Shown piece after piece: positions 1 through 64,000 of a stretch of DNA of 64,000 nucleotides. Each line of letters starts with the position of its first letter. Position 1 is the first letter of the stretch. The stretch is from Deltaproteobacteria bacterium (GTDB taxonomy: Bacteria; Myxococcota_A; Polyangia; HGW-17; JAJRWW01), in the NCBI GenBank assembly GCA_029938605.1, contig JAOZUO010000011.1, positions 17,474 to 81,473 on the forward strand. The letters are read 5' to 3'. The notes below the pieces were generated by a model. The model saw only the letters and a list, made by a program, of their open reading frames with translations, searched no databases and was not told the origin of the DNA. A program made the translations under genes and the position numbers.

Positions 1-634
1 CCAGATAGGCGGCGATGGTGCTGTCGTAGGCCGCCGTATGCGCGAAGGCCTTGCGTGCCAGGCCAAAGCGGGTGGCCAGGTTGAGCTGGCCGTCGTGGGC
101 GCCCAGGGTCTCAAGCAGCGGCGCATAGTCCGCGGGGTCCACCACCGGAGCCACGCGCAGGTAGTTCTTCGCCGCCGCGCGGATCATGCACGGCCCGCCG
201 ATGTCGATGTTGGACCGCGCACCCTCCACTGTGACGTCGGCCGCGGCGATGGTCTCGGCGAAGGGGTACAGGTTCACCACCACCAGATCGATGGGCAACG
301 CGGCCGTACGGGCGAGGTCCTGGCGATGGGCCTGGTTGTAGCGCTCGGTGAGCAGCCCCAGGTAGATCTTGAAATCCAAAGTTTTGACCAGGCCACCCTG
401 CGTCTCGGGCTGACCCGTGTAGTCACTCACCCGCGTGAGATGATTCTCGGAGGCGTCACCAAGGATCTCCTCCAACCGCGCGTAGGTGCCGCCCGTGGAG
501 AAGAATCGGATCTTCGGATTGATCGCCACCAATCCCCCCGCGAGGTCGGCGAGCCCGGACTTGTCCGAGACGCTGACCAGGACGTGCTGGATCTTCACCA
601 GGTCGTCCACCTGCTCTACGATGTTCAGTGCCAT
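1..634 (-). CDS. purH: IMP cyclohydrolase (PurH-like), N-terminal part, runs off left edge
   Basis: The reverse strand reads open from an ATG at 632-634 to the window edge, about 211 residues. It matches the MGS-fold IMP cyclohydrolase domain of PurH, which closes FAICAR to IMP in the last step of purine synthesis. Visible motifs are VSVSDKSGL near the start, FSTGGTYARL, SDYTGQPE, GGLVKTL, IDLVVVNLYPF and NIDIGGPCMIRAAAKN. A GGAGGACCCC stretch before the ATG is a good ribosome site. It lies 40 bp downstream of purN on the same strand, so the two are probably co-transcribed. The usual KTLHPKIHGG segment reads KTLDFKIYLG here, so this is a divergent member. The window does not show whether an AICAR transformylase domain follows. 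Confidence 0.85.
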   Translation of the reverse strand, partial: MALNIVEQVDDLVKIQHVLVSVSDKSGLADLAGGLVAINPKIRFFSTGGTYARLEEILGDASENHLTRVSDYTGQPETQGGLVKTLDFKIYLGLLTERYNQAHRQDLARTAALPIDLVVVNLYPFAETIAAADVTVEGARSNIDIGGPCMIRAAAKNYLRVAPVVDPADYAPLLETLGAHDGQLNLATRFGLARKAFAHTAAYDSTIAAYL

Positions 635-674
635 GGGGTCCTCCTGGCCGGGGACGAAGTCCCGCAGCGCTACG

Positions 675-1322
675 TTACGGCTGCTTACGAAGCAGTACCT
701 GATTGTTCTCGAGACGTACGATCCCCCGGGCCACCCGATCCACCATGCGCGGCAGAAGCTGGTGTTCCACGGCCAACCCGCGCTCCTTGAGCTCGTCCAA
801 GGTGTCGTCAGGATGCACGACCACCGGAACCCGCGCGATCACCGGCCCGGTGTCCATACCCTCGTCCACGAAGTGCACCGTGATGAAGGTCTCGGCGAGC
901 CGCTCCCCTTGGTTCGTCAATCCGAAGGCGAACTCATAGCCATGCACCCCCTGGTACGCCCGGGTGTCCGCCGGGTGCACATTGACCACGCCCAGCCGAC
1001 CCTCGCCACCGAAGTGGGCCAGCAGCACGGGCGTGATGATCCGCATGTACCCCGCCAACACGGCCATGCGCGGCGCATAGGGCTCGAGCGCCTCCAAAAT
1101 GGCCCTCTCGTGGTCACCGCGCGACGCAAACTTCCGCCGGTCCACGACCAACGTTGGGATCCCCCGCCGGGCCGCCCGCGCCAGTCCCGACGCATCAGGC
1201 TCATCAGACACCACCGCCACCACCCGCACACCCACCAGCCCCGCCGAGGCCGCCGCACAAATAGCCTCCATGTTGCTACCGCCACCGGAAACAAAAACTA
1301 CAATAGACACCGCATCGGACAT
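675..1322 (-). CDS. purN: Phosphoribosylglycinamide formyltransferase
   Basis: This 215-residue protein has the length of bacterial GAR transformylase (about 212). The enzyme uses 10-formyl-THF to convert GAR to FGAR in the cytoplasm. The N-terminal substrate loop reads FVSGGGSNMEAI, the middle has GYMRIITP, and the catalytic Asn and His sit in NVHP. The catalytic Asp region reads VDEGMDTGPVI. The segment after NVHP (ADTRAYQG) departs from the common SLLPSFKG form, which fits the divergence also seen in purH next door. The start is the ATG at 1320-1322. Gene order purN-purH and the short gap suggest one purine operon reading leftward. Confidence 0.93.
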   Translation of the reverse strand: MSDAVSIVVFVSGGGSNMEAICAAASAGLVGVRVVAVVSDEPDASGLARAARRGIPTLVVDRRKFASRGDHERAILEALEPYAPRMAVLAGYMRIITPVLLAHFGGEGRLGVVNVHPADTRAYQGVHGYEFAFGLTNQGERLAETFITVHFVDEGMDTGPVIARVPVVVHPDDTLDELKERGLAVEHQLLPRMVDRVARGIVRLENNQVLLRKQP

Positions 1323-1370
1323 AGCAACGGATTATGGAAGGCCCATCAAGGAGCGTCAAGAGAGAGGAAG

Positions 1371-1615
1371 GGGGACGTAGTTAACTTGTTAACTTTCCAA
1401 GCAGCTTTTTCACAAAAAAGACGATTGGTTTCAGTTGGTTATCTACAATGACACCCCTGTATTAGATGATGGAAGCAATACCCCCCCAAACTACAATGAC
1501 ACCCCTGCACGAGACGATGGAGGCAATACCCCCCCAAACCGCCAGACATACTTGAAATCAGTTGGCTATTTCAGGATAACATGCCGAAACAAGTTAACAA
1601 GTTAACTACGTCCCC
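1371..1615. repeat. Palindrome-bounded non-coding element (MITE/REP-like)
   Basis: A perfect 25-bp inverted repeat lies at 1371-1395 and 1591-1615. Each arm contains a near-palindromic pair of GTTAAC hexamers followed by ACGTCCCC. The enclosed 195 bp carry two 48-bp tandem copies (1443-1538) and an imperfect direct repeat TCAGTTGG(T/C)TAT at 1431 and 1558. The segment is visibly AT-richer than its neighbours and has no convincing ORF. It fills most of the gap between purN and the FG-GAP gene. No clear target-site duplication is seen. A mobile or formerly mobile palindromic element is the favoured reading, but a structured RNA or bidirectional terminator is possible. Confidence 0.75.
1443..1538. 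repeat. 48-bp tandem repeat, two copies
   Basis: Copy one spans 1443-1490 and copy two spans 1491-1538. Both begin CTACAATGACACCCCTG and end GCAATACCCCCCCAAA, differing at about five positions. They lie inside the palindrome-bounded element. Each carries a run of seven C residues. Confidence 0.85.
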
Positions 1616-1659
1616 TCTCCCCTTGTGATAATATGGCGCCAGATCTGGGGGTGTTGAAG

Positions 1660-3384
1660 ATGAAACTGTGCAGGACCATCACTCTGGCTGTGGTTTTGGG
1701 TTTGGGTTTCGGGGCGATTGGGCTTTTCGGATGCGTGGAGGAGACCACGTCGCAGGTCTGTACGCCGGCGGCGTCGGGGTCTACCACCGTGGCCAAGCCG
1801 CTGTTCGTGCGAAACCTGTCCATTGGCAACACGGGGTGGTTCGCCTCGCCAGCGGCAGTGGACCTCACCGGGGATGGGCAGCTCGAGATCGTCGCCGCCT
1901 TCTATGACATCGCCGTGTGGGATGCCCAGGGCAACCTGCTCGATGAGGTTCCCAGCGGGGACAACCACCAGGGTCGGGTCTACGCGCCCCACGTAGTGAC
2001 AGACCTGGACGGGGACGGCATCATCGAGGTAGTGGTGGGCTCGGGCCAGGGCTACATCGCCGCCTACGAGTGGCTCGGAGACAGCCTGCAACTCAAGGCG
2101 GGGTGGCCCTACATCACCTGCTGCAACGAACCCGAGGTCCGCTCCCTCGCCGCGGCGGACCTGGATCTGGATGGACGCGTGGAGATCATCGCCGCCACCA
2201 CCGAGACCGGCGACTACAACGGCGGCGAAGCGCCCCGGGTGTTTGTCTTGGACGCGGACGGAAACGACTACCAGCCCGCGGGGCTCACCGAGTGGCAGGC
2301 CTGGCCCCGGTACAACCAGGACACCGGACCGGGAGGCGATCAGAACGACTATGGTCACCACGGCTACGGCTGCTTCGGGCTGAACGTGGCGGCGGGCAAC
2401 ATCGACGACGACCCCGAGCTGGAGGTCATCGTCACCAACGACACCCACGAGATGATCGCCTTCCACCACGACGGTGTCTCGGTCCAGGCCGACACCTTCT
2501 ACACCCGTCGGAGTGGCGACTACGACGGCGACCCCATGGACTGGGGCACTTTCATCCGGTGGATCGATCCCGACGTGGAGGATCGCCACTACCACGACCA
2601 CGAGGGCGAGTGGCCCCACCCGGGCTGGACCATGTGGGCCCAGTGGACCGCCTCGCCCCCGGCGGTGGCGGATCTGGACGGCGACGGACTCAACGAGATC
2701 ATCGGCGTGGCCAACGCCGAGATGGACGAGCCCTACCACACCTACCACTACGCCTTCTTCGTCTTCGACGGCGATCACGCAGCCACGGGAAACCGCTCCA
2801 TGCGGCGGCACCCGGGCTGGGAACACACGCCCCTAACGGAGCACCCCTTCCAGGACGACGACTGGTATCCACCGGGAGGGGTCCCCGCCACCACCATCGT
2901 GAACCTGGCCGGAGACGACCGCCCCGAGCTGGTGGCGCCCATCAACGACGGGTACGTGTACTGCTTCACCGCCGACGCTGAGCTGCTGTGGCGCTACGAC
3001 TACAGCCGGGGCAAGGATCTCCTCTACGCCTCGGAGGTGGTAGTGGCGGATCTGTCCGGAGACGGGCGCCCGGAGCTGATCTTCTCCACCTTTGGCGAAG
3101 ACGACGGGGACGGCCACCTGGTGGTCCTGTCAGCGGCGGGCGCAAAGCTGCACGACATCGCCCTGCCGAACCAGAACCCGGGGTCAGGCAACGGCATCGG
3201 CGGCGCTGCGGCGCCCACGGTGGCGGACCTGGACGGCGACGGAAACCTGGAGATCCTGGTGCTGACCATCGACCACGGCCTCGACGTGTACACCGTGCCC
3301 GGCTCCGCCGAGAACTGCCTGCTGTGGCCCACGGGCCGCGGAAACTACCTGAGAAACACCATCGGCCCCAACACCGCTGATTGA
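1660..3384 (+). CDS. FG-GAP/VCBS repeat lipoprotein
   Basis: A predicted exported lipoprotein of about 574 residues. The start is taken at ATG 1660 because it directly precedes a signal peptide (MKLCRTITLAVVLGLG) ending in the lipobox GLFGC; an in-frame ATG at 1633 would add nine residues. The body carries about seven FG-GAP-like units with calcium-type loops: DLTGDGQLEI, DLDGDGIIEV, DLDLDGRVEI, DLDGDGLNEI, a weaker AGDDRPEL, DLSGDGRPEL and DLDGDGNLEI. Such units fold into integrin-like beta-propellers on the cell surface. The middle is rich in His, Asp and Trp. It ends 7 bp before the next gene, so the two probably form a unit. The ligand is unknown. Confidence 0.85.
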   Translation: MKLCRTITLAVVLGLGFGAIGLFGCVEETTSQVCTPAASGSTTVAKPLFVRNLSIGNTGWFASPAAVDLTGDGQLEIVAAFYDIAVWDAQGNLLDEVPSGDNHQGRVYAPHVVTDLDGDGIIEVVVGSGQGYIAAYEWLGDSLQLKAGWPYITCCNEPEVRSLAAADLDLDGRVEIIAATTETGDYNGGEAPRVFVLDADGNDYQPAGLTEWQAWPRYNQDTGPGGDQNDYGHHGYGCFGLNVAAGNIDDDPELEVIVTNDTHEMIAFHHDGVSVQADTFYTRRSGDYDGDPMDWGTFIRWIDPDVEDRHYHDHEGEWPHPGWTMWAQWTASPPAVADLDGDGLNEIIGVANAEMDEPYHTYHYAFFVFDGDHAATGNRSMRRHPGWEHTPLTEHPFQDDDWYPPGGVPATTIVNLAGDDRPELVAPINDGYVYCFTADAELLWRYDYSRGKDLLYASEVVVADLSGDGRPELIFSTFGEDDGDGHLVVLSAAGAKLHDIALPNQNPGSGNGIGGAAAPTVADLDGDGNLEILVLTIDHGLDVYTVPGSAENCLLWPTGRGNYLRNTIGPNTAD

Positions 3385-3391
3385 GGACTCC

Positions 3392-4555
3392 ATGCGACTG
3401 CGTTCCCTGTTTCGGGCCCTGGTACCACGATCCGGAAATCTGTTCCGGGTTTCGACGGCTCCGAACGCCGATGGCTGCGTTGCTCCTCAGTTGAGTACTC
3501 CCGGTACGCGCCCTCGTCGCGCCTTGCCCTCGGCGCTCGGCCCTCGCCGAAAATCCGGAACGTTATTCCGGGTCGTGGTACTGGTCCCGGCCTTCGCGCC
3601 GCTGTTGATTCTGTCTGTCGCCGCCCCGGTGACCGCGGCGCCCGCCGAGCCCCTGAAGGCGCCCGCGCCACCCCTGCACCTGCACACGGGCGCGCTGCTC
3701 CTTTCGCCCCCCGCCGACGCGCCCCGCTCGCGCCTGTGGACCGCCGTCGCCTTCCAGTTGGGCTCCACCGAGACCCTGGGCTGGGGCCACACCACCTCCA
3801 ACCGGGGCGGCGTGATCCTGGGCGGTGAATACCTGATCCCACGCACGGGCGGGCTGGCCGTGGGCGGATCCCTGGCGGTGCTGGAGCTGCTGGACGATCA
3901 CGTCGTCATCCCTCCGGCCATCTCCGAGCACGAGACCCGCCTGGACCTGGGCGCGACCCGGATCTACGCGCGCTACCTCATCGGCGACTCCACCACCGAG
4001 CGCGGCAAGTGGATGCCCGGCACCAAAGCCCTATCCACCCAGCTCTCGGCCTATCTGCGCTTCACCCTGCCCACCGCCACCTCGGTGCTCAGCCGGCAAC
4101 GCCACCCGCGGCCGCCCCTGCGAGACGCCCTGGGAGACGGGGTGAACGACATGGCCTGGGCCGTCGTGGAGCTGGGCGCCAGCTTCGGCCTGGTGGCGGG
4201 GAAATGGTACTCCGCGTGGCTGGCCTACACGCCCTTCTTCATGGGGATCGTGCCCGACGGCGCCCACCACCCGTTTTTCCAAGCCCTGCACCTGCACCAG
4301 GTCGTCCGACTGCCCTGGCAGCTTCCGGGCAAGGGAGCCTTTGAGATTCTCTGCGAGGTGGCCGGCTTCTTTCGCTTCCCCGGACAGTCCGACGCCACGC
4401 TCTACCCGGGCCTCGCTCACTTTGCAATCAACCCCGGCATGCGCTATCGCCTCGAGCACTGGGCCTTCTCCGTGGGCGCCAAAATCGGCTTTGGCGATTG
4501 GGCTCCCCTCGGCGACCGGTACACCATCGGCCTGGAGGTTGCGCACAACTTCTAG
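3392..4555 (+). CDS. Putative outer-membrane protein with interrupted signal peptide
   Basis: This 387-residue ORF has no recognisable family. After the leader, alternating hydrophobic and polar segments rich in Tyr, Trp and Gly (for example GGEYLIPRTGGLAVGGSLAV) and a final aromatic residue (EVAHNF) suggest an outer-membrane beta-barrel. The N-terminus is odd. MRLRSLFRALVP is followed 52 codons later by LFRVVVLVPAFAPLLIL and an AxA-type cleavage region, and the intervening DNA is a long hairpin element. The original leader was probably MRLRSLFR joined to the hydrophobic part. Whether the protein is still exported from the first ATG, or starts later, for example at an in-frame GTG near 3575, is uncertain. 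It follows the FG-GAP gene by 7 bp. Confidence 0.65.
   Translation: MRLRSLFRALVPRSGNLFRVSTAPNADGCVAPQLSTPGTRPRRALPSALGPRRKSGTLFRVVVLVPAFAPLLILSVAAPVTAAPAEPLKAPAPPLHLHTGALLLSPPADAPRSRLWTAVAFQLGSTETLGWGHTTSNRGGVILGGEYLIPRTGGLAVGGSLAVLELLDDHVVIPPAISEHETRLDLGATRIYARYLIGDSTTERGKWMPGTKALSTQLSAYLRFTLPTATSVLSRQRHPRPPLRDALGDGVNDMAWAVVELGASFGLVAGKWYSAWLAYTPFFMGIVPDGAHHPFFQALHLHQVVRLPWQLPGKGAFEILCEVAGFFRFPGQSDATLYPGLAHFAINPGMRYRLEHWAFSVGAKIGFGDWAPLGDRYTIGLEVAHNF
3414..3590. repeat. Long hairpin repeat element inserted in a coding region
   Basis: The ends form an imperfect inverted repeat. GGTACCACGATCCGGAA near 3421 matches the complement of the stretch around 3554-3580, and the interior continues to pair (GGCTCCGAACGCCGATGG against 3526-3548). 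The centre holds AGTACTCCCGGTAC. On the reverse strand the core CAAGGCGCGACGAGGGCGCG resembles the element at 10777-10938. The repeat sits in frame inside the start of the preceding-numbered CDS. Confidence 0.75.
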
Positions 4556-4580
4556 TGTTGTTTCACGCGCGCAAAAAGTG

Positions 4581-6572
4581 CTACCGCGGTGGTCCGAAGA
4601 CGCGAACTCCCAGCGTGGGACCCGCCACCAACCGTAGCCGACCGGACCGCGCCAGAGCCAGTCTGGACACCGGACCAGGCAGGTCCTGCCGACCGAGGAC
4701 CTTGCCCGTGCGCACGTCCCACAGCCGCACCGTCCGATCCGCCCCGCCGGTGAGCACGCGTCGACCGTCCTCGGACAGAGCCACCGCCACCACGCGGCCC
4801 CGGTGACCGCGCAGCTCCTTTTCGGGAGCCGAGCCCGGCAGCCGCCACACCCGGGCCAACCCGTCGGCACCACCACTGACCATCAGCGTACCTGCGGGGT
4901 GAAGCGCCAGCCCGGTCCCCCCCCCCACGTGAGCGGCCAACCGCACGCGTAGGGTCTGCCCATTCACATCCCAGCAGCTCACCCGCCCATCGGCGTAGCC
5001 AATCACCGCCAGGCCACCGTCCCCCGAAAGCGCCACGGCCGCCACGGGAGAGACCCCCGCGAAGGTCGCCACGGACCGCCCGCTGACCAGATCCCACACC
5101 CGGGCCTGCCCACCGGCGTCTCCGCTTAGAAGCCGGTTCCCATCCCCAGAAAAAGCCAGAGCCCGAAGGGGCTGGGCGTGGGCTTCGATGGTGCGATCCG
5201 CCGAACCGGTCATGGGCTGCAAAGTGACCCTTCCCGCGTCGTCCCCGACGGCCAACAGTCGCCCGTCGGACGCCAGGGCCACAGCCCGCACTCCCTGTCC
5301 AAAGGTGGTCAGGACCTTGCCATCAGCCAGACGCCACACCCGCACGTCTCCGCGCGCCGACACCCCGGCCACCAACCGGCCCGCGCCGTCGAGGGCAAGA
5401 TCCCGGGCCGCGCCGTTACGGGGCAGCAGCGTCCGCACCAGTCGCCAAGTCTTCGCCCGGGGCGACGACGGAGACTTCGGGTGGTCAATCCCCACCCGCT
5501 CCCCCGACCGGCCACACAGCGCCACGGTGAGCACCACTGCCACCAGGACCGCTCCCCCCGCAACCGGGATCAGCCACCGCTGCCACCGAGACCACCGCTG
5601 CCAAAGTCGCCCCCCCCGCCATCGCTGCCAGACCGTACGGCGGGGCTTTTTCACCTGGAGATCGCCGTCGACTTCGAACACCCCCGTGGTGGAGGAAGAC
5701 TCTCCCGGAGCCAGACCCGCCCCCTCGGCAGCATCCGTGAAGGCTTCGACGAAGTCCTCCACCTGGAAGTATCGATTCGCGGCCTCCCGGGACATGGCCT
5801 TCATGACCACGGCCACCACCGGGGCCGGCACCTCCTCGGGCAAGGGCGGCGGGTCCTGGGAAGTGATCTTGTTCAGGATCTGCATCGGCGATGAGCCCGC
5901 GAAGGGTCGCCGGCCGGCCAGCAACTCGTAGCAGATCACACCCAGGGCATAGATATCCGCGCGCTGATCCACATCCCTGCTGGAGTCGAACTGCTCCACG
6001 GGCATGTAGTGAGGCGTACCCATCATGGTGGCGGTACCCGTGAGATCACCGCCCTCCTCGACGATCTTGGAGATGCCGAAGTCGAGGATCTTGGGCACCA
6101 CCAGCGGGCCGTGCCCCGACTCGGCCAGGTAGATATTCCCGGGCTTGAGATCCCGGTGGATGATCCCCGCGGCGTGGGCCTCGGCAAGCCCCTCTCCCAC
6201 CTGGGTGATCAGGGTCACCACCTCCTCCACCGCCAGCGAACCCCGTCGCTTCAAAAACGCCGCCAAGGTCTCACCGTGCAACCACTCCATGATCAGGGCG
6301 ACGTAGCCATCGGCCTCGGTGGAAAAGTCGAGCACACGCACCAGGTGAGCGCTGTCGCACCGCGAAGACACAGTGGCCTCCCGCCGGAACCGCTCGCGGA
6401 TCTCCGCGTCGTGCAGGAACTCGGGGTTGAGCACCTTCACGGCCACATACGTGCCGATCTTCGTGTTCACCGCGCGATACACCGCCCCCATGGACCCCCG
6501 CGCCACGAACTCCTCCACCTTCCAGGTATCCTGGATCACACGACCGATCAGCGGATCATTCAGCACCATCAT
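4581..6572 (-). CDS. Membrane Ser/Thr protein kinase with WD40 beta-propeller
   Basis: A protein of about 663 residues. The N-terminal 270 residues are a Hanks-type kinase: glycine loop RGSMGAVYRA, Lys46 in VAVKVL, catalytic HRDLKPGN (from residue 139) and DFG (from 164). The activation end reads GTPHYMPVEQ instead of the usual YMAPEQ. A juxtamembrane stretch contains three WQRW motifs, then one transmembrane helix (about 334-353). The C-terminal part has seven WD-like blades (VRAVALASDG, LRALAFSGDG, VVAVALSEDG and others). A cytoplasmic kinase with a periplasmic propeller sensor is the likely layout. The start is the first of two adjacent ATGs at 6570-6572; upstream sense is lost. Its ligands and substrates are unknown. 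Confidence 0.92.
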   Translation of the reverse strand: MMVLNDPLIGRVIQDTWKVEEFVARGSMGAVYRAVNTKIGTYVAVKVLNPEFLHDAEIRERFRREATVSSRCDSAHLVRVLDFSTEADGYVALIMEWLHGETLAAFLKRRGSLAVEEVVTLITQVGEGLAEAHAAGIIHRDLKPGNIYLAESGHGPLVVPKILDFGISKIVEEGGDLTGTATMMGTPHYMPVEQFDSSRDVDQRADIYALGVICYELLAGRRPFAGSSPMQILNKITSQDPPPLPEEVPAPVVAVVMKAMSREAANRYFQVEDFVEAFTDAAEGAGLAPGESSSTTGVFEVDGDLQVKKPRRTVWQRWRGGRLWQRWSRWQRWLIPVAGGAVLVAVVLTVALCGRSGERVGIDHPKSPSSPRAKTWRLVRTLLPRNGAARDLALDGAGRLVAGVSARGDVRVWRLADGKVLTTFGQGVRAVALASDGRLLAVGDDAGRVTLQPMTGSADRTIEAHAQPLRALAFSGDGNRLLSGDAGGQARVWDLVSGRSVATFAGVSPVAAVALSGDGGLAVIGYADGRVSCWDVNGQTLRVRLAAHVGGGTGLALHPAGTLMVSGGADGLARVWRLPGSAPEKELRGHRGRVVAVALSEDGRRVLTGGADRTVRLWDVRTGKVLGRQDLPGPVSRLALARSGRLRLVAGPTLGVRVFGPPR

Positions 6573-6708
6573 AACAAGCCCGCAAATTCCACCCAAACCC
6601 GATGCTGCCGTAGGGAACCACCCACGTCAATACGCCCCTCGAGTTACGGGGCACCCTGGGCCGGGGCGACGGTTGTGTGGGGCGAGGCTTTCGGCTAGCC
6701 TGGGTCCC

Positions 6709-7293
6709 ATGTCGTGGTATCGAATCGTCTCCGTGGTCGCGGTCCTTTGTTCGGTCTCTCCCCTCGGTGGCTGCAAGAAAAAGACGCCGCCGAAACCCAA
6801 AGAGCTGGCGTCCCTCAAACCGCACGAGGCCTGCAAGCATTTTTTCGGCCGGGTGAAATCCTGCGCACCCGCCATCAATCGCATCAAGGCCGACAAGCTC
6901 GGGCTCAAAGGGGGGCAGCGCGAGGCCTATCTGCGGCAGGTGGGCCAGCAGGTGAAGCGGGCCTTTTCGAACCTGGAGCTGCTCTGCGAGCGGTACGCCA
7001 TCAAGTCCCGCAAGCAGCAAACGGACATGGACCGCTGCTATCGAATGCGCACCTGCGAAAGGTTCGGCCAGTGCTTCGTGAAGATGGCTGACGCCGACAT
7101 AACCGGTCCCGGTGGCAAAGGCGTCGACCCGCTCAAAGAGATCCGAAAACAGCTCCAGCAGCTCAAGAAGATGCGTCTGCGGCGGCCGGGGCAAGGGCTG
7201 CGTCCGGGGGAGATGGCTCCGGGCAGCGGCCAGGGCCAAGGCCACCGGGGCCACATGCACGCACCCACGCCCAAGACCAGGCCCCGCCCCTGA
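6709..7293 (+). CDS. Small cysteine-rich lipoprotein
   Basis: A 194-residue ORF not matched to any family. MSWYRIVSVVAVLCSV leads to the lipobox PLGGC, so it is probably a lipoprotein. The mature part begins KKKTPPKPKE and carries paired cysteines (HEACKHFFGRVKSC, LLCERY, DRCYRMRTCERFGQC), which could form periplasmic disulfides. The C-terminus is Gly/Gln/Arg/Pro-rich and low in complexity. The ATG at 6709 was chosen because it begins the signal peptide; in-frame codons further upstream overlap the divergent kinase gene. It lies 57 bp before the Omp85-like gene. Confidence 0.7.
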   Translation: MSWYRIVSVVAVLCSVSPLGGCKKKTPPKPKELASLKPHEACKHFFGRVKSCAPAINRIKADKLGLKGGQREAYLRQVGQQVKRAFSNLELLCERYAIKSRKQQTDMDRCYRMRTCERFGQCFVKMADADITGPGGKGVDPLKEIRKQLQQLKKMRLRRPGQGLRPGEMAPGSGQGQGHRGHMHAPTPKTRPRP

Positions 7294-7350
7294 TCCCCTC
7301 CCATCGGCTTGTACATTGACCGGCTCAAGGGAGGGGGATATCCTTTCACC

Positions 7351-9237
7351 ATGTTTCGTATTTGCCTATCCATAATGCTGGGAGTGGTACTGGTTCTGCC
7401 AGGCGAGCTGTTGGCCCAACCCACTACCTCACGCGTCTACGGAACCCCGCGAAAGCGGCCCCGGAAACGCCCCGATCCCAAGAAACCCGACAAGGCGCGG
7501 CCCAAGAAACCCGACAAGGCGCGGCCCAAGAAGCCTGACAAGGCGCGGCCCAAGAAGCCTGACAAGGCACGACCCCAAAAGCCAGACAAGGCGCGGCCCA
7601 GGAAACCCGGCAAGACTCCCCCTAGGGCAAAGGCTCCTCCACGCCGCCGCAGACTCATGCCCTGGGGCCAACCGCGAGGCGCAAACACCCCCGCACGCCG
7701 GGTGGGGGGACCGCCCCGACCGGGCCCGATACCGGACCGTCAGGTGACGCCCTGGCGTCCCCGTGTCCGCGCCACCCAGATGGACCCCAACAAAGCCCCC
7801 GGTATCGGCTTCACCATCGCCGGGGTCCGAGTCCTGGGCAACAAAAAGACCACCCGGGGCATGGTACTCCTGCACGCTCGGGTGCCGCTGGGCAATCCGT
7901 TCACCCTGAAGATCCGCGACCTCATTCGCCGGAACCTGTTGGCGTCCCCCTTCTGCAAGTCGGTGACGATAAACTGGGAGCTACACAAGACCAAACCCGG
8001 AGCGGTGATCCTGTTTATCACCATGGAGGAGCGAATCACCTGGATCGTCTCGCCCTCTTTCAGCTATTCGGACGGCAACTATGGCGGCTCTTTCCTGTTC
8101 AAGGAAAAGAACCTCCTGGGTTCAGGCAAGCTGCTGCGCATCTTCGCGGGCTACAACAATGAAGCCCAGCGCCTGACCGTTCAGTACCGGGATCCGAACA
8201 TCCTGTATTCTCCGGTCACCTGGGCCATCAAGGTGGACTACCAGCGCTTCAACCTCAAAGAGTACGATCCCAGTCCCGAAGGCATCCGAAACGGCACCCT
8301 GCTCCGCACCCAGACCTTCCAGCAGTTCATGACGGGGTTGGCCCTGGGCTACTTCTGGTACAACTGGGTGAACACCAGTATCCAATACCAGTTCGGCCTG
8401 GTGGACTTCGGCGTACCCCGATGCCAACGCGCCAGCCCTTCCACCCAAGTCACCCTCCAGCGCTGCCCTGAGTCCAGCCTGACCCTGGACCCCATGGCCC
8501 TGGGTCGCTCCTACTACGTCGGGCCCATGGCCATCCTGAATGACAATGGCCAGTGGGTCGACAGCATTGATCAGCGAGGCAGGTTCTGGAACTGGAAGCG
8601 CGACGCTCAAATCCAGCTCAAGGCGGGCATCGTCCGCAGTCAGACCATCTACGGCATGCGACGCGGCTTCGACCTTCAGTGGCAGATCAACATCGCGTCC
8701 AAAAACCTCGGCGGGGAATTTAACTACGTCACCTGGTTTCTGCGGTACGAACACAGCTTCAACTTCGCCAAGAGCCGCGACTTCGGCGCACGGCACAACC
8801 TGACGATCTTCGCCGAGCAGGCCGCCACGCACAACGCACCCTACTTCCGAGAGCTGCGCACGGGCGGCGCGGACCTGCGGGGCTACATCTCCCAACAACT
8901 GGCGGGCGACACCATGACCCGGTTCAGGGCGCAGTACAAGCTGCACATGTTCACCCTGGGCTGGTTCATGTTCCGGGCGGTGGCCTTCTACGACAGCGCG
9001 TGGATCTTCTACCGTGCTGGCGGCAGGGAGGAGACGCGGATGGAGGAACGAGACGGCCTGCGGCGTTACTACCTGCCCCACGCGGCGGGGCCCAAGAGCC
9101 GGACCCTGTGGAACAACGGCATCGGCACGGGACTCCGCATCCATATCAAGCCCCTGTCCATGGGATCCATCGGGGTCGACGTGGCCTACGGCTTCGAGGC
9201 CCGCGCGGTACGCTTTCTCGTCATGATCGGATCGTAG
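7351..9237 (+). CDS. Omp85/BamA-like outer-membrane protein
   Basis: A protein of about 628 residues with a good ribosome site (AAGGGAGGGGG) before ATG 7351 and a signal peptide ending near LLAQP. A Lys/Pro-rich linker of tandem KKPDKARP units follows, then Arg/Pro-rich sequence. From about residue 155 there is one POTRA-like domain (TIAGVRVLGNKKTTRGMVLL) followed by a surface-antigen-type barrel (FKEKNLLGSGKLLRIFAGYNN, TVQYRDPNILYSP). The C-terminus is VRFLVMIGS. Omp85 proteins insert or translocate proteins in the outer membrane, but canonical BamA has five POTRA domains, so this is a specialised relative. The next gene, a TPR protein, starts directly after its stop, which suggests a shared task. 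Confidence 0.82.
   Translation: MFRICLSIMLGVVLVLPGELLAQPTTSRVYGTPRKRPRKRPDPKKPDKARPKKPDKARPKKPDKARPKKPDKARPQKPDKARPRKPGKTPPRAKAPPRRRRLMPWGQPRGANTPARRVGGPPRPGPIPDRQVTPWRPRVRATQMDPNKAPGIGFTIAGVRVLGNKKTTRGMVLLHARVPLGNPFTLKIRDLIRRNLLASPFCKSVTINWELHKTKPGAVILFITMEERITWIVSPSFSYSDGNYGGSFLFKEKNLLGSGKLLRIFAGYNNEAQRLTVQYRDPNILYSPVTWAIKVDYQRFNLKEYDPSPEGIRNGTLLRTQTFQQFMTGLALGYFWYNWVNTSIQYQFGLVDFGVPRCQRASPSTQVTLQRCPESSLTLDPMALGRSYYVGPMAILNDNGQWVDSIDQRGRFWNWKRDAQIQLKAGIVRSQTIYGMRRGFDLQWQINIASKNLGGEFNYVTWFLRYEHSFNFAKSRDFGARHNLTIFAEQAATHNAPYFRELRTGGADLRGYISQQLAGDTMTRFRAQYKLHMFTLGWFMFRAVAFYDSAWIFYRAGGREETRMEERDGLRRYYLPHAAGPKSRTLWNNGIGTGLRIHIKPLSMGSIGVDVAYGFEARAVRFLVMIGS
7480..7614 (+). repeat. 24-bp coding tandem repeat (KKPDKARP)
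   Basis: Five near-identical 24-bp units from 7480 to 7599, beginning AAGAAACCCGACAAGG, plus a decayed sixth. The unit is a multiple of three, so copy-number change would lengthen or shorten the positively charged linker without breaking the frame. Confidence 0.9.
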
Positions 9238-10773
9238 ATGACGCGGATCTTCTTATGTGCGGCACTGCTGACGGCGCTGCTGACGGTAGAATCCACCAAC
9301 GCCGACGCCCGCTCCCCCCAAGGCAAGCGCTGGGGCCAGGTTCTCCAGGCGGCCTCCTTCGCGGCCAAGGGGCGCACCTCCCGGGCAATTCTTACCCTGA
9401 GGAGTCTGCGGCGAACGCGGGACACGCCGGCCCTAGCCACGGCCTCGGGGCTGTGTCGCTTGATGCGGGGCGACCTCCGTGGCGCCCAAAAAGATCTGGA
9501 CCAGGCGTTGCGGCTGGGCGGCTCCTACGTGGAGGGCCACTACTGGACCGCCGTGGTGGCTCTGCGAGCGGGCCGCACCGTCCAGGCCCGCAAGGGGCTC
9601 GGGCGCGCCCTGACCCTGGGTGGAGACCGCCCCCACTTCCTGATGCTGCGAGTTCTGATGGCCAAGAAGTCCGGACAGATGGCGTTGGCCCGGGCGTCGC
9701 TGGCCAAGCTGGCAAAAAAGCAGTGCGAGCTGCTCGACCCGGCGCTCTACCCCGATCCCATGGTCGGCCTGACCCAGGCGATCTTGTACATCCTACGCCG
9801 CTACCCCCACCAGGCGTCAATCCTGTTCACCGCCGGGAACCTCATGATGATGACCCGCCGGTTCCACCAGGCGAAGCTGTACTACCAGCGAGCCCAGAAG
9901 CTCCTCCAGCAGAGCGCGGGCTTGCTTCTGCGGAGGGCGCGCCTGGCCATGGTGGACGCCAACCTCCCGGTGGCCCTGCAGCTCCTGGACCGTGGACTGG
10001 CCCTGGTGCCCGGCGCCACGGACCTCCGCTCTACCCGTGCCGAGATCCTCATCGCCCTGGGGCGACCCACCCAGGCCCGCGCCGAACTGGAGCGGGCGGT
10101 GAAAGCGAACCCCCGAAACGGCCTGAACCTGAGCCGCCTGGCAGATCTGCTCTGGGACGCCGGAGGATACAGCCGGGCCCAACGGCTCTATCAGTACGCG
10201 CTGCGGCGAAACCGCGGGCTGGCCTCGGCCCGCTATGGCCTGGCCCGCTCCCTGGACCGACTTAGACAGTACAAAAAGGCGGAGCAATCCTACCGCGCCG
10301 CTACCGCCCTGAGCCCGGGAAACGAACGGTACCACCTGGCGCTGGGGCTGTTCTATGACAAGCTGGGACGCAAACCGGAAGGTGCACAGGTCCGGGCACG
10401 GGCCAAGCGAGCGCGCGCCCTGGCCACGGCCATGCGACAACGCAGCCGTCAGGCGGCGTCCATCGGAACCGTGGCCCGACAGGCCTGCCGGGTAGCCCGG
10501 GCGGCCGCCGTACCCGCCGCTCGTCTCATCATCAACCGGATGAGAGGCGCCCACGCGGTGCGAGGCTTCATCGCCGCTCACCTCGCAGCCCTGGGCGGCA
10601 AGACCCACACCGCCGGCCTCGTCGCGGCCCTGGCCGGTCTCAAACCGGCCCGCCTGCTCACGTCGCAACGCAATCAGCGCACGACCCTGACCATCAAGGG
10701 AAAGATCGATCCCCAAATCCCCGTGATACTCAAGCGGTACTTGAGCTACCTGAATCCCGATCTGATGAAGTAG
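9238..10773 (+). CDS. Secreted TPR-repeat protein
   Basis: A 511-residue protein. Its ATG directly follows the TAG of the Omp85-like gene (TAGATG), so translation is probably coupled. A signal peptide (MTRIFLCAALLTALLTV) precedes an array of TPR-like helical hairpins, for example GRPTQARAELERAVKANP, AGGYSRAQRLYQYALRRN and RQYKKAEQSYRAATALSP. The C-terminal 120 residues are Ala/Arg-rich helices with no obvious repeat. TPR proteins are scaffolds for protein binding, and in Bam systems a TPR lipoprotein (BamD) works with the Omp85 partner. This pair may be an analogous module, but no lipobox is present and the function is unproven. Confidence 0.78.
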   Translation: MTRIFLCAALLTALLTVESTNADARSPQGKRWGQVLQAASFAAKGRTSRAILTLRSLRRTRDTPALATASGLCRLMRGDLRGAQKDLDQALRLGGSYVEGHYWTAVVALRAGRTVQARKGLGRALTLGGDRPHFLMLRVLMAKKSGQMALARASLAKLAKKQCELLDPALYPDPMVGLTQAILYILRRYPHQASILFTAGNLMMMTRRFHQAKLYYQRAQKLLQQSAGLLLRRARLAMVDANLPVALQLLDRGLALVPGATDLRSTRAEILIALGRPTQARAELERAVKANPRNGLNLSRLADLLWDAGGYSRAQRLYQYALRRNRGLASARYGLARSLDRLRQYKKAEQSYRAATALSPGNERYHLALGLFYDKLGRKPEGAQVRARAKRARALATAMRQRSRQAASIGTVARQACRVARAAAVPAARLIINRMRGAHAVRGFIAAHLAALGGKTHTAGLVAALAGLKPARLLTSQRNQRTTLTIKGKIDPQIPVILKRYLSYLNPDLMK

Positions 10774-10776
10774 CTC

Positions 10777-10938
10777 TAAGCGTCCGCCGGAAAATAAATA
10801 CTCGATTCAGAGCGCCGAAGCGCTCGGCTCGCAAGGCGCGCCGAGGCGCATACTTATTGATATGCAACGAGAAGCAACGAAGCGAGCCGGGATGCAGCGG
10901 CGTTCTGGGCGATCTAGTTATTTTGCGGCGGACGCTAA
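10777..10938. repeat. Long hairpin repeat element
   Basis: The outer arms are 24 bp with three mismatches (10777-10800 against 10915-10938; shared core AGCGTCCGCCG followed by AAAATAA). The inside continues to pair: CTCGGCTCGC against GCGAGCCGGG, and AGAGCGCCG against CGGCGTTCT. The whole 162-bp gap between the TPR gene and the small minus-strand gene can fold as one hairpin. The core CAAGGCGCGCCGAGGCGC resembles the element at 3414-3590. It may also end transcription of the two converging genes. Confidence 0.8.
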
Positions 10939-10944
10939 AGCCAG

Positions 10945-11217
10945 TCAGAATGCATCTCCGCGGAGCTCCAGGCTGTAACGCTTGATCTCCGGGTGATCCT
11001 GGGTCACGGCCTCCTCGAACTGCTCCAGCAGCCGAGTAATGTGCTTCTCATCCACGCCCGGCCCGAAGTTGAACCAGATCTTGATGGCATCGTTGTCGTC
11101 CCCGGACGGGAGAAGCTTCGACTCCGTGGGCGCCCAGACCGCCGGCTCGTCCCCGTGCTCGTCCGGGTAGGTCTCCAGGAATTTCTCGATCTTCTGAATC
11201 GCGGCGTAGATGTCCAT
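10945..11217 (-). CDS. Small conserved-looking acidic protein, unknown function
   Basis: A 90-residue protein starting MDIYAAIQKIEKFLETYP. The start is well supported: GGAGGGCACC lies directly before the ATG at 11215-11217. It is acidic, with a single compact alpha/beta-like pattern (IKIWFNFGPGVDEKHITRLLEQF) and no signal peptide, membrane segment or cysteine. I do not recognise the family. It stands alone between the hairpin element and the divergent phosphatase gene. Confidence 0.75.
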   Translation of the reverse strand: MDIYAAIQKIEKFLETYPDEHGDEPAVWAPTESKLLPSGDDNDAIKIWFNFGPGVDEKHITRLLEQFEEAVTQDHPEIKRYSLELRGDAF

Positions 11218-11324
11218 GGTGCCCTCCGTAGCTCCCGGTAGCCTACCTCCGACGCCGGGGCGCGGTCCATAGTCTTTCTTTCCCCTTGCCCGCGGCGGCC
11301 CGCAGCCTCAAATTAGGCTGTGCC

Positions 11325-12158
11325 ATGATGAATCTCCCCATACCCCTCAAAGACCTCACCCGCATCGCTCGGGAGGCGGGCAAGCTGGGCGTGCGTCACT
11401 TCGGCCGGGTCCAGGCCAAGTGCAAGCCCGACGGTACCCTGGTCACCGAAGCCGATGGAGCCATGCAGCGGCTCATCCTGGACCAAATGCGTGCATTGGA
11501 GCCCAGCGCCCAACAGCTCTACCTCCTGGCCGAGGAGGACACGGCCCCACCGAATCCCGGCCTCTCGTCCCCCGCGTCCGCGCAGTTCGTCGCCGCGGTG
11601 GACCCCCTGGACGGCACAACCTCCTTCGCCTCGGGGTTGCCCCTGTGGGGAGTCTCCGTGGGCCTGCTCACCGAGCATCGTCCCGCGGCCGGGGTGGTCT
11701 ACATGCCCCTATTGGGCGGCCCCGACGGTTGGATGTATGCGGTGGACGCCACGGGCCCCGCCCGGCTCAACGGCGCTCCACTGGCCGTACGTCCCCACCA
11801 GCCCTTCGATACCTTCACCCAGCTCGCGGTGCCCAGCGGGTTCGGCCGCTGGGCGAACCTGCCGGGATTTCGCGGCAAGCTGCGGTCGCTGGGCTCCACG
11901 GCCCACCACGTGAGCCTGGTGGCCAGCGGAGCCCTGCACGGCGCCGTTGTCGGCCGGGCCCACATCTGGGACATCGCCGCCGCCGCCGCCCTGCTCGAGC
12001 GAGCCGGCGGCGTACTCCGCACCACCGCCGGCGCCCCCGTGGACTGGCAGGCACTGTACGAAGATCGCCTCGGAGACGCTCCCATCGTCGCCGGATCGCC
12101 CGAGACAGTAGAAGCGCTCATCGCCCAGCTCGAAATCCGCCCTTTGCCCCGGCAATAA
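11325..12158 (+). CDS. Inositol monophosphatase family phosphatase
   Basis: A protein of about 277 residues, the usual length of the IMPase/SuhB/CysQ/HisN group, which hydrolyses small phosphate monoesters with magnesium. The metal ligands are visible as AEED (first acidic site), DPLDGTTSF (the DPxDGT signature) and HIWDIAAAAALLERAGG (the C-terminal WDxAA signature). An N-terminal helix carries TEADGAMQRLI. The start is one of two adjacent ATGs at 11325 and 11328; no strong ribosome site separates them. The substrate cannot be told from sequence; inositol phosphate, histidinol phosphate and PAP are all possible. The stop codon lies inside a strong hairpin. Confidence 0.88.
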   Translation: MMNLPIPLKDLTRIAREAGKLGVRHFGRVQAKCKPDGTLVTEADGAMQRLILDQMRALEPSAQQLYLLAEEDTAPPNPGLSSPASAQFVAAVDPLDGTTSFASGLPLWGVSVGLLTEHRPAAGVVYMPLLGGPDGWMYAVDATGPARLNGAPLAVRPHQPFDTFTQLAVPSGFGRWANLPGFRGKLRSLGSTAHHVSLVASGALHGAVVGRAHIWDIAAAAALLERAGGVLRTTAGAPVDWQALYEDRLGDAPIVAGSPETVEALIAQLEIRPLPRQ

Positions 12159-12197
12159 ATATCCCCCGGCAAATCCGGGGGGATATTTATTGCCGGG
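12147..12197. terminator. Hairpin terminator, probably bidirectional
   Basis: A 22-23 bp stem with one bulge: CCGGCAATAAATATCCCCC at 12149-12167 pairs with the complementary stretch ending at 12197, around a loop of about 5 nt. It overlaps the phosphatase stop codon (12156-12158) and lies between converging genes. The AT-rich middle of the stem gives T-containing sequence on both strands, but there is no classic T-run. Confidence 0.6.
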
Positions 12198-12227
12198 CCC
12201 ACACGATCAAGGTTCACAGAGAGCGAA

Positions 12228-12305
12228 GCTCGCGTGGAGGAGTTCACGGCAGCCGCTCTCTCAGCGTCCTGCTGGAGCGGCAGAGTGAAGCTCCTTCACG
12301 CGGGC
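12228..12305. repeat. Imperfect inverted repeat
   Basis: Arms 12228-12258 and 12275-12305 share GC(T/C)CGCGTG(G/A)AGGAG and GCCGCTC blocks in inverted order, about three quarters identical with a small offset. It lies between the bidirectional hairpin and the 3' end of the PEGA lipoprotein gene. No ORF is supported here. Confidence 0.5.
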
Positions 12306-12351
12306 GAAGCGAACAGCTCAACGGCGGAAACAACTCCCGGAAATAGTCAGA

Positions 12352-12750
12352 TCAATCCAGCTCCCGACGAAGCACCACGTTCATCTTCTGATACTCGTCG
12401 GATCGCACCTTCACGTTAACGTACCGCGTGAAGTAGCCCGGCAGCCGCACCACCACCCGGTAGGTCCCCGGACTCAACCCCACCCGCAGCCCCTTGGGCC
12501 GGCTCAGGGTCCCCACGATGCGCTCGTCGATGTAGAGGGTCGCCTTGGGATGGTTGCACTTGACGAGAATCCCCTGTCGAAGCTGCTTGGGCCCCCCGGA
12601 CGTCATCCAGTTGCAACCGGCAAATCCTCCGAGGCCCAAAGCCAGCCCGACGACAACCAGCCAGACTCGGACCAGGGGGACACGGTTTGGCCGGACACGG
12701 TTTGGCCGGACGCGGTTTGGCCGGATACGATGCTGCGGGCGACGGTTCAT
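12352..12750 (-). CDS. PEGA-domain lipoprotein
   Basis: A 132-residue protein. The ATG at 12748-12750 overlaps the stop of the upstream gene by 4 bp (ATGA), so the two are translationally coupled. The N-terminus has three RPNRV units encoded by a 15-bp DNA repeat (12680-12724), then a hydrophobic stretch and the lipobox GFAGC. The mature part is a PEGA-type domain: HPKATLYIDERIVGTL, LRVGLSPGTYRVVVRLPGY, RYVNVKV. PEGA domains are small beta-sandwiches common on envelope proteins of this lineage. The unusually long basic N-region before the signal core is odd. Its role is unknown but presumably linked to its coupled partner. Confidence 0.8.
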   Translation of the reverse strand: MNRRPQHRIRPNRVRPNRVRPNRVPLVRVWLVVVGLALGLGGFAGCNWMTSGGPKQLRQGILVKCNHPKATLYIDERIVGTLSRPKGLRVGLSPGTYRVVVRLPGYFTRYVNVKVRSDEYQKMNVVLRRELD

Positions 12751-13886
12751 TCTGATTCCTCTGTGAGCTCCGTCCTGATGTCCACGGTTCCGGGCTTCGG
12801 GCCCTTGCCCACCCGCAGGAGCCACCCCTGAGGCGGACGGACAGTGGTCAGGATCTGTTGGAGACGGCTAGGGTCGTAGAGGGTCTGCACGGCGAGCCAG
12901 GTGACACCGCGCCCGAACCGTCGGGTTTTTACCGCGTGGACGCCTGGAAGCTGCAACCGGATCTGTCGGGTGAGCTTCAGCAGAGTGGCCAAACCCAGGG
13001 GTCCTCGGAGGCGCACCAGCACCGTCCGGGTCAACCCCGTGGGGAGACGCGGCGGTAGCAGCCGGCCCAGCCGCCGGGCCAGGGTGCCGAGTCCCTGCGT
13101 CAGAGCCGCCCCCCCCGCCTTCTTCGTGTCGGAGTGGTGGGCCAGGCCAGACTGCTCGAGTCGCAGCAAACGGCGGACCGTCACACGGCCCCGGCCACGC
13201 TTCCCGAGGGCATAGGCCACCGCCACCACCTTGGTGCGAACCCCGGTCACACCGGCGGCCGTGATCTTGCTGAGCACAGTGGTCTCGCACCGGGCCAACA
13301 CCACGGCCACCGCGTGGACCTTTCGCGCCCAGGGAAGTAGCGCGGCGGGCCGAGCACGGGCGGTTTTTACCATGGCCGCCCGCTGCTGGTCGGACCACGG
13401 ACCGGTCACCGTTCGGATGGACATGGACCCCAGGGCGCCAGTGAGCGCCTTCGCCATGGAGCCTGCCTCGCAGTGGGCGAGCACCAGCACCCCAGGCCGC
13501 AGCAAGCGCACCTTGAGGGCGACCAGCCGGGCCCCCAGAGCGGTCTCGTCCACGGTCACGGCCAACAGCACAGTGAGCTTACGCTTCGCACGCGTGACCT
13601 TCCGGGTACGGTAGCGCTTAATGAGCCGACGCACCCGACGCGACAGGAGCCGCTTGAGCCGCTTGTGCCCCTTGTTGCTGGCCAATCGCGGTAGTACCCG
13701 CCGCCAAACCGCCTCGAGCAGGGCTCGGTGGGTAGCCGCGCCACGGGCTCGCCGCACCCGGCCCCGAACGATACGAGCCGACCCCTCGATGAGCTGGATG
13801 CCGGGCCGCGGGGCTCGGGCCCACAGATCAGGACAGCCGCCCGCCACCAGGACCAAGGCGACCATTGTTCCAAGGAAAAACCGCAT
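12747..13886 (-). CDS. Putative lipoprotein with FlgT-like N-terminal region
   Basis: A protein of about 379 residues from ATG 13886, chosen because it begins a signal sequence (MRFFLGTMVALVLVAGGC) with lipobox-like VAGGC; the open frame extends upstream into an IS200 remnant, which is not coding for this protein. The region after the leader (IQLIEGSARIVRGRVRRARG) faintly resembles the N-terminal domain of FlgT-type assembly proteins, with an invariant-looking EGSA and Arg-rich helices. The rest is alternating beta strands and basic helices, very rich in Arg and Leu, with no family I recognise. It overlaps the PEGA lipoprotein gene by 4 bp and they probably act together. Confidence 0.65.
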   Translation of the reverse strand: MRFFLGTMVALVLVAGGCPDLWARAPRPGIQLIEGSARIVRGRVRRARGAATHRALLEAVWRRVLPRLASNKGHKRLKRLLSRRVRRLIKRYRTRKVTRAKRKLTVLLAVTVDETALGARLVALKVRLLRPGVLVLAHCEAGSMAKALTGALGSMSIRTVTGPWSDQQRAAMVKTARARPAALLPWARKVHAVAVVLARCETTVLSKITAAGVTGVRTKVVAVAYALGKRGRGRVTVRRLLRLEQSGLAHHSDTKKAGGAALTQGLGTLARRLGRLLPPRLPTGLTRTVLVRLRGPLGLATLLKLTRQIRLQLPGVHAVKTRRFGRGVTWLAVQTLYDPSRLQQILTTVRPPQGWLLRVGKGPKPGTVDIRTELTEESE

Positions 13887-13929
13887 TTGCCAGAGTGTGG
13901 CCCACCCCCGCGCACGGGTCAAGGAGCGG

Positions 13930-14046
13930 GTCCGAATGACCCCAAATGTAGGCGTAGTTCTCCATACAGCACCTTCTTTCGACACTTTGGGATGAACACA
14001 ACGTGGTACTTGCACTCCCACTTTGAGTGACATAGGGTTTGGGATC
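13930..14046 (-). pseudogene. IS200-family (Y1) transposase, N-terminal remnant
   Basis: The reverse strand encodes TLCHSKWECKYHVVFIPKC followed by RKKVLYGELRLHLG, the conserved beginning of IS200 TnpA (HUH/Y1 transposases, usual form HSKW-CKYHVVF-PK-RRK--YG-LR--LG). The reading stops about 10 residues later at 13919-13921. The HUH histidine pair and the catalytic Tyr are missing, and no ATG stands at the expected start (the codon before SQT is GGA). It is a decayed fragment of about 35 residues lying in the shared upstream region of the FlgT-like gene and the divergent S41 peptidase gene. Confidence 0.85.
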
Positions 14047-14126
14047 CTTTCAGGTGGCATTCCTTATTGGAGAGATGACCGATGACAACGCACGTAAGAC
14101 CGTTTGGGATTTGGGAGCAGGGATGG

Positions 14127-16364
14127 ATGGCGACGTTCATGGTTGTCGCTACTGCCACCATTTTGACGGCGTGTGGCGACGATCCGGGAAAGTCGGTGGA
14201 CGATGGCGGAGTGGACGCCGCCTTAGACGCGTCCGCGGATGCCGACACCGTGCCTCCGACACCGTCGACGGACTGGTGTGATCGCGTTGCCCCGGGCCCG
14301 GCCGCGGAGACATCGATCCCGGAGGGGTTGTCCGCCGTGCACGCCGCTGCGCGGTTTTTCGGAACGGAGTCGGCCGACGGTGCAACAATCCCCTACGTCG
14401 TCGTAGGCGAAGCCCTGGCCGCCGCATTGGATCGACAGGATCCGTGGACGCCGGCGTCGCTCACGGCCTTCGCGGATGCGCTGGAATCGGTCTGCGCGCT
14501 GGAGGTCACCGACGTGACGCTGCAGCCCGCGTCGGTGGAGCTGGTGGGTGACGTCGCGCTGATCACGCCGGGCACGGGTCCGGTCACCTTGCCTCCGGGC
14601 ACCAACGCCGTGGCCGTCGACCTGCGGGAGCTCCCCAACGTACCCGGCCTCTGGGAGGCCCTGGAAGCAGCCATAGCACCGGCGTTGGCAACACCCGTGC
14701 CGCGATTGGATCATGGGCTACGCCAGCAGCAGGGGTTGATCGACGAGCTATTCTCCGACTTCAGCGTCTACACCGGGAATGCCGTCAGGAGACAACCACC
14801 CGACCTGGCCGCCGAGGGCAGCGCAGACCTCCCCCTGGCGCTACTCACCGGGCCGGTGATGGCACCCGCCGCGGCGGAGCTGGCCATCACGCTGCGAGCT
14901 GCCTCGCGAGCCTGGATCATCGGCGAGGACGTGCTCACTCACGTGGCCGAGGCGCGTTGGTACGGCGTCAACGATACCCATGGCGCCGTGGTGCACGTGC
15001 GCTCGCTGTACAAGTTACCCATCCGAATGTTCGACGTGGTGCCGGCCGATGAACGGCATGTGGACCCGACGACCTTCCTGCCGCGCCTGTCGGCAGCCGG
15101 TTTCCCTGGCACCATGACCGTGGGTGCCACCGAACGACCCGAGCTGCTGCCCCCGGAGGCTCCATTCGGGAAGGCCCATCCACCGGCGGTTACCCCGGGT
15201 GCCATACGGGCCGCTCTGCTTTCGGCGCACGGGGCACTGCGGCTGTTTTTCCCCTATTTCCACGTGGTGGGAGACACCATTGACGAGCGCCTCGCCGAGC
15301 TGATCGCCGTGGTGGATGGCGCTGGGAGCTTCACCCGTATGGACGCCTATCACTGGCTGTGGCGGTTCGGAGAGACCATTCGGGACAGTCACATGTACGC
15401 CTCGGACACCGCCCCTGATGCTCCCTTAGTGGGCTGCATGCCCGTGCTCTTCGAGCACCTTGACGACGAAATCGTGGTGGGACGCTCGGAGACGGTGGAC
15501 CTGGCCGCGGGGGACACGATCACGAGCATCGACGGGGAGGCGAGCGCTGATTGGCTGGCGCGTTGGTGGCCGATCATCGGCGCGGCGGCAGACGGCTTCC
15601 ACGCCCGCAACATCCTTCTATTCAAGCTCGTCTACATGTACGGGTCGCGCACGTTGGAGGTTCGCGATCCCGACGGACTGACCCGAACCGTCACAATCAC
15701 TCCGGGAAGCTGCAGCAACGTCCCGTATCTGCGGGAGCCGCGCGCGGCTGGATACCTCACCGAGGTGGGGGCCCCCAACCTCTACTATCTGAATCTAGAC
15801 AGCGAGGTACTGGCCGGCGAGACCCAGATGCGTCAGGCCCTCGTCGAGGCCTCAGGAGCCTCGGGGATGGTGCTGGACCTGCGGGGCTATCCCGGGATTG
15901 ACCACTACGAGATGGCCGCGCGTCTCGTGGACAGCACCATCGGATCCATGTGGTTTCGTGTACCGGGCTACGTCGGCCCAGACGATTTCACAATCGACGA
16001 ATCCCACTTCACCTTCGAGCCGCAGCTCAACCCCCATTACCACGGTCCGGTGGTGCTCCTCATCGGGCCCCGCTCCGTCTCCGCGGCGGAGAACTTCAGC
16101 ATCATGCTCATGGACGCCGATCGGTTCGAGGCGGTGGTGGGCCGGCAGAGCGGTGCCTCCAACGGCAACATCACCGGCCTCAATCTCCCGGGGGGGTTCA
16201 CCTTCTCCTTCACGGGAATGGAGGTGCAACACGTGGACCACTCCACCTTCCATGGCATCGGCGTCGTGCCCGACGTAGAGGTCATCCCCACGCCAACGGA
16301 GCTCCGCGACGGCATCGACCCCGAGCTCGAAGCCGCGGTCAACATCCTCCTGAACCTGCCCTGA
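14127..16364 (+). CDS. S41-family (tail-specific-like) peptidase lipoprotein
   Basis: A protein of about 745 residues. The start at ATG 14127 has GGAGCAGGG upstream and begins a signal peptide with lipobox LTAC followed by GDDPGKS, a typical surface-lipoprotein linker; an in-frame ATG at 14082 is less likely. The middle holds a PDZ-like segment (AAGDTITSIDGEASADWL). The C-terminal 200 residues match S41 peptidases: GASGMVLDLRGYPG, VVLLIGPRSVSAAENFS (Ser of SAAEN as nucleophile), VVGRQSGASNG and FHGIGVVPDVEV. S41 enzymes are periplasmic or cell-surface processing proteases with a Ser/Lys pair. The 450-residue N-terminal region is unassigned. It is transcribed away from the IS200 remnant. Confidence 0.87.
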   Translation: MATFMVVATATILTACGDDPGKSVDDGGVDAALDASADADTVPPTPSTDWCDRVAPGPAAETSIPEGLSAVHAAARFFGTESADGATIPYVVVGEALAAALDRQDPWTPASLTAFADALESVCALEVTDVTLQPASVELVGDVALITPGTGPVTLPPGTNAVAVDLRELPNVPGLWEALEAAIAPALATPVPRLDHGLRQQQGLIDELFSDFSVYTGNAVRRQPPDLAAEGSADLPLALLTGPVMAPAAAELAITLRAASRAWIIGEDVLTHVAEARWYGVNDTHGAVVHVRSLYKLPIRMFDVVPADERHVDPTTFLPRLSAAGFPGTMTVGATERPELLPPEAPFGKAHPPAVTPGAIRAALLSAHGALRLFFPYFHVVGDTIDERLAELIAVVDGAGSFTRMDAYHWLWRFGETIRDSHMYASDTAPDAPLVGCMPVLFEHLDDEIVVGRSETVDLAAGDTITSIDGEASADWLARWWPIIGAAADGFHARNILLFKLVYMYGSRTLEVRDPDGLTRTVTITPGSCSNVPYLREPRAAGYLTEVGAPNLYYLNLDSEVLAGETQMRQALVEASGASGMVLDLRGYPGIDHYEMAARLVDSTIGSMWFRVPGYVGPDDFTIDESHFTFEPQLNPHYHGPVVLLIGPRSVSAAENFSIMLMDADRFEAVVGRQSGASNGNITGLNLPGGFTFSFTGMEVQHVDHSTFHGIGVVPDVEVIPTPTELRDGIDPELEAAVNILLNLP

Positions 16365-16446
16365 ACCACGCGAGAACAACGCTGATTTCCAGCGGATCGG
16401 ATTCTGGTACACGACGGGTCTGGGAGCGGCGCACAATCCGAAGGGT

Positions 16447-17925
16447 TTAGAAGATGCCTCGGAGGCCCAGAGCCCAGCCACCGCGGGTGGGAGCCACCAG
16501 GGGCTGAAAGCGGGTCCGGCGGGGCGCTGGTTTTCGCTGCCGTCGCCCCGCCGCGTCTACGATGAGCAGCACGGCGCCCAGGGCCGCCACGCCCAGCCCC
16601 ACGCCGAGGACCACGGTGCCGGCCCCATCGGTGTCGTAACGATCGGCCTCCCGGGCCGCGCCGAGGCGGGTGTGGTCGTCGATTCCCCAAAGTACTCCGC
16701 CGGTCCCGGCGGTGATCAAGCCGCTGCCCAGCAGGATCCATCCCGCCACGCCGAAGGCGGTCATGGAGGCTCGGCGGCGCCATGGTCCGGGTTTCGGGGA
16801 GGCCACCGGAACGCGGCGGCGGGCTCGCCGGACGGGGGGAGCGATCTTCGCCCGACGCACGCCCCGACCCGGCGTCCCCCCTTCGAGCAGATATCGTCCC
16901 AACTCGCCAAGGACCCTGGCGTCGAGAGCGTCCTGGGTCACCAAGACGGTGGCCGCCCGCACCACAACCCCGCCCGTACAGTCCACCAACCTCCCGTGAA
17001 GAACCCGGCTCGAACCCAGCGTCCGCACCCCCACCAACAGGACCTTGTCTACGCCTAGCTGACCGCCCAGGGAACGAGCGTACCGGAGGACCGCGGCCCG
17101 CCCCCGCGCCCCGTCGCCCACCCGCAGCCCCACCTGGGTGGACAACCGCAGGGACCGGTCGAGGCCCAGATCCAGCCGCAGGTGAGCCCCGGTGGAGGCC
17201 ACGGAGAACCGTCGGATACGGCTGTGCTGCTTACCTTTGACCACGAGCACGTCGTAGGTGCCCCGATAGAGGCCGTCCACCGTCACCGGAGAAAATCCAA
17301 TGGACCGGCCGTTTAAAAAAATCAACGCCCCAGGAGGGGTAGTGGTCACCTGGAGCCGCCCTTTTTGGAGGTCCAGCTGGGCCTTGACCCGGTAGTAAAG
17401 GCGCTGGAGCGCTGGGCCGTAGAGCGCCCCGGAAGGGCTCAGATCCGGCTGGGTGCGCAGCCCCTCCTCCATCATGGACCACGCCCGTCGGGGCTGCTTC
17501 AACCGCAAATAGCACCTGACCAGCAGTAACCGCGCCCGCTGCAGGGCCCGCAGCAACGTGCGCTGACGCGCCAGGGAGAGCACATCCCCCATGAGCCCCT
17601 GGCGGGCCGACTGCAGGGTGGTCACGGCCCGCGTCCAGTCCCCGGCATAGCTGTGCTCAGCGCCCACCTTCACCGCCGTCACCAACTGGCTCAGCCTCGC
17701 CGCCGGTAGGGGCTGGGCAGGTCGCCCCAGCACCCGCCGGACCGCGGTCACCATGGCCGGACCCTGTCGCACCTTCGGTCCGAGAACGGTGGCCAACCGC
17801 GCCAGGACCCGCGCCGACCGGGGAGAGGAGTGCATGGCGTGATGCTCCACGAGCACCGGGACCTCGGCCCGGGCCGTCGCCGGACACAACAGGAGCGCCA
17901 TCGCCAGCCCACACCACAATCGCAT
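16447..17925 (-). CDS. Exported PEGA-domain protein with C-terminal membrane helices
   Basis: A 492-residue protein with signal peptide MRLWCGLAMALLLCPATARA. Residues 60-190 are helical, possibly TPR-like. A PEGA domain follows: GRLQVTTTPPGALIFLNGRS, IGFSPVTVDGLYRGTYDVLV. Next is an alpha/beta segment (GVDKVLLVGVRTLGSSRVLHG), a basic linker and two hydrophobic helices (VAGWILLGSGLITAGTGGVL and VVLGVGLGVAALGAVLLIV). This layout of TPR-like, PEGA and two C-terminal helices is common in uncharacterised Myxococcota envelope proteins. It lies 77 bp downstream of the acidic protein gene on the same strand, with a pentanucleotide repeat between them. Confidence 0.75.
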   Translation of the reverse strand: MRLWCGLAMALLLCPATARAEVPVLVEHHAMHSSPRSARVLARLATVLGPKVRQGPAMVTAVRRVLGRPAQPLPAARLSQLVTAVKVGAEHSYAGDWTRAVTTLQSARQGLMGDVLSLARQRTLLRALQRARLLLVRCYLRLKQPRRAWSMMEEGLRTQPDLSPSGALYGPALQRLYYRVKAQLDLQKGRLQVTTTPPGALIFLNGRSIGFSPVTVDGLYRGTYDVLVVKGKQHSRIRRFSVASTGAHLRLDLGLDRSLRLSTQVGLRVGDGARGRAAVLRYARSLGGQLGVDKVLLVGVRTLGSSRVLHGRLVDCTGGVVVRAATVLVTQDALDARVLGELGRYLLEGGTPGRGVRRAKIAPPVRRARRRVPVASPKPGPWRRRASMTAFGVAGWILLGSGLITAGTGGVLWGIDDHTRLGAAREADRYDTDGAGTVVLGVGLGVAALGAVLLIVDAAGRRQRKPAPRRTRFQPLVAPTRGGWALGLRGIF

Positions 17926-17965
17926 TGGGGGATCCCTTCTCGCCAGATCAGCGCTGCGCAGCTGG

Positions 17966-18010
17966 GCTCAGCTCAGCTCAGCTCAACTCAACTCAACTCA
18001 ACTCAACTCA
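17966..18010. repeat. Pentanucleotide microsatellite (GCTCA x4, ACTCA x5)
   Basis: Nine 5-bp units in a row. The tract starts in the last codons of the acidic protein gene (stop at 18003-18005, reverse strand) and runs into the gap before the PEGA gene. The unit is not a multiple of three, but because the stop falls in the first units read, copy change would mainly alter spacing to the next gene's start at 17925. Confidence 0.9.
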
Positions 18011-18485
18011 CCACAAACAGGCAAAGCTCGGTGTCGATGGCCTCGCTGGCCGCGTCGTAGAAAATGCGCCAAAGCAGGCGTTGCTGGACCTGCAGCCTCT
18101 CCAGGTCGCTGGCGTAGTCGTCCTCGTCCAGCTCCTCATCCAGGTCGTCGTCCACGTCCTCGATGTCGAGCTCGTCCATCATCTCCTCAAGGACCGCGAC
18201 CAAAGTGAACACTGAGCCCACGCAGTAGTCCCCACAGTCAATCTTGCCTTCAAAGGACACGGGCAGGTAGTACTCACAGCCCATGTCCGCGACCTCCAGC
18301 CGATCCACGAACTCCGCAAACACGACCTCGTCAATGTCCTCGCCCACGTTTCCCGCGGCGCCCGGATCTCCTTCGGGTAGCTCGAAGGCCGGGTTACCGA
18401 GCTGCTTCCGGGTCTTTTCAAGCACCAGCTCGACCTCATCATCGTCGAGCCGATCCGGCAGAGTGCCTACTTCGATCTCAGCCAT
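18003..18485 (-). CDS. Acidic cytoplasmic-type protein, unknown function
   Basis: A 160-residue strongly acidic protein. ATG at 18483-18485 begins MAEIEVGTLPDRLDDDEVEL. It contains a long Asp/Glu run (DIEDVDDDLDEELDEDD) near residues 115-135 and three cysteines (GCEYYLPV, KIDCGDYC). No signal peptide or membrane segment is seen. It starts 17 bp after the outer-membrane protein gene on the same strand, so it is probably co-transcribed with it. I do not recognise the family. The C-terminal residue and stop are encoded inside the ACTCA microsatellite. Confidence 0.7.
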   Translation of the reverse strand: MAEIEVGTLPDRLDDDEVELVLEKTRKQLGNPAFELPEGDPGAAGNVGEDIDEVVFAEFVDRLEVADMGCEYYLPVSFEGKIDCGDYCVGSVFTLVAVLEEMMDELDIEDVDDDLDEELDEDDYASDLERLQVQQRLLWRIFYDAASEAIDTELCLFVVS

Positions 18486-18502
18486 TCCCCGCGTCCTGTG
18501 AG

Positions 18503-20098
18503 CTAAAACATCAACTTGAGGCCAACGCTCAGCTGGTGGATCAGGGTCTCCTGCGCCCGGATCCGATGCCCCGCCTGATTGATGGTCGGCCGATGCCAGG
18601 GGTTGAGCTCCGCCGTGGCCACGTCGATCACCCCGTTGGGGTTGACGTTGTCCACGCCGGCGTCGTCGGTGGTCAGAAAATGCTCCTGCTCGTGCACCAG
18701 GGAGTACACCATGGAGAGCTTCGCGTACTTGGTGATCTGGGCGTGAACCCCCATGCGCAGGCCGAAGCGCACGAAGTTCTCCACCGTGGAGACGCCGGGG
18801 TAGTAAAAGAGTCGGTCCCGCAACGCGGCGTTCTGACAGAACTGGTCGTAGGACGAATTCGAAGAGCCATTGCCCCCCGGGGCGTCGCAATACAGATTCA
18901 GCCCGGGGGCGCCGGCGAGAAGCTCGTAGGCCTCGGTGTAGTCCTTCCCCTCGAAGTGCCCCTCGATCATGCCGGTGAGCTCCACCGAGATCTTGTGGCC
19001 CTTGACCTTGTCGGTGAACAGGATGAACTCTCCGCCCAAAAAGATGCCGCCCTTCATGGGCGCCTTCATGAGGGGGGACTTGCTCTCCTCGCCAAAGGAG
19101 CCGGAGAAGTCGTACTTGTCCGCGTAGAAGGAGTCGCTCGAATAGGCGATGGGCATCTGGAAGTAGATATGAATGAAGGAGTCGATGCCGCCGCCCTTCC
19201 AAAGCTGGGAGAACTTGGACGCCGTGGTGAAGAACCGGATCTCGTGGACACCCCGGCCCACGGCCTTGTTCAGCGTGGGACGACAGTTCCAACGATTGAG
19301 CGAGGCCGCGCCGCAGAGGGTGTCCCCGGCGGCGTCGCGCTCGAAGTCCTTGACCTTGCCCACGGCCAAGCGGAACTCCACGCCGAAGCGCCAGTCCGGA
19401 AAGGACGGGTGCCGCTTCTGGCTGAAGATCAGGCCGTGCACACCCAGGTGGAGTTGGTCCAAGCCGCTGCGTCCGGGCCCTTCCCACAGGGTACGCGGAC
19501 CCGCGGCGCCGTTGGCCACCTGGTAGTCCGGGGGCACTCTGACACTGTCGATTGCGCTCACATCGCCGTCTCCGGGGATGGCATTGCCCAGGGAGTCATT
19601 GTAGCCGAATCCGGAGAGCCCCGACGCCAGCCCATCCTGGACGAACCGGGAGTTGTTCGCGTTCACTCCGTCGGGGTTGCAGACCCAGGGGTTGGAGGGG
19701 TGCGCAAGCCGACAGTCCTGCTCCCCGGAGTAGCCGTGGTACCGGTCTCCCGAGGCAAAGCTGTACTTGGACCGCTGACTCAAAATGAGGGGCAACCCGA
19801 TGTAGATGCCCAGATCCTTGTACAGGGCAAACTCCGCCCGGAGGTTCAACCGATGCGTCACCTGGTTAAAGACGAGATCCTTGACCACGTCGATGCCGGC
19901 GTTGCCCATATACTCCCGATTGAGCGCCGTGCGCTTGAAGACCGCGTCGTAGTTGGCCTTCAGTCGGAAGTCGTACTTATTGTTCTTCGTAAAGCCGGTG
20001 GTCACCTCGTTAATGTCGGCACCGTGCGCCCGGTCAGGCGTGGCGAAGACCAGGGCGAGCACCAGAGCTCCGAAGATGATGGAACGCTCAAATTTCAT
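18503..20098 (-). CDS. Outer-membrane beta-barrel protein
   Basis: A protein of about 531 residues. ATG at 20096-20098 has GGAGAG about 10 nt upstream; an in-frame GTG two codons earlier is less likely. A signal peptide (MKFERSIIFGALVLALVFA) ends near AHGAD. The mature protein is built of short amphipathic strands with aromatic girdles (YDFRLKANYDAVF, FALYKDLGIYIGLPLIL, WRFGVEFRLAVGKVKDF, FIHIYFQMPIAYSS) and ends in Phe (VGLKLMF), the usual signal for Bam-dependent barrels. Four or more cysteines fall in the extended loops. The family is not recognised; a porin or transporter role is an inference. Confidence 0.78.
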   Translation of the reverse strand: MKFERSIIFGALVLALVFATPDRAHGADINEVTTGFTKNNKYDFRLKANYDAVFKRTALNREYMGNAGIDVVKDLVFNQVTHRLNLRAEFALYKDLGIYIGLPLILSQRSKYSFASGDRYHGYSGEQDCRLAHPSNPWVCNPDGVNANNSRFVQDGLASGLSGFGYNDSLGNAIPGDGDVSAIDSVRVPPDYQVANGAAGPRTLWEGPGRSGLDQLHLGVHGLIFSQKRHPSFPDWRFGVEFRLAVGKVKDFERDAAGDTLCGAASLNRWNCRPTLNKAVGRGVHEIRFFTTASKFSQLWKGGGIDSFIHIYFQMPIAYSSDSFYADKYDFSGSFGEESKSPLMKAPMKGGIFLGGEFILFTDKVKGHKISVELTGMIEGHFEGKDYTEAYELLAGAPGLNLYCDAPGGNGSSNSSYDQFCQNAALRDRLFYYPGVSTVENFVRFGLRMGVHAQITKYAKLSMVYSLVHEQEHFLTTDDAGVDNVNPNGVIDVATAELNPWHRPTINQAGHRIRAQETLIHQLSVGLKLMF

Positions 20099-20256
20099 GG
20101 GCACCTATCTCTCCTCTAACAAAATCCCGCCCCACCTCCAGACCCGTGCCACCCTCGGGTGACACGGCATCGGACGTCGGCGAATAACCCGGAGGGTATC
20201 AACAGGCCGAAAACGGTGTCAAGTCGTGCAAGGATCCCTTCCTCAAAGGGCTTGGG

Positions 20257-20277
20257 CCCCGACCCGCGGGTCAGGGG
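20257..20277. repeat. GC-rich perfect palindrome
   Basis: CCCC-GACCCGCGGGTC-A-GGGG at 20257-20277 contains a perfect 12-bp palindrome flanked by C4 and G4. It lies between the 3' end of the NtrC-type gene and the upstream region of the outer-membrane protein gene. No T-run follows on either strand, so a regulator site or a weak terminator are both possible. Confidence 0.4.
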
Positions 20278-20304
20278 GCAAAAAGGGGGTCGCGTCGGAC
20301 GGTA

Positions 20305-21846
20305 TCAGTCGGAATCACTGGTCCCCGGATCAGCGCGGGAGGGGTCATCCACCCGCCGCAAACCCAGCTCCTTCATCTTAATTTGCAGGCTCTTGCGGCT
20401 GATCTGCAGGAGCTTGGCGGCCCGGGTGACGTTGCCGCCGGTCTCCTCGAGGGCCCGCACGATCATCTCCCGCTCCACCCGTACAGTCTCGGCCTTCACG
20501 GCCGCCTTGAGGGAAGCCGCCGCCGGTTGGCTGGGGCTCTCGGCGGCGTTCCCCGCGGGCTGGCCCGCCAATTCGGTCGACATCGGAACCTCTGAGGTGG
20601 TGATACAGGAGGGGACTCCGGCGGAGGGATCACTGGTCAAACCTCCCTCCCTGGTGAGATCCGAGGGCAGATCCTCCACGCGGATCACCGGGTGATCGCA
20701 AAACAGCAGGGTCCGCTCCATCAAGTTCTCCAGCTCTCGGATGTTGCCCGGCCAGGAGTAGCTGATGAGCCGCGCCATGGCCTCGGGAGCCATGGACTCC
20801 ACCTGCTTGCCCAGCTTCTCGTTGAACCGCACCAGGAAATGCTCCACCAACAGCGGAATGTCCTCCTGACGCTCTCGGAGGGGGGGAATGCGGATGGGCA
20901 CCACGGCCAGGCGGTAGTAGAGATCCTCGCGGAAGTTCCCGCGCTCGGTCTCCTTGGCCAGATCGGCGTTGGTGGCCGCAATGAGCCGCACGTCCACCTT
21001 CATGGTCTTGATGCCGCCTACCCGCTCGAATTCGCTCTCCTGCAGCGCCCGCAGCAGCTTCACCTGCATGGGACCCGGGATCTCCCCGATCTCGTCCAAT
21101 AGCAGGGTGCCCCCGTCGGCCAGCTCGAACCGACCGGGCTTTGAGGATACCGCGCCGGTGAAGGCGCCCTTCTCGTGCCCAAAGAGCTCGCTCTCGATGA
21201 GTCCCTCGGGAATGGCGGCGCAGTTGATCTTAATGAAAGCGCTGTCGCTCAGCCCCGACTCCTGATGCAAAGCCTTGGCCACCAGCTCCTTGCCCGTTCC
21301 CGACTCTCCGGTGATGAGCACCGTGGACGGAGAGTGCGCCACCCGCTCGATGACCGAAAAAATCTCCATCATACTGGCCCCGGTGCCGATGAGCCCGTAG
21401 CGCCCCTTTTCGATGCCCGAGGCCACCTGGGCGTGCTCTCCCGCCTTCTCCCAATGCAAGACGGCCTTGCGCACCACCTCGCGAATGGCCACATCCTCAA
21501 AGGGCTTCTCGATGTAGTCGAAGGCCCCCAGCTTCACCGCCTCCACCGCCGAGTTCACCGAGCCGTGGGCCGTGATCATCACCACGGGCAGGTCCGGATG
21601 CTCCTCGGCCACGCGGCGGAGCAGCTCCATTCCGTCGAGCTTGGGCATCTTCAGATCCGTCACCAGACAGGCGAAGGGCTCGCCGCCGTCCTCGAGGGCC
21701 GCGAGGGCCTCCTCACCATCGCCCACGGCCGTGGGCAGAAACCCCGCGCGCTTGAGAATGGCCTCGAGCACTCGGCGGATGTTCTGCTCGTCATCGGCGA
21801 TGAGAACGCGGTGCTTCTTCTTGTTCTGGGCGCGATGCTTCTTCAT
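20305..21846 (-). CDS. Sigma-54-dependent response regulator (NtrC family)
   Basis: A 513-residue protein with the full NtrC layout. The receiver domain (residues 12-125) has the acidic pair D18/D19, phospho-acceptor D64 in LVTDLKMPK and the conserved Lys in IEKPF. The AAA+ domain has Walker A GESGTGKE, the sigma-54 contact loop GAFTGA within [14 protein letters not shown], Walker [12 protein letters not shown] and the arginine-rich sensor [13 protein letters not shown] Ser/Pro/Ala-rich linker of about 70 residues leads to a Fis-type helix-turn-helix ([20 protein letters not shown]). It activates sigma-54 promoters when phosphorylated. No histidine kinase gene is adjacent. Confidence 0.96.
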
Positions 21847-21930
21847 TTGTAGGTTGTACCGCCCCAGCTAGTGGGCGGTCAATGATCCACACCTTGCATC
21901 GGGCCTCCGGTCCGGCTTACAAATTCAATC

Positions 21931-24177
21931 ATGACCGACGGTGCGTCGAAAATCAGGTGGCGACGGGTGGTAGCGAATCTGGCGGCCTTGGCCGTGGCCA
22001 TGGCCCTTGTGGCGGGCCTGGTGGCAGCCCGGGGCTGCGCGCGCAGCAGCGACGGAGGCCTCACCATGACCCTGTGGGCCACCCCGAAACCGGGGGAAGA
22101 CCGCCGGCCCCTGGTCAGGACGATCCGCCCCACGGTGGACCTGGACGCTCGGGAGGGGCCTCATTGGCCGACCGCGGCCCGGTCCGTGCGCTACGACGGC
22201 TGGATCTATTTCCCCCATCGCGGCCACTTCGTCTTGGCCCTGGGCCTGCGCGGACAGGCCCGGCTCACCCTGGACGAAGGAAGGACCCGGGTCATCCGGG
22301 CCCGGAGCGGTCCCATCACCACCGAGCACGGGCATCGGGTACACCCCCGACGTATCCACAAAGAACAGCGACTCCTGGACCGCGGCTGGCACCGGCTCAG
22401 GCTCGAGGCCCAGCTTCCCCAGGGGACGGGCTCCATCCGCCTGTTCTGGCTGCCCCCCGGACGACGCGGTGTCGTCGAGTACGTGGAGCCAGCCATGGTC
22501 CGGCCCCAGGGACCGAGGCCCAAATCACCGGGACACGCCGGCCCGGCCCCCCGGGATCGTTGGGTGGCCCTGGGGCTTCTGTCGGTGCTGGCGCTGCTCG
22601 TCGGGTTCTGGGCACGGGATCCCCTGCGCTCCTGGCTCCGGACCCTGCGGTCCAACCCCGAGGCGCGCATGGAGGTCGCTGCCTTGGTGGGGCTCTTCGC
22701 CGTCGCCCTGACCGCCCGCCTCTGGGGCCTGGGCGACGCCGGCCAGACCTGGGACGAGGACGTGTACTTCAGCGCCGGACGGAACCAGTGGCTAAACCTC
22801 CTCGCCGCCGACTTCCGCCCCAACTCCTGGCAGTGGAACCTGGAGCATCCGCCGGTTACGCGCTACCTGGTGGGGTTCGGCTCCCTGTTCGGCGAGCATC
22901 TGAACAACGCCCGCGCGGTCTCGGCGGTGGTGGGCGCGCTGGTGGTGCCGGTGACCTACCTGGCTGGGCGAGACCTCTTCGGAGATCGCCGGGTGGGCGG
23001 TGTGGCCGCCGCGGTGGCCCTGGCGCTGCCCACCCTCCTGGCCCATGCGCAGGTGGCCGGACACGAGTCCCCCTCGGTGCTGCTGTACACGCTCACCTGC
23101 TACCTCATGATCCGGGTCTTGCTGGCCGACGGTCCCGCCTCCGGCACCCTCATCGCCACTGCGATTTTCGGCGGCCTGCTGGTGGGTTGCCGCCTGGTGA
23201 ACCTCACCGCGTGGTTCTTCGTAGCCGCCCTCGCGGTCTGGATCGCCCTCCCTCGCCTCCGCAAGTCCCGGCCCCTACCCGTGACCCTGGTGCTCATGCC
23301 GCTGGTGGCTGGAGCCATATTCCTGTTCGTTTGGCCCCGGTTGTGGTCTAGCCCAGCCCGCCACCTGGGAGAGTTGCTCACCTATTGGCACCCGGATGTG
23401 GTGCAGAAAGAGTACTTCTGGGGACGACAGATCCGCACCTCCTGGGGATACTTCCCTCTGTACGCATTGGTCACCACGCCCACGGCGGTGCTCGGTGGTC
23501 TGGCCCTGTTCGGAGCTCGGCTGGGTTGGCACCGCGGCCGGGCCGAGGGGGCTCTGGCCCTGTGGATCCTGGCGCCCCTGGCGGCCACACCCCTGGTGCC
23601 CTTCCACCGGGACGGCATCCGCTACGTGCTCCCCATCGTGATTCCTCTACTCCTGGCGTCCGCCGCGGGCGCGGTATGGCTCGCCGACACATTGACGTCG
23701 GGTTGGCGGGCGTGGCGTAACTGGCGTCCGGGACCATGGCTCGCAGCCTTCCTCGCCGCCGTGGCCTTGGCCGGACCCACCGCCTGGGCGGCGCACCGGA
23801 TACACCCGTACTACCTCGACTTCTACAACGCCCCGAGCGGCGGGGGCCGAGCCGCCCTGGAGCAGCGACGCTTCGAATGGAGCTGGTGGGGCGAAGGTCT
23901 GGCCGGGTCTGTTCGTTACCTCCACCGCCACGCCAAACCCCCGGCGCTGGTGGGCATGGACGTACCCGCCCGCCACACCGTAGTGCTCCACCCGGACGTG
24001 AAGACCACCCGCCCCGGGACCCGTCCGCTGCCCGACTTCCTGCTCTACGCCGGCGAAGGGCTACGGAGCCTCTGGGATCAAAAAGCCCGCCGCTGGCGCC
24101 ACCCGCCCGGCTACCGGGTGGTCCACGAAGAGCGCGCCGAAGGCGTACCCCTGTCCCGCGTCTACCAAAAACAGTAA
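21931..24177 (+). CDS. PMT/ArnT-type membrane glycosyltransferase
   Basis: A 748-residue multi-spanning protein. After a first membrane helix (LAALAVAMALVAGLVAA) comes an exoplasmic beta-sandwich of about 150 residues (RYDGWIYFPHRGHFVLALGL, ARLTLDEGRTRVI) that resembles PA14/lectin-like sensing domains. About ten membrane helices follow. The loop after the first of these has the acidic motif TWDEDVYFSAG, typical of the GT-C catalytic loop, which takes a lipid-linked sugar. GT39/GT83 enzymes glycosylate proteins or lipid A outside the membrane. The extra N-terminal domain is unusual. It is divergent from the NtrC regulator gene with an 84-bp gap. Confidence 0.85.
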   Translation: MTDGASKIRWRRVVANLAALAVAMALVAGLVAARGCARSSDGGLTMTLWATPKPGEDRRPLVRTIRPTVDLDAREGPHWPTAARSVRYDGWIYFPHRGHFVLALGLRGQARLTLDEGRTRVIRARSGPITTEHGHRVHPRRIHKEQRLLDRGWHRLRLEAQLPQGTGSIRLFWLPPGRRGVVEYVEPAMVRPQGPRPKSPGHAGPAPRDRWVALGLLSVLALLVGFWARDPLRSWLRTLRSNPEARMEVAALVGLFAVALTARLWGLGDAGQTWDEDVYFSAGRNQWLNLLAADFRPNSWQWNLEHPPVTRYLVGFGSLFGEHLNNARAVSAVVGALVVPVTYLAGRDLFGDRRVGGVAAAVALALPTLLAHAQVAGHESPSVLLYTLTCYLMIRVLLADGPASGTLIATAIFGGLLVGCRLVNLTAWFFVAALAVWIALPRLRKSRPLPVTLVLMPLVAGAIFLFVWPRLWSSPARHLGELLTYWHPDVVQKEYFWGRQIRTSWGYFPLYALVTTPTAVLGGLALFGARLGWHRGRAEGALALWILAPLAATPLVPFHRDGIRYVLPIVIPLLLASAAGAVWLADTLTSGWRAWRNWRPGPWLAAFLAAVALAGPTAWAAHRIHPYYLDFYNAPSGGGRAALEQRRFEWSWWGEGLAGSVRYLHRHAKPPALVGMDVPARHTVVLHPDVKTTRPGTRPLPDFLLYAGEGLRSLWDQKARRWRHPPGYRVVHEERAEGVPLSRVYQKQ

Positions 24178-24241
24178 TTCGGAAAGACTCCTTTGGCTAC
24201 CATTGCCTCCGCTTGCCCCGGTGGAGGTTGTGTGCTTCAGT

Positions 24242-25564
24242 ATGCTCGCCATGACCAATGACCCCGGCGACACGCCTCCTGAGAAGCCCCCTGATAAGCC
24301 CCTTGGGCGCAGCCCGTTCGTTCCACCCGACGCATCCAACGCATCCAACGCATCCGACAATGCTACGCCCGACGATGCTGTCGCCACCGGAGCACCGCCC
24401 TCGGAGCCACCGGCGCCTACTGTAGAGCCGCCGACGCCCCATGTGGAGCCGTCACCGGCGGTACCGGTGGTGGGGCACCACGCGCCAGTAGCGTACCAGC
24501 CGGCACAGTTCCCGCCCCCTGAAGACAGCTGGGCGGCACCCTATAATCCCTACGGTCCCGGGCCCCAGAATGCATCGTCCGGGCCCGAGCCCGGGTCGGG
24601 CTACGGCGGGGGCGCGCTGCCCTACGGAGGCCCCAGCTCCCAGCAACCCTATTCGGCAGTGCCGCCTCAGGCCTATTGGCCCCAGGCCGGATATGTACCT
24701 CCGCCATCTCCGCCCTTCCCTGGAGTGCTGTGGTTCAGTCTGCTGGTGCTCATAGGCTTCTTCGGCCAGATCGTCGTGGGCGCTGGAGCGGTGATGGTGC
24801 TGCTGGCAATCGGACGCCCGAACGTCACGCCGGCAAACGCCCAGGACGTCATAAGCCAACTGCCCGTGGCCGCCTTCATGGGCGTCCTCCTCCTCGCCTC
24901 CTTGACCTGGCCGGCCGTGGCCCTGGTGACCGCCAGGGTCAAAAAAATTCTGACCCCCGACACCTTCCGGCTCCGCTGGCCGGGACTCTCGGTCTCGGTC
25001 CTGGCCGGCGTGTTGGGCCTGGCGCTGGTACCTCTGGCGCTGCTGCTCGAGAGCCTGGTGGCCCGGGTGGTTCCCCGAGGGGACAACGTCATCATCACCG
25101 TCATGGCCAAGGATCCCGGCGTGTTGGCCCTCACCCTGCTGGGCCTCACCTTGGTAGTAGCCGCGCCCGTGGGCGAGGAATTGCTCTTCCGCGGCCTGGG
25201 GTACCGGGGCATCGAGCGACGACACGGCCTCGGCCTGGGCGCCCTGGCGGTCTCTTTCATCTTCGCGGCGGTGCACATGAACGCCACGGGCTTTCTCGCC
25301 CTGTTCATGGTGTCCATGGCCCTGTGCTGGGTAACCACCAAGACCGGCTCCCTCATCCCGGCGATCCTCCTGCACGCCGCCTACAACGGGGTACAGTTCC
25401 TGATGATCCTCGCCAGCGACATCACGCCCGAGGTGGCCAAGAAGGCCGCCGAGTCCACCGACCTGGGCTTACCTCTGTGGATGTTCCCCGCCAGCCTGGT
25501 GATCTCCGGGGTGTGTCTGTTCGTCATTGGGAAGCTTGGTGACTCAACACGCGCAGTCGACTGA
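24242..25564 (+). CDS. CPBP-family (CAAX-like) intramembrane protease
   Basis: A protein of about 440 residues. The first 150 are disordered and rich in Pro, Gly, Tyr and Ala (a SNASNASD run, then PYNPYGPGPQ). About eight membrane helices follow. The catalytic motifs of the CPBP/Abi family are clear: EELLFRGLGYRG (EExxxR), FAAVHMN (FxxxH) and LHAAYN. Bacterial members act as membrane proteases, sometimes in bacteriocin self-immunity. The start is uncertain: ATG 24242, ATG 24251 and an upstream GTG at 24230 are all in frame, with GGTGGAGG near 24221. It runs toward the FHA gene 45 bp downstream. Confidence 0.87.
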   Translation: MLAMTNDPGDTPPEKPPDKPLGRSPFVPPDASNASNASDNATPDDAVATGAPPSEPPAPTVEPPTPHVEPSPAVPVVGHHAPVAYQPAQFPPPEDSWAAPYNPYGPGPQNASSGPEPGSGYGGGALPYGGPSSQQPYSAVPPQAYWPQAGYVPPPSPPFPGVLWFSLLVLIGFFGQIVVGAGAVMVLLAIGRPNVTPANAQDVISQLPVAAFMGVLLLASLTWPAVALVTARVKKILTPDTFRLRWPGLSVSVLAGVLGLALVPLALLLESLVARVVPRGDNVIITVMAKDPGVLALTLLGLTLVVAAPVGEELLFRGLGYRGIERRHGLGLGALAVSFIFAAVHMNATGFLALFMVSMALCWVTTKTGSLIPAILLHAAYNGVQFLMILASDITPEVAKKAAESTDLGLPLWMFPASLVISGVCLFVIGKLGDSTRAVD

Positions 25565-25609
25565 CCCCCTGCCGCTGTGGCATCCTGACCAGCACCGAAG
25601 GGAAATGCC

Positions 25610-27508
25610 ATGCAGCTCACAGTGGACATCGCGCGGGGAGCCCGGACTGGTCAGCGATTGACCTTCCCAAACCAGACCGTCATCTCCATCGGCCGGGACC
25701 CAGGAGCCGACGTGGTGTTGGACGCCCACCAGGACATCCTGGCCTCCACTCGCCACGCGGAGGTGCGCCTCGGGGTCGACGGATCCATCACCTACCTCGA
25801 CCTGGGCAGCTCCAACGGCTCCTTCGTGAACGGGGCACCCGTCACCACCTGCACCCTCGTCCACGGCTCCGAGGTGGAGCTCGGCGCGGGGGGACCCTTG
25901 CTCCGCTTCTATCTGGAGGAAGTGGCCGCGCCCGGGGCGGTGGTCCCCACTCCGAGTCCCGTTGCGGCCGTCCAGCCCAGCCCCACCGCGGCTGCGCCCA
26001 TCGCCCCAGCAGCGGCGCCCGTCGCAGCGGCGCCCGTGCAACCGGTCACCCCCGAGGCGGACCCGGAGCACAAAGTCGGCGCGCGCACCGTGGCGCTCAT
26101 CGTAGAGGACGCCATCTCCAAGGAGCGCCAATCCTCGAGCAGGCGCGAGGCCAAGCCACGGTCCACGGAGTTCTTCCGCACCATCGTAGACAAAGAGGTG
26201 CGATCCAAAAACAAGGGGCTCTTCGCCGTCATCGTCCTGCTGGGCGTTCTGCTCGTTGGCGGTCTGGCGGCCGGCGCCTGGTTGTTTGTCGGCCAGCGCA
26301 AAAAAATGCAGAAGCAGAAGGACGACCTGACCCAAAAGCTCGACACGGAGAACAAGGCGCACCAAAAGGCCCTGGCCACGTCCAAGGCCCAGACCAAAGC
26401 CCAGATGGAGAAACTGCGGGCCGAGGCCGACAAACGCCAAAAGGACCACGATGACGCCCTGACCAAGCTGCGAGCCGAGAACGAGAAGATCAAGGCCATG
26501 GCCAAAGACAAGGGGCCGCAGATCTCCAGAATGAACCGCGGCAACCTGTACCTGCTCGCCTACGGAACGCTGGACGTCCCACGGTACGCCACCTGCACCG
26601 CCTTCGCCGTGGCCAAGCGCATGTTGGCCACCAACGCCCACTGCGTGGTGGCCCTGCGCCAGGGCGCGAGCCGGGGCAGCTACTTTTACGCCGTACAGAA
26701 CGAGAACCCGTCCTTCAAGGCCAAGGTGGTGTCCACCATGAAGCACGCCGGGTACCACCGGACCTTCCTGCGCCTCACCCCGGACGTGGGGCTGGTGCAG
26801 GTGGACAAGGACCTGCCCAGCCTCGTGCAGATCGCCTCGGGCGAGGAGCTCAAACAGGTGCAGCGTGGAAGCCTGATGTTCTCCTTCGGCTTCCCGGGGA
26901 GGCTGGCGGATCCGCGCAAGCCCATCGCCACCCTGGTGCATGGTCGCATCGGTCGCATGACCCGTTACGACGCCTCCATGGGGACCTTCGCGCAAAGCCA
27001 ACTACTGCAGCACTCGGCCCTGTCCATGGGCGGCGCCTCGGGGAGCCCGCTTTTCAACGACGCCGGTAAGGTCATCGGCGTACACGCCGGCAGCTACACC
27101 TCCCGGTCGAGCTCCACCTTCTTCGATCCCTCCACGCGCACGCCCAAACGCATCATGATGGCGCGCCGCCTCGGCTACAAGTTCGGAATCCGCATCGACG
27201 CCCTGTCGGTCATCCTCACCAAGCCGCGCTGGGAGAAGCTCGAGAGCAAGGGGCAGTTCACCGCGGTCAAGTCCATCCCTCCGGAACTGCTGCGTGTGAA
27301 CTGCAAGGCCTACGCCCGTAAATTCTCCACCTGCTCCAAGGGCAAGGTGGTCCGCGCCACCACACAGCGCCGCTGCGACATCTCCAAGAAGATCCTCACC
27401 CACTCCTCGGTCTTCTACCTCCGCTTCGCCAAGTGCATCCTCGCGGTCCGAGGCTGCTCCCGCACCAAGCTCAGCAAGTGCATCACCGCCGCCAATCCGA
27501 AGAAATAG
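25610..27508 (+). CDS. FHA-domain membrane-anchored trypsin-like protease
   Basis: A 632-residue protein. The N-terminal FHA phospho-threonine-binding domain (residues 1-100) has ISIGRDPGADVVL, STRHAEV and GSSNGSFVNG. A Pro/Ala linker leads to one membrane helix (about 204-228) and a charged coiled coil (229-300). Beyond it is a chymotrypsin-fold domain: His344 in TNAHCV, Asp392 in TPDVGLVQVD and Ser477 in GGASGSPLF, an intact triad. The C-terminal 100 residues carry six or more cysteines. A cytoplasmic FHA domain linked to a periplasmic protease suggests control by Ser/Thr phosphorylation, and a Hanks kinase is encoded 19 kb away. That link is an inference. Confidence 0.92.
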   Translation: MQLTVDIARGARTGQRLTFPNQTVISIGRDPGADVVLDAHQDILASTRHAEVRLGVDGSITYLDLGSSNGSFVNGAPVTTCTLVHGSEVELGAGGPLLRFYLEEVAAPGAVVPTPSPVAAVQPSPTAAAPIAPAAAPVAAAPVQPVTPEADPEHKVGARTVALIVEDAISKERQSSSRREAKPRSTEFFRTIVDKEVRSKNKGLFAVIVLLGVLLVGGLAAGAWLFVGQRKKMQKQKDDLTQKLDTENKAHQKALATSKAQTKAQMEKLRAEADKRQKDHDDALTKLRAENEKIKAMAKDKGPQISRMNRGNLYLLAYGTLDVPRYATCTAFAVAKRMLATNAHCVVALRQGASRGSYFYAVQNENPSFKAKVVSTMKHAGYHRTFLRLTPDVGLVQVDKDLPSLVQIASGEELKQVQRGSLMFSFGFPGRLADPRKPIATLVHGRIGRMTRYDASMGTFAQSQLLQHSALSMGGASGSPLFNDAGKVIGVHAGSYTSRSSSTFFDPSTRTPKRIMMARRLGYKFGIRIDALSVILTKPRWEKLESKGQFTAVKSIPPELLRVNCKAYARKFSTCSKGKVVRATTQRRCDISKKILTHSSVFYLRFAKCILAVRGCSRTKLSKCITAANPKK

Positions 27509-27544
27509 CCGAGGTGCCGTTATGCCGCTCGCTCAGCGTCCCCG

Positions 27545-28252
27545 CTAGGGAACCGTAAAAATCCGGTCGGGATTGAACTCTTCGATGACGTCTCTGCTGG
27601 CCATGGCGACGGGCACGGCTATGGCGGTCACCAGGGCCACCAGGCCACCGACGGCCGAGGCCCATACCCACCACTTCTCGTACCATTTTTTCGGCGGCAC
27701 CTTGGGAATCAACGGGTTGATGTCGTCGGGCAGGGACTTGAGCTGCACAATGATCTTGCGCTGAATCCCCGCCACGATCTGGAACTTCCGGATGGCGTCG
27801 TAAAACCCGATGTGGGCAATACGCATCGTGTGCTTGCCCGCCTTGATCTCCAAGCCCCGCAAGGGCGTCTTGCCCACGAACTTGCCGTCCAGATACACCC
27901 GGGAGCCGCCGGGGCTCGTGAGCAGGGTCACCACTCCGGCGATGGGCAGCAGGTCCACCTCCAGCCGTACCCGCCGTCCGCGGCGGACCCGGATGGTCTC
28001 CATGTACTGGGTGTGACCCGGCTTGGTCACCTTGACCGTGTGCTGACCGGGCATGAGCCGGATGGCATTCCCCATGGGGACGGAGCCCACCTCGTCGCCA
28101 TCAATAAAAATCTTGGCGCCCTTGGTGGTGGACTCGATCATCAGCGTCCCGGTGATACGCCGCCGGCGCCTACGCCGTGCGTCGGCGTCCAAGGTCATGG
28201 ACAGGACGACCACCACCCCGAAAAACAGCATGAGAAAGGACTTGGCCCGCAT
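27545..28252 (-). CDS. Double PEGA-domain protein with C-terminal membrane helix
   Basis: A 235-residue protein with signal peptide (MRAKSFLMLFFGVVVVLSM) and an Arg-rich start to the mature part (DARRRRRRR). Two PEGA domains follow: GTLMIESTTKGAKIFIDGDE with MPGQHTVKVTKPGH, then LTSPGGSRVYLDGKFVGKTP with KAGKHTMRIAHIGF. Near the C-terminus, KKWYEKWWVWASAVGGLVAL starts a membrane helix. The protein is probably anchored at its C-terminus with the PEGA domains outside. It converges on the FHA protease gene (36 bp apart). Its partner is unknown. Confidence 0.82.
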   Translation of the reverse strand: MRAKSFLMLFFGVVVVLSMTLDADARRRRRRRITGTLMIESTTKGAKIFIDGDEVGSVPMGNAIRLMPGQHTVKVTKPGHTQYMETIRVRRGRRVRLEVDLLPIAGVVTLLTSPGGSRVYLDGKFVGKTPLRGLEIKAGKHTMRIAHIGFYDAIRKFQIVAGIQRKIIVQLKSLPDDINPLIPKVPPKKWYEKWWVWASAVGGLVALVTAIAVPVAMASRDVIEEFNPDRIFTVP

Positions 28253-28342
28253 GGGCTCAGTGTATCGCTAAACGCCCAGTGAGTCACCCTCCGGGCTGAC
28301 CTTGTTTCACTGGTTTTCGTGAAATGGCTAGGGAGGGGGTCC

Positions 28343-29524
28343 CTAGTCGCCGCGTCGCCTCAGTAGAATAAGCAGGTTTTTCTTCGCCACGCGGTTATTC
28401 GGCTCGCCCAGGAGGATCGCCTTGAGCACCTCGATGGCGCCATCCAGCTTCTTGTTCTTCACCAACGGCCCGACGTAGCCTCCCAGCAGACCGGCCATGG
28501 ATCGCTTGGCCCGCACCGCTTTGACGATGAGCTTGGTGCCCCGTTTCGTCTTGCCGTCAAACAGCAGGGACACGCCGTAGGAGATCTGCAGCAGCCCGAG
28601 CTCCGGCTTAAGGGCGTAGGCCTCCTTGAGGGGCTGGAGGGACTGGCGGAACTTCTTGAGCCGCAACAGGGCGAGCCCCAGATTTACCCGCACGCCCACG
28701 CCCTTTTTGACCACCTTGGCAGCGCGCCGAAGGTACGGCAGGGCCTGTTTGACCTTGCCCTTGCGCATGAACATCCCGCCCAGGTTGGCCAGCGCCAACC
28801 CGTGGTTGGGATCGGCGGCCAATGCTTTTTTCAGAGCGGCGGCGGCCGCGGAGCTCTTCTTCTTTCGCATGAGCAGGTACCCGATGCGCGCCCACACCTC
28901 GGCCGTGGCGTGGCCGGCTTTGACCGCCGCGCGGTAGGACTTCAGGGCCAGATCGGGCTGGCCTCGCCGCAGGGAGACCACCGCCCGCAGGGTGTGCACC
29001 CGCCCGGGCATCTTGCCGATCTTCACCGCCTCGACCAGGGCCTTCTCCGCCGCCTCGTACTGCTTGGTATGGATCAGGGTCAGCGCGTGATTGTACTGGC
29101 ACTCGAAGTGATCCGGCTTTACCTCCGCCGCCCGCCCGAACCACTTGGCCGCCTCGGCGAAGTTCTTACGCGCCATGTACAGCCGCCCCAGGTTGAACCG
29201 CGGCTGAAAGTAGGCGTGGTCGATGGCCGCGGCGTTCCGGTAGTAGTTGATCGCCTCGTCCAGCTTTCCGGACTTATGCAGCAAAAAAGCCAGCTCGAAC
29301 TGCAGCCGAGCCTTGCTGGGGTCCTTCTTGATGGCGGCACGCAGCGTCTCGATAGTGACGCCGTCCTTGCCGGTCACCGCCCGTCGACGCTCTGGCGGCG
29401 CGGTGCCACCCGGACCCGGCCGGGCGGTGTTCCTGGGCGTTTGCGAATCGGTCTTGGGTCCACAGCCACTGATCACGAACAAGGCCGCGATGCCCGCAGC
29501 CACCCAACAGCGGTACAACAGCAT
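28343..29524 (-). CDS. TPR-repeat lipoprotein
   Basis: A 393-residue protein with signal sequence MLLYRCWVAAGIAALFV and lipobox VISGC. The mature part carries about nine TPR units in tandem, for example GKLDEAINYYRNAAAIDHAY, KNFAEAAKWFGRAAEVKPDH, KQYEAAEKALVEAVKIG and GKVKQALPYLRRAAKVVKKG. It is a membrane-anchored scaffold by architecture; no enzyme domain is present. Its start overlaps no neighbour; the YkvA-like gene ends 57 bp upstream on the same strand. Confidence 0.85.
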   Translation of the reverse strand: MLLYRCWVAAGIAALFVISGCGPKTDSQTPRNTARPGPGGTAPPERRRAVTGKDGVTIETLRAAIKKDPSKARLQFELAFLLHKSGKLDEAINYYRNAAAIDHAYFQPRFNLGRLYMARKNFAEAAKWFGRAAEVKPDHFECQYNHALTLIHTKQYEAAEKALVEAVKIGKMPGRVHTLRAVVSLRRGQPDLALKSYRAAVKAGHATAEVWARIGYLLMRKKKSSAAAAALKKALAADPNHGLALANLGGMFMRKGKVKQALPYLRRAAKVVKKGVGVRVNLGLALLRLKKFRQSLQPLKEAYALKPELGLLQISYGVSLLFDGKTKRGTKLIVKAVRAKRSMAGLLGGYVGPLVKNKKLDGAIEVLKAILLGEPNNRVAKKNLLILLRRRGD

Positions 29525-29581
29525 ATTTTCTCCTAAGGACTATGGCCCCCAACCGATACCGATAGCGGCTACCGCCTGCGG

Positions 29582-30106
29582 CTATTTCTCGATCTTGGCC
29601 TTGATGAAGGATTTGATCTCCCGCAGCGCGCGGTCCCCGTCAGTAATGGGCTTGGGCGCGAAGGAGTCGAGCTCGTCACCCAGCTCGCGTGTGAACTGCT
29701 TGTAGGTCTCGCCGTCGTCGAGGACCTTGTCCGCCGTGCGACCACGGACCGGATCGTCGGGCAGCCCCTTCACGTAGTCCACCAGCCCGGGATACAGGTC
29801 CCCCAGGTAGTCCTTCACCGGGCCCAGAGAGTCTCCGAGCGCCTGTACGTCCGGAGCGTCCGCCCCCAGGTTCGCCTCCGCCGAGGCGATGCGCAGCACA
29901 AAGACGTCGTCCACCACGCCGACCCCCGTGAGGTAGTCAGGCACGATGTCGATCTTGCGGAGCAGATAGGCCAGCCCGCCGACCAGGATCAGCTTCGCCT
30001 CCCGAGACGTCCCCTCGGCGTCCACTGCGGCCTGCAGGGCCCTGGTGTCCTCGGGCAGGGAGTTGACCCAACCGCCAAACAGTTCGATGAGTTCTTCGTT
30101 TGTCAT
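29582..30106 (-). CDS. YkvA/DUF1232 family protein
   Basis: A 174-residue protein starting at ATG 30104-30106, preceded by GGAGAGG at a good distance; the frame extends ten codons upstream without need. The DUF1232 signature is present: LVGGLAYLLRKIDIVPDYLT then GVGVVDDVFVLRIA, a short amphipathic or membrane-associated helical hairpin of unknown function. The C-terminal half is acidic and helical (LYPGLVDYVKGLPDDPVRG). It is likely co-transcribed with the TPR lipoprotein downstream. Confidence 0.82.
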   Translation of the reverse strand: MTNEELIELFGGWVNSLPEDTRALQAAVDAEGTSREAKLILVGGLAYLLRKIDIVPDYLTGVGVVDDVFVLRIASAEANLGADAPDVQALGDSLGPVKDYLGDLYPGLVDYVKGLPDDPVRGRTADKVLDDGETYKQFTRELGDELDSFAPKPITDGDRALREIKSFIKAKIEK

Positions 30107-30198
30107 ATCAGCCTCTCCGGGTTCACGAAAGCGCAATGGTACGGGTGACGGTTCACCCGAGTCAACTCAATTATTGGGACCTGGTGTAGCAGGACTTT

Positions 30199-30234
30199 GG
30201 GGCTTTGGGACTTTGGGGCTTTGGGGCTTTGGGG
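30199..30234 (+). repeat. Putative G-quadruplex (five G-runs, CTTTGGGG repeat)
   Basis: Five G-runs of 4, 3, 4, 4 and 4 bases (30199, 30207, 30215, 30223, 30231) separated by CTTT or ACTTT linkers. This meets the standard G3+N1-7 pattern. It lies between the MopE-like gene and the DUF1232 gene, both on the minus strand, so the G-rich strand is the template. Confidence 0.7.
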
Positions 30235-30245
30235 ACCCCTTGAGG

Positions 30246-31637
30246 TTACTTGACAGTGCCGGGGCCGTCGATGGGCACGGTCTGCCAGCGGAAGTTGTCG
30301 ATGACCACCGCGGAATCCAGAACGCCGTCCCCTTCGTCATGCACCGAGAAGGTGAGGGTGACGTCCTCGCCGGGGGACAGCGGCGAGGTGGTCCGCAGCC
30401 AGCCCGTGGTCGATCCCTGGAACGCCGGACAGGGGTTGGGGACCGTGCAGCCCGGGACCCCATCGCCGAGACCACACATGGGCATGGACTCGGACAACTC
30501 GTACCCCGTACCGGTGATCGACACCGACCAGGTGGGTGCGGGCTCGAAGAAGCCGTTGTTCACGGTGATCTCGTTTTGCTGATTGTCGAAGCTGATGTTG
30601 GTCCGCTGACCCCCGTTGAGCTGGGGCTCGTTGTCCACCAGCGCGTAGAAGGTGTCATTGAACTGCGAGCAGACCCACTCGGGATACTCCGAAGAGAAGA
30701 AGATGAAATCGAAGCTGAAGCCCGTCACATTGATGGGCACCCTGAGCGTAACGATGAACTGGGTCAGGTCGTGAATATCGGCGCCGTCCTGACCGGACGT
30801 GGGCGCCGGGTCCGCCTCCGAGATGCCGAGATCCGAGTCCCAGCTCCCCTGGGGATCGGGGTCTAAGGCCACTCCGGAGGACAGATAAGCCCACTTGCAG
30901 TTCTGGGTGGGCAGGCCGTCGTCAGGTTGGGTGGACAGCCGCGGCACGATGGCCCCCCAGGTGTCGTAGACGCCATAGGCGACGGGGTCACCGCTCAACG
31001 TGGCGCTCTGGATGATGGCCGAATTGCACAGCCCCATGGCCTTGAGCATCTGCTGCTCCATGGGCTCTCCCCCAGGCTCGCCACCACAGTCGCAACCCAC
31101 CTCCTCCTCGTCAATGCCGCCATCGCAGTCGTTATCAATGCCGTCGGTGGGATCCTCGATGGAGGCCGGGCCGATGAGGATGTTGTTGTCGTTGCAGTCC
31201 GGGTGGACGTCACAGGGACCGAAGCCGTCGCCGTCCTGGTCGGTCTCCTCGGCGTCAATGAGCCCGTTGCAGTTATTGTCAATGTTGTCGTAGCAGTCCT
31301 CGCGGGCCATGGGATTGATGGCCGGATCCCCGTCGTTACAGTCACCGTTGACCATTCCGAAGCCGTCTCCGTCCAGATCGTCATCGATGAGGCCATCGCA
31401 GTTGTTGTCCACGCCGTCGACCACCTCCACGGCGTTGGGATGGATGCTGGGATCGTTGTCGTCACAGTCCCCGGCGGTCTCGGAAAATCCGTCTCCGTCG
31501 TCGTCCACCTGATCGGAGGTGTTCTGGTTACCCCCAAAGTTCGGATCCACCGGCCCGCAGCCGCCCCACGCCAGGGCGACAACCATCAGCACAACGAGAA
31601 GCAACCCGAAATCAACATACATTCTCGACCGTTTCAT
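30246..31637 (-). CDS. MopE-type Cys/Asp-repeat lipoprotein with choice-of-anchor-L domain
   Basis: A 463-residue protein. ATG 31635-31637 has GGAGAG five nt upstream. Signal sequence and lipobox (ALAWGGC) precede about four repeats of the putative metal-binding motif found in MopE-related proteins: DDDGDGFSETAGDCDDNDP with DGVDNNCDGLID, DLDGDGFGMVNGDCNDGDP with DNIDNNCNGLID, and similar. These loops resemble thrombospondin type-3 calcium sites closed by disulfides. The second half matches choice-of-anchor-L sequences (VTGFSFDFIFFSSEYPEWV, QFNDTFYALVDN), seen on surface proteins. It is probably a cell-surface protein; the ligand is unknown. Confidence 0.88.
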   Translation of the reverse strand: MKRSRMYVDFGLLLVVLMVVALAWGGCGPVDPNFGGNQNTSDQVDDDGDGFSETAGDCDDNDPSIHPNAVEVVDGVDNNCDGLIDDDLDGDGFGMVNGDCNDGDPAINPMAREDCYDNIDNNCNGLIDAEETDQDGDGFGPCDVHPDCNDNNILIGPASIEDPTDGIDNDCDGGIDEEEVGCDCGGEPGGEPMEQQMLKAMGLCNSAIIQSATLSGDPVAYGVYDTWGAIVPRLSTQPDDGLPTQNCKWAYLSSGVALDPDPQGSWDSDLGISEADPAPTSGQDGADIHDLTQFIVTLRVPINVTGFSFDFIFFSSEYPEWVCSQFNDTFYALVDNEPQLNGGQRTNISFDNQQNEITVNNGFFEPAPTWSVSITGTGYELSESMPMCGLGDGVPGCTVPNPCPAFQGSTTGWLRTTSPLSPGEDVTLTFSVHDEGDGVLDSAVVIDNFRWQTVPIDGPGTVK

Positions 31638-31782
31638 GAATCTCTCCAACTACAAGGGGCGCAATGCGCCAACAAACCTATCGGCCCTTCCAACTATACC
31701 CCTGCCAAGACAACGATCACAATTGGTTTCTCTAAACCAGGTATCGAGCCCTAGCCTTAGCCTTGGCCCTGTGGTGTTAGGC

Positions 31783-32403
31783 TTACTTCTTGGCCAGGTC
31801 GGTACGAATGGCGCCTGTGATGCTGACCAGCTCCCGGTTCAGCTCGGCGCGAATCATCTGCGTCAACACAGAGACCACCGCCTCGGGGGTCCTGGTCTTC
31901 ACCCGCTGCTTGCGGTCGAAACGCATGCGCCAGACCACCTTGTTGTCCGAGGCGCGGTGTAGCCGCAAGTGGAGCGCCACCCGGGCCGACCACCGCTCGC
32001 GCTTCGCTCCCTCCTCCACCTGCTCCAGGGCCATGATCCGACCGCGCAGAATGTAATTGGGCAGCGGCTGCGGGGCCACGGTGACCAACCGAAAGCGGTG
32101 GGTCACCCGCAGGTATCGCTGCACGGCCGCGGTGAGCAGCCGTCCGGGTTTGGTCACCCACTGCCGAAAGCGGTAGTGGCGCAACTGCACCGGAGAGATG
32201 CGGTAGACGATGCGCAGGTGGTCATAGCCCGGATCCACGTCCAGCCCTTCCACCTGGATCACCACCGGGAGGGGCTCGCCCCCAGACGGCTGTACCTGCT
32301 GCCACAGGGGGACCCAGAAGTACTGCATGGTGGGCGGCTTACTACTCCCGAAACAGCCCGAAGCCAAGGCGCCGAATAGTACAACTGTCAGCAGCTTCTT
32401 CAT
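31783..32403 (-). CDS. ABC-type transport auxiliary lipoprotein (PqiC/YmbA-like)
   Basis: A 206-residue protein with signal peptide and lipobox LASGCFG. The mature part follows the ABC auxiliary-lipoprotein pattern: PLPVVIQVEGLDVDPGYDHL, RIVYRISPVQLRHYRFRQWV (a basic strand often written Y-xxx-W), then RYLRVTHRFRLV and an outer strand pair ILRGRIMALEQ. Such lipoproteins bridge MCE-protein phospholipid transporters to the outer membrane. Its ATG overlaps the stop of the MlaD-like gene by 4 bp, so the two are translationally coupled. This supports assignment to one lipid-transport complex. Confidence 0.85.
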   Translation of the reverse strand: MKKLLTVVLFGALASGCFGSSKPPTMQYFWVPLWQQVQPSGGEPLPVVIQVEGLDVDPGYDHLRIVYRISPVQLRHYRFRQWVTKPGRLLTAAVQRYLRVTHRFRLVTVAPQPLPNYILRGRIMALEQVEEGAKRERWSARVALHLRLHRASDNKVVWRMRFDRKQRVKTRTPEAVVSVLTQMIRAELNRELVSITGAIRTDLAKK

Positions 32404-33458
32404 TTCGGTAGCTTCCGCCCCCGCAGGGTGCTCGGTCGGAGCAGCGCCGCGGGATTCTCCCGGATGGTCCGGGAAAACTCTTCCAGGTGCTCAGCGGCGT
32501 TACGCATGGCCTTGGCGATGGGCTTGATGTTGCCCTTGATGTGCCCCACCGACGACCGCATGTCGGTGAGCAGCAACTGCAGCGCGAGGAGGGAGCGCCT
32601 CGCCTGGGAGATGGAGGCCGTGACGTCCTTGGACAAAAGGCGTTTCTCCACGTTGCCCATGGACCGCTCCAGTTTACTCAGGGTCTTGGCCAGCCGCCCA
32701 CGCTTGCCCAGCAGCCCTCGCGCGTCCTCGATGGCGCCCCGGCCGGTGATCAGCGTAGCCCGGAGCTGGCGCCCCGTCTCCACCACCACGTCGTCGACGT
32801 GCCGCACAGACCTCCGCAAGGTGTACGAGGAGCGCTCGAAGTTGCGCAGGGTGCGCTTGAGGGCCGGACGGGCGTCTGTGACCAGCAGGGTGATGGCCTC
32901 CAAGGCCAGCCTGCCCGAGTCCAGGAACATGCGCGCGCTGGTCACCAACCCCATGAGCTCGGCGCGGTTCTCCTTCTTGGTCACCGTGAGCAGGTTCCGC
33001 ACCAGCTTCTCGGTCATGATGGCGATGTCGGTGGCCTTGCCCGTGATCTGCTGAAGCTGGCTCTTACCCGTGGCCAGGGTGGCCCCCGGCTTCAATAGCT
33101 CCTTGGAGGAGCCCGACTGGATCTCGATGTACTTGATCCCGGTGATGCCGTGGCTCGCCAGGATGGCTTTGGAGTCCTTGGGAATGGGCGTACCCTTGTT
33201 CAGGGCGATGCCCACCCGCACGATATCGAACCGCTTGGGATCGATCTCGATGGACTGTACTCGTCCCACCCGCACCCCTCGCAACGACACCTTGGCCCCG
33301 GGATTCAGCCCCGAAACGGAATCCTTGAACTCGACGTCGTAGGTGTCGTACTTGCGGAACAGGCTGAGCCCAGCCAACAGAGCCACGCCCCCGCCAATGA
33401 GCACCAGGCCCATGAGCAAAAACAGTCCCAGGCGGACTTTTTGTGTGCGAGTCAGCAT
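32400..33458 (-). CDS. MlaD-family MCE lipid-transport protein
   Basis: A 352-residue protein anchored by one N-terminal helix (LGLFLLMGLVLIGGGVALLAG). Residues 36-115 are the MCE domain: YDVEFKDSVSGLNPGAKVSL, RGVRVGRVQSIEIDP, then SHGITGIKYIEIQSG. The remaining 230 residues form a long helical, basic tail (RNLLTVTKKENRAELMGLVT, GHIKGNIKPIAKAMRNAAEH). MCE rings shuttle phospholipids across the periplasm. The tail is much longer than in E. coli MlaD (183 residues) and closer to PqiB/LetB or actinobacterial Mce proteins. It lies between the MlaF-like ATPase and the auxiliary lipoprotein. Confidence 0.92.
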   Translation of the reverse strand: MLTRTQKVRLGLFLLMGLVLIGGGVALLAGLSLFRKYDTYDVEFKDSVSGLNPGAKVSLRGVRVGRVQSIEIDPKRFDIVRVGIALNKGTPIPKDSKAILASHGITGIKYIEIQSGSSKELLKPGATLATGKSQLQQITGKATDIAIMTEKLVRNLLTVTKKENRAELMGLVTSARMFLDSGRLALEAITLLVTDARPALKRTLRNFERSSYTLRRSVRHVDDVVVETGRQLRATLITGRGAIEDARGLLGKRGRLAKTLSKLERSMGNVEKRLLSKDVTASISQARRSLLALQLLLTDMRSSVGHIKGNIKPIAKAMRNAAEHLEEFSRTIRENPAALLRPSTLRGRKLPK

Positions 33459-33541
33459 CCGAAACGCTCAATGTCGGTGGGTTTGACCAATGAGACCACC
33501 GTGGTGGTTGTATTATACCAGGCCAACCCCCCAGGAGCGAA

Positions 33542-34363
33542 TTAGGGCGTTCCCTGGCGCAAGCGGGTGCTCAGGGTGTGGCCGCCGAGACCTTCGGCCG
33601 GAGCCTCCCGGTGGAAAAAGGCCCGAATCTCCGGCAAGGTTGCCTGCTCCAGCTCGGCCACGGTGCCCAGGGCCACGGGCTCGCCGTCGTGCAGCAGCAG
33701 TACCCGATCGGCGATGCGGCGGATGGAATCCAGATCATGGCTGATGACGATCATCGCCATGTCCAGCCGCTCTCGGAGCTCCAGGATCAACTCATCGATC
33801 CCCGCGGCCACCACCGGATCCAGGCCGGAGGTGGGCTCGTCGCACAGAAGCAGGTCCGGATCGAGCATCAGCGCCCGGGCCAACGCCACCCGCTTGCGCA
33901 TGCCGCCCGACAGCGCCGCCGGGCTGAGCTCTCCGGTGCCGCCGAGGCCCACCTGGGCCAGCTTGGCGTCCACCAGCCGCGCCCCCACCTCATCGGGCAA
34001 CCGCCCGAAGTACTCCTCTACGGGCAGCAGCAGGTTCTCGGCCACGGTCATGGAGCCCAGCAGGGCCCCACCCTGGAACATCATCCCCATGCGCCGGAGC
34101 ACAGGCCGTCTCTCGGGCAGATCCGCGGTCCACAGATCCAGGCCGAGCACCTCCACCGAACCGTCCACGGGCACCAACAGACCGGCGATGGTCCGCATGA
34201 CCGTGGACTTGCCGCACCCGCTGCGCCCGGCCACCACCAGGATCTCGCCCTGGGCAACCTCCAGGGAGGTGGCCGACACCACAGCCGCGCCGTCGTAGCC
34301 ACAGACCAGGTTTTGGAGCAGAACCGCTTGCGACCGGGGAACCGTGGAGTCCGGTGAAACCAT
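33542..34363 (-). CDS. MlaF-like ABC transporter ATPase
   Basis: A 273-residue ATPase. Walker A reads GRSGCGKST, the Q-loop is MMFQGGALLGSMTV, the signature is LSGGMRKRVALARAL, Walker B is LLLCDEPTSGLDP and the H-loop is VISHD. MFQGGALLGSMTVAENL is characteristic of the MlaF/Mkl group that powers MCE lipid transport. It lies 83 bp upstream of the MlaD-like gene on the same strand. The start is ATG 34361-34363, one nucleotide after the stop of a small ORF. No MlaE-type permease gene is found beside it, which is unusual for the group. Confidence 0.92.
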   Translation of the reverse strand: MVSPDSTVPRSQAVLLQNLVCGYDGAAVVSATSLEVAQGEILVVAGRSGCGKSTVMRTIAGLLVPVDGSVEVLGLDLWTADLPERRPVLRRMGMMFQGGALLGSMTVAENLLLPVEEYFGRLPDEVGARLVDAKLAQVGLGGTGELSPAALSGGMRKRVALARALMLDPDLLLCDEPTSGLDPVVAAGIDELILELRERLDMAMIVISHDLDSIRRIADRVLLLHDGEPVALGTVAELEQATLPEIRAFFHREAPAEGLGGHTLSTRLRQGTP

Positions 34364-34364
34364 A

Positions 34365-34475
34365 CTACTTCGACAACCCGACCTCATGGGCCTCGGACTC
34401 CAACGCGTGGTGGTGTTCGGCGGGCGCACGCCCCGCATGGGCCAGCAACTCCAGCGCCTCGGGTCGCGTCAGCAT
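34365..34475 (-). CDS. Small 36-codon ORF between def and the MlaF-like gene
   Basis: ATG at 34473-34475 lies 14 nt after the def stop and has GGAG about 10 nt upstream. The TAG stop lies one nucleotide before the MlaF-like ATG. This tight fit supports translation. The peptide begins MLTRPEALELLAHAG and continues with an EHHH run and many Glu and His residues. Its start resembles the first helix of HD-domain hydrolases (TREEALELL), so it could be a truncated gene as well as a real small protein. No membrane segment is present. Confidence 0.5.
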   Translation of the reverse strand: MLTRPEALELLAHAGRAPAEHHHALESEAHEVGLSK

Positions 34476-34489
34476 CGTCGGTGGACTCC

Positions 34490-35002
34490 CTATTTTTTGT
34501 CAGCCGCGCGCTTGAGCTTGCGCTTAATGAACTGGGCCTTGAGCCGCCCCACCTTGTCGATGAGCAGCTGGCCATTCAAGTGCTCGGTCTCGTGCAAAAA
34601 GGCCCGGGCCAGGATCCCCTCGCCGGTCTGCTCGAAGGTCTCACCGTCCATACCCATGGCGCGGATGGTGACCTTCGATGGGCGGGGAACGGGTACAAAG
34701 ATGCCCGGGAAGCTCAAGCAGCCCTCATCGCCCACCTGATCGCCCTCGGAGTCGAGGATCTCGGGGTTGATGTACACCAGCGTGGGATCCTCACGGGTGC
34801 CCCCGGCCAACACCGGGTCCGCGATGAAGATACACCGATGGGCGCCCACCTGCACGGCGGCCAGACCCGCGCCCTCGTTGTAGTACATGGTCTCCTGCAT
34901 GTCCGAGACCAGCGTCCGGATCTCTTCGTCGATGGTCTCCACGGGCTGGGAGATCTCCCGCAGGCGAGGATCGGGGAAGATGACGATGTCGCGAAGCGCC
35001 AT
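34490..35002 (-). CDS. def: Peptide deformylase
   Basis: A 170-residue protein with all three deformylase motifs: GAGLAAVQVG (motif I, normally GxGLAAxQ), EGCLSFPG (motif II, metal-binding Cys) and HETEHLNG (motif III, HExxH; common forms have HEIDH). It removes the formyl group from nascent protein N-termini. The start is ATG 35000-35002 (MALRDIVIFPDPRL); codons further upstream in the open frame overlap the FmdB gene and are not used. It starts 4 nt after the FmdB stop, so the two are coupled. The fmt gene often found beside def is not here. Confidence 0.96.
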   Translation of the reverse strand: MALRDIVIFPDPRLREISQPVETIDEEIRTLVSDMQETMYYNEGAGLAAVQVGAHRCIFIADPVLAGGTREDPTLVYINPEILDSEGDQVGDEGCLSFPGIFVPVPRPSKVTIRAMGMDGETFEQTGEGILARAFLHETEHLNGQLLIDKVGRLKAQFIKRKLKRAADKK

Positions 35003-35006
35003 AGTA

Positions 35007-35237
35007 CTATCCGTGCGAGCAGCCCGAGCAACTCGATGGTGAAGAGGAGCAGGAACCGCACTCGCTGCTCCCGGTAGACGCGGTGAACGTACCCCCCACA
35101 CTGAAGGCCACCCGACTGAGCAGCCGCTCCACCTTCTTGTGGCCACAGTCGGGACAGGGAACCTTCTCCTTGGCGTTCTTCACCAGATCCTCGAACACGA
35201 GATTGCACTTGGGACACTGAAACTCATACATGGGCAT
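35007..35237 (-). CDS. FmdB-type zinc-ribbon protein
   Basis: A 76-residue protein starting MPMYEFQCPKCNLVFE, the typical FmdB/CxxC-CxxC regulatory zinc-ribbon form. The first Cys pair is CPKC and the second CPDCGHKKVERLLS. The C-terminal tail is a Ser/Cys-rich run (ECGSCSSSP and SCSGCSHG) with five more cysteines, seen in some members and possibly another metal site. The start is ATG 35235-35237, with GAGGTGACC upstream. Function is poorly known. It is translated ahead of def. Confidence 0.85.
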   Translation of the reverse strand: MPMYEFQCPKCNLVFEDLVKNAKEKVPCPDCGHKKVERLLSRVAFSVGGTFTASTGSSECGSCSSSPSSCSGCSHG

Positions 35238-35329
35238 CGCGGTCACCTCGGAGATGTTCGCCCAGAGTCCGCGGCCGGACGGCCGCGCCATAAGGCAAAC
35301 TGATCACTACCACTGCCGAATGCATTTGC

Positions 35330-35947
35330 CTATCGGATTGTTCCGGATCCGTAGGCCTTCGGATCCGCGTTGAGCAGCGCCACCCGCGCCTTGGACTCCC
35401 CGTACTCGATGACGTTGGCGCAGCCAAAGTCCTGGCGGAAGGAAAAGACCTTGTCCATGGGCAACCCCAAGGCGTCCCCCAGCAGGATTCGGTTCGGCGT
35501 GTTGTGGGCCACGACGATCACCTTTCGACCCGCGTGCTTGGTCAGCAACTCCTCCCGCACCTCGCGCACCCGCTCGGCCACCTCGCCGATGGTCTCTCCA
35601 CCGGGCGTGAGCGGGCGGTGCATCAGCCACTCGTGCTTGGCCTCGCGGAGCTCGGGCTCCCGCTCGAAGGCCTCCTCGCAGACCATACCGTCGGCCCAGC
35701 CCAGATGGATCTCCCGCAGGCGCAGCTCACCCTTGTGGGGCAGGCCGATGCGCTTGGCGATGCGGCGCCCAGCGTCAGCCGACCGGCCGAGATCCGAGGT
35801 GTACACAGCCGCGATGTCCAGCTCACTTACAAAGGCGGCGATGGCGTCGGACTGGCTCTCCCCAAACTCACTAAGGGGATTGTCAAACTGGCCGAAGAAC
35901 AGGTCGGATCGGTTGACCTCGCCGTGGCGGAACAGAAAAAGTCTCAT
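35330..35947 (-). CDS. Histidine phosphatase family protein (phosphoglycerate mutase-like)
   Basis: A 205-residue protein with the RHG signature (LFLFRHGEVN) carrying the phospho-histidine, TSDLGRSADAGRRIA with the second Arg, REIHLGWADGM, and the second catalytic His in VVAHNTPNRILLG. Family members include cofactor-dependent mutases, alpha-ribazole phosphatase (CobC) and broad phosphatases; the size fits the latter groups. The start is ATG 35945-35947, preceded by CTGGAG; a GTG two codons upstream is also possible. Substrate unknown. Confidence 0.88.
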   Translation of the reverse strand: MRLFLFRHGEVNRSDLFFGQFDNPLSEFGESQSDAIAAFVSELDIAAVYTSDLGRSADAGRRIAKRIGLPHKGELRLREIHLGWADGMVCEEAFEREPELREAKHEWLMHRPLTPGGETIGEVAERVREVREELLTKHAGRKVIVVAHNTPNRILLGDALGLPMDKVFSFRQDFGCANVIEYGESKARVALLNADPKAYGSGTIR

Positions 35948-36113
35948 GGGCACTCCAGAGCAATACAGAACAGAACACTACGCTGACCTGGAATTATTTT
36001 CCACCTGCGCCAGTGCCCTGTATCAGTGAGAACACCAGGGTCCTTCCGTCCACCATTCCTCCTGGCAATCCGCCGGTGGTATAAAGAGCGCACATCATCT
36101 CAGGAGGTCTGTC

Positions 36114-37769
36114 ATGCGGCGAATCGTGTGGATATTCGTGACGGCGTTGGTCTGGGCGGGAGCGGGCGGTGTGGGCGGCGTGGGCGACGCGCATCTCGGT
36201 GGAGCGGACGTCCACGCTACGCCCGGTAAGGTCCTGGGCTCCCTGTCGGCGCCGGGGACCTGTCCCACCGGGCTGACGTGGATGAAAGGGCAGCTCTGGG
36301 TGGCCGACCACAAGACCGACACCCTCACGGCCGTAGACCCCAAAACCGGCCGGGTGCTCCGGCGCCTGAAGTCACCGGGCCACCGCCCCGCGGGGCTCAC
36401 CGCCGGACGCCGTTGGCTCTGGCACGTGGACATGGGCACCGGTCGCATCTACGGCATCCATCCATCCACGGGCCACACGCACGTCACCCTGGAGTCCCCC
36501 GTACGCAGCCCCGTGGCCCTGGCCTGGACGGGCAAGCACCTGTGGCTGGCGGGCCGCAAGAGCAAGAAACTGCGCCTGGTGGACCCCTCCGACGGCACCA
36601 CCATCCGGACCATCGAGCGCCCCGGACGATCTGTGGACGGGCTGACCTACGACGGCCGGTACCTGTGGGTCGCCGACCGCCTGGCGGACAAAATCTACCT
36701 GGTGGACCCCAACCGCGGCGAGGTGATCTTCGCGATCCCGACCCCGGGCAAGCACATCACCGGCGTGACCTTCGACGGCAAGCACCTGTGGGTGGCGGAC
36801 TACCAGTCCGATCGCCTCACTCGCATCGTCCGCGACGACGGCGTGCGCTGGCGCCGCACCGCCCGACGCCACCAACAGGTGGAATACACCGTCCAGGTAC
36901 GCAACTACGGCCCGTCTCCACTGAGCCGCCTGGACATGTACCTGGCCCTCCCCGCCAAGCATCCCACGTTCGACCTCACGAGTCGGCTCACCCTCTTTCG
37001 CAAGGGCGGCGGCAAGGTCACCGTCCGCAAAGTCACCGACCGCTGGGGCCAGCGGGTGGCCCACCACCGCTTCACCAACGTCCGGGGAGGCGGCCACACC
37101 GTCACCGTGGGCTGGAAGACCACCGCCCGGCTCTTCGACGTACGCTACTTCCCCTGGCCTCACAAGATCGGTCAACTCCACCAGATCCCCCACAAGATCC
37201 GGCGCCGCTACCTGGCCGACGGTGCCAAGTACCGGATCAAGCACGCGGTGATCCGGCGGAGTGTAAAAAAAGCCGTGGGCCGGGAGAAGAACCCCTACTG
37301 GATGGCCCGTCGCATCTACCGCTACATTCACAAGCACATCTTCTACAAGCTCTCGGGCGGCTGGAACGTCGCGCCCCGCGTTCTGAAACGGGGCTCGGGC
37401 TCCTGCTCGGAATACAGCTTCGCCTTCATCGCCATGTGCCGCGCCGCGGGCATCCCCGCGCGCTACGTGGGCTCGGTGGTACTTCGCAAGGACGCCGCCG
37501 CCTGGGACGACGTGTTCCACCGCTGGGTGGAGATCTACCTCCCCCGCTTCGGCTGGCTCCCGGTGGACCCCTCCCGGGGCGACAAAAAGAGCGAGGCCAA
37601 ACGCGCCGACGCCTTCTCCCACCTCACGCCCGACTTCCTGGTCACCACCCAGGGCGGCGGCGGCTCGGCGTACCTACGCTGGACCTACAACCACGACCTA
37701 CGCTGGATCTGCAAGGGCCGCTGCCTGGTGAAACCCGAAGCCATCGCCGAATGGACCCCCAAAAAGTAG
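36114..37769 (+). CDS. Exported beta-propeller and transglutaminase-like protein
   Basis: A 551-residue protein with a strong ribosome site (AGGAGGT) before ATG 36114 and a signal peptide (MRRIVWIFVTALVWAGAGG). Residues 40-245 hold five NHL/Vgb-like propeller units: KGQLWVADHKTDTLTAVDP, GRYLWVADRLADKIYLVDP, GKHLWVADYQSDRLTRI. From about 290 is a transglutaminase-like fold with the catalytic Cys in GSGSCSEYSFAFIAMCRAAG, the His in DVFHRWVEIYLPRFGWLPVD and the Asp in that same block. Such enzymes cleave or cross-link peptides. The propeller may target it to cell-surface substrate. An upstream TATAAA at 36080 could be a -10 box. Confidence 0.88.
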   Translation: MRRIVWIFVTALVWAGAGGVGGVGDAHLGGADVHATPGKVLGSLSAPGTCPTGLTWMKGQLWVADHKTDTLTAVDPKTGRVLRRLKSPGHRPAGLTAGRRWLWHVDMGTGRIYGIHPSTGHTHVTLESPVRSPVALAWTGKHLWLAGRKSKKLRLVDPSDGTTIRTIERPGRSVDGLTYDGRYLWVADRLADKIYLVDPNRGEVIFAIPTPGKHITGVTFDGKHLWVADYQSDRLTRIVRDDGVRWRRTARRHQQVEYTVQVRNYGPSPLSRLDMYLALPAKHPTFDLTSRLTLFRKGGGKVTVRKVTDRWGQRVAHHRFTNVRGGGHTVTVGWKTTARLFDVRYFPWPHKIGQLHQIPHKIRRRYLADGAKYRIKHAVIRRSVKKAVGREKNPYWMARRIYRYIHKHIFYKLSGGWNVAPRVLKRGSGSCSEYSFAFIAMCRAAGIPARYVGSVVLRKDAAAWDDVFHRWVEIYLPRFGWLPVDPSRGDKKSEAKRADAFSHLTPDFLVTTQGGGGSAYLRWTYNHDLRWICKGRCLVKPEAIAEWTPKK

Positions 37770-37796
37770 CAGCCGCCACAGGCACGAACGTCTACG

Positions 37797-38432
37797 CTAA
37801 TGATCACCGGGACGGGACGCGGGGCGCGGGGCGGGGCCCGAGCGGCCTGTGGAGATGAGGGTCATGCGCAGTACGATCTTGCCGTCGATGCGTCGGATGA
37901 GATCCACCGGGGGACCGGGCAGCTTTTTGGCGAACCAGAGGTGCTTGACCTCTGGGCGACCCCGGACGCGATCGGTGACATCGTAGCGCCAGCACTCGAA
38001 GGTGCCGGCGGGCGTCGTGCGGCGCTGGGTACGAATGGTGGTGACTCGCGCCCGAAAGGAGGCGTGGGACTGGAGCCCTTTCCACAGGCTTCGGACACGA
38101 CGCTGCTCCCCGAAGGAGACGCCCTTCAGGTCAGTCATGGCCGACGAAACGATCACCCCCGCTTCGTTGGCCCGCTCAAATCGCAGGATGCGATAGCTCG
38201 GCGGTCGACCCTGGGCGGTGACGCGATACAGCCGCCACACACCCGGCTGGCAGCTCTTGCGGATCTGGGCAGCGGAGAAGGGAGTGGGCGCGTGTCCGGC
38301 GCGCATGCGGTTGGCCCGGGGCGGGCTGTCCACCGGTCCGCGACGGCAGCCTCCCGCTGCCAGGAGCACACCCGCCGACAACGTTCCGGCCAGGCTCAGG
38401 GACATCGGGCGACCTATGCGACGGCTCAGCAT
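37797..38432 (-). CDS. Putative lipoprotein, unknown function
   Basis: A 211-residue protein with signal sequence and lipobox (GVLLAAGGCRRG). The mature part has no recognised domain. A central segment, TTPAGTFECWRYDVTDRV, followed by KHLWFAKKLPGPPVDLIRR, recalls DUF3108-like outer-membrane-associated folds, but the match is weak. It starts just after the sohB stop; ATG at 38432 is used, though a TTG at 38441 would overlap that stop by 4 bp. It converges on the transglutaminase-like gene. Confidence 0.6.
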   Translation of the reverse strand: MLSRRIGRPMSLSLAGTLSAGVLLAAGGCRRGPVDSPPRANRMRAGHAPTPFSAAQIRKSCQPGVWRLYRVTAQGRPPSYRILRFERANEAGVIVSSAMTDLKGVSFGEQRRVRSLWKGLQSHASFRARVTTIRTQRRTTPAGTFECWRYDVTDRVRGRPEVKHLWFAKKLPGPPVDLIRRIDGKIVLRMTLISTGRSGPAPRPASRPGDH

Positions 38433-38437
38433 AACGG

Positions 38438-39523
38438 TCAAATGCCGTAGCGGGCGTCCCGGGAGGCTTGCCAGCCGGCAGCGAGGCCCTGGCGAACGGA
38501 GGTGTCTACAAAGGACGCCAGGCGGTTGCCCACGGTGCGGTGGGGCTCGAAACGCACCTCATACACGGGACGCTCATTGACCGCGGCGAGGAGGAAATCG
38601 TCGCTCGTGCCCAGATCGTCCACCAACCCCAGCTCAGCGCCCCGGGTGGCGTACCAGTGCTCTCCCGTAGCCACCTTGGCCATGTCGAGCTGCGGTCGGT
38701 ACCGGGCCACGAAGTCCTTGAACAGCCCGTGGGCCTCTTCGATCTGCTCGGTGAACTTGGCGCGATCCTCGTCGGTGTTCTCCCCCACCACCGTGAGGGT
38801 ACGCTTGAACTCTCCGGCGGTGATGAGCTCCACGTCCACGTCGTGCTTCTTCAAGAGTCGGTTCACGTTGGGGATCGTAGCCACCACGCCGATGGAACCC
38901 ACCACGGCGAAGGGCGCGGCCAGGATCCGGTCCGCCACGCAGGCCATCATGTAACCGCCGCTGGCGGCGATTCGGTCCACCGCCACGGTGAGCCGGATGT
39001 CGCGCTGCTTCAGGCGGTCTAGCTGGGAGGCGGCCAGGCCATAGGAGTGGACGACCCCGCCGCCCGAATCAAGGCGCAAGAGCACCTCGTCGCCAGGCTC
39101 GGCCACGGCCAGCACCGCGGTGATCTCCTGGCGAAGACTCTGGACCGCAGAGGCGCGGATGTCCCCGTCGAACTGCAGCACGTACAGGCGGGAGGCCTCG
39201 TCCGTGGTTTTGTCCATGGTGTTGCCCGTGGTTATGTTCGCCGCATTGTTCGCGGCCTGCTCACCGCCTCGCTCCTCGGCCTTGAGCTCTGCCTTGCGGG
39301 CCTTGAGCAGCCTCTTACGCTCGCTCTTGGACAGAATGCGCGACCGAATGCGATCGCCCAGCTTCTGGTACTCGCGGTTGAGCTTCTTGACCCGCAGGGT
39401 CCCCTCCCCGGGCGCCGGATCCCGACTGGTGGCCCGCACCACCACCCGGAGTACCACCAACAGGGCGAACAGCAGCGTCAACGCCTTGAGAAGAAACATG
39501 CCGTACTCGGAGACGAATGCCAT
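38438..39523 (-). CDS. sohB: SohB-like inner-membrane serine protease
   Basis: A 361-residue protein with one N-terminal membrane helix (FLLKALTLLFALLVVLRVVV), a basic coiled segment, and a ClpP/SppA-type fold. Ser is in RIAASGGYMMACVAD and the catalytic Lys in AGEFKRTLTVVGENT. Other landmarks are RLDSGGGVVHSYG and GSIGVVATIPNVN. SohB is a signal-peptide-peptidase-like protease (length 349 in E. coli). The start is ATG 39521-39523. The gap to the divergent HD-GYP gene is about 170 bp and holds no ORF. Confidence 0.93.
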   Translation of the reverse strand: MAFVSEYGMFLLKALTLLFALLVVLRVVVRATSRDPAPGEGTLRVKKLNREYQKLGDRIRSRILSKSERKRLLKARKAELKAEERGGEQAANNAANITTGNTMDKTTDEASRLYVLQFDGDIRASAVQSLRQEITAVLAVAEPGDEVLLRLDSGGGVVHSYGLAASQLDRLKQRDIRLTVAVDRIAASGGYMMACVADRILAAPFAVVGSIGVVATIPNVNRLLKKHDVDVELITAGEFKRTLTVVGENTDEDRAKFTEQIEEAHGLFKDFVARYRPQLDMAKVATGEHWYATRGAELGLVDDLGTSDDFLLAAVNERPVYEVRFEPHRTVGNRLASFVDTSVRQGLAAGWQASRDARYGI

Positions 39524-39694
39524 AGATTTTGCTCCCGGTTGCTCCGTTCATCGGTGTCCCAAAGAGAGTAAGCACTTCGGGACGACCTGCCAAGCCGTGG
39601 GTCCACTGAGCGAGGGAAACCGTACGAATTCTGACCGGGGAATGTTGTACGCCGCCGAAGGACTCGGTAAGATCGAACCACCGGAGGAACTTTG

Positions 39695-41792
39695 GTGGCT
39701 GACGTGATCAAGAGACTGTCTCTGCTCAACGACGCAGCCCGGGCCATGACGTCCATCATGGATCCCGACGCACTGCTCGACCACATACTGGAGCTCACCG
39801 GGCAGGTGTTCGGCTTCGACGCCTGCGCCGTCCTGCTGGCAGAGCCCGATACCGGGGCGCTGGTCATCCGCCGGGCACCGGGGCTACGACCCCGAGGTGG
39901 TCAAAACCTTCCGGGGAAGGTCTGGCGAGGGGGTCACCGGGCGCGCCTTCGCCGAGCACAAACCCGTGCTGGTCAATGACGTGGCCGCCGCCGCCGGCTA
40001 CGTAGCCGGCGTGCGCGGCGCCGTGTCCGAGGTGGCGGTACCCCTGCGAGTCAACAGCGAAGTCATCGGCGTGTTGGACGCCGAGAGTCAACAGCGGCTG
40101 GACCTCTGCGTGGCGGACCTGGACCTGCTCTCCGCCTTTGCCAGCCACGCCGCCATCGCGGTGAACAACGCCCGACTCCACCAGCAGCTCGCCGACCGAA
40201 CCGCCGATCTGGAGCGGCAGATCCAGCGACAGTCCCTGGTTCGTCAGGCGGGCAAGGCTGTTCGCTCCTCCCTCGACCAGGGCCACCTGCTCCGCCGGAT
40301 CCTGGAGCTGGCTCGCGAGGCGCTGTCCTTTGATAGCTGCGCCGTGCTGCTGGCCGACGAAGAAAAGCAGGGGCTGGTGGTCACCGCCGGCGTGGGCTAC
40401 GGCAGGGACGTGGACGGCCTGGTCTTCCCCCTCGGCAAGGGCATCACCGGCGCGGTGCTCGCGTCAGGCAAAGGGGAGGTGGTGGCGGACGTCACCGACG
40501 ACGAGCGCTACATCGACGGCATGGCCGGCGGACGCTGCGAAATGGCGGCGCCACTTACGGTCAACGGAGACGTCATCGGCGTGCTCGACGCCGAGGCCCA
40601 CCAGGCGGCAGCCTTCGACCAGGAGGATCTCGATCTCTTCCAGATCTTCGCCTCGGATGTGGCCGTGGCCATCCGCAATGCGCGCCAGTTCGCCGAGCTG
40701 GAGCGAGCCAACCGGGTGCTGTCGGACAACGTGGTCGAGATCAAGCGCATGAACGTCGAGCTGAGCGCCTACGCCGAGCAGATCAGCCGGACCAACGAGG
40801 ACCTGCAAAAACGCGTGCGGGAGCTGCGCACCCTGTACGAGGCGTCCCAGACCATCACCTCCAGCCTGGATCTCAACGAGACCCTGGAGACCATCGTGAA
40901 CATGACGCGGGTGATCATCAACGCCTCGTCCAGCGCCATCCGACTGCTGGACGAGGAGTCCGAGGAGCTGCGCTCCAGGGCCGCCGGCGGAAAGCCCCCG
41001 GTGGCACAGATGTCCGACGACGGCGCGGGCGGCACCCATCTGACGACGCCCCTGACCATCGGGGATCGCACCATCGGCTTCTTCGAGCTGGGCAAGGAGC
41101 GGGGAGAGTTCAACAAAGAGGAGCAGCGCATGCTGACCACCCTAGCCGGCCAGGCGGCCATCGCCATTGAGAACTCCCGCCTCTTCGATCACACCCAGCG
41201 CACCTACTACGAGACCATCCGCGCCCTGGCCGAGGCATTGGAGGCGCGGGACGCCTACACTCGCGGCCACTCCGAGCGGGTGACCCGCTACGCCCTGGCC
41301 ATCGCCGAGGCCATGGACCTGTCGTCCGATGAGCAGCAAATCATCGAACACGCCGGGCTCCTGCACGACATCGGCAAGATCGGCATCAGCGACACCATCC
41401 TGAACAAACCCACCGCCCTGTCGTCTGAGGACCGGAAGGTCATCGAGCACCACCCCATCTTCGGCGACACGATCCTGGGGCCCATCAAATTTTTGACCCA
41501 GGTGCAGGTCGTGGTCAAACACCACCACGAGCGATACGACGGCGAGGGCTACCCCGACCGGATCGCCGGGGAGGACATCCCGCTGGCGGCGCGCATCGTC
41601 TGCGTGGCGGACTCCTACGACGCCATGACTTCGGACCGCCCCTACCGGCCGGCACTGGACCGGGCCACGGCTGTCGCCGAGCTGAACCGGCACCGGGGCA
41701 GTCAGTTCGACCCACGGGTGGTGGACGTGTTCGTGGGGCTACTCGAGACGCGGTTCCCCGAGCGGACGACGGGCAAGGAGGAGAATCCATGA
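39695..41792 (+). CDS. GAF/HD-GYP cyclic-di-GMP phosphodiesterase with a 1-nt frameshift
   Basis: Read through a one-base shift, this is about 699 residues: three GAF domains (starts near KRLSLLNDAARAMTSIMD, SLVRQAGKAVRSSL and LRTLYEASQTITSSL), short coiled segments and an HD-GYP domain. The HD-GYP motifs are intact: ARDAYTRGHSERVTRYA, HAGLLHDIGKIGI, HHPIFGD, KHHHERYDGEGYPD. Such enzymes degrade c-di-GMP. The first 62 codons are in one frame (to VIRRAPG) and the rest in the +1 frame (GYDPEVVKTF). Removing one G from GGGG at 39880-39883 restores the frame. It is a real mutation or a sequencing indel. GTG 39695 with GGAGGA upstream is the likely start. Confidence 0.88.
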
Positions 41793-41887
41793 GACAGGCG
41801 CACTGGTTGGCAGTGGCCCTGGGGCTGATCGTGACCCTGACCCCGTGGCCCCTGGCGTGCTCAACACCGATTCTCCCGCTATACTAA
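41789..41887 (+). CDS. 32-residue lipoprotein-like small ORF
   Basis: ATG at 41789 overlaps the stop of the HD-GYP gene by 4 bp (ATGA), a typical coupling arrangement. The 32 codons give a signal-like stretch (LAVALGLIVTLTPWPLAC) ending in a lipobox-like PLAC. The mature peptide would be only nine residues, CSTPILPLY. It is too short for standard gene calling. The CxxxxxPLY ending faintly recalls very short outer-membrane lipoproteins such as LptM, though this may be chance. Confidence 0.5.
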   Translation: MRQAHWLAVALGLIVTLTPWPLACSTPILPLY

Positions 41888-41925
41888 GTCGCGGCGGCCG
41901 CACTTGGGCGTCGCCCGAAACCACC

Positions 41926-43176
41926 ATGCCAGCCACCCGACAAATCCCGATCCTGCTGACCGCCATCATGGCGACGATGCTGGGATTCGGGGTGGAGGCC
42001 GCCGGAGCGCCCCTGGGTCGCCCCGTGCCGGGCGAGCGTCAGCCCACGATCGGGGACTTCTGGAAACGGGAGGCGCCGACAAAAACAAAGAAACGCGAGG
42101 TGCGGTTCAATCGGGCCATGAAGCTCATTCGCCAGGGGCTGTCGGGTGGAATACGCACCAAGGTGATCAACCGGGCATCGGTGCGGGTGGGCCACGCCCT
42201 GCTCGGGCTGCTGGCCACACGAAATCCCAAAGAGACCCGATTCTGGTACTGGTACGGATATGCGTCCCTGGTCCTGGGCCGCCACCAGCTCACCATGGGG
42301 GCCTGGAAGCGGGTCTGGAAGCAGCAACCCGACCACTGGGACACCTCGTCCATGGCCTTCGAGCTGGGCATCCTCTACGCCAAGAAGCGGCGCTACGCCG
42401 AGTCCGTGGCCGTGTACCGCAAGGGCATGCCGGCGTCCTTCCACCTCACCACCCGATCCATCATGGCGTCCAACTGCGCCGAGTCCCTCATGGCCCTGGG
42501 CAAGGTCCGACAGGCCGTGGCCATGTACCGTACGTCCATTCGGCTGCGGCCCAGGGGCAACAACGCCGCCTGGTGGGGCCTGATGATCGCCTACGACCGC
42601 CGAGGCTTGACCGCCGCCTCGGACCAGGCTCGGAACCAGGCTCTCATGCTGGACCCCAACCTCCGCGGCCTGGCGGGCCCGGCCGTCTTCTTCGTGCCCA
42701 CCGGTGATGTGCACTACTACCTGGCGCTGGCCTACGAAGGCCAGGGGCGGATCCGAGACGCCGCGGACCAGTGGGTGCGGTACCTGCAAGCCCGCCCCCA
42801 GTCCCGTTGGAAGAAGCGGGTGATCCTCCACCAGGCCCGACTCAAACGGCTCATGGCGAGGTGGAAGCCCCGGGTCTACCTGATGACCACGCGCCCCCAG
42901 CTCCTGGGCTCCACGGTGGCCGGGCTCATGGCCCCCCTGGGTGCGTGCTATCGCCGCCGGGCCAAACAGGTCAAGACCCTGCCCCAGGGCCGGCTGCCCC
43001 TGTATTTGACCCTGAAAAAGCAGCGCATCACCTCGGTGCGAATCGGCTGGTCCCCACGCCAGGTACGCGATCGAGCGCTGCAGCGGTGTGTGATCCGCCG
43101 ACTGCAAAACCGCCGACTGCCCGGTGCGAAGCGTGCTAGAATTGTCGCGGTATTTCAACTGGAGCCAGGCCCATGA
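41926..43176 (+). CDS. Exported TPR protein with AgmX/PglI-like C-terminal domain
   Basis: A 416-residue protein from ATG 41926 (MPATRQIPILLTAIMATML), with a signal peptide ending near VEAAGA. The centre is TPR-like: RRYAESVAVYRKGMPAS, GKVRQAVAMYRTSIRLRP, GRIRDAADQWVRYLQARPQS. The final 90 residues (MAPLGACYRRRAKQ to VAVFQLEPG) have the pattern of the AgmX/PglI C-terminal domain, CY..R and a conserved second Cys with RRLQNRRLP. In Myxococcus, such domains occur in gliding and adventurous-motility proteins. It overlaps the next gene by 4 bp. Confidence 0.75.
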   Translation: MPATRQIPILLTAIMATMLGFGVEAAGAPLGRPVPGERQPTIGDFWKREAPTKTKKREVRFNRAMKLIRQGLSGGIRTKVINRASVRVGHALLGLLATRNPKETRFWYWYGYASLVLGRHQLTMGAWKRVWKQQPDHWDTSSMAFELGILYAKKRRYAESVAVYRKGMPASFHLTTRSIMASNCAESLMALGKVRQAVAMYRTSIRLRPRGNNAAWWGLMIAYDRRGLTAASDQARNQALMLDPNLRGLAGPAVFFVPTGDVHYYLALAYEGQGRIRDAADQWVRYLQARPQSRWKKRVILHQARLKRLMARWKPRVYLMTTRPQLLGSTVAGLMAPLGACYRRRAKQVKTLPQGRLPLYLTLKKQRITSVRIGWSPRQVRDRALQRCVIRRLQNRRLPGAKRARIVAVFQLEPGP

Positions 43177-44345
43177 AAGCAAGCCCTACCCGGGTACTCC
43201 TGATTCTCCTGGCGCTGCTATTTCTGCCCACGCCAGCGGCCGCGCGCAAGTGGAAGGGGAGCAAGCGTCACCTGAAGCTATGGGATCGGGTGCTGTATAA
43301 GCGCTACCAGCGCACCGAAAAGCTGGCGGAGACGGCAAAACAGCACGCCAGCCGGGGGCGCTACAAACAAGCCGTGGCCGTGCTCAACCAGGCCATCCGG
43401 ATCCGGCCCTACGCCTCGGGCCTCTGGTTCAACCTGGGCACGGTGCACTCCTACGCGGGCAACTACAAACCCTGCGTCGACGCCCTTCGTACGGCCCGTA
43501 AGCTAAACTCCAAGCACAAAATACACCTCACCTCCTTTCGGCTGGGGCTGTGTCTCTCCATGTCGGGCCGCATCAGCGAGGGCGTCGTCGAGTACCGAAA
43601 GGTCACCCCGAGCCGCTGGGTTACCCGCGCGGTGCTCAACTGGAACATGGCTGACAACTACATGGCCCTGGGCCGGCTCAAGGAGGCCGTCGGGCACTAC
43701 CAGACCTCCCTGGTTGCCAACCCAGGCCAGCTGGTGTTGCACTTCGCCCTGGCCGTGGCCCTGGACCGCGCCGGCAAGCTGCGCTCGGCGGACCGCCAGC
43801 TCCAGCGGGCCAACCGCCTGGATCCCACGGGAGCGTCGCTCAGCGGCAAGGACATCATCTGGCTGCCAAGCCATGACCACCTGTACTACCGGGCCCTGAG
43901 GGCCTTCTCTTTACGGCAGCGGGGAGAGGCTCTGCGGTGGTGGAAAAAATTCGTCTCCGTCTCACCCCGGAGCCCTTGGAACTTTGTCATCGAACGCCGG
44001 GTATCCCTGCTGCGGAAAGCCCCGTTTACCCCGAAGGATGTGAGCCTGCAAAAGGGCGCCGCGGACCTCAAGGAGCTCGCAGCGACGCTCACCCGATCCC
44101 ACGTCGCCCTACGAAGTTGCCTGGGCTCGAACACCACACCCAAGCTCGCCGATCTCCGCGGCCTACGGGTGGGAATCGTATCCGGCCGCCACGGCCCGAC
44201 GCGAATCACGATCCTCAAGCACTTCGGCACCCTACCGTCTTCCACCAAAACCTGCATCCAATCAGCCCTACGCAAAGCGAGCTGGACCAAAATCCTAAAA
44301 ACCCGCAACCCCATCTCCTTCTCCATCTCCCTGGTAGGCCCCTGA
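43173..44345 (+). CDS. Exported TPR protein with AgmX/PglI-like C-terminal domain
   Basis: A 390-residue protein whose ATG overlaps the preceding stop by 4 bp. Signal peptide MKASPTRVLLILLALLFL ends at PAAA. TPR units include GRYKQAVAVLNQAIRIRPYA, GNYKPCVDALRTARKLN and GRLKEAVGHYQTSLVANPGQ. The C-terminal 95 residues (SHVALRSCLGSNTTPKLADL to PISFSISLVG) carry the same two-cysteine pattern as the upstream protein's tail, suggesting paired paralogous modules. The pair likely works as one unit at the envelope; the partner is unknown. Confidence 0.75.
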   Translation: MKASPTRVLLILLALLFLPTPAAARKWKGSKRHLKLWDRVLYKRYQRTEKLAETAKQHASRGRYKQAVAVLNQAIRIRPYASGLWFNLGTVHSYAGNYKPCVDALRTARKLNSKHKIHLTSFRLGLCLSMSGRISEGVVEYRKVTPSRWVTRAVLNWNMADNYMALGRLKEAVGHYQTSLVANPGQLVLHFALAVALDRAGKLRSADRQLQRANRLDPTGASLSGKDIIWLPSHDHLYYRALRAFSLRQRGEALRWWKKFVSVSPRSPWNFVIERRVSLLRKAPFTPKDVSLQKGAADLKELAATLTRSHVALRSCLGSNTTPKLADLRGLRVGIVSGRHGPTRITILKHFGTLPSSTKTCIQSALRKASWTKILKTRNPISFSISLVGP

Positions 44346-44452
44346 GGAGCGTATACCGGTAGAAGCCTGCAAGGACGGTCTGCCCGCCAGCGGAACTACC
44401 GGTGCAGGCCAACAATATTGTACGAGATGGGATCTGGGAAAGAAGGGAGGCG

Positions 44453-45649
44453 CTACCGGCTACGGCGACGGAAGCTCAGGGGGAAATGGTAGGTGCCCGA
44501 CACGCCCACGTACCAGGCGATGCCGGTGTTCTCGCCAGCGGGAATGTCGCCGCAGATGTCTCCATCACAATACGAAGTGGGGACCAGCTTGTAGATACGG
44601 CCCAGGACGCCCATGGAGAAGATCCGGCTGAAGAAGTAGTCCACGCCCATACCCGCCGAGATGGCGGGACCCGAGATCGAGAGGTTCGTGTCGTAGCCGC
44701 TCATGTCGGTATAGTTCTGCGAGATGGAGCCATAGCCAACGCCAAAGCTACCCCAGACATCCAGCCGGCCCAAGGGGATGAAACCACGAGCCTCCACCAC
44801 ACCTACAGCCCAAAGGAGGGCTCCGGAGTCGTAATAGTCGGCGTTGGAACCCACCACCGAAACCCCACCATGAACGCCGATGGCGAAGAAGGGGAAGATA
44901 CGCCACAGGGCCGTGAAGTATCCACCGAAGCCCGTCGCCGTGTCAGATACGTATCCGTCGGCCGAGGCGAAGGCCGACGGTCCAAAGTCCACCGACAAAA
45001 TCAGGCTGCGACGGTGCGGGCCGCCCCGACTTTTGATGCCTTGGGGCGGGGGCGGAGCGCCGCCACCACCGCCGCCATACACACCACCGGTGGTGCCGCC
45101 ACCGGGAGGAGGCGGCACAGCATAGGGATCGGGACCGGGCAGGGGATCCCCAGCCATAGCGCCCGGAGTCCCTGCACCCGGGGTCGTGCCCCCAGGCGGG
45201 GGCGGGACGGTACCACCCGAGGTGCCCGAGCCCGGCACAGGTCTGGGATCACCACCCGGCGTGGTCCCGGCTGAGGCCGCCAGCTGCTTCCAGCTGCCGA
45301 TCTTCGTCCGTACGTCCGCCACCGACGGATGCTTGGGGCTCATGGAGTGCTTGGAATGGTTCTTGATGTACTTCTCAAGGTAGTAGATGCCCTTGTTGTA
45401 GTCGCGCAACGCCGAGTAACAGTTGGCAATTCCGTAGTCCAGGATGGGATGGTACTTGAGGTCCTTGACCTCGTCGAAGGCCCGGATGGCCTCCTGGTAC
45501 TTGCCCTGGCGATAGAGGGTTCTGGCCTTCTTGAACGCGGCCGCGATCTGCTTCGTCTTGGCCGGAGCGGCCTCCGCCGCCGAGGACCAGGCGCTGCTTA
45601 ATAACAAAGCGCCCGCAAAAACTACTGCTAGTGGTCGTGTCAAACGCAT
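44453..45649 (-). CDS. TPR protein fused to outer-membrane beta-barrel
   Basis: A 398-residue protein. ATG 45647-45649 has AGGAGAAG upstream and a signal peptide ending near AEAAP. Residues 30-110 are TPR-like (ARTLYRQGKYQEAIRAFDEV, DYNKGIYYLEKYIKNHSKHS). A Gly/Pro-rich linker follows with GGTTGGVYGGGGGGAPPPP. The second half is barrel-like: LILSVDFGPSAFASADGYVS, FFAIGVHGGVSVVG, WGSFGVGYGSISQNYTDMSG, AWYVGVSGTYHFPLSFRRRS. An OmpA/OMP_b-brl-type fold with a periplasmic TPR arm is likely. This layout is frequent in Myxococcota, but its function is unknown. Confidence 0.78.
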   Translation of the reverse strand: MRLTRPLAVVFAGALLLSSAWSSAAEAAPAKTKQIAAAFKKARTLYRQGKYQEAIRAFDEVKDLKYHPILDYGIANCYSALRDYNKGIYYLEKYIKNHSKHSMSPKHPSVADVRTKIGSWKQLAASAGTTPGGDPRPVPGSGTSGGTVPPPPGGTTPGAGTPGAMAGDPLPGPDPYAVPPPPGGGTTGGVYGGGGGGAPPPPQGIKSRGGPHRRSLILSVDFGPSAFASADGYVSDTATGFGGYFTALWRIFPFFAIGVHGGVSVVGSNADYYDSGALLWAVGVVEARGFIPLGRLDVWGSFGVGYGSISQNYTDMSGYDTNLSISGPAISAGMGVDYFFSRIFSMGVLGRIYKLVPTSYCDGDICGDIPAGENTGIAWYVGVSGTYHFPLSFRRRSR

Positions 45650-45897
45650 CGACTTCTCCTTATGACCTCTGTACATCGTGTTTTTCAAACGCGGCTCACG
45701 CCCCAGAGTTTACGCAAATAACGACAATACCTTGCCGCGCTTCCAAGAAAACCTGGATCGAGCCCACGCTTTGTACGCAAGGCCACAAAAATGACCTTCG
45801 GTGCACCGGGCGTGTATGTTGGACGGAAAGATAGCACCGAAGCTTCACCCTGTCCAAGAGTGCATGGCTACGGTGCCAGGGAGGGAGGGGGGAGAAG

Positions 45898-47772
45898 CTA
45901 CATGCCCATGCCCATGCCGCGCCGACGCATGTGGCGACGCACGCGCATGCCGCGCACGCCCATGTGACCGCGCATGTGCATGCTGCGTAAGCGCTTGCCG
46001 AAACGCATGCCGCGCACACCGCGCGGACCCCCCATGACGCGCACGTCGCGACGGCCCATGACGCGCACGCCACGGGGGTGCATGCCACGCAGGCCATGCG
46101 GACCCATCACGCGCACACCGCGGGGGTGCATACCGCGCAGGCCGCGGGGGTGCATGCCCGGGCGCATACCACGACGCCAACGACGACGCATCTGGCGCAT
46201 TTTTTTCCGGTAGGAGGGGCGCTTGGCCCAACGAGCGCGACGCTTCAGGGAGTACTTTTTCCAGACTTTTCGCTTGGTCGCGGCGCGCTTCCAGCGCTTG
46301 GCCCGACGCTCCTGCCACTTTTTGTTCTGGAACCAGTTCTTGTTGCGCCGCCGCACGAAGTTCCCCTCAAGCTTACGCCGCTTGCCACGGTACATGGGGC
46401 GCCGGTACACAGGACGCTTAAAACCCTCGATGACGATACGCTGGCGCCGTAGCCTCCGACGCAGCCGAAGCTTGGCGTAGAACTTGGGAACCTCAACCTT
46501 GAGCTTGGGAGCCAGGATCCGCCCCTCGGCACTGTGGAGGTAGTAGGCCCGGCGATGCCGGCGGACCCGCTTCCGCTGCCGGAGCCGGCGCTTGTATCGC
46601 CGCATCCGCCACTTGGCCCGCCGCTTGGCGACGCGCTCGTAGTCCTTGAGCACCGCGGCCCTCACGTCGGGCTTGGTCTTGTAGACCCCGCCCTCGATGC
46701 GCCCGGCCAGCAGGCCCAGCAGGTAGGCGTGGGCGTAGCGTCGACCGTGGGTGAGCCGAAGCTGTTGCCGCACAGCCGCCTGGGTATTCAGGTGCACCGC
46801 CAGTTTGGGCTGGAGCTTCTTGTACTCGGCGGGCTTGTTGGCCTTCTCGGCGGCGGTGACCTGGTTCTCCAGTTCCTCGCTCGCCTTGCTCTCCTTGTCC
46901 TCGGCGGTCTCGAGGGTGTTGGCGTCGTTGTTGAGCTGCTCCACAGCGCCCGAGTGCATTTTGGCGATGTCAGCGGCCTTCTTCACCGCGGCCTGCCCCT
47001 CGGCCTCGAGCCATTCATCCCAGCCCGCCTTCTCGGGGGAGTACACCGCCGCAGGCGCAGTCACCTTGCCCGCAGGCACGATCACCACTTTGCCAGCCGG
47101 CAGCAACAAGGGCTTGGCGTCCATCTTGGCCACCGCGGTCACGGCAACCTTGCCCTCTTCCACGGCCACCCGGACGTTGCCCGAAAGGGACACACCCACT
47201 GCCAACACGGTGCCCTGCACGGCCACGGCCGCGCTGGGCGTGTAGATGGAGAATGCGCCCTGGCCCTCGGTGCGCTCATTGATATCAAACCGAGCCGCAC
47301 CCGCCATGACGGTGACCGACGGCGACGGGTTCTTGATGGCCGCCGAGGTGTTGAGGGTGATCGCCGACTCAGGGGTGAGCTCCACCGAGGAGTTGTCCCA
47401 CAGGGCCAACGTCGCCTCGCCATCCTTGCCCGCGCGCACAGAGTCCTTCGCGAAAACCTTGGTGTCATCGGCCGCGGCCTTGAACTCCGACTCGCCGGCC
47501 CGACGGACCTCTACGGCCCCCTTCACTCCAGAGAGCACACCCTCGGGCACGGCCTCTTTGTCCACGGGGAGCTTGGGCTCCACGTCGGCGACGGGACGCT
47601 TGTCCGGATCGGCGACGGGACGCTTGTCAGCCGTGACGTCACCCCCAGCCTTCATGTCCGCGGCCTGCATCTCACCGGCGGGATCCGCCTTCTTCTCCGC
47701 GGGCTTTTTCTTGCAGCCGACCGCTCCGGCCAGCAACAGCACCGCAGCACACCCAATTGCAAATGTTCTCAT
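45898..47772 (-). CDS. FecR-domain lipoprotein with long polybasic C-terminal tail
   Basis: A 624-residue protein. ATG 47770-47772 follows GAGGAGAA. Signal sequence and lipobox (LAGAVGC) are followed by a Lys-rich linker and a FecR-like beta domain (about 75-245: GAVEVRRAGESEFKAA, DDTKVFAKDSVRAGKDGEAT, AVQGTVLAVGVSLSGNVRVA). A helical segment (250-375) follows. Residues 380-624 are extraordinarily rich in Arg and Lys, with Trp, Met and His, and end in repeats of GMHPRGVRVMG and RGMRVRRH. FecR domains usually bind or sense ligands; a polybasic tail of this length could bind nucleic acid, LPS or other polyanions. The tail is unlike anything in a characterised FecR protein that I can name. Confidence 0.8.
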   Translation of the reverse strand: MRTFAIGCAAVLLLAGAVGCKKKPAEKKADPAGEMQAADMKAGGDVTADKRPVADPDKRPVADVEPKLPVDKEAVPEGVLSGVKGAVEVRRAGESEFKAAADDTKVFAKDSVRAGKDGEATLALWDNSSVELTPESAITLNTSAAIKNPSPSVTVMAGAARFDINERTEGQGAFSIYTPSAAVAVQGTVLAVGVSLSGNVRVAVEEGKVAVTAVAKMDAKPLLLPAGKVVIVPAGKVTAPAAVYSPEKAGWDEWLEAEGQAAVKKAADIAKMHSGAVEQLNNDANTLETAEDKESKASEELENQVTAAEKANKPAEYKKLQPKLAVHLNTQAAVRQQLRLTHGRRYAHAYLLGLLAGRIEGGVYKTKPDVRAAVLKDYERVAKRRAKWRMRRYKRRLRQRKRVRRHRRAYYLHSAEGRILAPKLKVEVPKFYAKLRLRRRLRRQRIVIEGFKRPVYRRPMYRGKRRKLEGNFVRRRNKNWFQNKKWQERRAKRWKRAATKRKVWKKYSLKRRARWAKRPSYRKKMRQMRRRWRRGMRPGMHPRGLRGMHPRGVRVMGPHGLRGMHPRGVRVMGRRDVRVMGGPRGVRGMRFGKRLRSMHMRGHMGVRGMRVRRHMRRRGMGMGM

Positions 47773-47907
47773 CTGTGTTCTCCTCGGCCCGAAAGGGGCT
47801 CTGCCAGGATACATATCAGACAATCTTTGCCCATACAACGAGCATAACAACCAGTAATCCCCCCGGATACGTGGATTATTACCAGGAGTTCCCCACTAGC
47901 GAACAAA

Positions 47908-48047
47908 AACAGCGCTACATTGGGGGTGAGACAAGCGGTAGCCAAGGACGAGGCGAGGAGCGAGCGGAGCGTACTTCAGTACGTGAGCACGCACCGCAGC
48001 CGAGGACGCAGGATCCCGCGCAGGATCGCCTCCAAGGTGGCGCTGTT
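47908..48047. repeat. Long hairpin repeat element
   Basis: Outer arms 47908-47923 and 48032-48047 are 16 bp with two mismatches (AACAGCGC, then TTGG in common). The centre reads GAGCGTACTTCAGTACGTGAGC (a GTAC-TTCA-GTAC hairpin tip). The core CAAGGACGAGGCGAGGAGCG recalls the elements at 3414 and 10777. The right arm ends at the stop of the TIG-repeat gene, so the element may have replaced or extended its 3' end. Confidence 0.75.
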
Positions 48048-50593
48048 TAGCGGTATTTGCGCGGGACGATGTAGGCGAAGCTCGTGGTGCTCCGGCGCTT
48101 GAAGACCATGATCTCCAGGGCCCCGCCCTTGCAGCCCGACGGGATGTAGGCCTGGAGCTTGCTCTTGGAGATCTTCTTGAGCACCAACTCCACGCGCCCG
48201 TATCGACGGTGGTTCACCCACATCTTCTGGATCCGGTCCAGGTTTCTCCCGGTGATGGTGATCCACTTCTTGGGAGGCCCCCGGTCCGGAAACACGTCCA
48301 CGATGCGCGCCTTGGGCTTGACGACCTTGAAGGCCGTGGCCGACCGGCCGACCTTGCCGAAGCACCGCACCTCCACCTTGCCCGAATAAGCCCGCTTGGG
48401 CACCCGCGCCTTGATGGTGGTCCGGTCCATGCGCAACAGGTCGTAACTTACCCGCTTGCCGAACCGCACCACGGGCTTTTTGCAAAAGTTCTTGCCGCGG
48501 ATGGTGATGTAGTCTCCCCACCAGCCTCGACGGGGCGTGAGGCGGGAGATGACCGGGGTGGCGAAGGAGAGCTTGAACCGATGATTCGTCACCGACCGAC
48601 GCCCTCGAGACAAGACGACGATCTTGCCCGTGGACGCCCGCCTCGGCACCTTCACGCGCACCTCTACGCCGCTCATTCGGCGCACCTGGGTGAAGGGCAT
48701 GTTCCCCAGCCAGAACCGGTCGCCCTTACGGAAGTTCCTGCCGGTCAAGGTGATCCACGTGCCCCAGGGTCCGGCCTTGGGGTAGATGGAGGTGATCTGC
48801 GCGAAGGGCGCCACAATGCGCAATCGCCCCGCGACCCGCACCTTGTGGTTGTGGCACTTGACTACAAACACGCCGCCCTTGCTGCCGCGAGGAACGGTGA
48901 TCTCGATGGATCTGCTCGTGGAGTTGACCACCGGCACCACCTTACCGCCCAGCCGCACGATGGGGCCATCGCAAATCTTGTTCCCCTTGAGGGTAACCAC
49001 CTCGTTGAACCAGGCCACCTTGGGCCCAAACCCCCGCAGCGTGGGCTTGGGCCACCCCACGACGATGCGGAAGCGAGTGCGGGTTCGTCGCCCAAAGCTC
49101 TCGTGAACAAGCTGCCCGGTCTTCGCGTTCCGAGGGAGGGTCAGCGACACCCGCGTGGCGTTCTCGTAGGCCGCCGGTAGCCGCACCCGGCCCAGGAAAA
49201 ACTTGTCCGCCGGACGCAGGTTGAACCCGGTGACGATCAGCTGCGATCCCGGCGGGCCCATGCGCGGCGTTACCCCGCTCACTCCGGCCTTGGGTGCCTG
49301 GAGTCGAAGCTTTCGTGGGGAGGAGGCACGCCACTTCAGACAGCGAACGGTAAACTTGGCCGCCGTGGCTCCCCGGGGCACCTGCACCACCAGGCGGCTG
49401 TTGCTCTCGCGCCGGATCACCGGAAGACGCCGTCCCCCCAGCCACACCTTCACCATGGGACAGAAGTTCCGCCCCTGGAGGGTGACGTACTGACCAAACC
49501 AGGCCGCGGCAGGTCGGAAGCCGGTGATCACCGGTGGCCGATAGATCCTGTAGCGGAAGGAGGACATGAAACGCTTGCCAAAGCTCTGGAAGTAAATCTT
49601 CGCCATGCGCGCACCCGCCGGGATGAAGACCTTCACCTCCCGGGAGGAGACGAACTTTTTACGCAGGGTGCGGTTGCCCAGCCAGAAGCGAGACTTGGGA
49701 GTGAACCCCACCCCCACCACGGTGATCCAACGACGGGCAGGACCGGCGGCCGGGGAGATCCCCCGGATCTCGGCAAAGGGCGGTTCCACCAGAAACTCGT
49801 CGGCGTGGGTGACCCGCTTGCCGAAGCACTCCACCTCGAAGCGCCCCGTTCGCATTCCCTTGCGCAACTTGACTACGACCTGCCTGTTGCCCCTCCGGTG
49901 GACCACCGGTACCGCCTGACCATCCAGGTACACCTTGGCCCGCGGACAGAAGGACACTCCCTTCAAGGTCACGCGGTCCCCGAAATAGCCCTTCCGCGGA
50001 GAGAAGCTCTGGAGCACAGGGTAGTTGGCGAGCTTGAAGACAAATCGGGTGCGGAGCTTCCGCTTGGCAGGGGCCCAGAATAGCCGCCCAGACTTGAGGC
50101 TCTTGTGAATCAACAGCTTGTAGGTGGTCGAGTTCACATGCTGGCGACGCACTCGACTCCGGCCGATCCAGAATCGGACGTTTCCGTGGAAATGCACGCC
50201 CTTGACGGTGACCCAGATCCCGGGCGGGCCGCTGGTGGGCAACATCGCCGTCACCATGGGCTTGTTCTTGATCTTGAACCTCATGGGCGATCGAAGCTGC
50301 TTCCCCGCCTGATGTACCTCGAACCAGCCCGACTGCGAGCTCACAGGTACCTTCACCACGATGGCCCGCTTGGTCACGGAAATGGGCTTCACAATGTGGC
50401 CGTTGAAGTAGACCTTCACGGTGCGCCTGTCGAAGCCATAGCCCCGTAGACGCACCTTGGTGCCCCAGGGCCCCACGGCTGGCTTCATGTCAGTGAAGTT
50501 CCATTGGGCGGGAGCACCGCGGGCCGGTTCGGAAAAGGAGAGGCCCGCCGTGACCACGGCGAGGCTCAGAATCACTGCAAATCGTCGGTGCAT
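48047..50593 (-). CDS. Exported protein with ten IPT/TIG domains
   Basis: An 848-residue protein with signal peptide (MHRRFAVILSLAVVTAGLSF) followed by ten Ig-like IPT/TIG domains of about 80 residues. Each begins with a P-x-x-G-x-x-G turn and a G-x-x-F strand, for example SPRKGYFGDRVTLKGVSF, TPRRGWWGDYITIRGKNF. Domains 3, 5, 7 and 9 carry two cysteines each (FCPR with VECFG; FCPM with VRCLK; ICDG with VKCHN; FCKK with VRCFG), while domains 4, 6 and 8 have none. The arrangement is a two-domain repeat of about 160 residues, so an alternating disulfide-stabilised rod is likely. It is very basic. No membrane anchor is seen. ATG 50591-50593 has AGAGGA upstream. Confidence 0.88.
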   Translation of the reverse strand: MHRRFAVILSLAVVTAGLSFSEPARGAPAQWNFTDMKPAVGPWGTKVRLRGYGFDRRTVKVYFNGHIVKPISVTKRAIVVKVPVSSQSGWFEVHQAGKQLRSPMRFKIKNKPMVTAMLPTSGPPGIWVTVKGVHFHGNVRFWIGRSRVRRQHVNSTTYKLLIHKSLKSGRLFWAPAKRKLRTRFVFKLANYPVLQSFSPRKGYFGDRVTLKGVSFCPRAKVYLDGQAVPVVHRRGNRQVVVKLRKGMRTGRFEVECFGKRVTHADEFLVEPPFAEIRGISPAAGPARRWITVVGVGFTPKSRFWLGNRTLRKKFVSSREVKVFIPAGARMAKIYFQSFGKRFMSSFRYRIYRPPVITGFRPAAAWFGQYVTLQGRNFCPMVKVWLGGRRLPVIRRESNSRLVVQVPRGATAAKFTVRCLKWRASSPRKLRLQAPKAGVSGVTPRMGPPGSQLIVTGFNLRPADKFFLGRVRLPAAYENATRVSLTLPRNAKTGQLVHESFGRRTRTRFRIVVGWPKPTLRGFGPKVAWFNEVVTLKGNKICDGPIVRLGGKVVPVVNSTSRSIEITVPRGSKGGVFVVKCHNHKVRVAGRLRIVAPFAQITSIYPKAGPWGTWITLTGRNFRKGDRFWLGNMPFTQVRRMSGVEVRVKVPRRASTGKIVVLSRGRRSVTNHRFKLSFATPVISRLTPRRGWWGDYITIRGKNFCKKPVVRFGKRVSYDLLRMDRTTIKARVPKRAYSGKVEVRCFGKVGRSATAFKVVKPKARIVDVFPDRGPPKKWITITGRNLDRIQKMWVNHRRYGRVELVLKKISKSKLQAYIPSGCKGGALEIMVFKRRSTTSFAYIVPRKYR

Positions 50594-50678
50594 TGGATGT
50601 CCTCTCGCTGCGTGCGATCAGCCATTTTGACCTAATGAGCTACGTATTGATTCACTTAGCGCACTTTGGAGCCGGAAC

Positions 50679-50722
50679 CAAAAAGAAAACAGCCCGGCCA
50701 ACCTCACGGGTCGCCGAGCTGT
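50679..50722 (-). terminator. Rho-independent terminator after tRNA-Cys
   Basis: On the reverse strand, ACAGCTCGGCGACC pairs with GGTTGGCCGGGCTGT across a 5-nt loop, followed by TTTTCTTTTT. It begins 13 nt after the tRNA 3' end. Confidence 0.85.
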
Positions 50723-50734
50723 ACTCTTTTCGCA

Positions 50735-50806
<72 letters not shown>

Positions 50807-50817
50807 AGAGCATACCG

Positions 50818-50846
50818 ATTATGAAACGAATCAACGGAGCTTTCAA
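50818..50846 (-). promoter_or_regulatory. Sigma-70-type promoter for tRNA-Cys
   Basis: On the reverse strand, TTGAAA (50841-50846), a 17-nt spacer, then CATAAT (50818-50823), close to the TTGACA-N17-TATAAT consensus. The -10 box ends 11 nt before the first base of mature tRNA-Cys. Confidence 0.75.
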
Positions 50847-50956
50847 CCCCCACCTACCATCAGGAGGACAACCACGCCACACGTGGTATGGGGCGTTACG
50901 CCGCATCTCGGGAAGCTTCTAGCAAACCACCCGGTCGGCGTCAAGCCCTTAATTCC

Positions 50957-51634
50957 TCAGGGGTTATATGATTTCAGGGTGCCTTTTCTGGCTCGCCGAT
51001 CTACCTCCGCCCGCAGGTGGTGTAGCATCTGCTCGGATCCCCAAACGATTCCATTATTCAACTTGGATCGGCTGACATGCAGGTCCGGAATGGCCTGCAT
51101 GGTGGTGACGGCCAGGGTCCAGTTCTTTCCCCAGGAGTATAGATTCAGTCGCCCCCAGTAGCTCTTCATGGAACCACGATGCCGCACCCAGGAAAGCTTG
51201 TAGCCGCCGTTGGCCCCCCGGCTCCAGTCGTACCTCACCGCCACCCAGGCGTTGGCTACCGGCCACGGCAAAGACAGGATCACCACCGCCCAGATCTTGT
51301 TCTTTCCACGTTTTCGCACCACCCGGCAGCTCTTCACCTTCGGCATGTAGCCGTCGATGCGCTTGCAGTCCATGAAGGTATCCATGACCTCAGAGGGTTT
51401 GGCGGCGATGAGCAACATGCCCGTGGGCTTCCAGAACTTAGAGGACTTATCCACCCGTGTGACGTGCTTCCAGTTGGCCAGCTTCAGCCGATCGAAGTAG
51501 CTGATCCTGGGGCCCTTGCGAGCACGGGCCTCTGGTGCCAGGGCAAGTCCGGTACCCGCAAGGGCAATAAGGATGGCTATGGTCTTGGTATATCGCACGG
51601 TGGTTTCGACGGGGGTCAAGGGCTTCACATTCAA
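50957..51634 (-). CDS. Exported START/SRPBCC-like protein
   Basis: A 225-residue protein with a signal peptide (TKTIAILIALAGTGLALAP) and a mature part resembling START/polyketide-cyclase (SRPBCC) lipid-binding domains: VMDTFMDCKRIDGYMPKVKS, CRVVRKRGKNKIWAVVILSL, SWGKNWTLAVTTMQAIPDLH. The family binds hydrophobic ligands in a deep cavity. The start is unclear: TTG at 51634 opens the frame, and GTG at 51628 or 51598 are alternatives; none has a strong ribosome site. It lies 24 bp downstream of rpoC and may be the last gene of that transcript. Confidence 0.6.
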   Translation of the reverse strand: MNVKPLTPVETTVRYTKTIAILIALAGTGLALAPEARARKGPRISYFDRLKLANWKHVTRVDKSSKFWKPTGMLLIAAKPSEVMDTFMDCKRIDGYMPKVKSCRVVRKRGKNKIWAVVILSLPWPVANAWVAVRYDWSRGANGGYKLSWVRHRGSMKSYWGRLNLYSWGKNWTLAVTTMQAIPDLHVSRSKLNNGIVWGSEQMLHHLRAEVDRRARKGTLKSYNP

Positions 51635-51658
51635 TCCAAGAGAACCGCCAGATTGAAG

Positions 51659-55831
<4,173 letters not shown>

Positions 55832-55880
55832 GACCAACCTGTCCTTACGACCGCCTTAGGGGCGGAACGAAATCGGTTCT

Positions 55881-60059
<4,179 letters not shown>

Positions 60060-60081
60060 GGGGGCACTACCTCCCCAACGT

Positions 60082-60131
60082 AGAAAAGCGGTATTCGGAC
60101 GAATTCAGTACGGATCCGTCCGAATACCGCT
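60082..60131 (-). terminator. Attenuator-like hairpin between rplL and rpoB
   Basis: On the reverse strand, AGCGGTATTCGGACG and CGTCCGAATACCGCT form a perfect 15-bp stem (60087-60101 with 60117-60131) around a 15-nt loop, followed by TTTTC. The T-run is short, which fits a partial terminator. E. coli has a known attenuator and RNase III site in this same gap that lowers rpoB relative to ribosomal-protein output. Confidence 0.65.
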
Positions 60132-60199
60132 CTGTACGCGGTGTTTCACGACCATTTCTCAGTAGTCTACGCAGGCTCTTAACTCCGACCCTACGATTT

Positions 60200-60577
60200 C
60201 TACTTGATCTCTACAGTTGCTCCCGCATCCTCGAGCTTCTTCTTGACCTCTTCGGCCTCGTCCTTGGCAACGCCCTCCTTGACCGCATTGGGGGCGCCAT
60301 CTACGAGGGTCTTGGCCTCCTTGAGGCCGAGGCTCGTGACCTCGCGAACGGCCTTGATGACCTGGATCTTCTTCTCACCAACCATGGTGAGCATGACGTC
60401 GAACTCAGTCTGCTCCTCGACGGCGGCGCCCGCATCAGCGGCCATGGCGGGACCCGCCACTGCGACCGGTGCGGCCTCGACGCCCCACTTGTCTTCGAGC
60501 GTCTTGACCAGATTCGACAGGTCCATGACAGTCAGGGTGCTGAGATAGTCGATAACCTGCTCTTCGGTGACAGCCAT
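60200..60577 (-). CDS. rplL: Ribosomal protein bL12 (L7/L12)
   Basis: A 125-residue protein with the N-terminal dimerisation helix ([20 protein letters not shown]), an Ala-rich hinge and the conserved C-terminal factor-binding domain ([40 protein letters not shown]). It forms the stalk that recruits translation factors. GAAGGAGAAAAG lies before the ATG. It sits 75 bp downstream of rplJ, a gap that is AT-rich around TATATA and could hold an extra promoter. Confidence 0.98.
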
Positions 60578-60652
60578 TTTCTTTTCTCCTTCGACTTTGC
60601 TTCGGTACGGGCAAAGCAGCCCACACGCTATATATTCTGCTTATCTGTTTAC

Positions 60653-61174
60653 CTAACCGTCTTCGAGCTGCCGTTTACGCGACTCGAGCACCAGCAACAT
60701 CCGCTGAGGCGCAGCAATCATCAACCGGAGTAGGTTCTGCGGCGCCGCAAGCATGGTGGCGAGAAGCTTCGACCGAAGCTCATCCTTGGAGGGCATCCTC
60801 GAAAGCTGCTCAACGTTCACAGCGTCAAGCAACGACTCAAAGAAACCGCCCTTAATCGTGAATTTCTTGTGATCTTTGGAACACTTAACCGCGGCCTTGG
60901 CGGGGGCCACCGGATCCGTGCGATTGAAGGCGACAGCCGTGGTTCCGTCTAGCAGGGTGTTGAGTCCCTCCAGGGGCGTTCCCATGACGGCGCGCTCCAG
61001 CAGCGTGTTCTTCACCACCTTGTAAACGCACTCGGCCTCGCGAAACTCCTTGCGGACCGCCTCGGCGTTGGCCACCGTGAGACCCTTGAAATCGGCCAGG
61101 ATGACGGCGCCACCCTCCAAGGCCAGATCCTGTTGGAGTTGCTCGATCATCTGTTCTTTTTCCGTACGATTCAT
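60653..61174 (-). CDS. rplJ: Ribosomal protein uL10
   Basis: A 173-residue protein (E. coli 165) with the rRNA-binding N-terminal domain (VILADFKGLTVANAEAVRKE, FREAECVYKVVKNTLLERAV, GTTAVAFNRTDPVAPAKAAV) and a C-terminal helix that binds L7/L12 dimers. The start is ATG 61172-61174. Only 20 bp separate it from rplA, too little for the long L10 leader of E. coli, so autoregulation probably differs. Confidence 0.97.
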   Translation of the reverse strand: MNRTEKEQMIEQLQQDLALEGGAVILADFKGLTVANAEAVRKEFREAECVYKVVKNTLLERAVMGTPLEGLNTLLDGTTAVAFNRTDPVAPAKAAVKCSKDHKKFTIKGGFFESLLDAVNVEQLSRMPSKDELRSKLLATMLAAPQNLLRLMIAAPQRMLLVLESRKRQLEDG

Positions 61175-61194
61175 GGCTATTCTCCCAGACCCGC

Positions 61195-61905
61195 CTACTT
61201 GGCGATCTGCGCCAGCACCGCGGCGCTGTCCAGCTTGATGCCCGGGCCCATGGTGGTCGACACGGTGATACTCTGAACGTATGTGCCCTTGGCGGTGGAC
61301 GGCTTGAGCTTCATCAGCATGTCCATCAGAGCGATCAGGTTCTCCCGGAGCTTGTCGGCACCGAAGGAGATGCGGCCCAGGGGAGCGTGGACGATCCCGG
61401 CCTTCTCCACCCGGAACTCCACCCGCCCGGCCTTCATCTCTCTGACGGCCTTGGCAACGTCCATGGTTACCGTGCCTACCTTCGGGTTGGGCATCATTCC
61501 GCGGGGTCCGAGTACCCGTCCAAGGCGCCCCACCAGCCCCATCATATCGGGGGTGGAGATGGCCTTGTCGAAGTCCAGCCAGCCCTCTTTCTGGATCTTG
61601 TCTACATATTCCTCGGCGCCCACGAAGTCCGCGCCGGCCTCCTCGGCCTCGGTGGCCTTGTCACCCTTGGCAAACACCAGAACCCGCGCCGTCTTGCCGG
61701 TGCCATGCGGAAGCACCAACGCGCCCCGGACCATCTGATCCGCATGACGGGGATTGACACCCAGCTTGACGGCAATGTCCACCGACTCATCAAACTTGGC
61801 AAAGCTACAGTTCGGCAGGATTTCAAGGGCTTCATCGAGCGGATACCGCTTGGTCCGCTCCACCCGCTCTAACACTTTTTTGTACTTCTTACCGGTTTTT
61901 GGCAT
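61195..61905 (-). CDS. rplA: Ribosomal protein uL1
   Basis: A 236-residue protein (E. coli 234) from ATG 61903-61905, [18 protein letters not shown]. Signature segments are [59 protein letters not shown] and [15 protein letters not shown]. The upstream open frame without ribosome site was excluded. The 113-bp gap to rplK is longer than usual and shows no ORF. Confidence 0.98.
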
Positions 61906-62019
61906 GTCCGCCCTGTGTCGACGCCCTCGCGCCTGCCACCAGTTGTACGGGAGGTGGTGTGCCCGTGGTGAAGGCAGCAACCGCTGCCCAGTACTCTAGT
62001 CGTCGAAAAATCTGAAAGT

Positions 62020-62460
62020 CTAGTCGATCACGTCCAAGCCCATGGACCGGGCCGAGCCCTCGATGATCAGCATGGCGCCCTCGATATCCACGGCGTTGAG
62101 ATCCTCCATCTTGATCTCGGCGATGCGCCGGATGGACTCACGATTGACGCGACCCACCTTCGTTTTGTTGGGCTCGGGGGAACCGGTGCCCGGCTTGCCC
62201 TCGGTGGCCAGCCCGGCCTCTTTCTTCAGGAGGACCGACGCGGGCGGGGTCTTGGTAATGAAGGAGAAGGTCCGGTCAGCGTACACAGTGATCACCGCGG
62301 GGATGATCATGCCCTCATCTTTTTGGGTCCGGGCGTTGAACTCCTTGCAGAACTGCATGATGTTGAGGCCATGCTGTCCCAAGGCGGGTCCTACCGGCGG
62401 AGAGGGGTTGGCCTTGCCCGCGGGCACCTGCAATTTGATCTGACCGATGGCCTTTTTCAT
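62020..62460 (-). CDS. rplK: Ribosomal protein uL11
   Basis: A 146-residue protein (E. coli 142) with [38 protein letters not shown] and [17 protein letters not shown]. These are the hallmarks of L11, which binds the GTPase-associated rRNA. The start is ATG 62458-62460 ([12 protein letters not shown]); eleven further in-frame codons upstream are unlikely to be used. Confidence 0.98.
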
Positions 62461-62541
62461 GACGTTCGTTCCTTCTGATACCCGTATGGTCATTCGCGGC
62501 CGGGAGCTCGCGTCGCCGCGACCGCCCTGACTGCTGCTACG

Positions 62542-63132
62542 CTATGATTTTTCCACCTGCGTGAAGTCCAGCTCCACCGGCGTGGCGCGGCCAAAGATGG
62601 AGACCAGCACCCGGATCTTCTGCTTCTCCGGCTTGACCTCTTCGACAATGCCCGAGAAGTTGGAAAACGGGCCGTCGATGACGCGAACCGTCTCACCCTC
62701 TTCAAACAAGACCTTGGGCGTGGGCTTAGCCGCACCCTCGGTCTCGGCCTGCTTGACTGAATTGATCTCGCGATCCGGCACCGGGCTGGGGTTGTTGCCG
62801 CCCAAAAACCCCGTGATCTTCGGGGTGCCCTTAACCACATGCCAGGTCTTCCGGGTCAGCTTCATCCGCACGAACATGTACCCGGGAAAGAACTTCCGTG
62901 TGGTAGTACGCCGCTGCCCCTTACGCATCTCGACGACGGATTCGGTGGGGATCAGGATCTCCTCGAAGTGATCCTCAAGACCTTCCACCCGTACACGCTC
63001 CAGTAGCGAGGCCTCCGCGCGGCTCTCATGGCCTGAGTACGTGTGCACCACGTACCAACGCATCTCCGCTTCATCACTGGAGTTCGTCAGACTTTTGCGC
63101 TCTACGTCCTTGATTCCACTCACGCTGCTCAC
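62542..63132 (-). CDS. nusG: Transcription termination/antitermination protein NusG
   Basis: A protein of 196 residues if the GTG at 63130-63132 is used; this codon overlaps the secE stop (GTGA), a typical coupling. A shorter start at ATG 63063 would give MRWYVVHTYSGHE, closer to the usual length. The NGN domain (RWYVVHTYSGHESRAEASL, FFPGYMFVRMKLTRKTWHVV) and the C-terminal KOW domain (GETVRVIDGPFSNFSGIVEE) are intact. A short acidic insertion (SPVPDREINSVKQAETEG) lies between them. Confidence 0.96.
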   Translation of the reverse strand: MSSVSGIKDVERKSLTNSSDEAEMRWYVVHTYSGHESRAEASLLERVRVEGLEDHFEEILIPTESVVEMRKGQRRTTTRKFFPGYMFVRMKLTRKTWHVVKGTPKITGFLGGNNPSPVPDREINSVKQAETEGAAKPTPKVLFEEGETVRVIDGPFSNFSGIVEEVKPEKQKIRVLVSIFGRATPVELDFTQVEKS

Positions 63133-63485
63133 CCGAGAATGTATCCGGTCACTCGAGACCAGATCGCATCAAAAATCTGTAGGAATATCGCTGCGATAAT
63201 CACCGTAATGATCACAACAACCGTTGCCTGGGAGGTCTCCTTGCGCGTGGGCCAGGTGACCTTTCGAAGCTCGGAGACAGTCTCAGAAGCCGACTGCTGG
63301 GTGGAGCGGTGTCGCCACACCATGAATGTCGCAATCATCGCCATTCCGATGCCCACTCCATTTACATAGAGTTGCGGAGGCTTCTGGAAATAGCCCCAGA
63401 CCCAATCCGTGGACATGACCAGCACATAGGCGAGGATCATGCCGCCTACAATGAACATCAGCTGAACGTATTTTCTCTCACCCAT
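63129..63485 (-). CDS. secE: Preprotein translocase subunit SecE
   Basis: A 118-residue protein with three hydrophobic segments: MFIVGGMILAYVLVM, GVGIGMAMIATFMVW and VVVIITVIIAAIFLQIF. The conserved SecE core is ELRKVTWPTRKETSQATVVV. Three-helix SecE proteins occur in Gammaproteobacteria, while many bacteria have one helix. The start is ATG 63483-63485. It follows tRNA-Trp by 48 bp. Confidence 0.96.
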   Translation of the reverse strand: MGERKYVQLMFIVGGMILAYVLVMSTDWVWGYFQKPPQLYVNGVGIGMAMIATFMVWRHRSTQQSASETVSELRKVTWPTRKETSQATVVVIITVIIAAIFLQIFDAIWSRVTGYILG

Positions 63486-63533
63486 GGGTCACCCGGGGTA
63501 CGGTCGCCATTCCAATCGATTGGCCGTCGTCAT

Positions 63534-63606
63534 CAGGGCAGGAGGGATTCGAACCCCCAACCATCGGATTTGGAATCCGGCGCTCTACCGTTAGAGCTAC
63601 TGCCCT
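63534..63606 (-). tRNA. tRNA-Trp (CCA)
   Basis: A 73-nt cloverleaf. The acceptor stem is AGGGCAG with CTGCCCT, discriminator G, no encoded CCA. The anticodon stem CCGGA/TCCGA has loop TTCCAAA, giving anticodon CCA. The T arm is GGGGG-TTCGAAT-CCCTC. It sits between rpmG and secE, the common order. Confidence 0.97.
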
Positions 63607-63687
63607 ATCAGGGTTGGCCGTGACCATCCCTTTGTCGTTTTGCCGATCGAAATCCTCGCGCCTGCGCGCTTTGCTTTTCGCCGCCGC

Positions 63688-63843
63688 TTACTTGGTCTCG
63701 CGGTGGGGCGTGTGCTTCCTACAGAACCGACAATATTTGGAAAACTCCAGTTTATCAGGAGTCGTCCGCTTGTTCTTCGTAGTCGTGTAGTTGCGGTTTT
63801 TGCAGTCACGACACTCGAGCGTAACAATAATTCGATTGCCCAT
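63688..63843 (-). CDS. rpmG: Ribosomal protein bL33
   Basis: A 51-residue protein, [18 protein letters not shown] then [33 protein letters not shown]. It keeps both zinc-type CxxC pairs (CRDC, CRFC), i.e. a C+ form of L33. ATG is at 63841-63843; the upstream open frame is not part of the gene. Confidence 0.96.
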
Positions 63844-63945
63844 TGATCCAAATCCTGGCCTTAGCCCGCCAGAGGCCACCGTGGCACATCCTGGCATTGA
63901 ACAAGCGCCGGAGTATACACTCATCAGCGCCTGCGTGCTAGCGAA

Positions 63946-64000
63946 TTACTCGATGATCTTGGTCACCACGCCGCTGCCCACGGTGCGACCGCCCTCGCGG
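63946..64000 (-). CDS. tuf: Elongation factor Tu, C-terminal end (partial)
   Basis: The reverse strand ends with REGGRTVGSGVVTKIIE and a TAA stop at 63946-63948, the invariant end of EF-Tu. The rest lies outside the window. It is the upstream gene of the rpmG-tRNA-Trp-secE-nusG cluster. Confidence 0.95.
   Translation of the reverse strand, partial: REGGRTVGSGVVTKIIE

Follow-up and report, generated by a model that had tools for sequence, protein, structure and literature searches.

The window, the 64,000-nucleotide stretch of DNA that was analysed, carries a gene whose product joins an FHA domain, a membrane helix and a trypsin-like protease domain in one chain. The product is probably a single-pass inner-membrane protein, in which a cytoplasmic FHA domain docks on phosphothreonine partners, a serine protease domain lies in the periplasm, and a PP2C phosphatase brings about release. 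Myxobacteria possess very large Hanks-kinase repertoires, the outputs of which are, to our knowledge, mostly unknown. A phosphothreonine reader on the inside coupled to a protease on the outside would constitute a direct physical output of kinase signalling at the envelope.

Domain layout and predicted structure

The gene starts with ATG, with a Shine-Dalgarno-like AAGGGA located 7-12 nt upstream of the start. The gene, its parts and the gene preceding it are arranged as follows:

24203-25564, + strand: CAAX (Rce1-like) membrane protease gene, whose end lies 45 nt upstream of the FHA-protease gene
25610-27508, + strand: FHA-TM-trypsin gene including the stop codon, a single ORF of 632 aa
25682-25885, + strand: FHA domain, residues 25-92 (Pfam FHA, E 1.1e-12)
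25928-26074, + strand: linker rich in Ala/Pro/Val, residues ~107-155, on the predicted cytoplasmic side and predicted to be disordered (pLDDT <50 over most of it)
26078-26134, + strand: conserved juxtamembrane segment, residues 157-175 (GARTVALIV...), on the predicted cytoplasmic side (AlphaFold helix 158-175)
26216-26290, + strand: membrane helix, residues ~203-227 (hydropathy; AlphaFold helix 204-312)
26294-26545, + strand: long charged helix from membrane to protease, residues 229-312, a possible coiled coil (AlphaFold)
26594-27082, + strand: trypsin-like protease domain, residues 329-491, with H344, D392 and S477 (Pfam Trypsin_2, residue table, HtrA1/V8 folds)
27302-27481, + strand: helical tail with six Cys, residues 565-624, seen in this genus only

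In Pfam, the FHA domain (PF00498) scores 48.6 bits against a cut-off of 20.7, and the protease domain scores 58.8 bits against 27.6 as Trypsin_2 (PF13365, E 1e-15) and 39.5 bits as PF00089, while a PDZ domain is absent from the protein. The FHA contact residues G28 and R29, S46, H49, S67, and N69 and G70 are all present, from which binding of phosphothreonine peptides is predicted; proteolysis is likewise predicted from the fold and the complete H344/D392/S477 triad. Strongly hydrophobic 19-residue segments start only at ~202-210, with a mean Kyte-Doolittle value of at most 2.67. The layout given in the sequence-only reading, with an FHA domain, a membrane helix and an intact trypsin triad in one chain, is thereby confirmed by Pfam, hydropathy and the residue check. 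The cysteines lie at positions 81, 329 and 345, followed by 565, 575, 589, 609, 616 and 624 in the tail, and the C329-C345 pair is likely a disulfide.

In the AlphaFold model (28 sequences, mean pLDDT 78), the FHA and protease domains are both confident, and the helix 204-312 leaves the membrane and enters the protease domain without a break. By Foldseek, the protease resembles HtrA1 and V8-type proteases and the FHA domain resembles GarA, with RsgI9 (7sjy) as a further hit. A PDB profile search gives the same picture, with the GarA FHA as the closest solved FHA, and no chain among its best 60 matches both the FHA and the protease parts. The coiled coil of the sequence-only reading is plausible, but the heptad signal is modest in this very charged stretch and a coiled coil is not a feature of the family. 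The Cys-rich tail, described there as an addition, is indeed present and is found only in two genomes, both of the window's genus. The relatives differ in the stretch that links membrane and protease, which measures ~20 to >100 residues, and many of them have a shorter helix here or none. Because this length varies and the tail is limited to one genus, both the coiled coil and the Cys tail fall outside the common design.

HtrA/DegP (S1C) and V8-type glutamyl endopeptidases (S1B) share the trypsin-like fold and the GxSGSP motif and provide the best solved-structure matches. The window protein differs from HtrA/DegP in lacking the PDZ domain and in its extra FHA domain, predicted to be cytoplasmic, and the HhoA/HhoB/HtrA model, which has a cut-off of 450 bits, scores 17.4. 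MarP of Mycobacterium is a membrane-anchored periplasmic trypsin-like protease that lacks an FHA domain and has several membrane helices at its N-terminus, whereas the window protein has one helix; the MarP model scores 16.1 bits against a cut-off of 250. In YscD (Yop-YscD_cpl) and GltG, a cytoplasmic N-terminal FHA domain precedes a membrane helix, but on the outside they carry ring or motility domains in place of a protease, and both models remain below cut-off (32.2 bits vs 33.2 and 45.5 vs 650, respectively). RsgI9 of Clostridium thermocellum (S1C-NTF2) combines a cytoplasmic regulatory domain, a membrane helix and an outer S1C-type domain; its cytoplasmic part is an anti-sigma domain, where the window protein has an FHA domain. 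The uncharacterised Bacteroides thetaiotaomicron protein NP_811686, whose FHA-FHA-Trypsin architecture is given once in a 2008 survey (PMC2605481), also holds FHA and trypsin in one chain and, by that description, is set apart by its two FHA domains. No paper on the FHA-TM-protease family or its operon, and no experiment on any of its members, was found in the open-licence literature, which is weak as a sign of absence; on this weak evidence, the parts are all known while their combination and the conserved operon are absent from the literature searched. An anti-phage role was considered and rejected: RT-Protease XI (PADLOC), a defence system in which a reverse transcriptase is joined to a protease, matches through the protease part alone (303-499, E 1.7e-9), and no reverse transcriptase domain is matched by Pfam.

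Family spread, membrane topology and conserved residues

In an even sample of the class Polyangia (Myxococcota), queried with the single protein, relatives of the protease half occur in 40 of 193 genomes from 11 families, usually with the whole layout, and a further 12 of the 193 match through FHA only. Seventeen further homologues are present in 59 related genomes, nearly all with the complete layout, and an alignment query recovers 31 loci in genome contigs where the earlier single-protein query gave none. The protein family also occurs in the complete genomes of cultured Sorangium cellulosum and Minicystis rosea, as well as in Byssovorax, all of which we take to belong to Polyangia. Among the genomes searched within the window's own order, it is restricted to the window's own family; outside the class, three genomes show a match among 284 of the phylum.

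An FHA domain inside and a protease outside the inner membrane are strongly indicated for the family by charge bias, even Cys counts and an invariant Cys pair, which together support the exported protease of the sequence-only reading. The N-side flank of the membrane helix is the more positive one in 48 of 55 relatives (mean +3.0 vs +0.4). Of these 55, 51 have an even number of Cys C-terminal to the helix, the commonest case being just the two conserved residues, and this pair (329/345) is invariant in all 56 protease domains. Its positions correspond to the C42-C58 disulfide beside the active His of chymotrypsin-type enzymes. In the window protein the flanking charges are balanced and thus ambiguous (+3 inside vs +4 outside), and the topology assigned to it is therefore that of the family.

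The residue counts cover 48 loci, with 56 protease domains and 48 FHA domains. The triad reads HDS in 51 protease domains, HDN in three and HDA in two, and the FHA set of Gly-Arg, Ser, His, Ser and Asn-Gly is intact in 40 of the 48. Since the catalytic Ser is missing from five protease domains and the key Arg from several FHA domains, neither activity nor phospho-binding appears to be essential everywhere. In two members of family f25 (L090 and L093), the catalytic Ser is replaced by Ala (GTAGSP), yet both retain the FHA residues and the neighbouring phosphatase gene. In part of group f11 (L047, L091, L094 and L098), the FHA Arg is lost, with GS or GA in place of GR; these four loci have no PP2C neighbour, and downstream lies a conserved gene for a small membrane protein.

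Tandem copies occur in Sorangium, Minicystis, Byssovorax and f14 (L072, L076, L080, L096, L099, L104, L065 and L078). In the first copy the FHA domain is missing or degenerate and the triad looks active; the second has a good FHA domain, and its Ser is changed to Asn in three genomes. This pattern resembles split roles, one copy possibly acting as reader and the other as enzyme. The juxtamembrane motif is found in 39 of 48 FHA-bearing relatives. Its T160 (GxRTVxxMI) was considered as a GarA-like self-docking phosphosite and rejected, as it does not covary with FHA integrity: relatives that have lost the FHA Arg, or have no FHA domain at all, retain the motif, and the f8 group lacks it despite an intact FHA domain.

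Phosphatase-linked gene order and proposed mechanism

Of the 48 loci, 30 have a same-strand gene for a PP2C Ser/Thr phosphatase upstream of the FHA-protease gene, an arrangement in relatives that supports the proposed link to Ser/Thr phosphorylation and is the best evidence for it, though not found at the window locus. Its identity is given by Pfam PP2C_2 and PP2C matches in two representatives. The linked loci belong to families f8, f13, f14, f16, f18, f21, f22, f25 and f26, together with Sorangium and Minicystis. At L039 a gap of 9 nt separates the end of the phosphatase ORF (7631) from the protease start (7641). As the genomes hold few PP2C genes (5-17 in each of 12 checked), chance adjacency falls well below 1% per gene. 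The FHA Arg and Ser are intact in 29 of 30 phosphatase-linked copies compared with 13 of 18 others; the association (Fisher p 0.02) ignores kinship and is only suggestive.

The gene 5' of PP2C usually encodes a double zinc ribbon and two FHA domains. In f13 and f16 the next gene after the FHA-protease is AAT/C45-type acyltransferase-like; at L038-L041 such a gene lies on the same strand as the FHA-protease. The neighbours in the f11 group are the small membrane protein gene and often a lipoprotein-like gene, with no Pfam match. According to a survey of the phosphatomes of Myxococcus and Sorangium, the order of genes near phosphatase genes is little conserved (PMC2887360); the PP2C-FHA-protease arrangement recurs over Polyangia families. 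FHA genes also sit beside a PP2C gene in the actinobacterial pstP-fhaA-fhaB-pknA-pknB locus, which acts in envelope growth control (PMC6554272). That locus contains kinases, rodA and pbpA but no protease (PMC6554272), in contrast to the zinc-ribbon-FHA-FHA, PP2C and FHA-TM-protease genes of the relatives described here. The conserved phosphatase gene order narrows the candidate genes to a short list.

In the proposed mechanism, the FHA domain would dock at the membrane on threonine-phosphorylated partners, which would be Hanks-type kinases themselves or proteins that they phosphorylate. Kinase activity would thereby recruit or cluster the protease at particular envelope sites. The periplasmic domain, carried on the long helix, would act on envelope substrates, and the docking would be reversed by the PP2C phosphatase, whose gene is adjacent in most relatives. 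Docking, rather than an allosteric change, would be the control step. The phosphatase gene order of the relatives suggests that phosphorylation steers the protease in the cell envelope. More tentatively, with odds we put a little on the negative side, the zinc-ribbon-FHA adaptor, PP2C and FHA-TM-protease may form a class-wide inside-to-outside switch, through which phosphorylation controls periplasmic proteolysis.

Signalling could also run from the outside in, the periplasmic protease domain serving as a sensor or cleavage site and the FHA domain tying a phospho-signalling complex to the membrane, in the manner of transmembrane anti-sigma factors with an outer protease domain. The match to the S1C-containing transmembrane regulator RsgI9 and the retention of the protease fold in the HDN and HDA members fit such a binding or sensing module. 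However, the intact triad of 51 of 56 domains places catalysis under selection in nearly all of them, and no transcription or sigma-factor gene is a conserved neighbour, which leaves this alternative rather unlikely. It is more doubtful still that the protein is an ordinary HtrA/MarP-type envelope quality-control protease whose FHA domain, degenerate or incidental, serves as an anchor and has no part in phospho-signalling. HtrA proteases are the nearest fold, and the FHA domain is indeed degenerate or missing in some members, but the preservation of its ligand residues, particularly Arg and Ser in the phosphatase-linked copies, the conserved PP2C gene order, the absence of PDZ and the scores of the HtrA and MarP models far under their cut-offs all argue against it.

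Very improbable is a membrane-bound FHA-protease with both domains on the cytoplasmic side. The ambiguous charges of the window protein would permit this arrangement, but a single membrane helix separates the two domains, the relatives show an N-in bias, and the invariant Cys pair at the His loop and the even numbers of Cys are signs of an oxidising compartment.

The window locus

Neither a phosphatase gene nor a zinc-ribbon-FHA gene lies beside the FHA-protease gene at the window locus, so the phosphatase link is drawn from relatives. On the upstream side, a glycosyltransferase-like (PMT) gene and the CAAX protease gene (21931-25564, + strand) lead with short gaps up to the FHA-protease gene, and the three may share one transcript. 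The downstream PEGA and TPR genes are convergent. The sister genome has both of them as well, on a contig that stops short of the upstream side; the same-genus relative of the window gene sits on a short contig.

The host genome has ~160 Hanks-kinase matches and at least five matches to the operon-type PP2C. One of these kinases, a Hanks-type kinase with a WD40 propeller, is encoded within the window itself at 4584-6596 (- strand). Further along, rpoC and rpoB adjoin at 51659-60059 (- strand), each 1392 aa as called, an equality of length that is coincidental and reflects no duplication.
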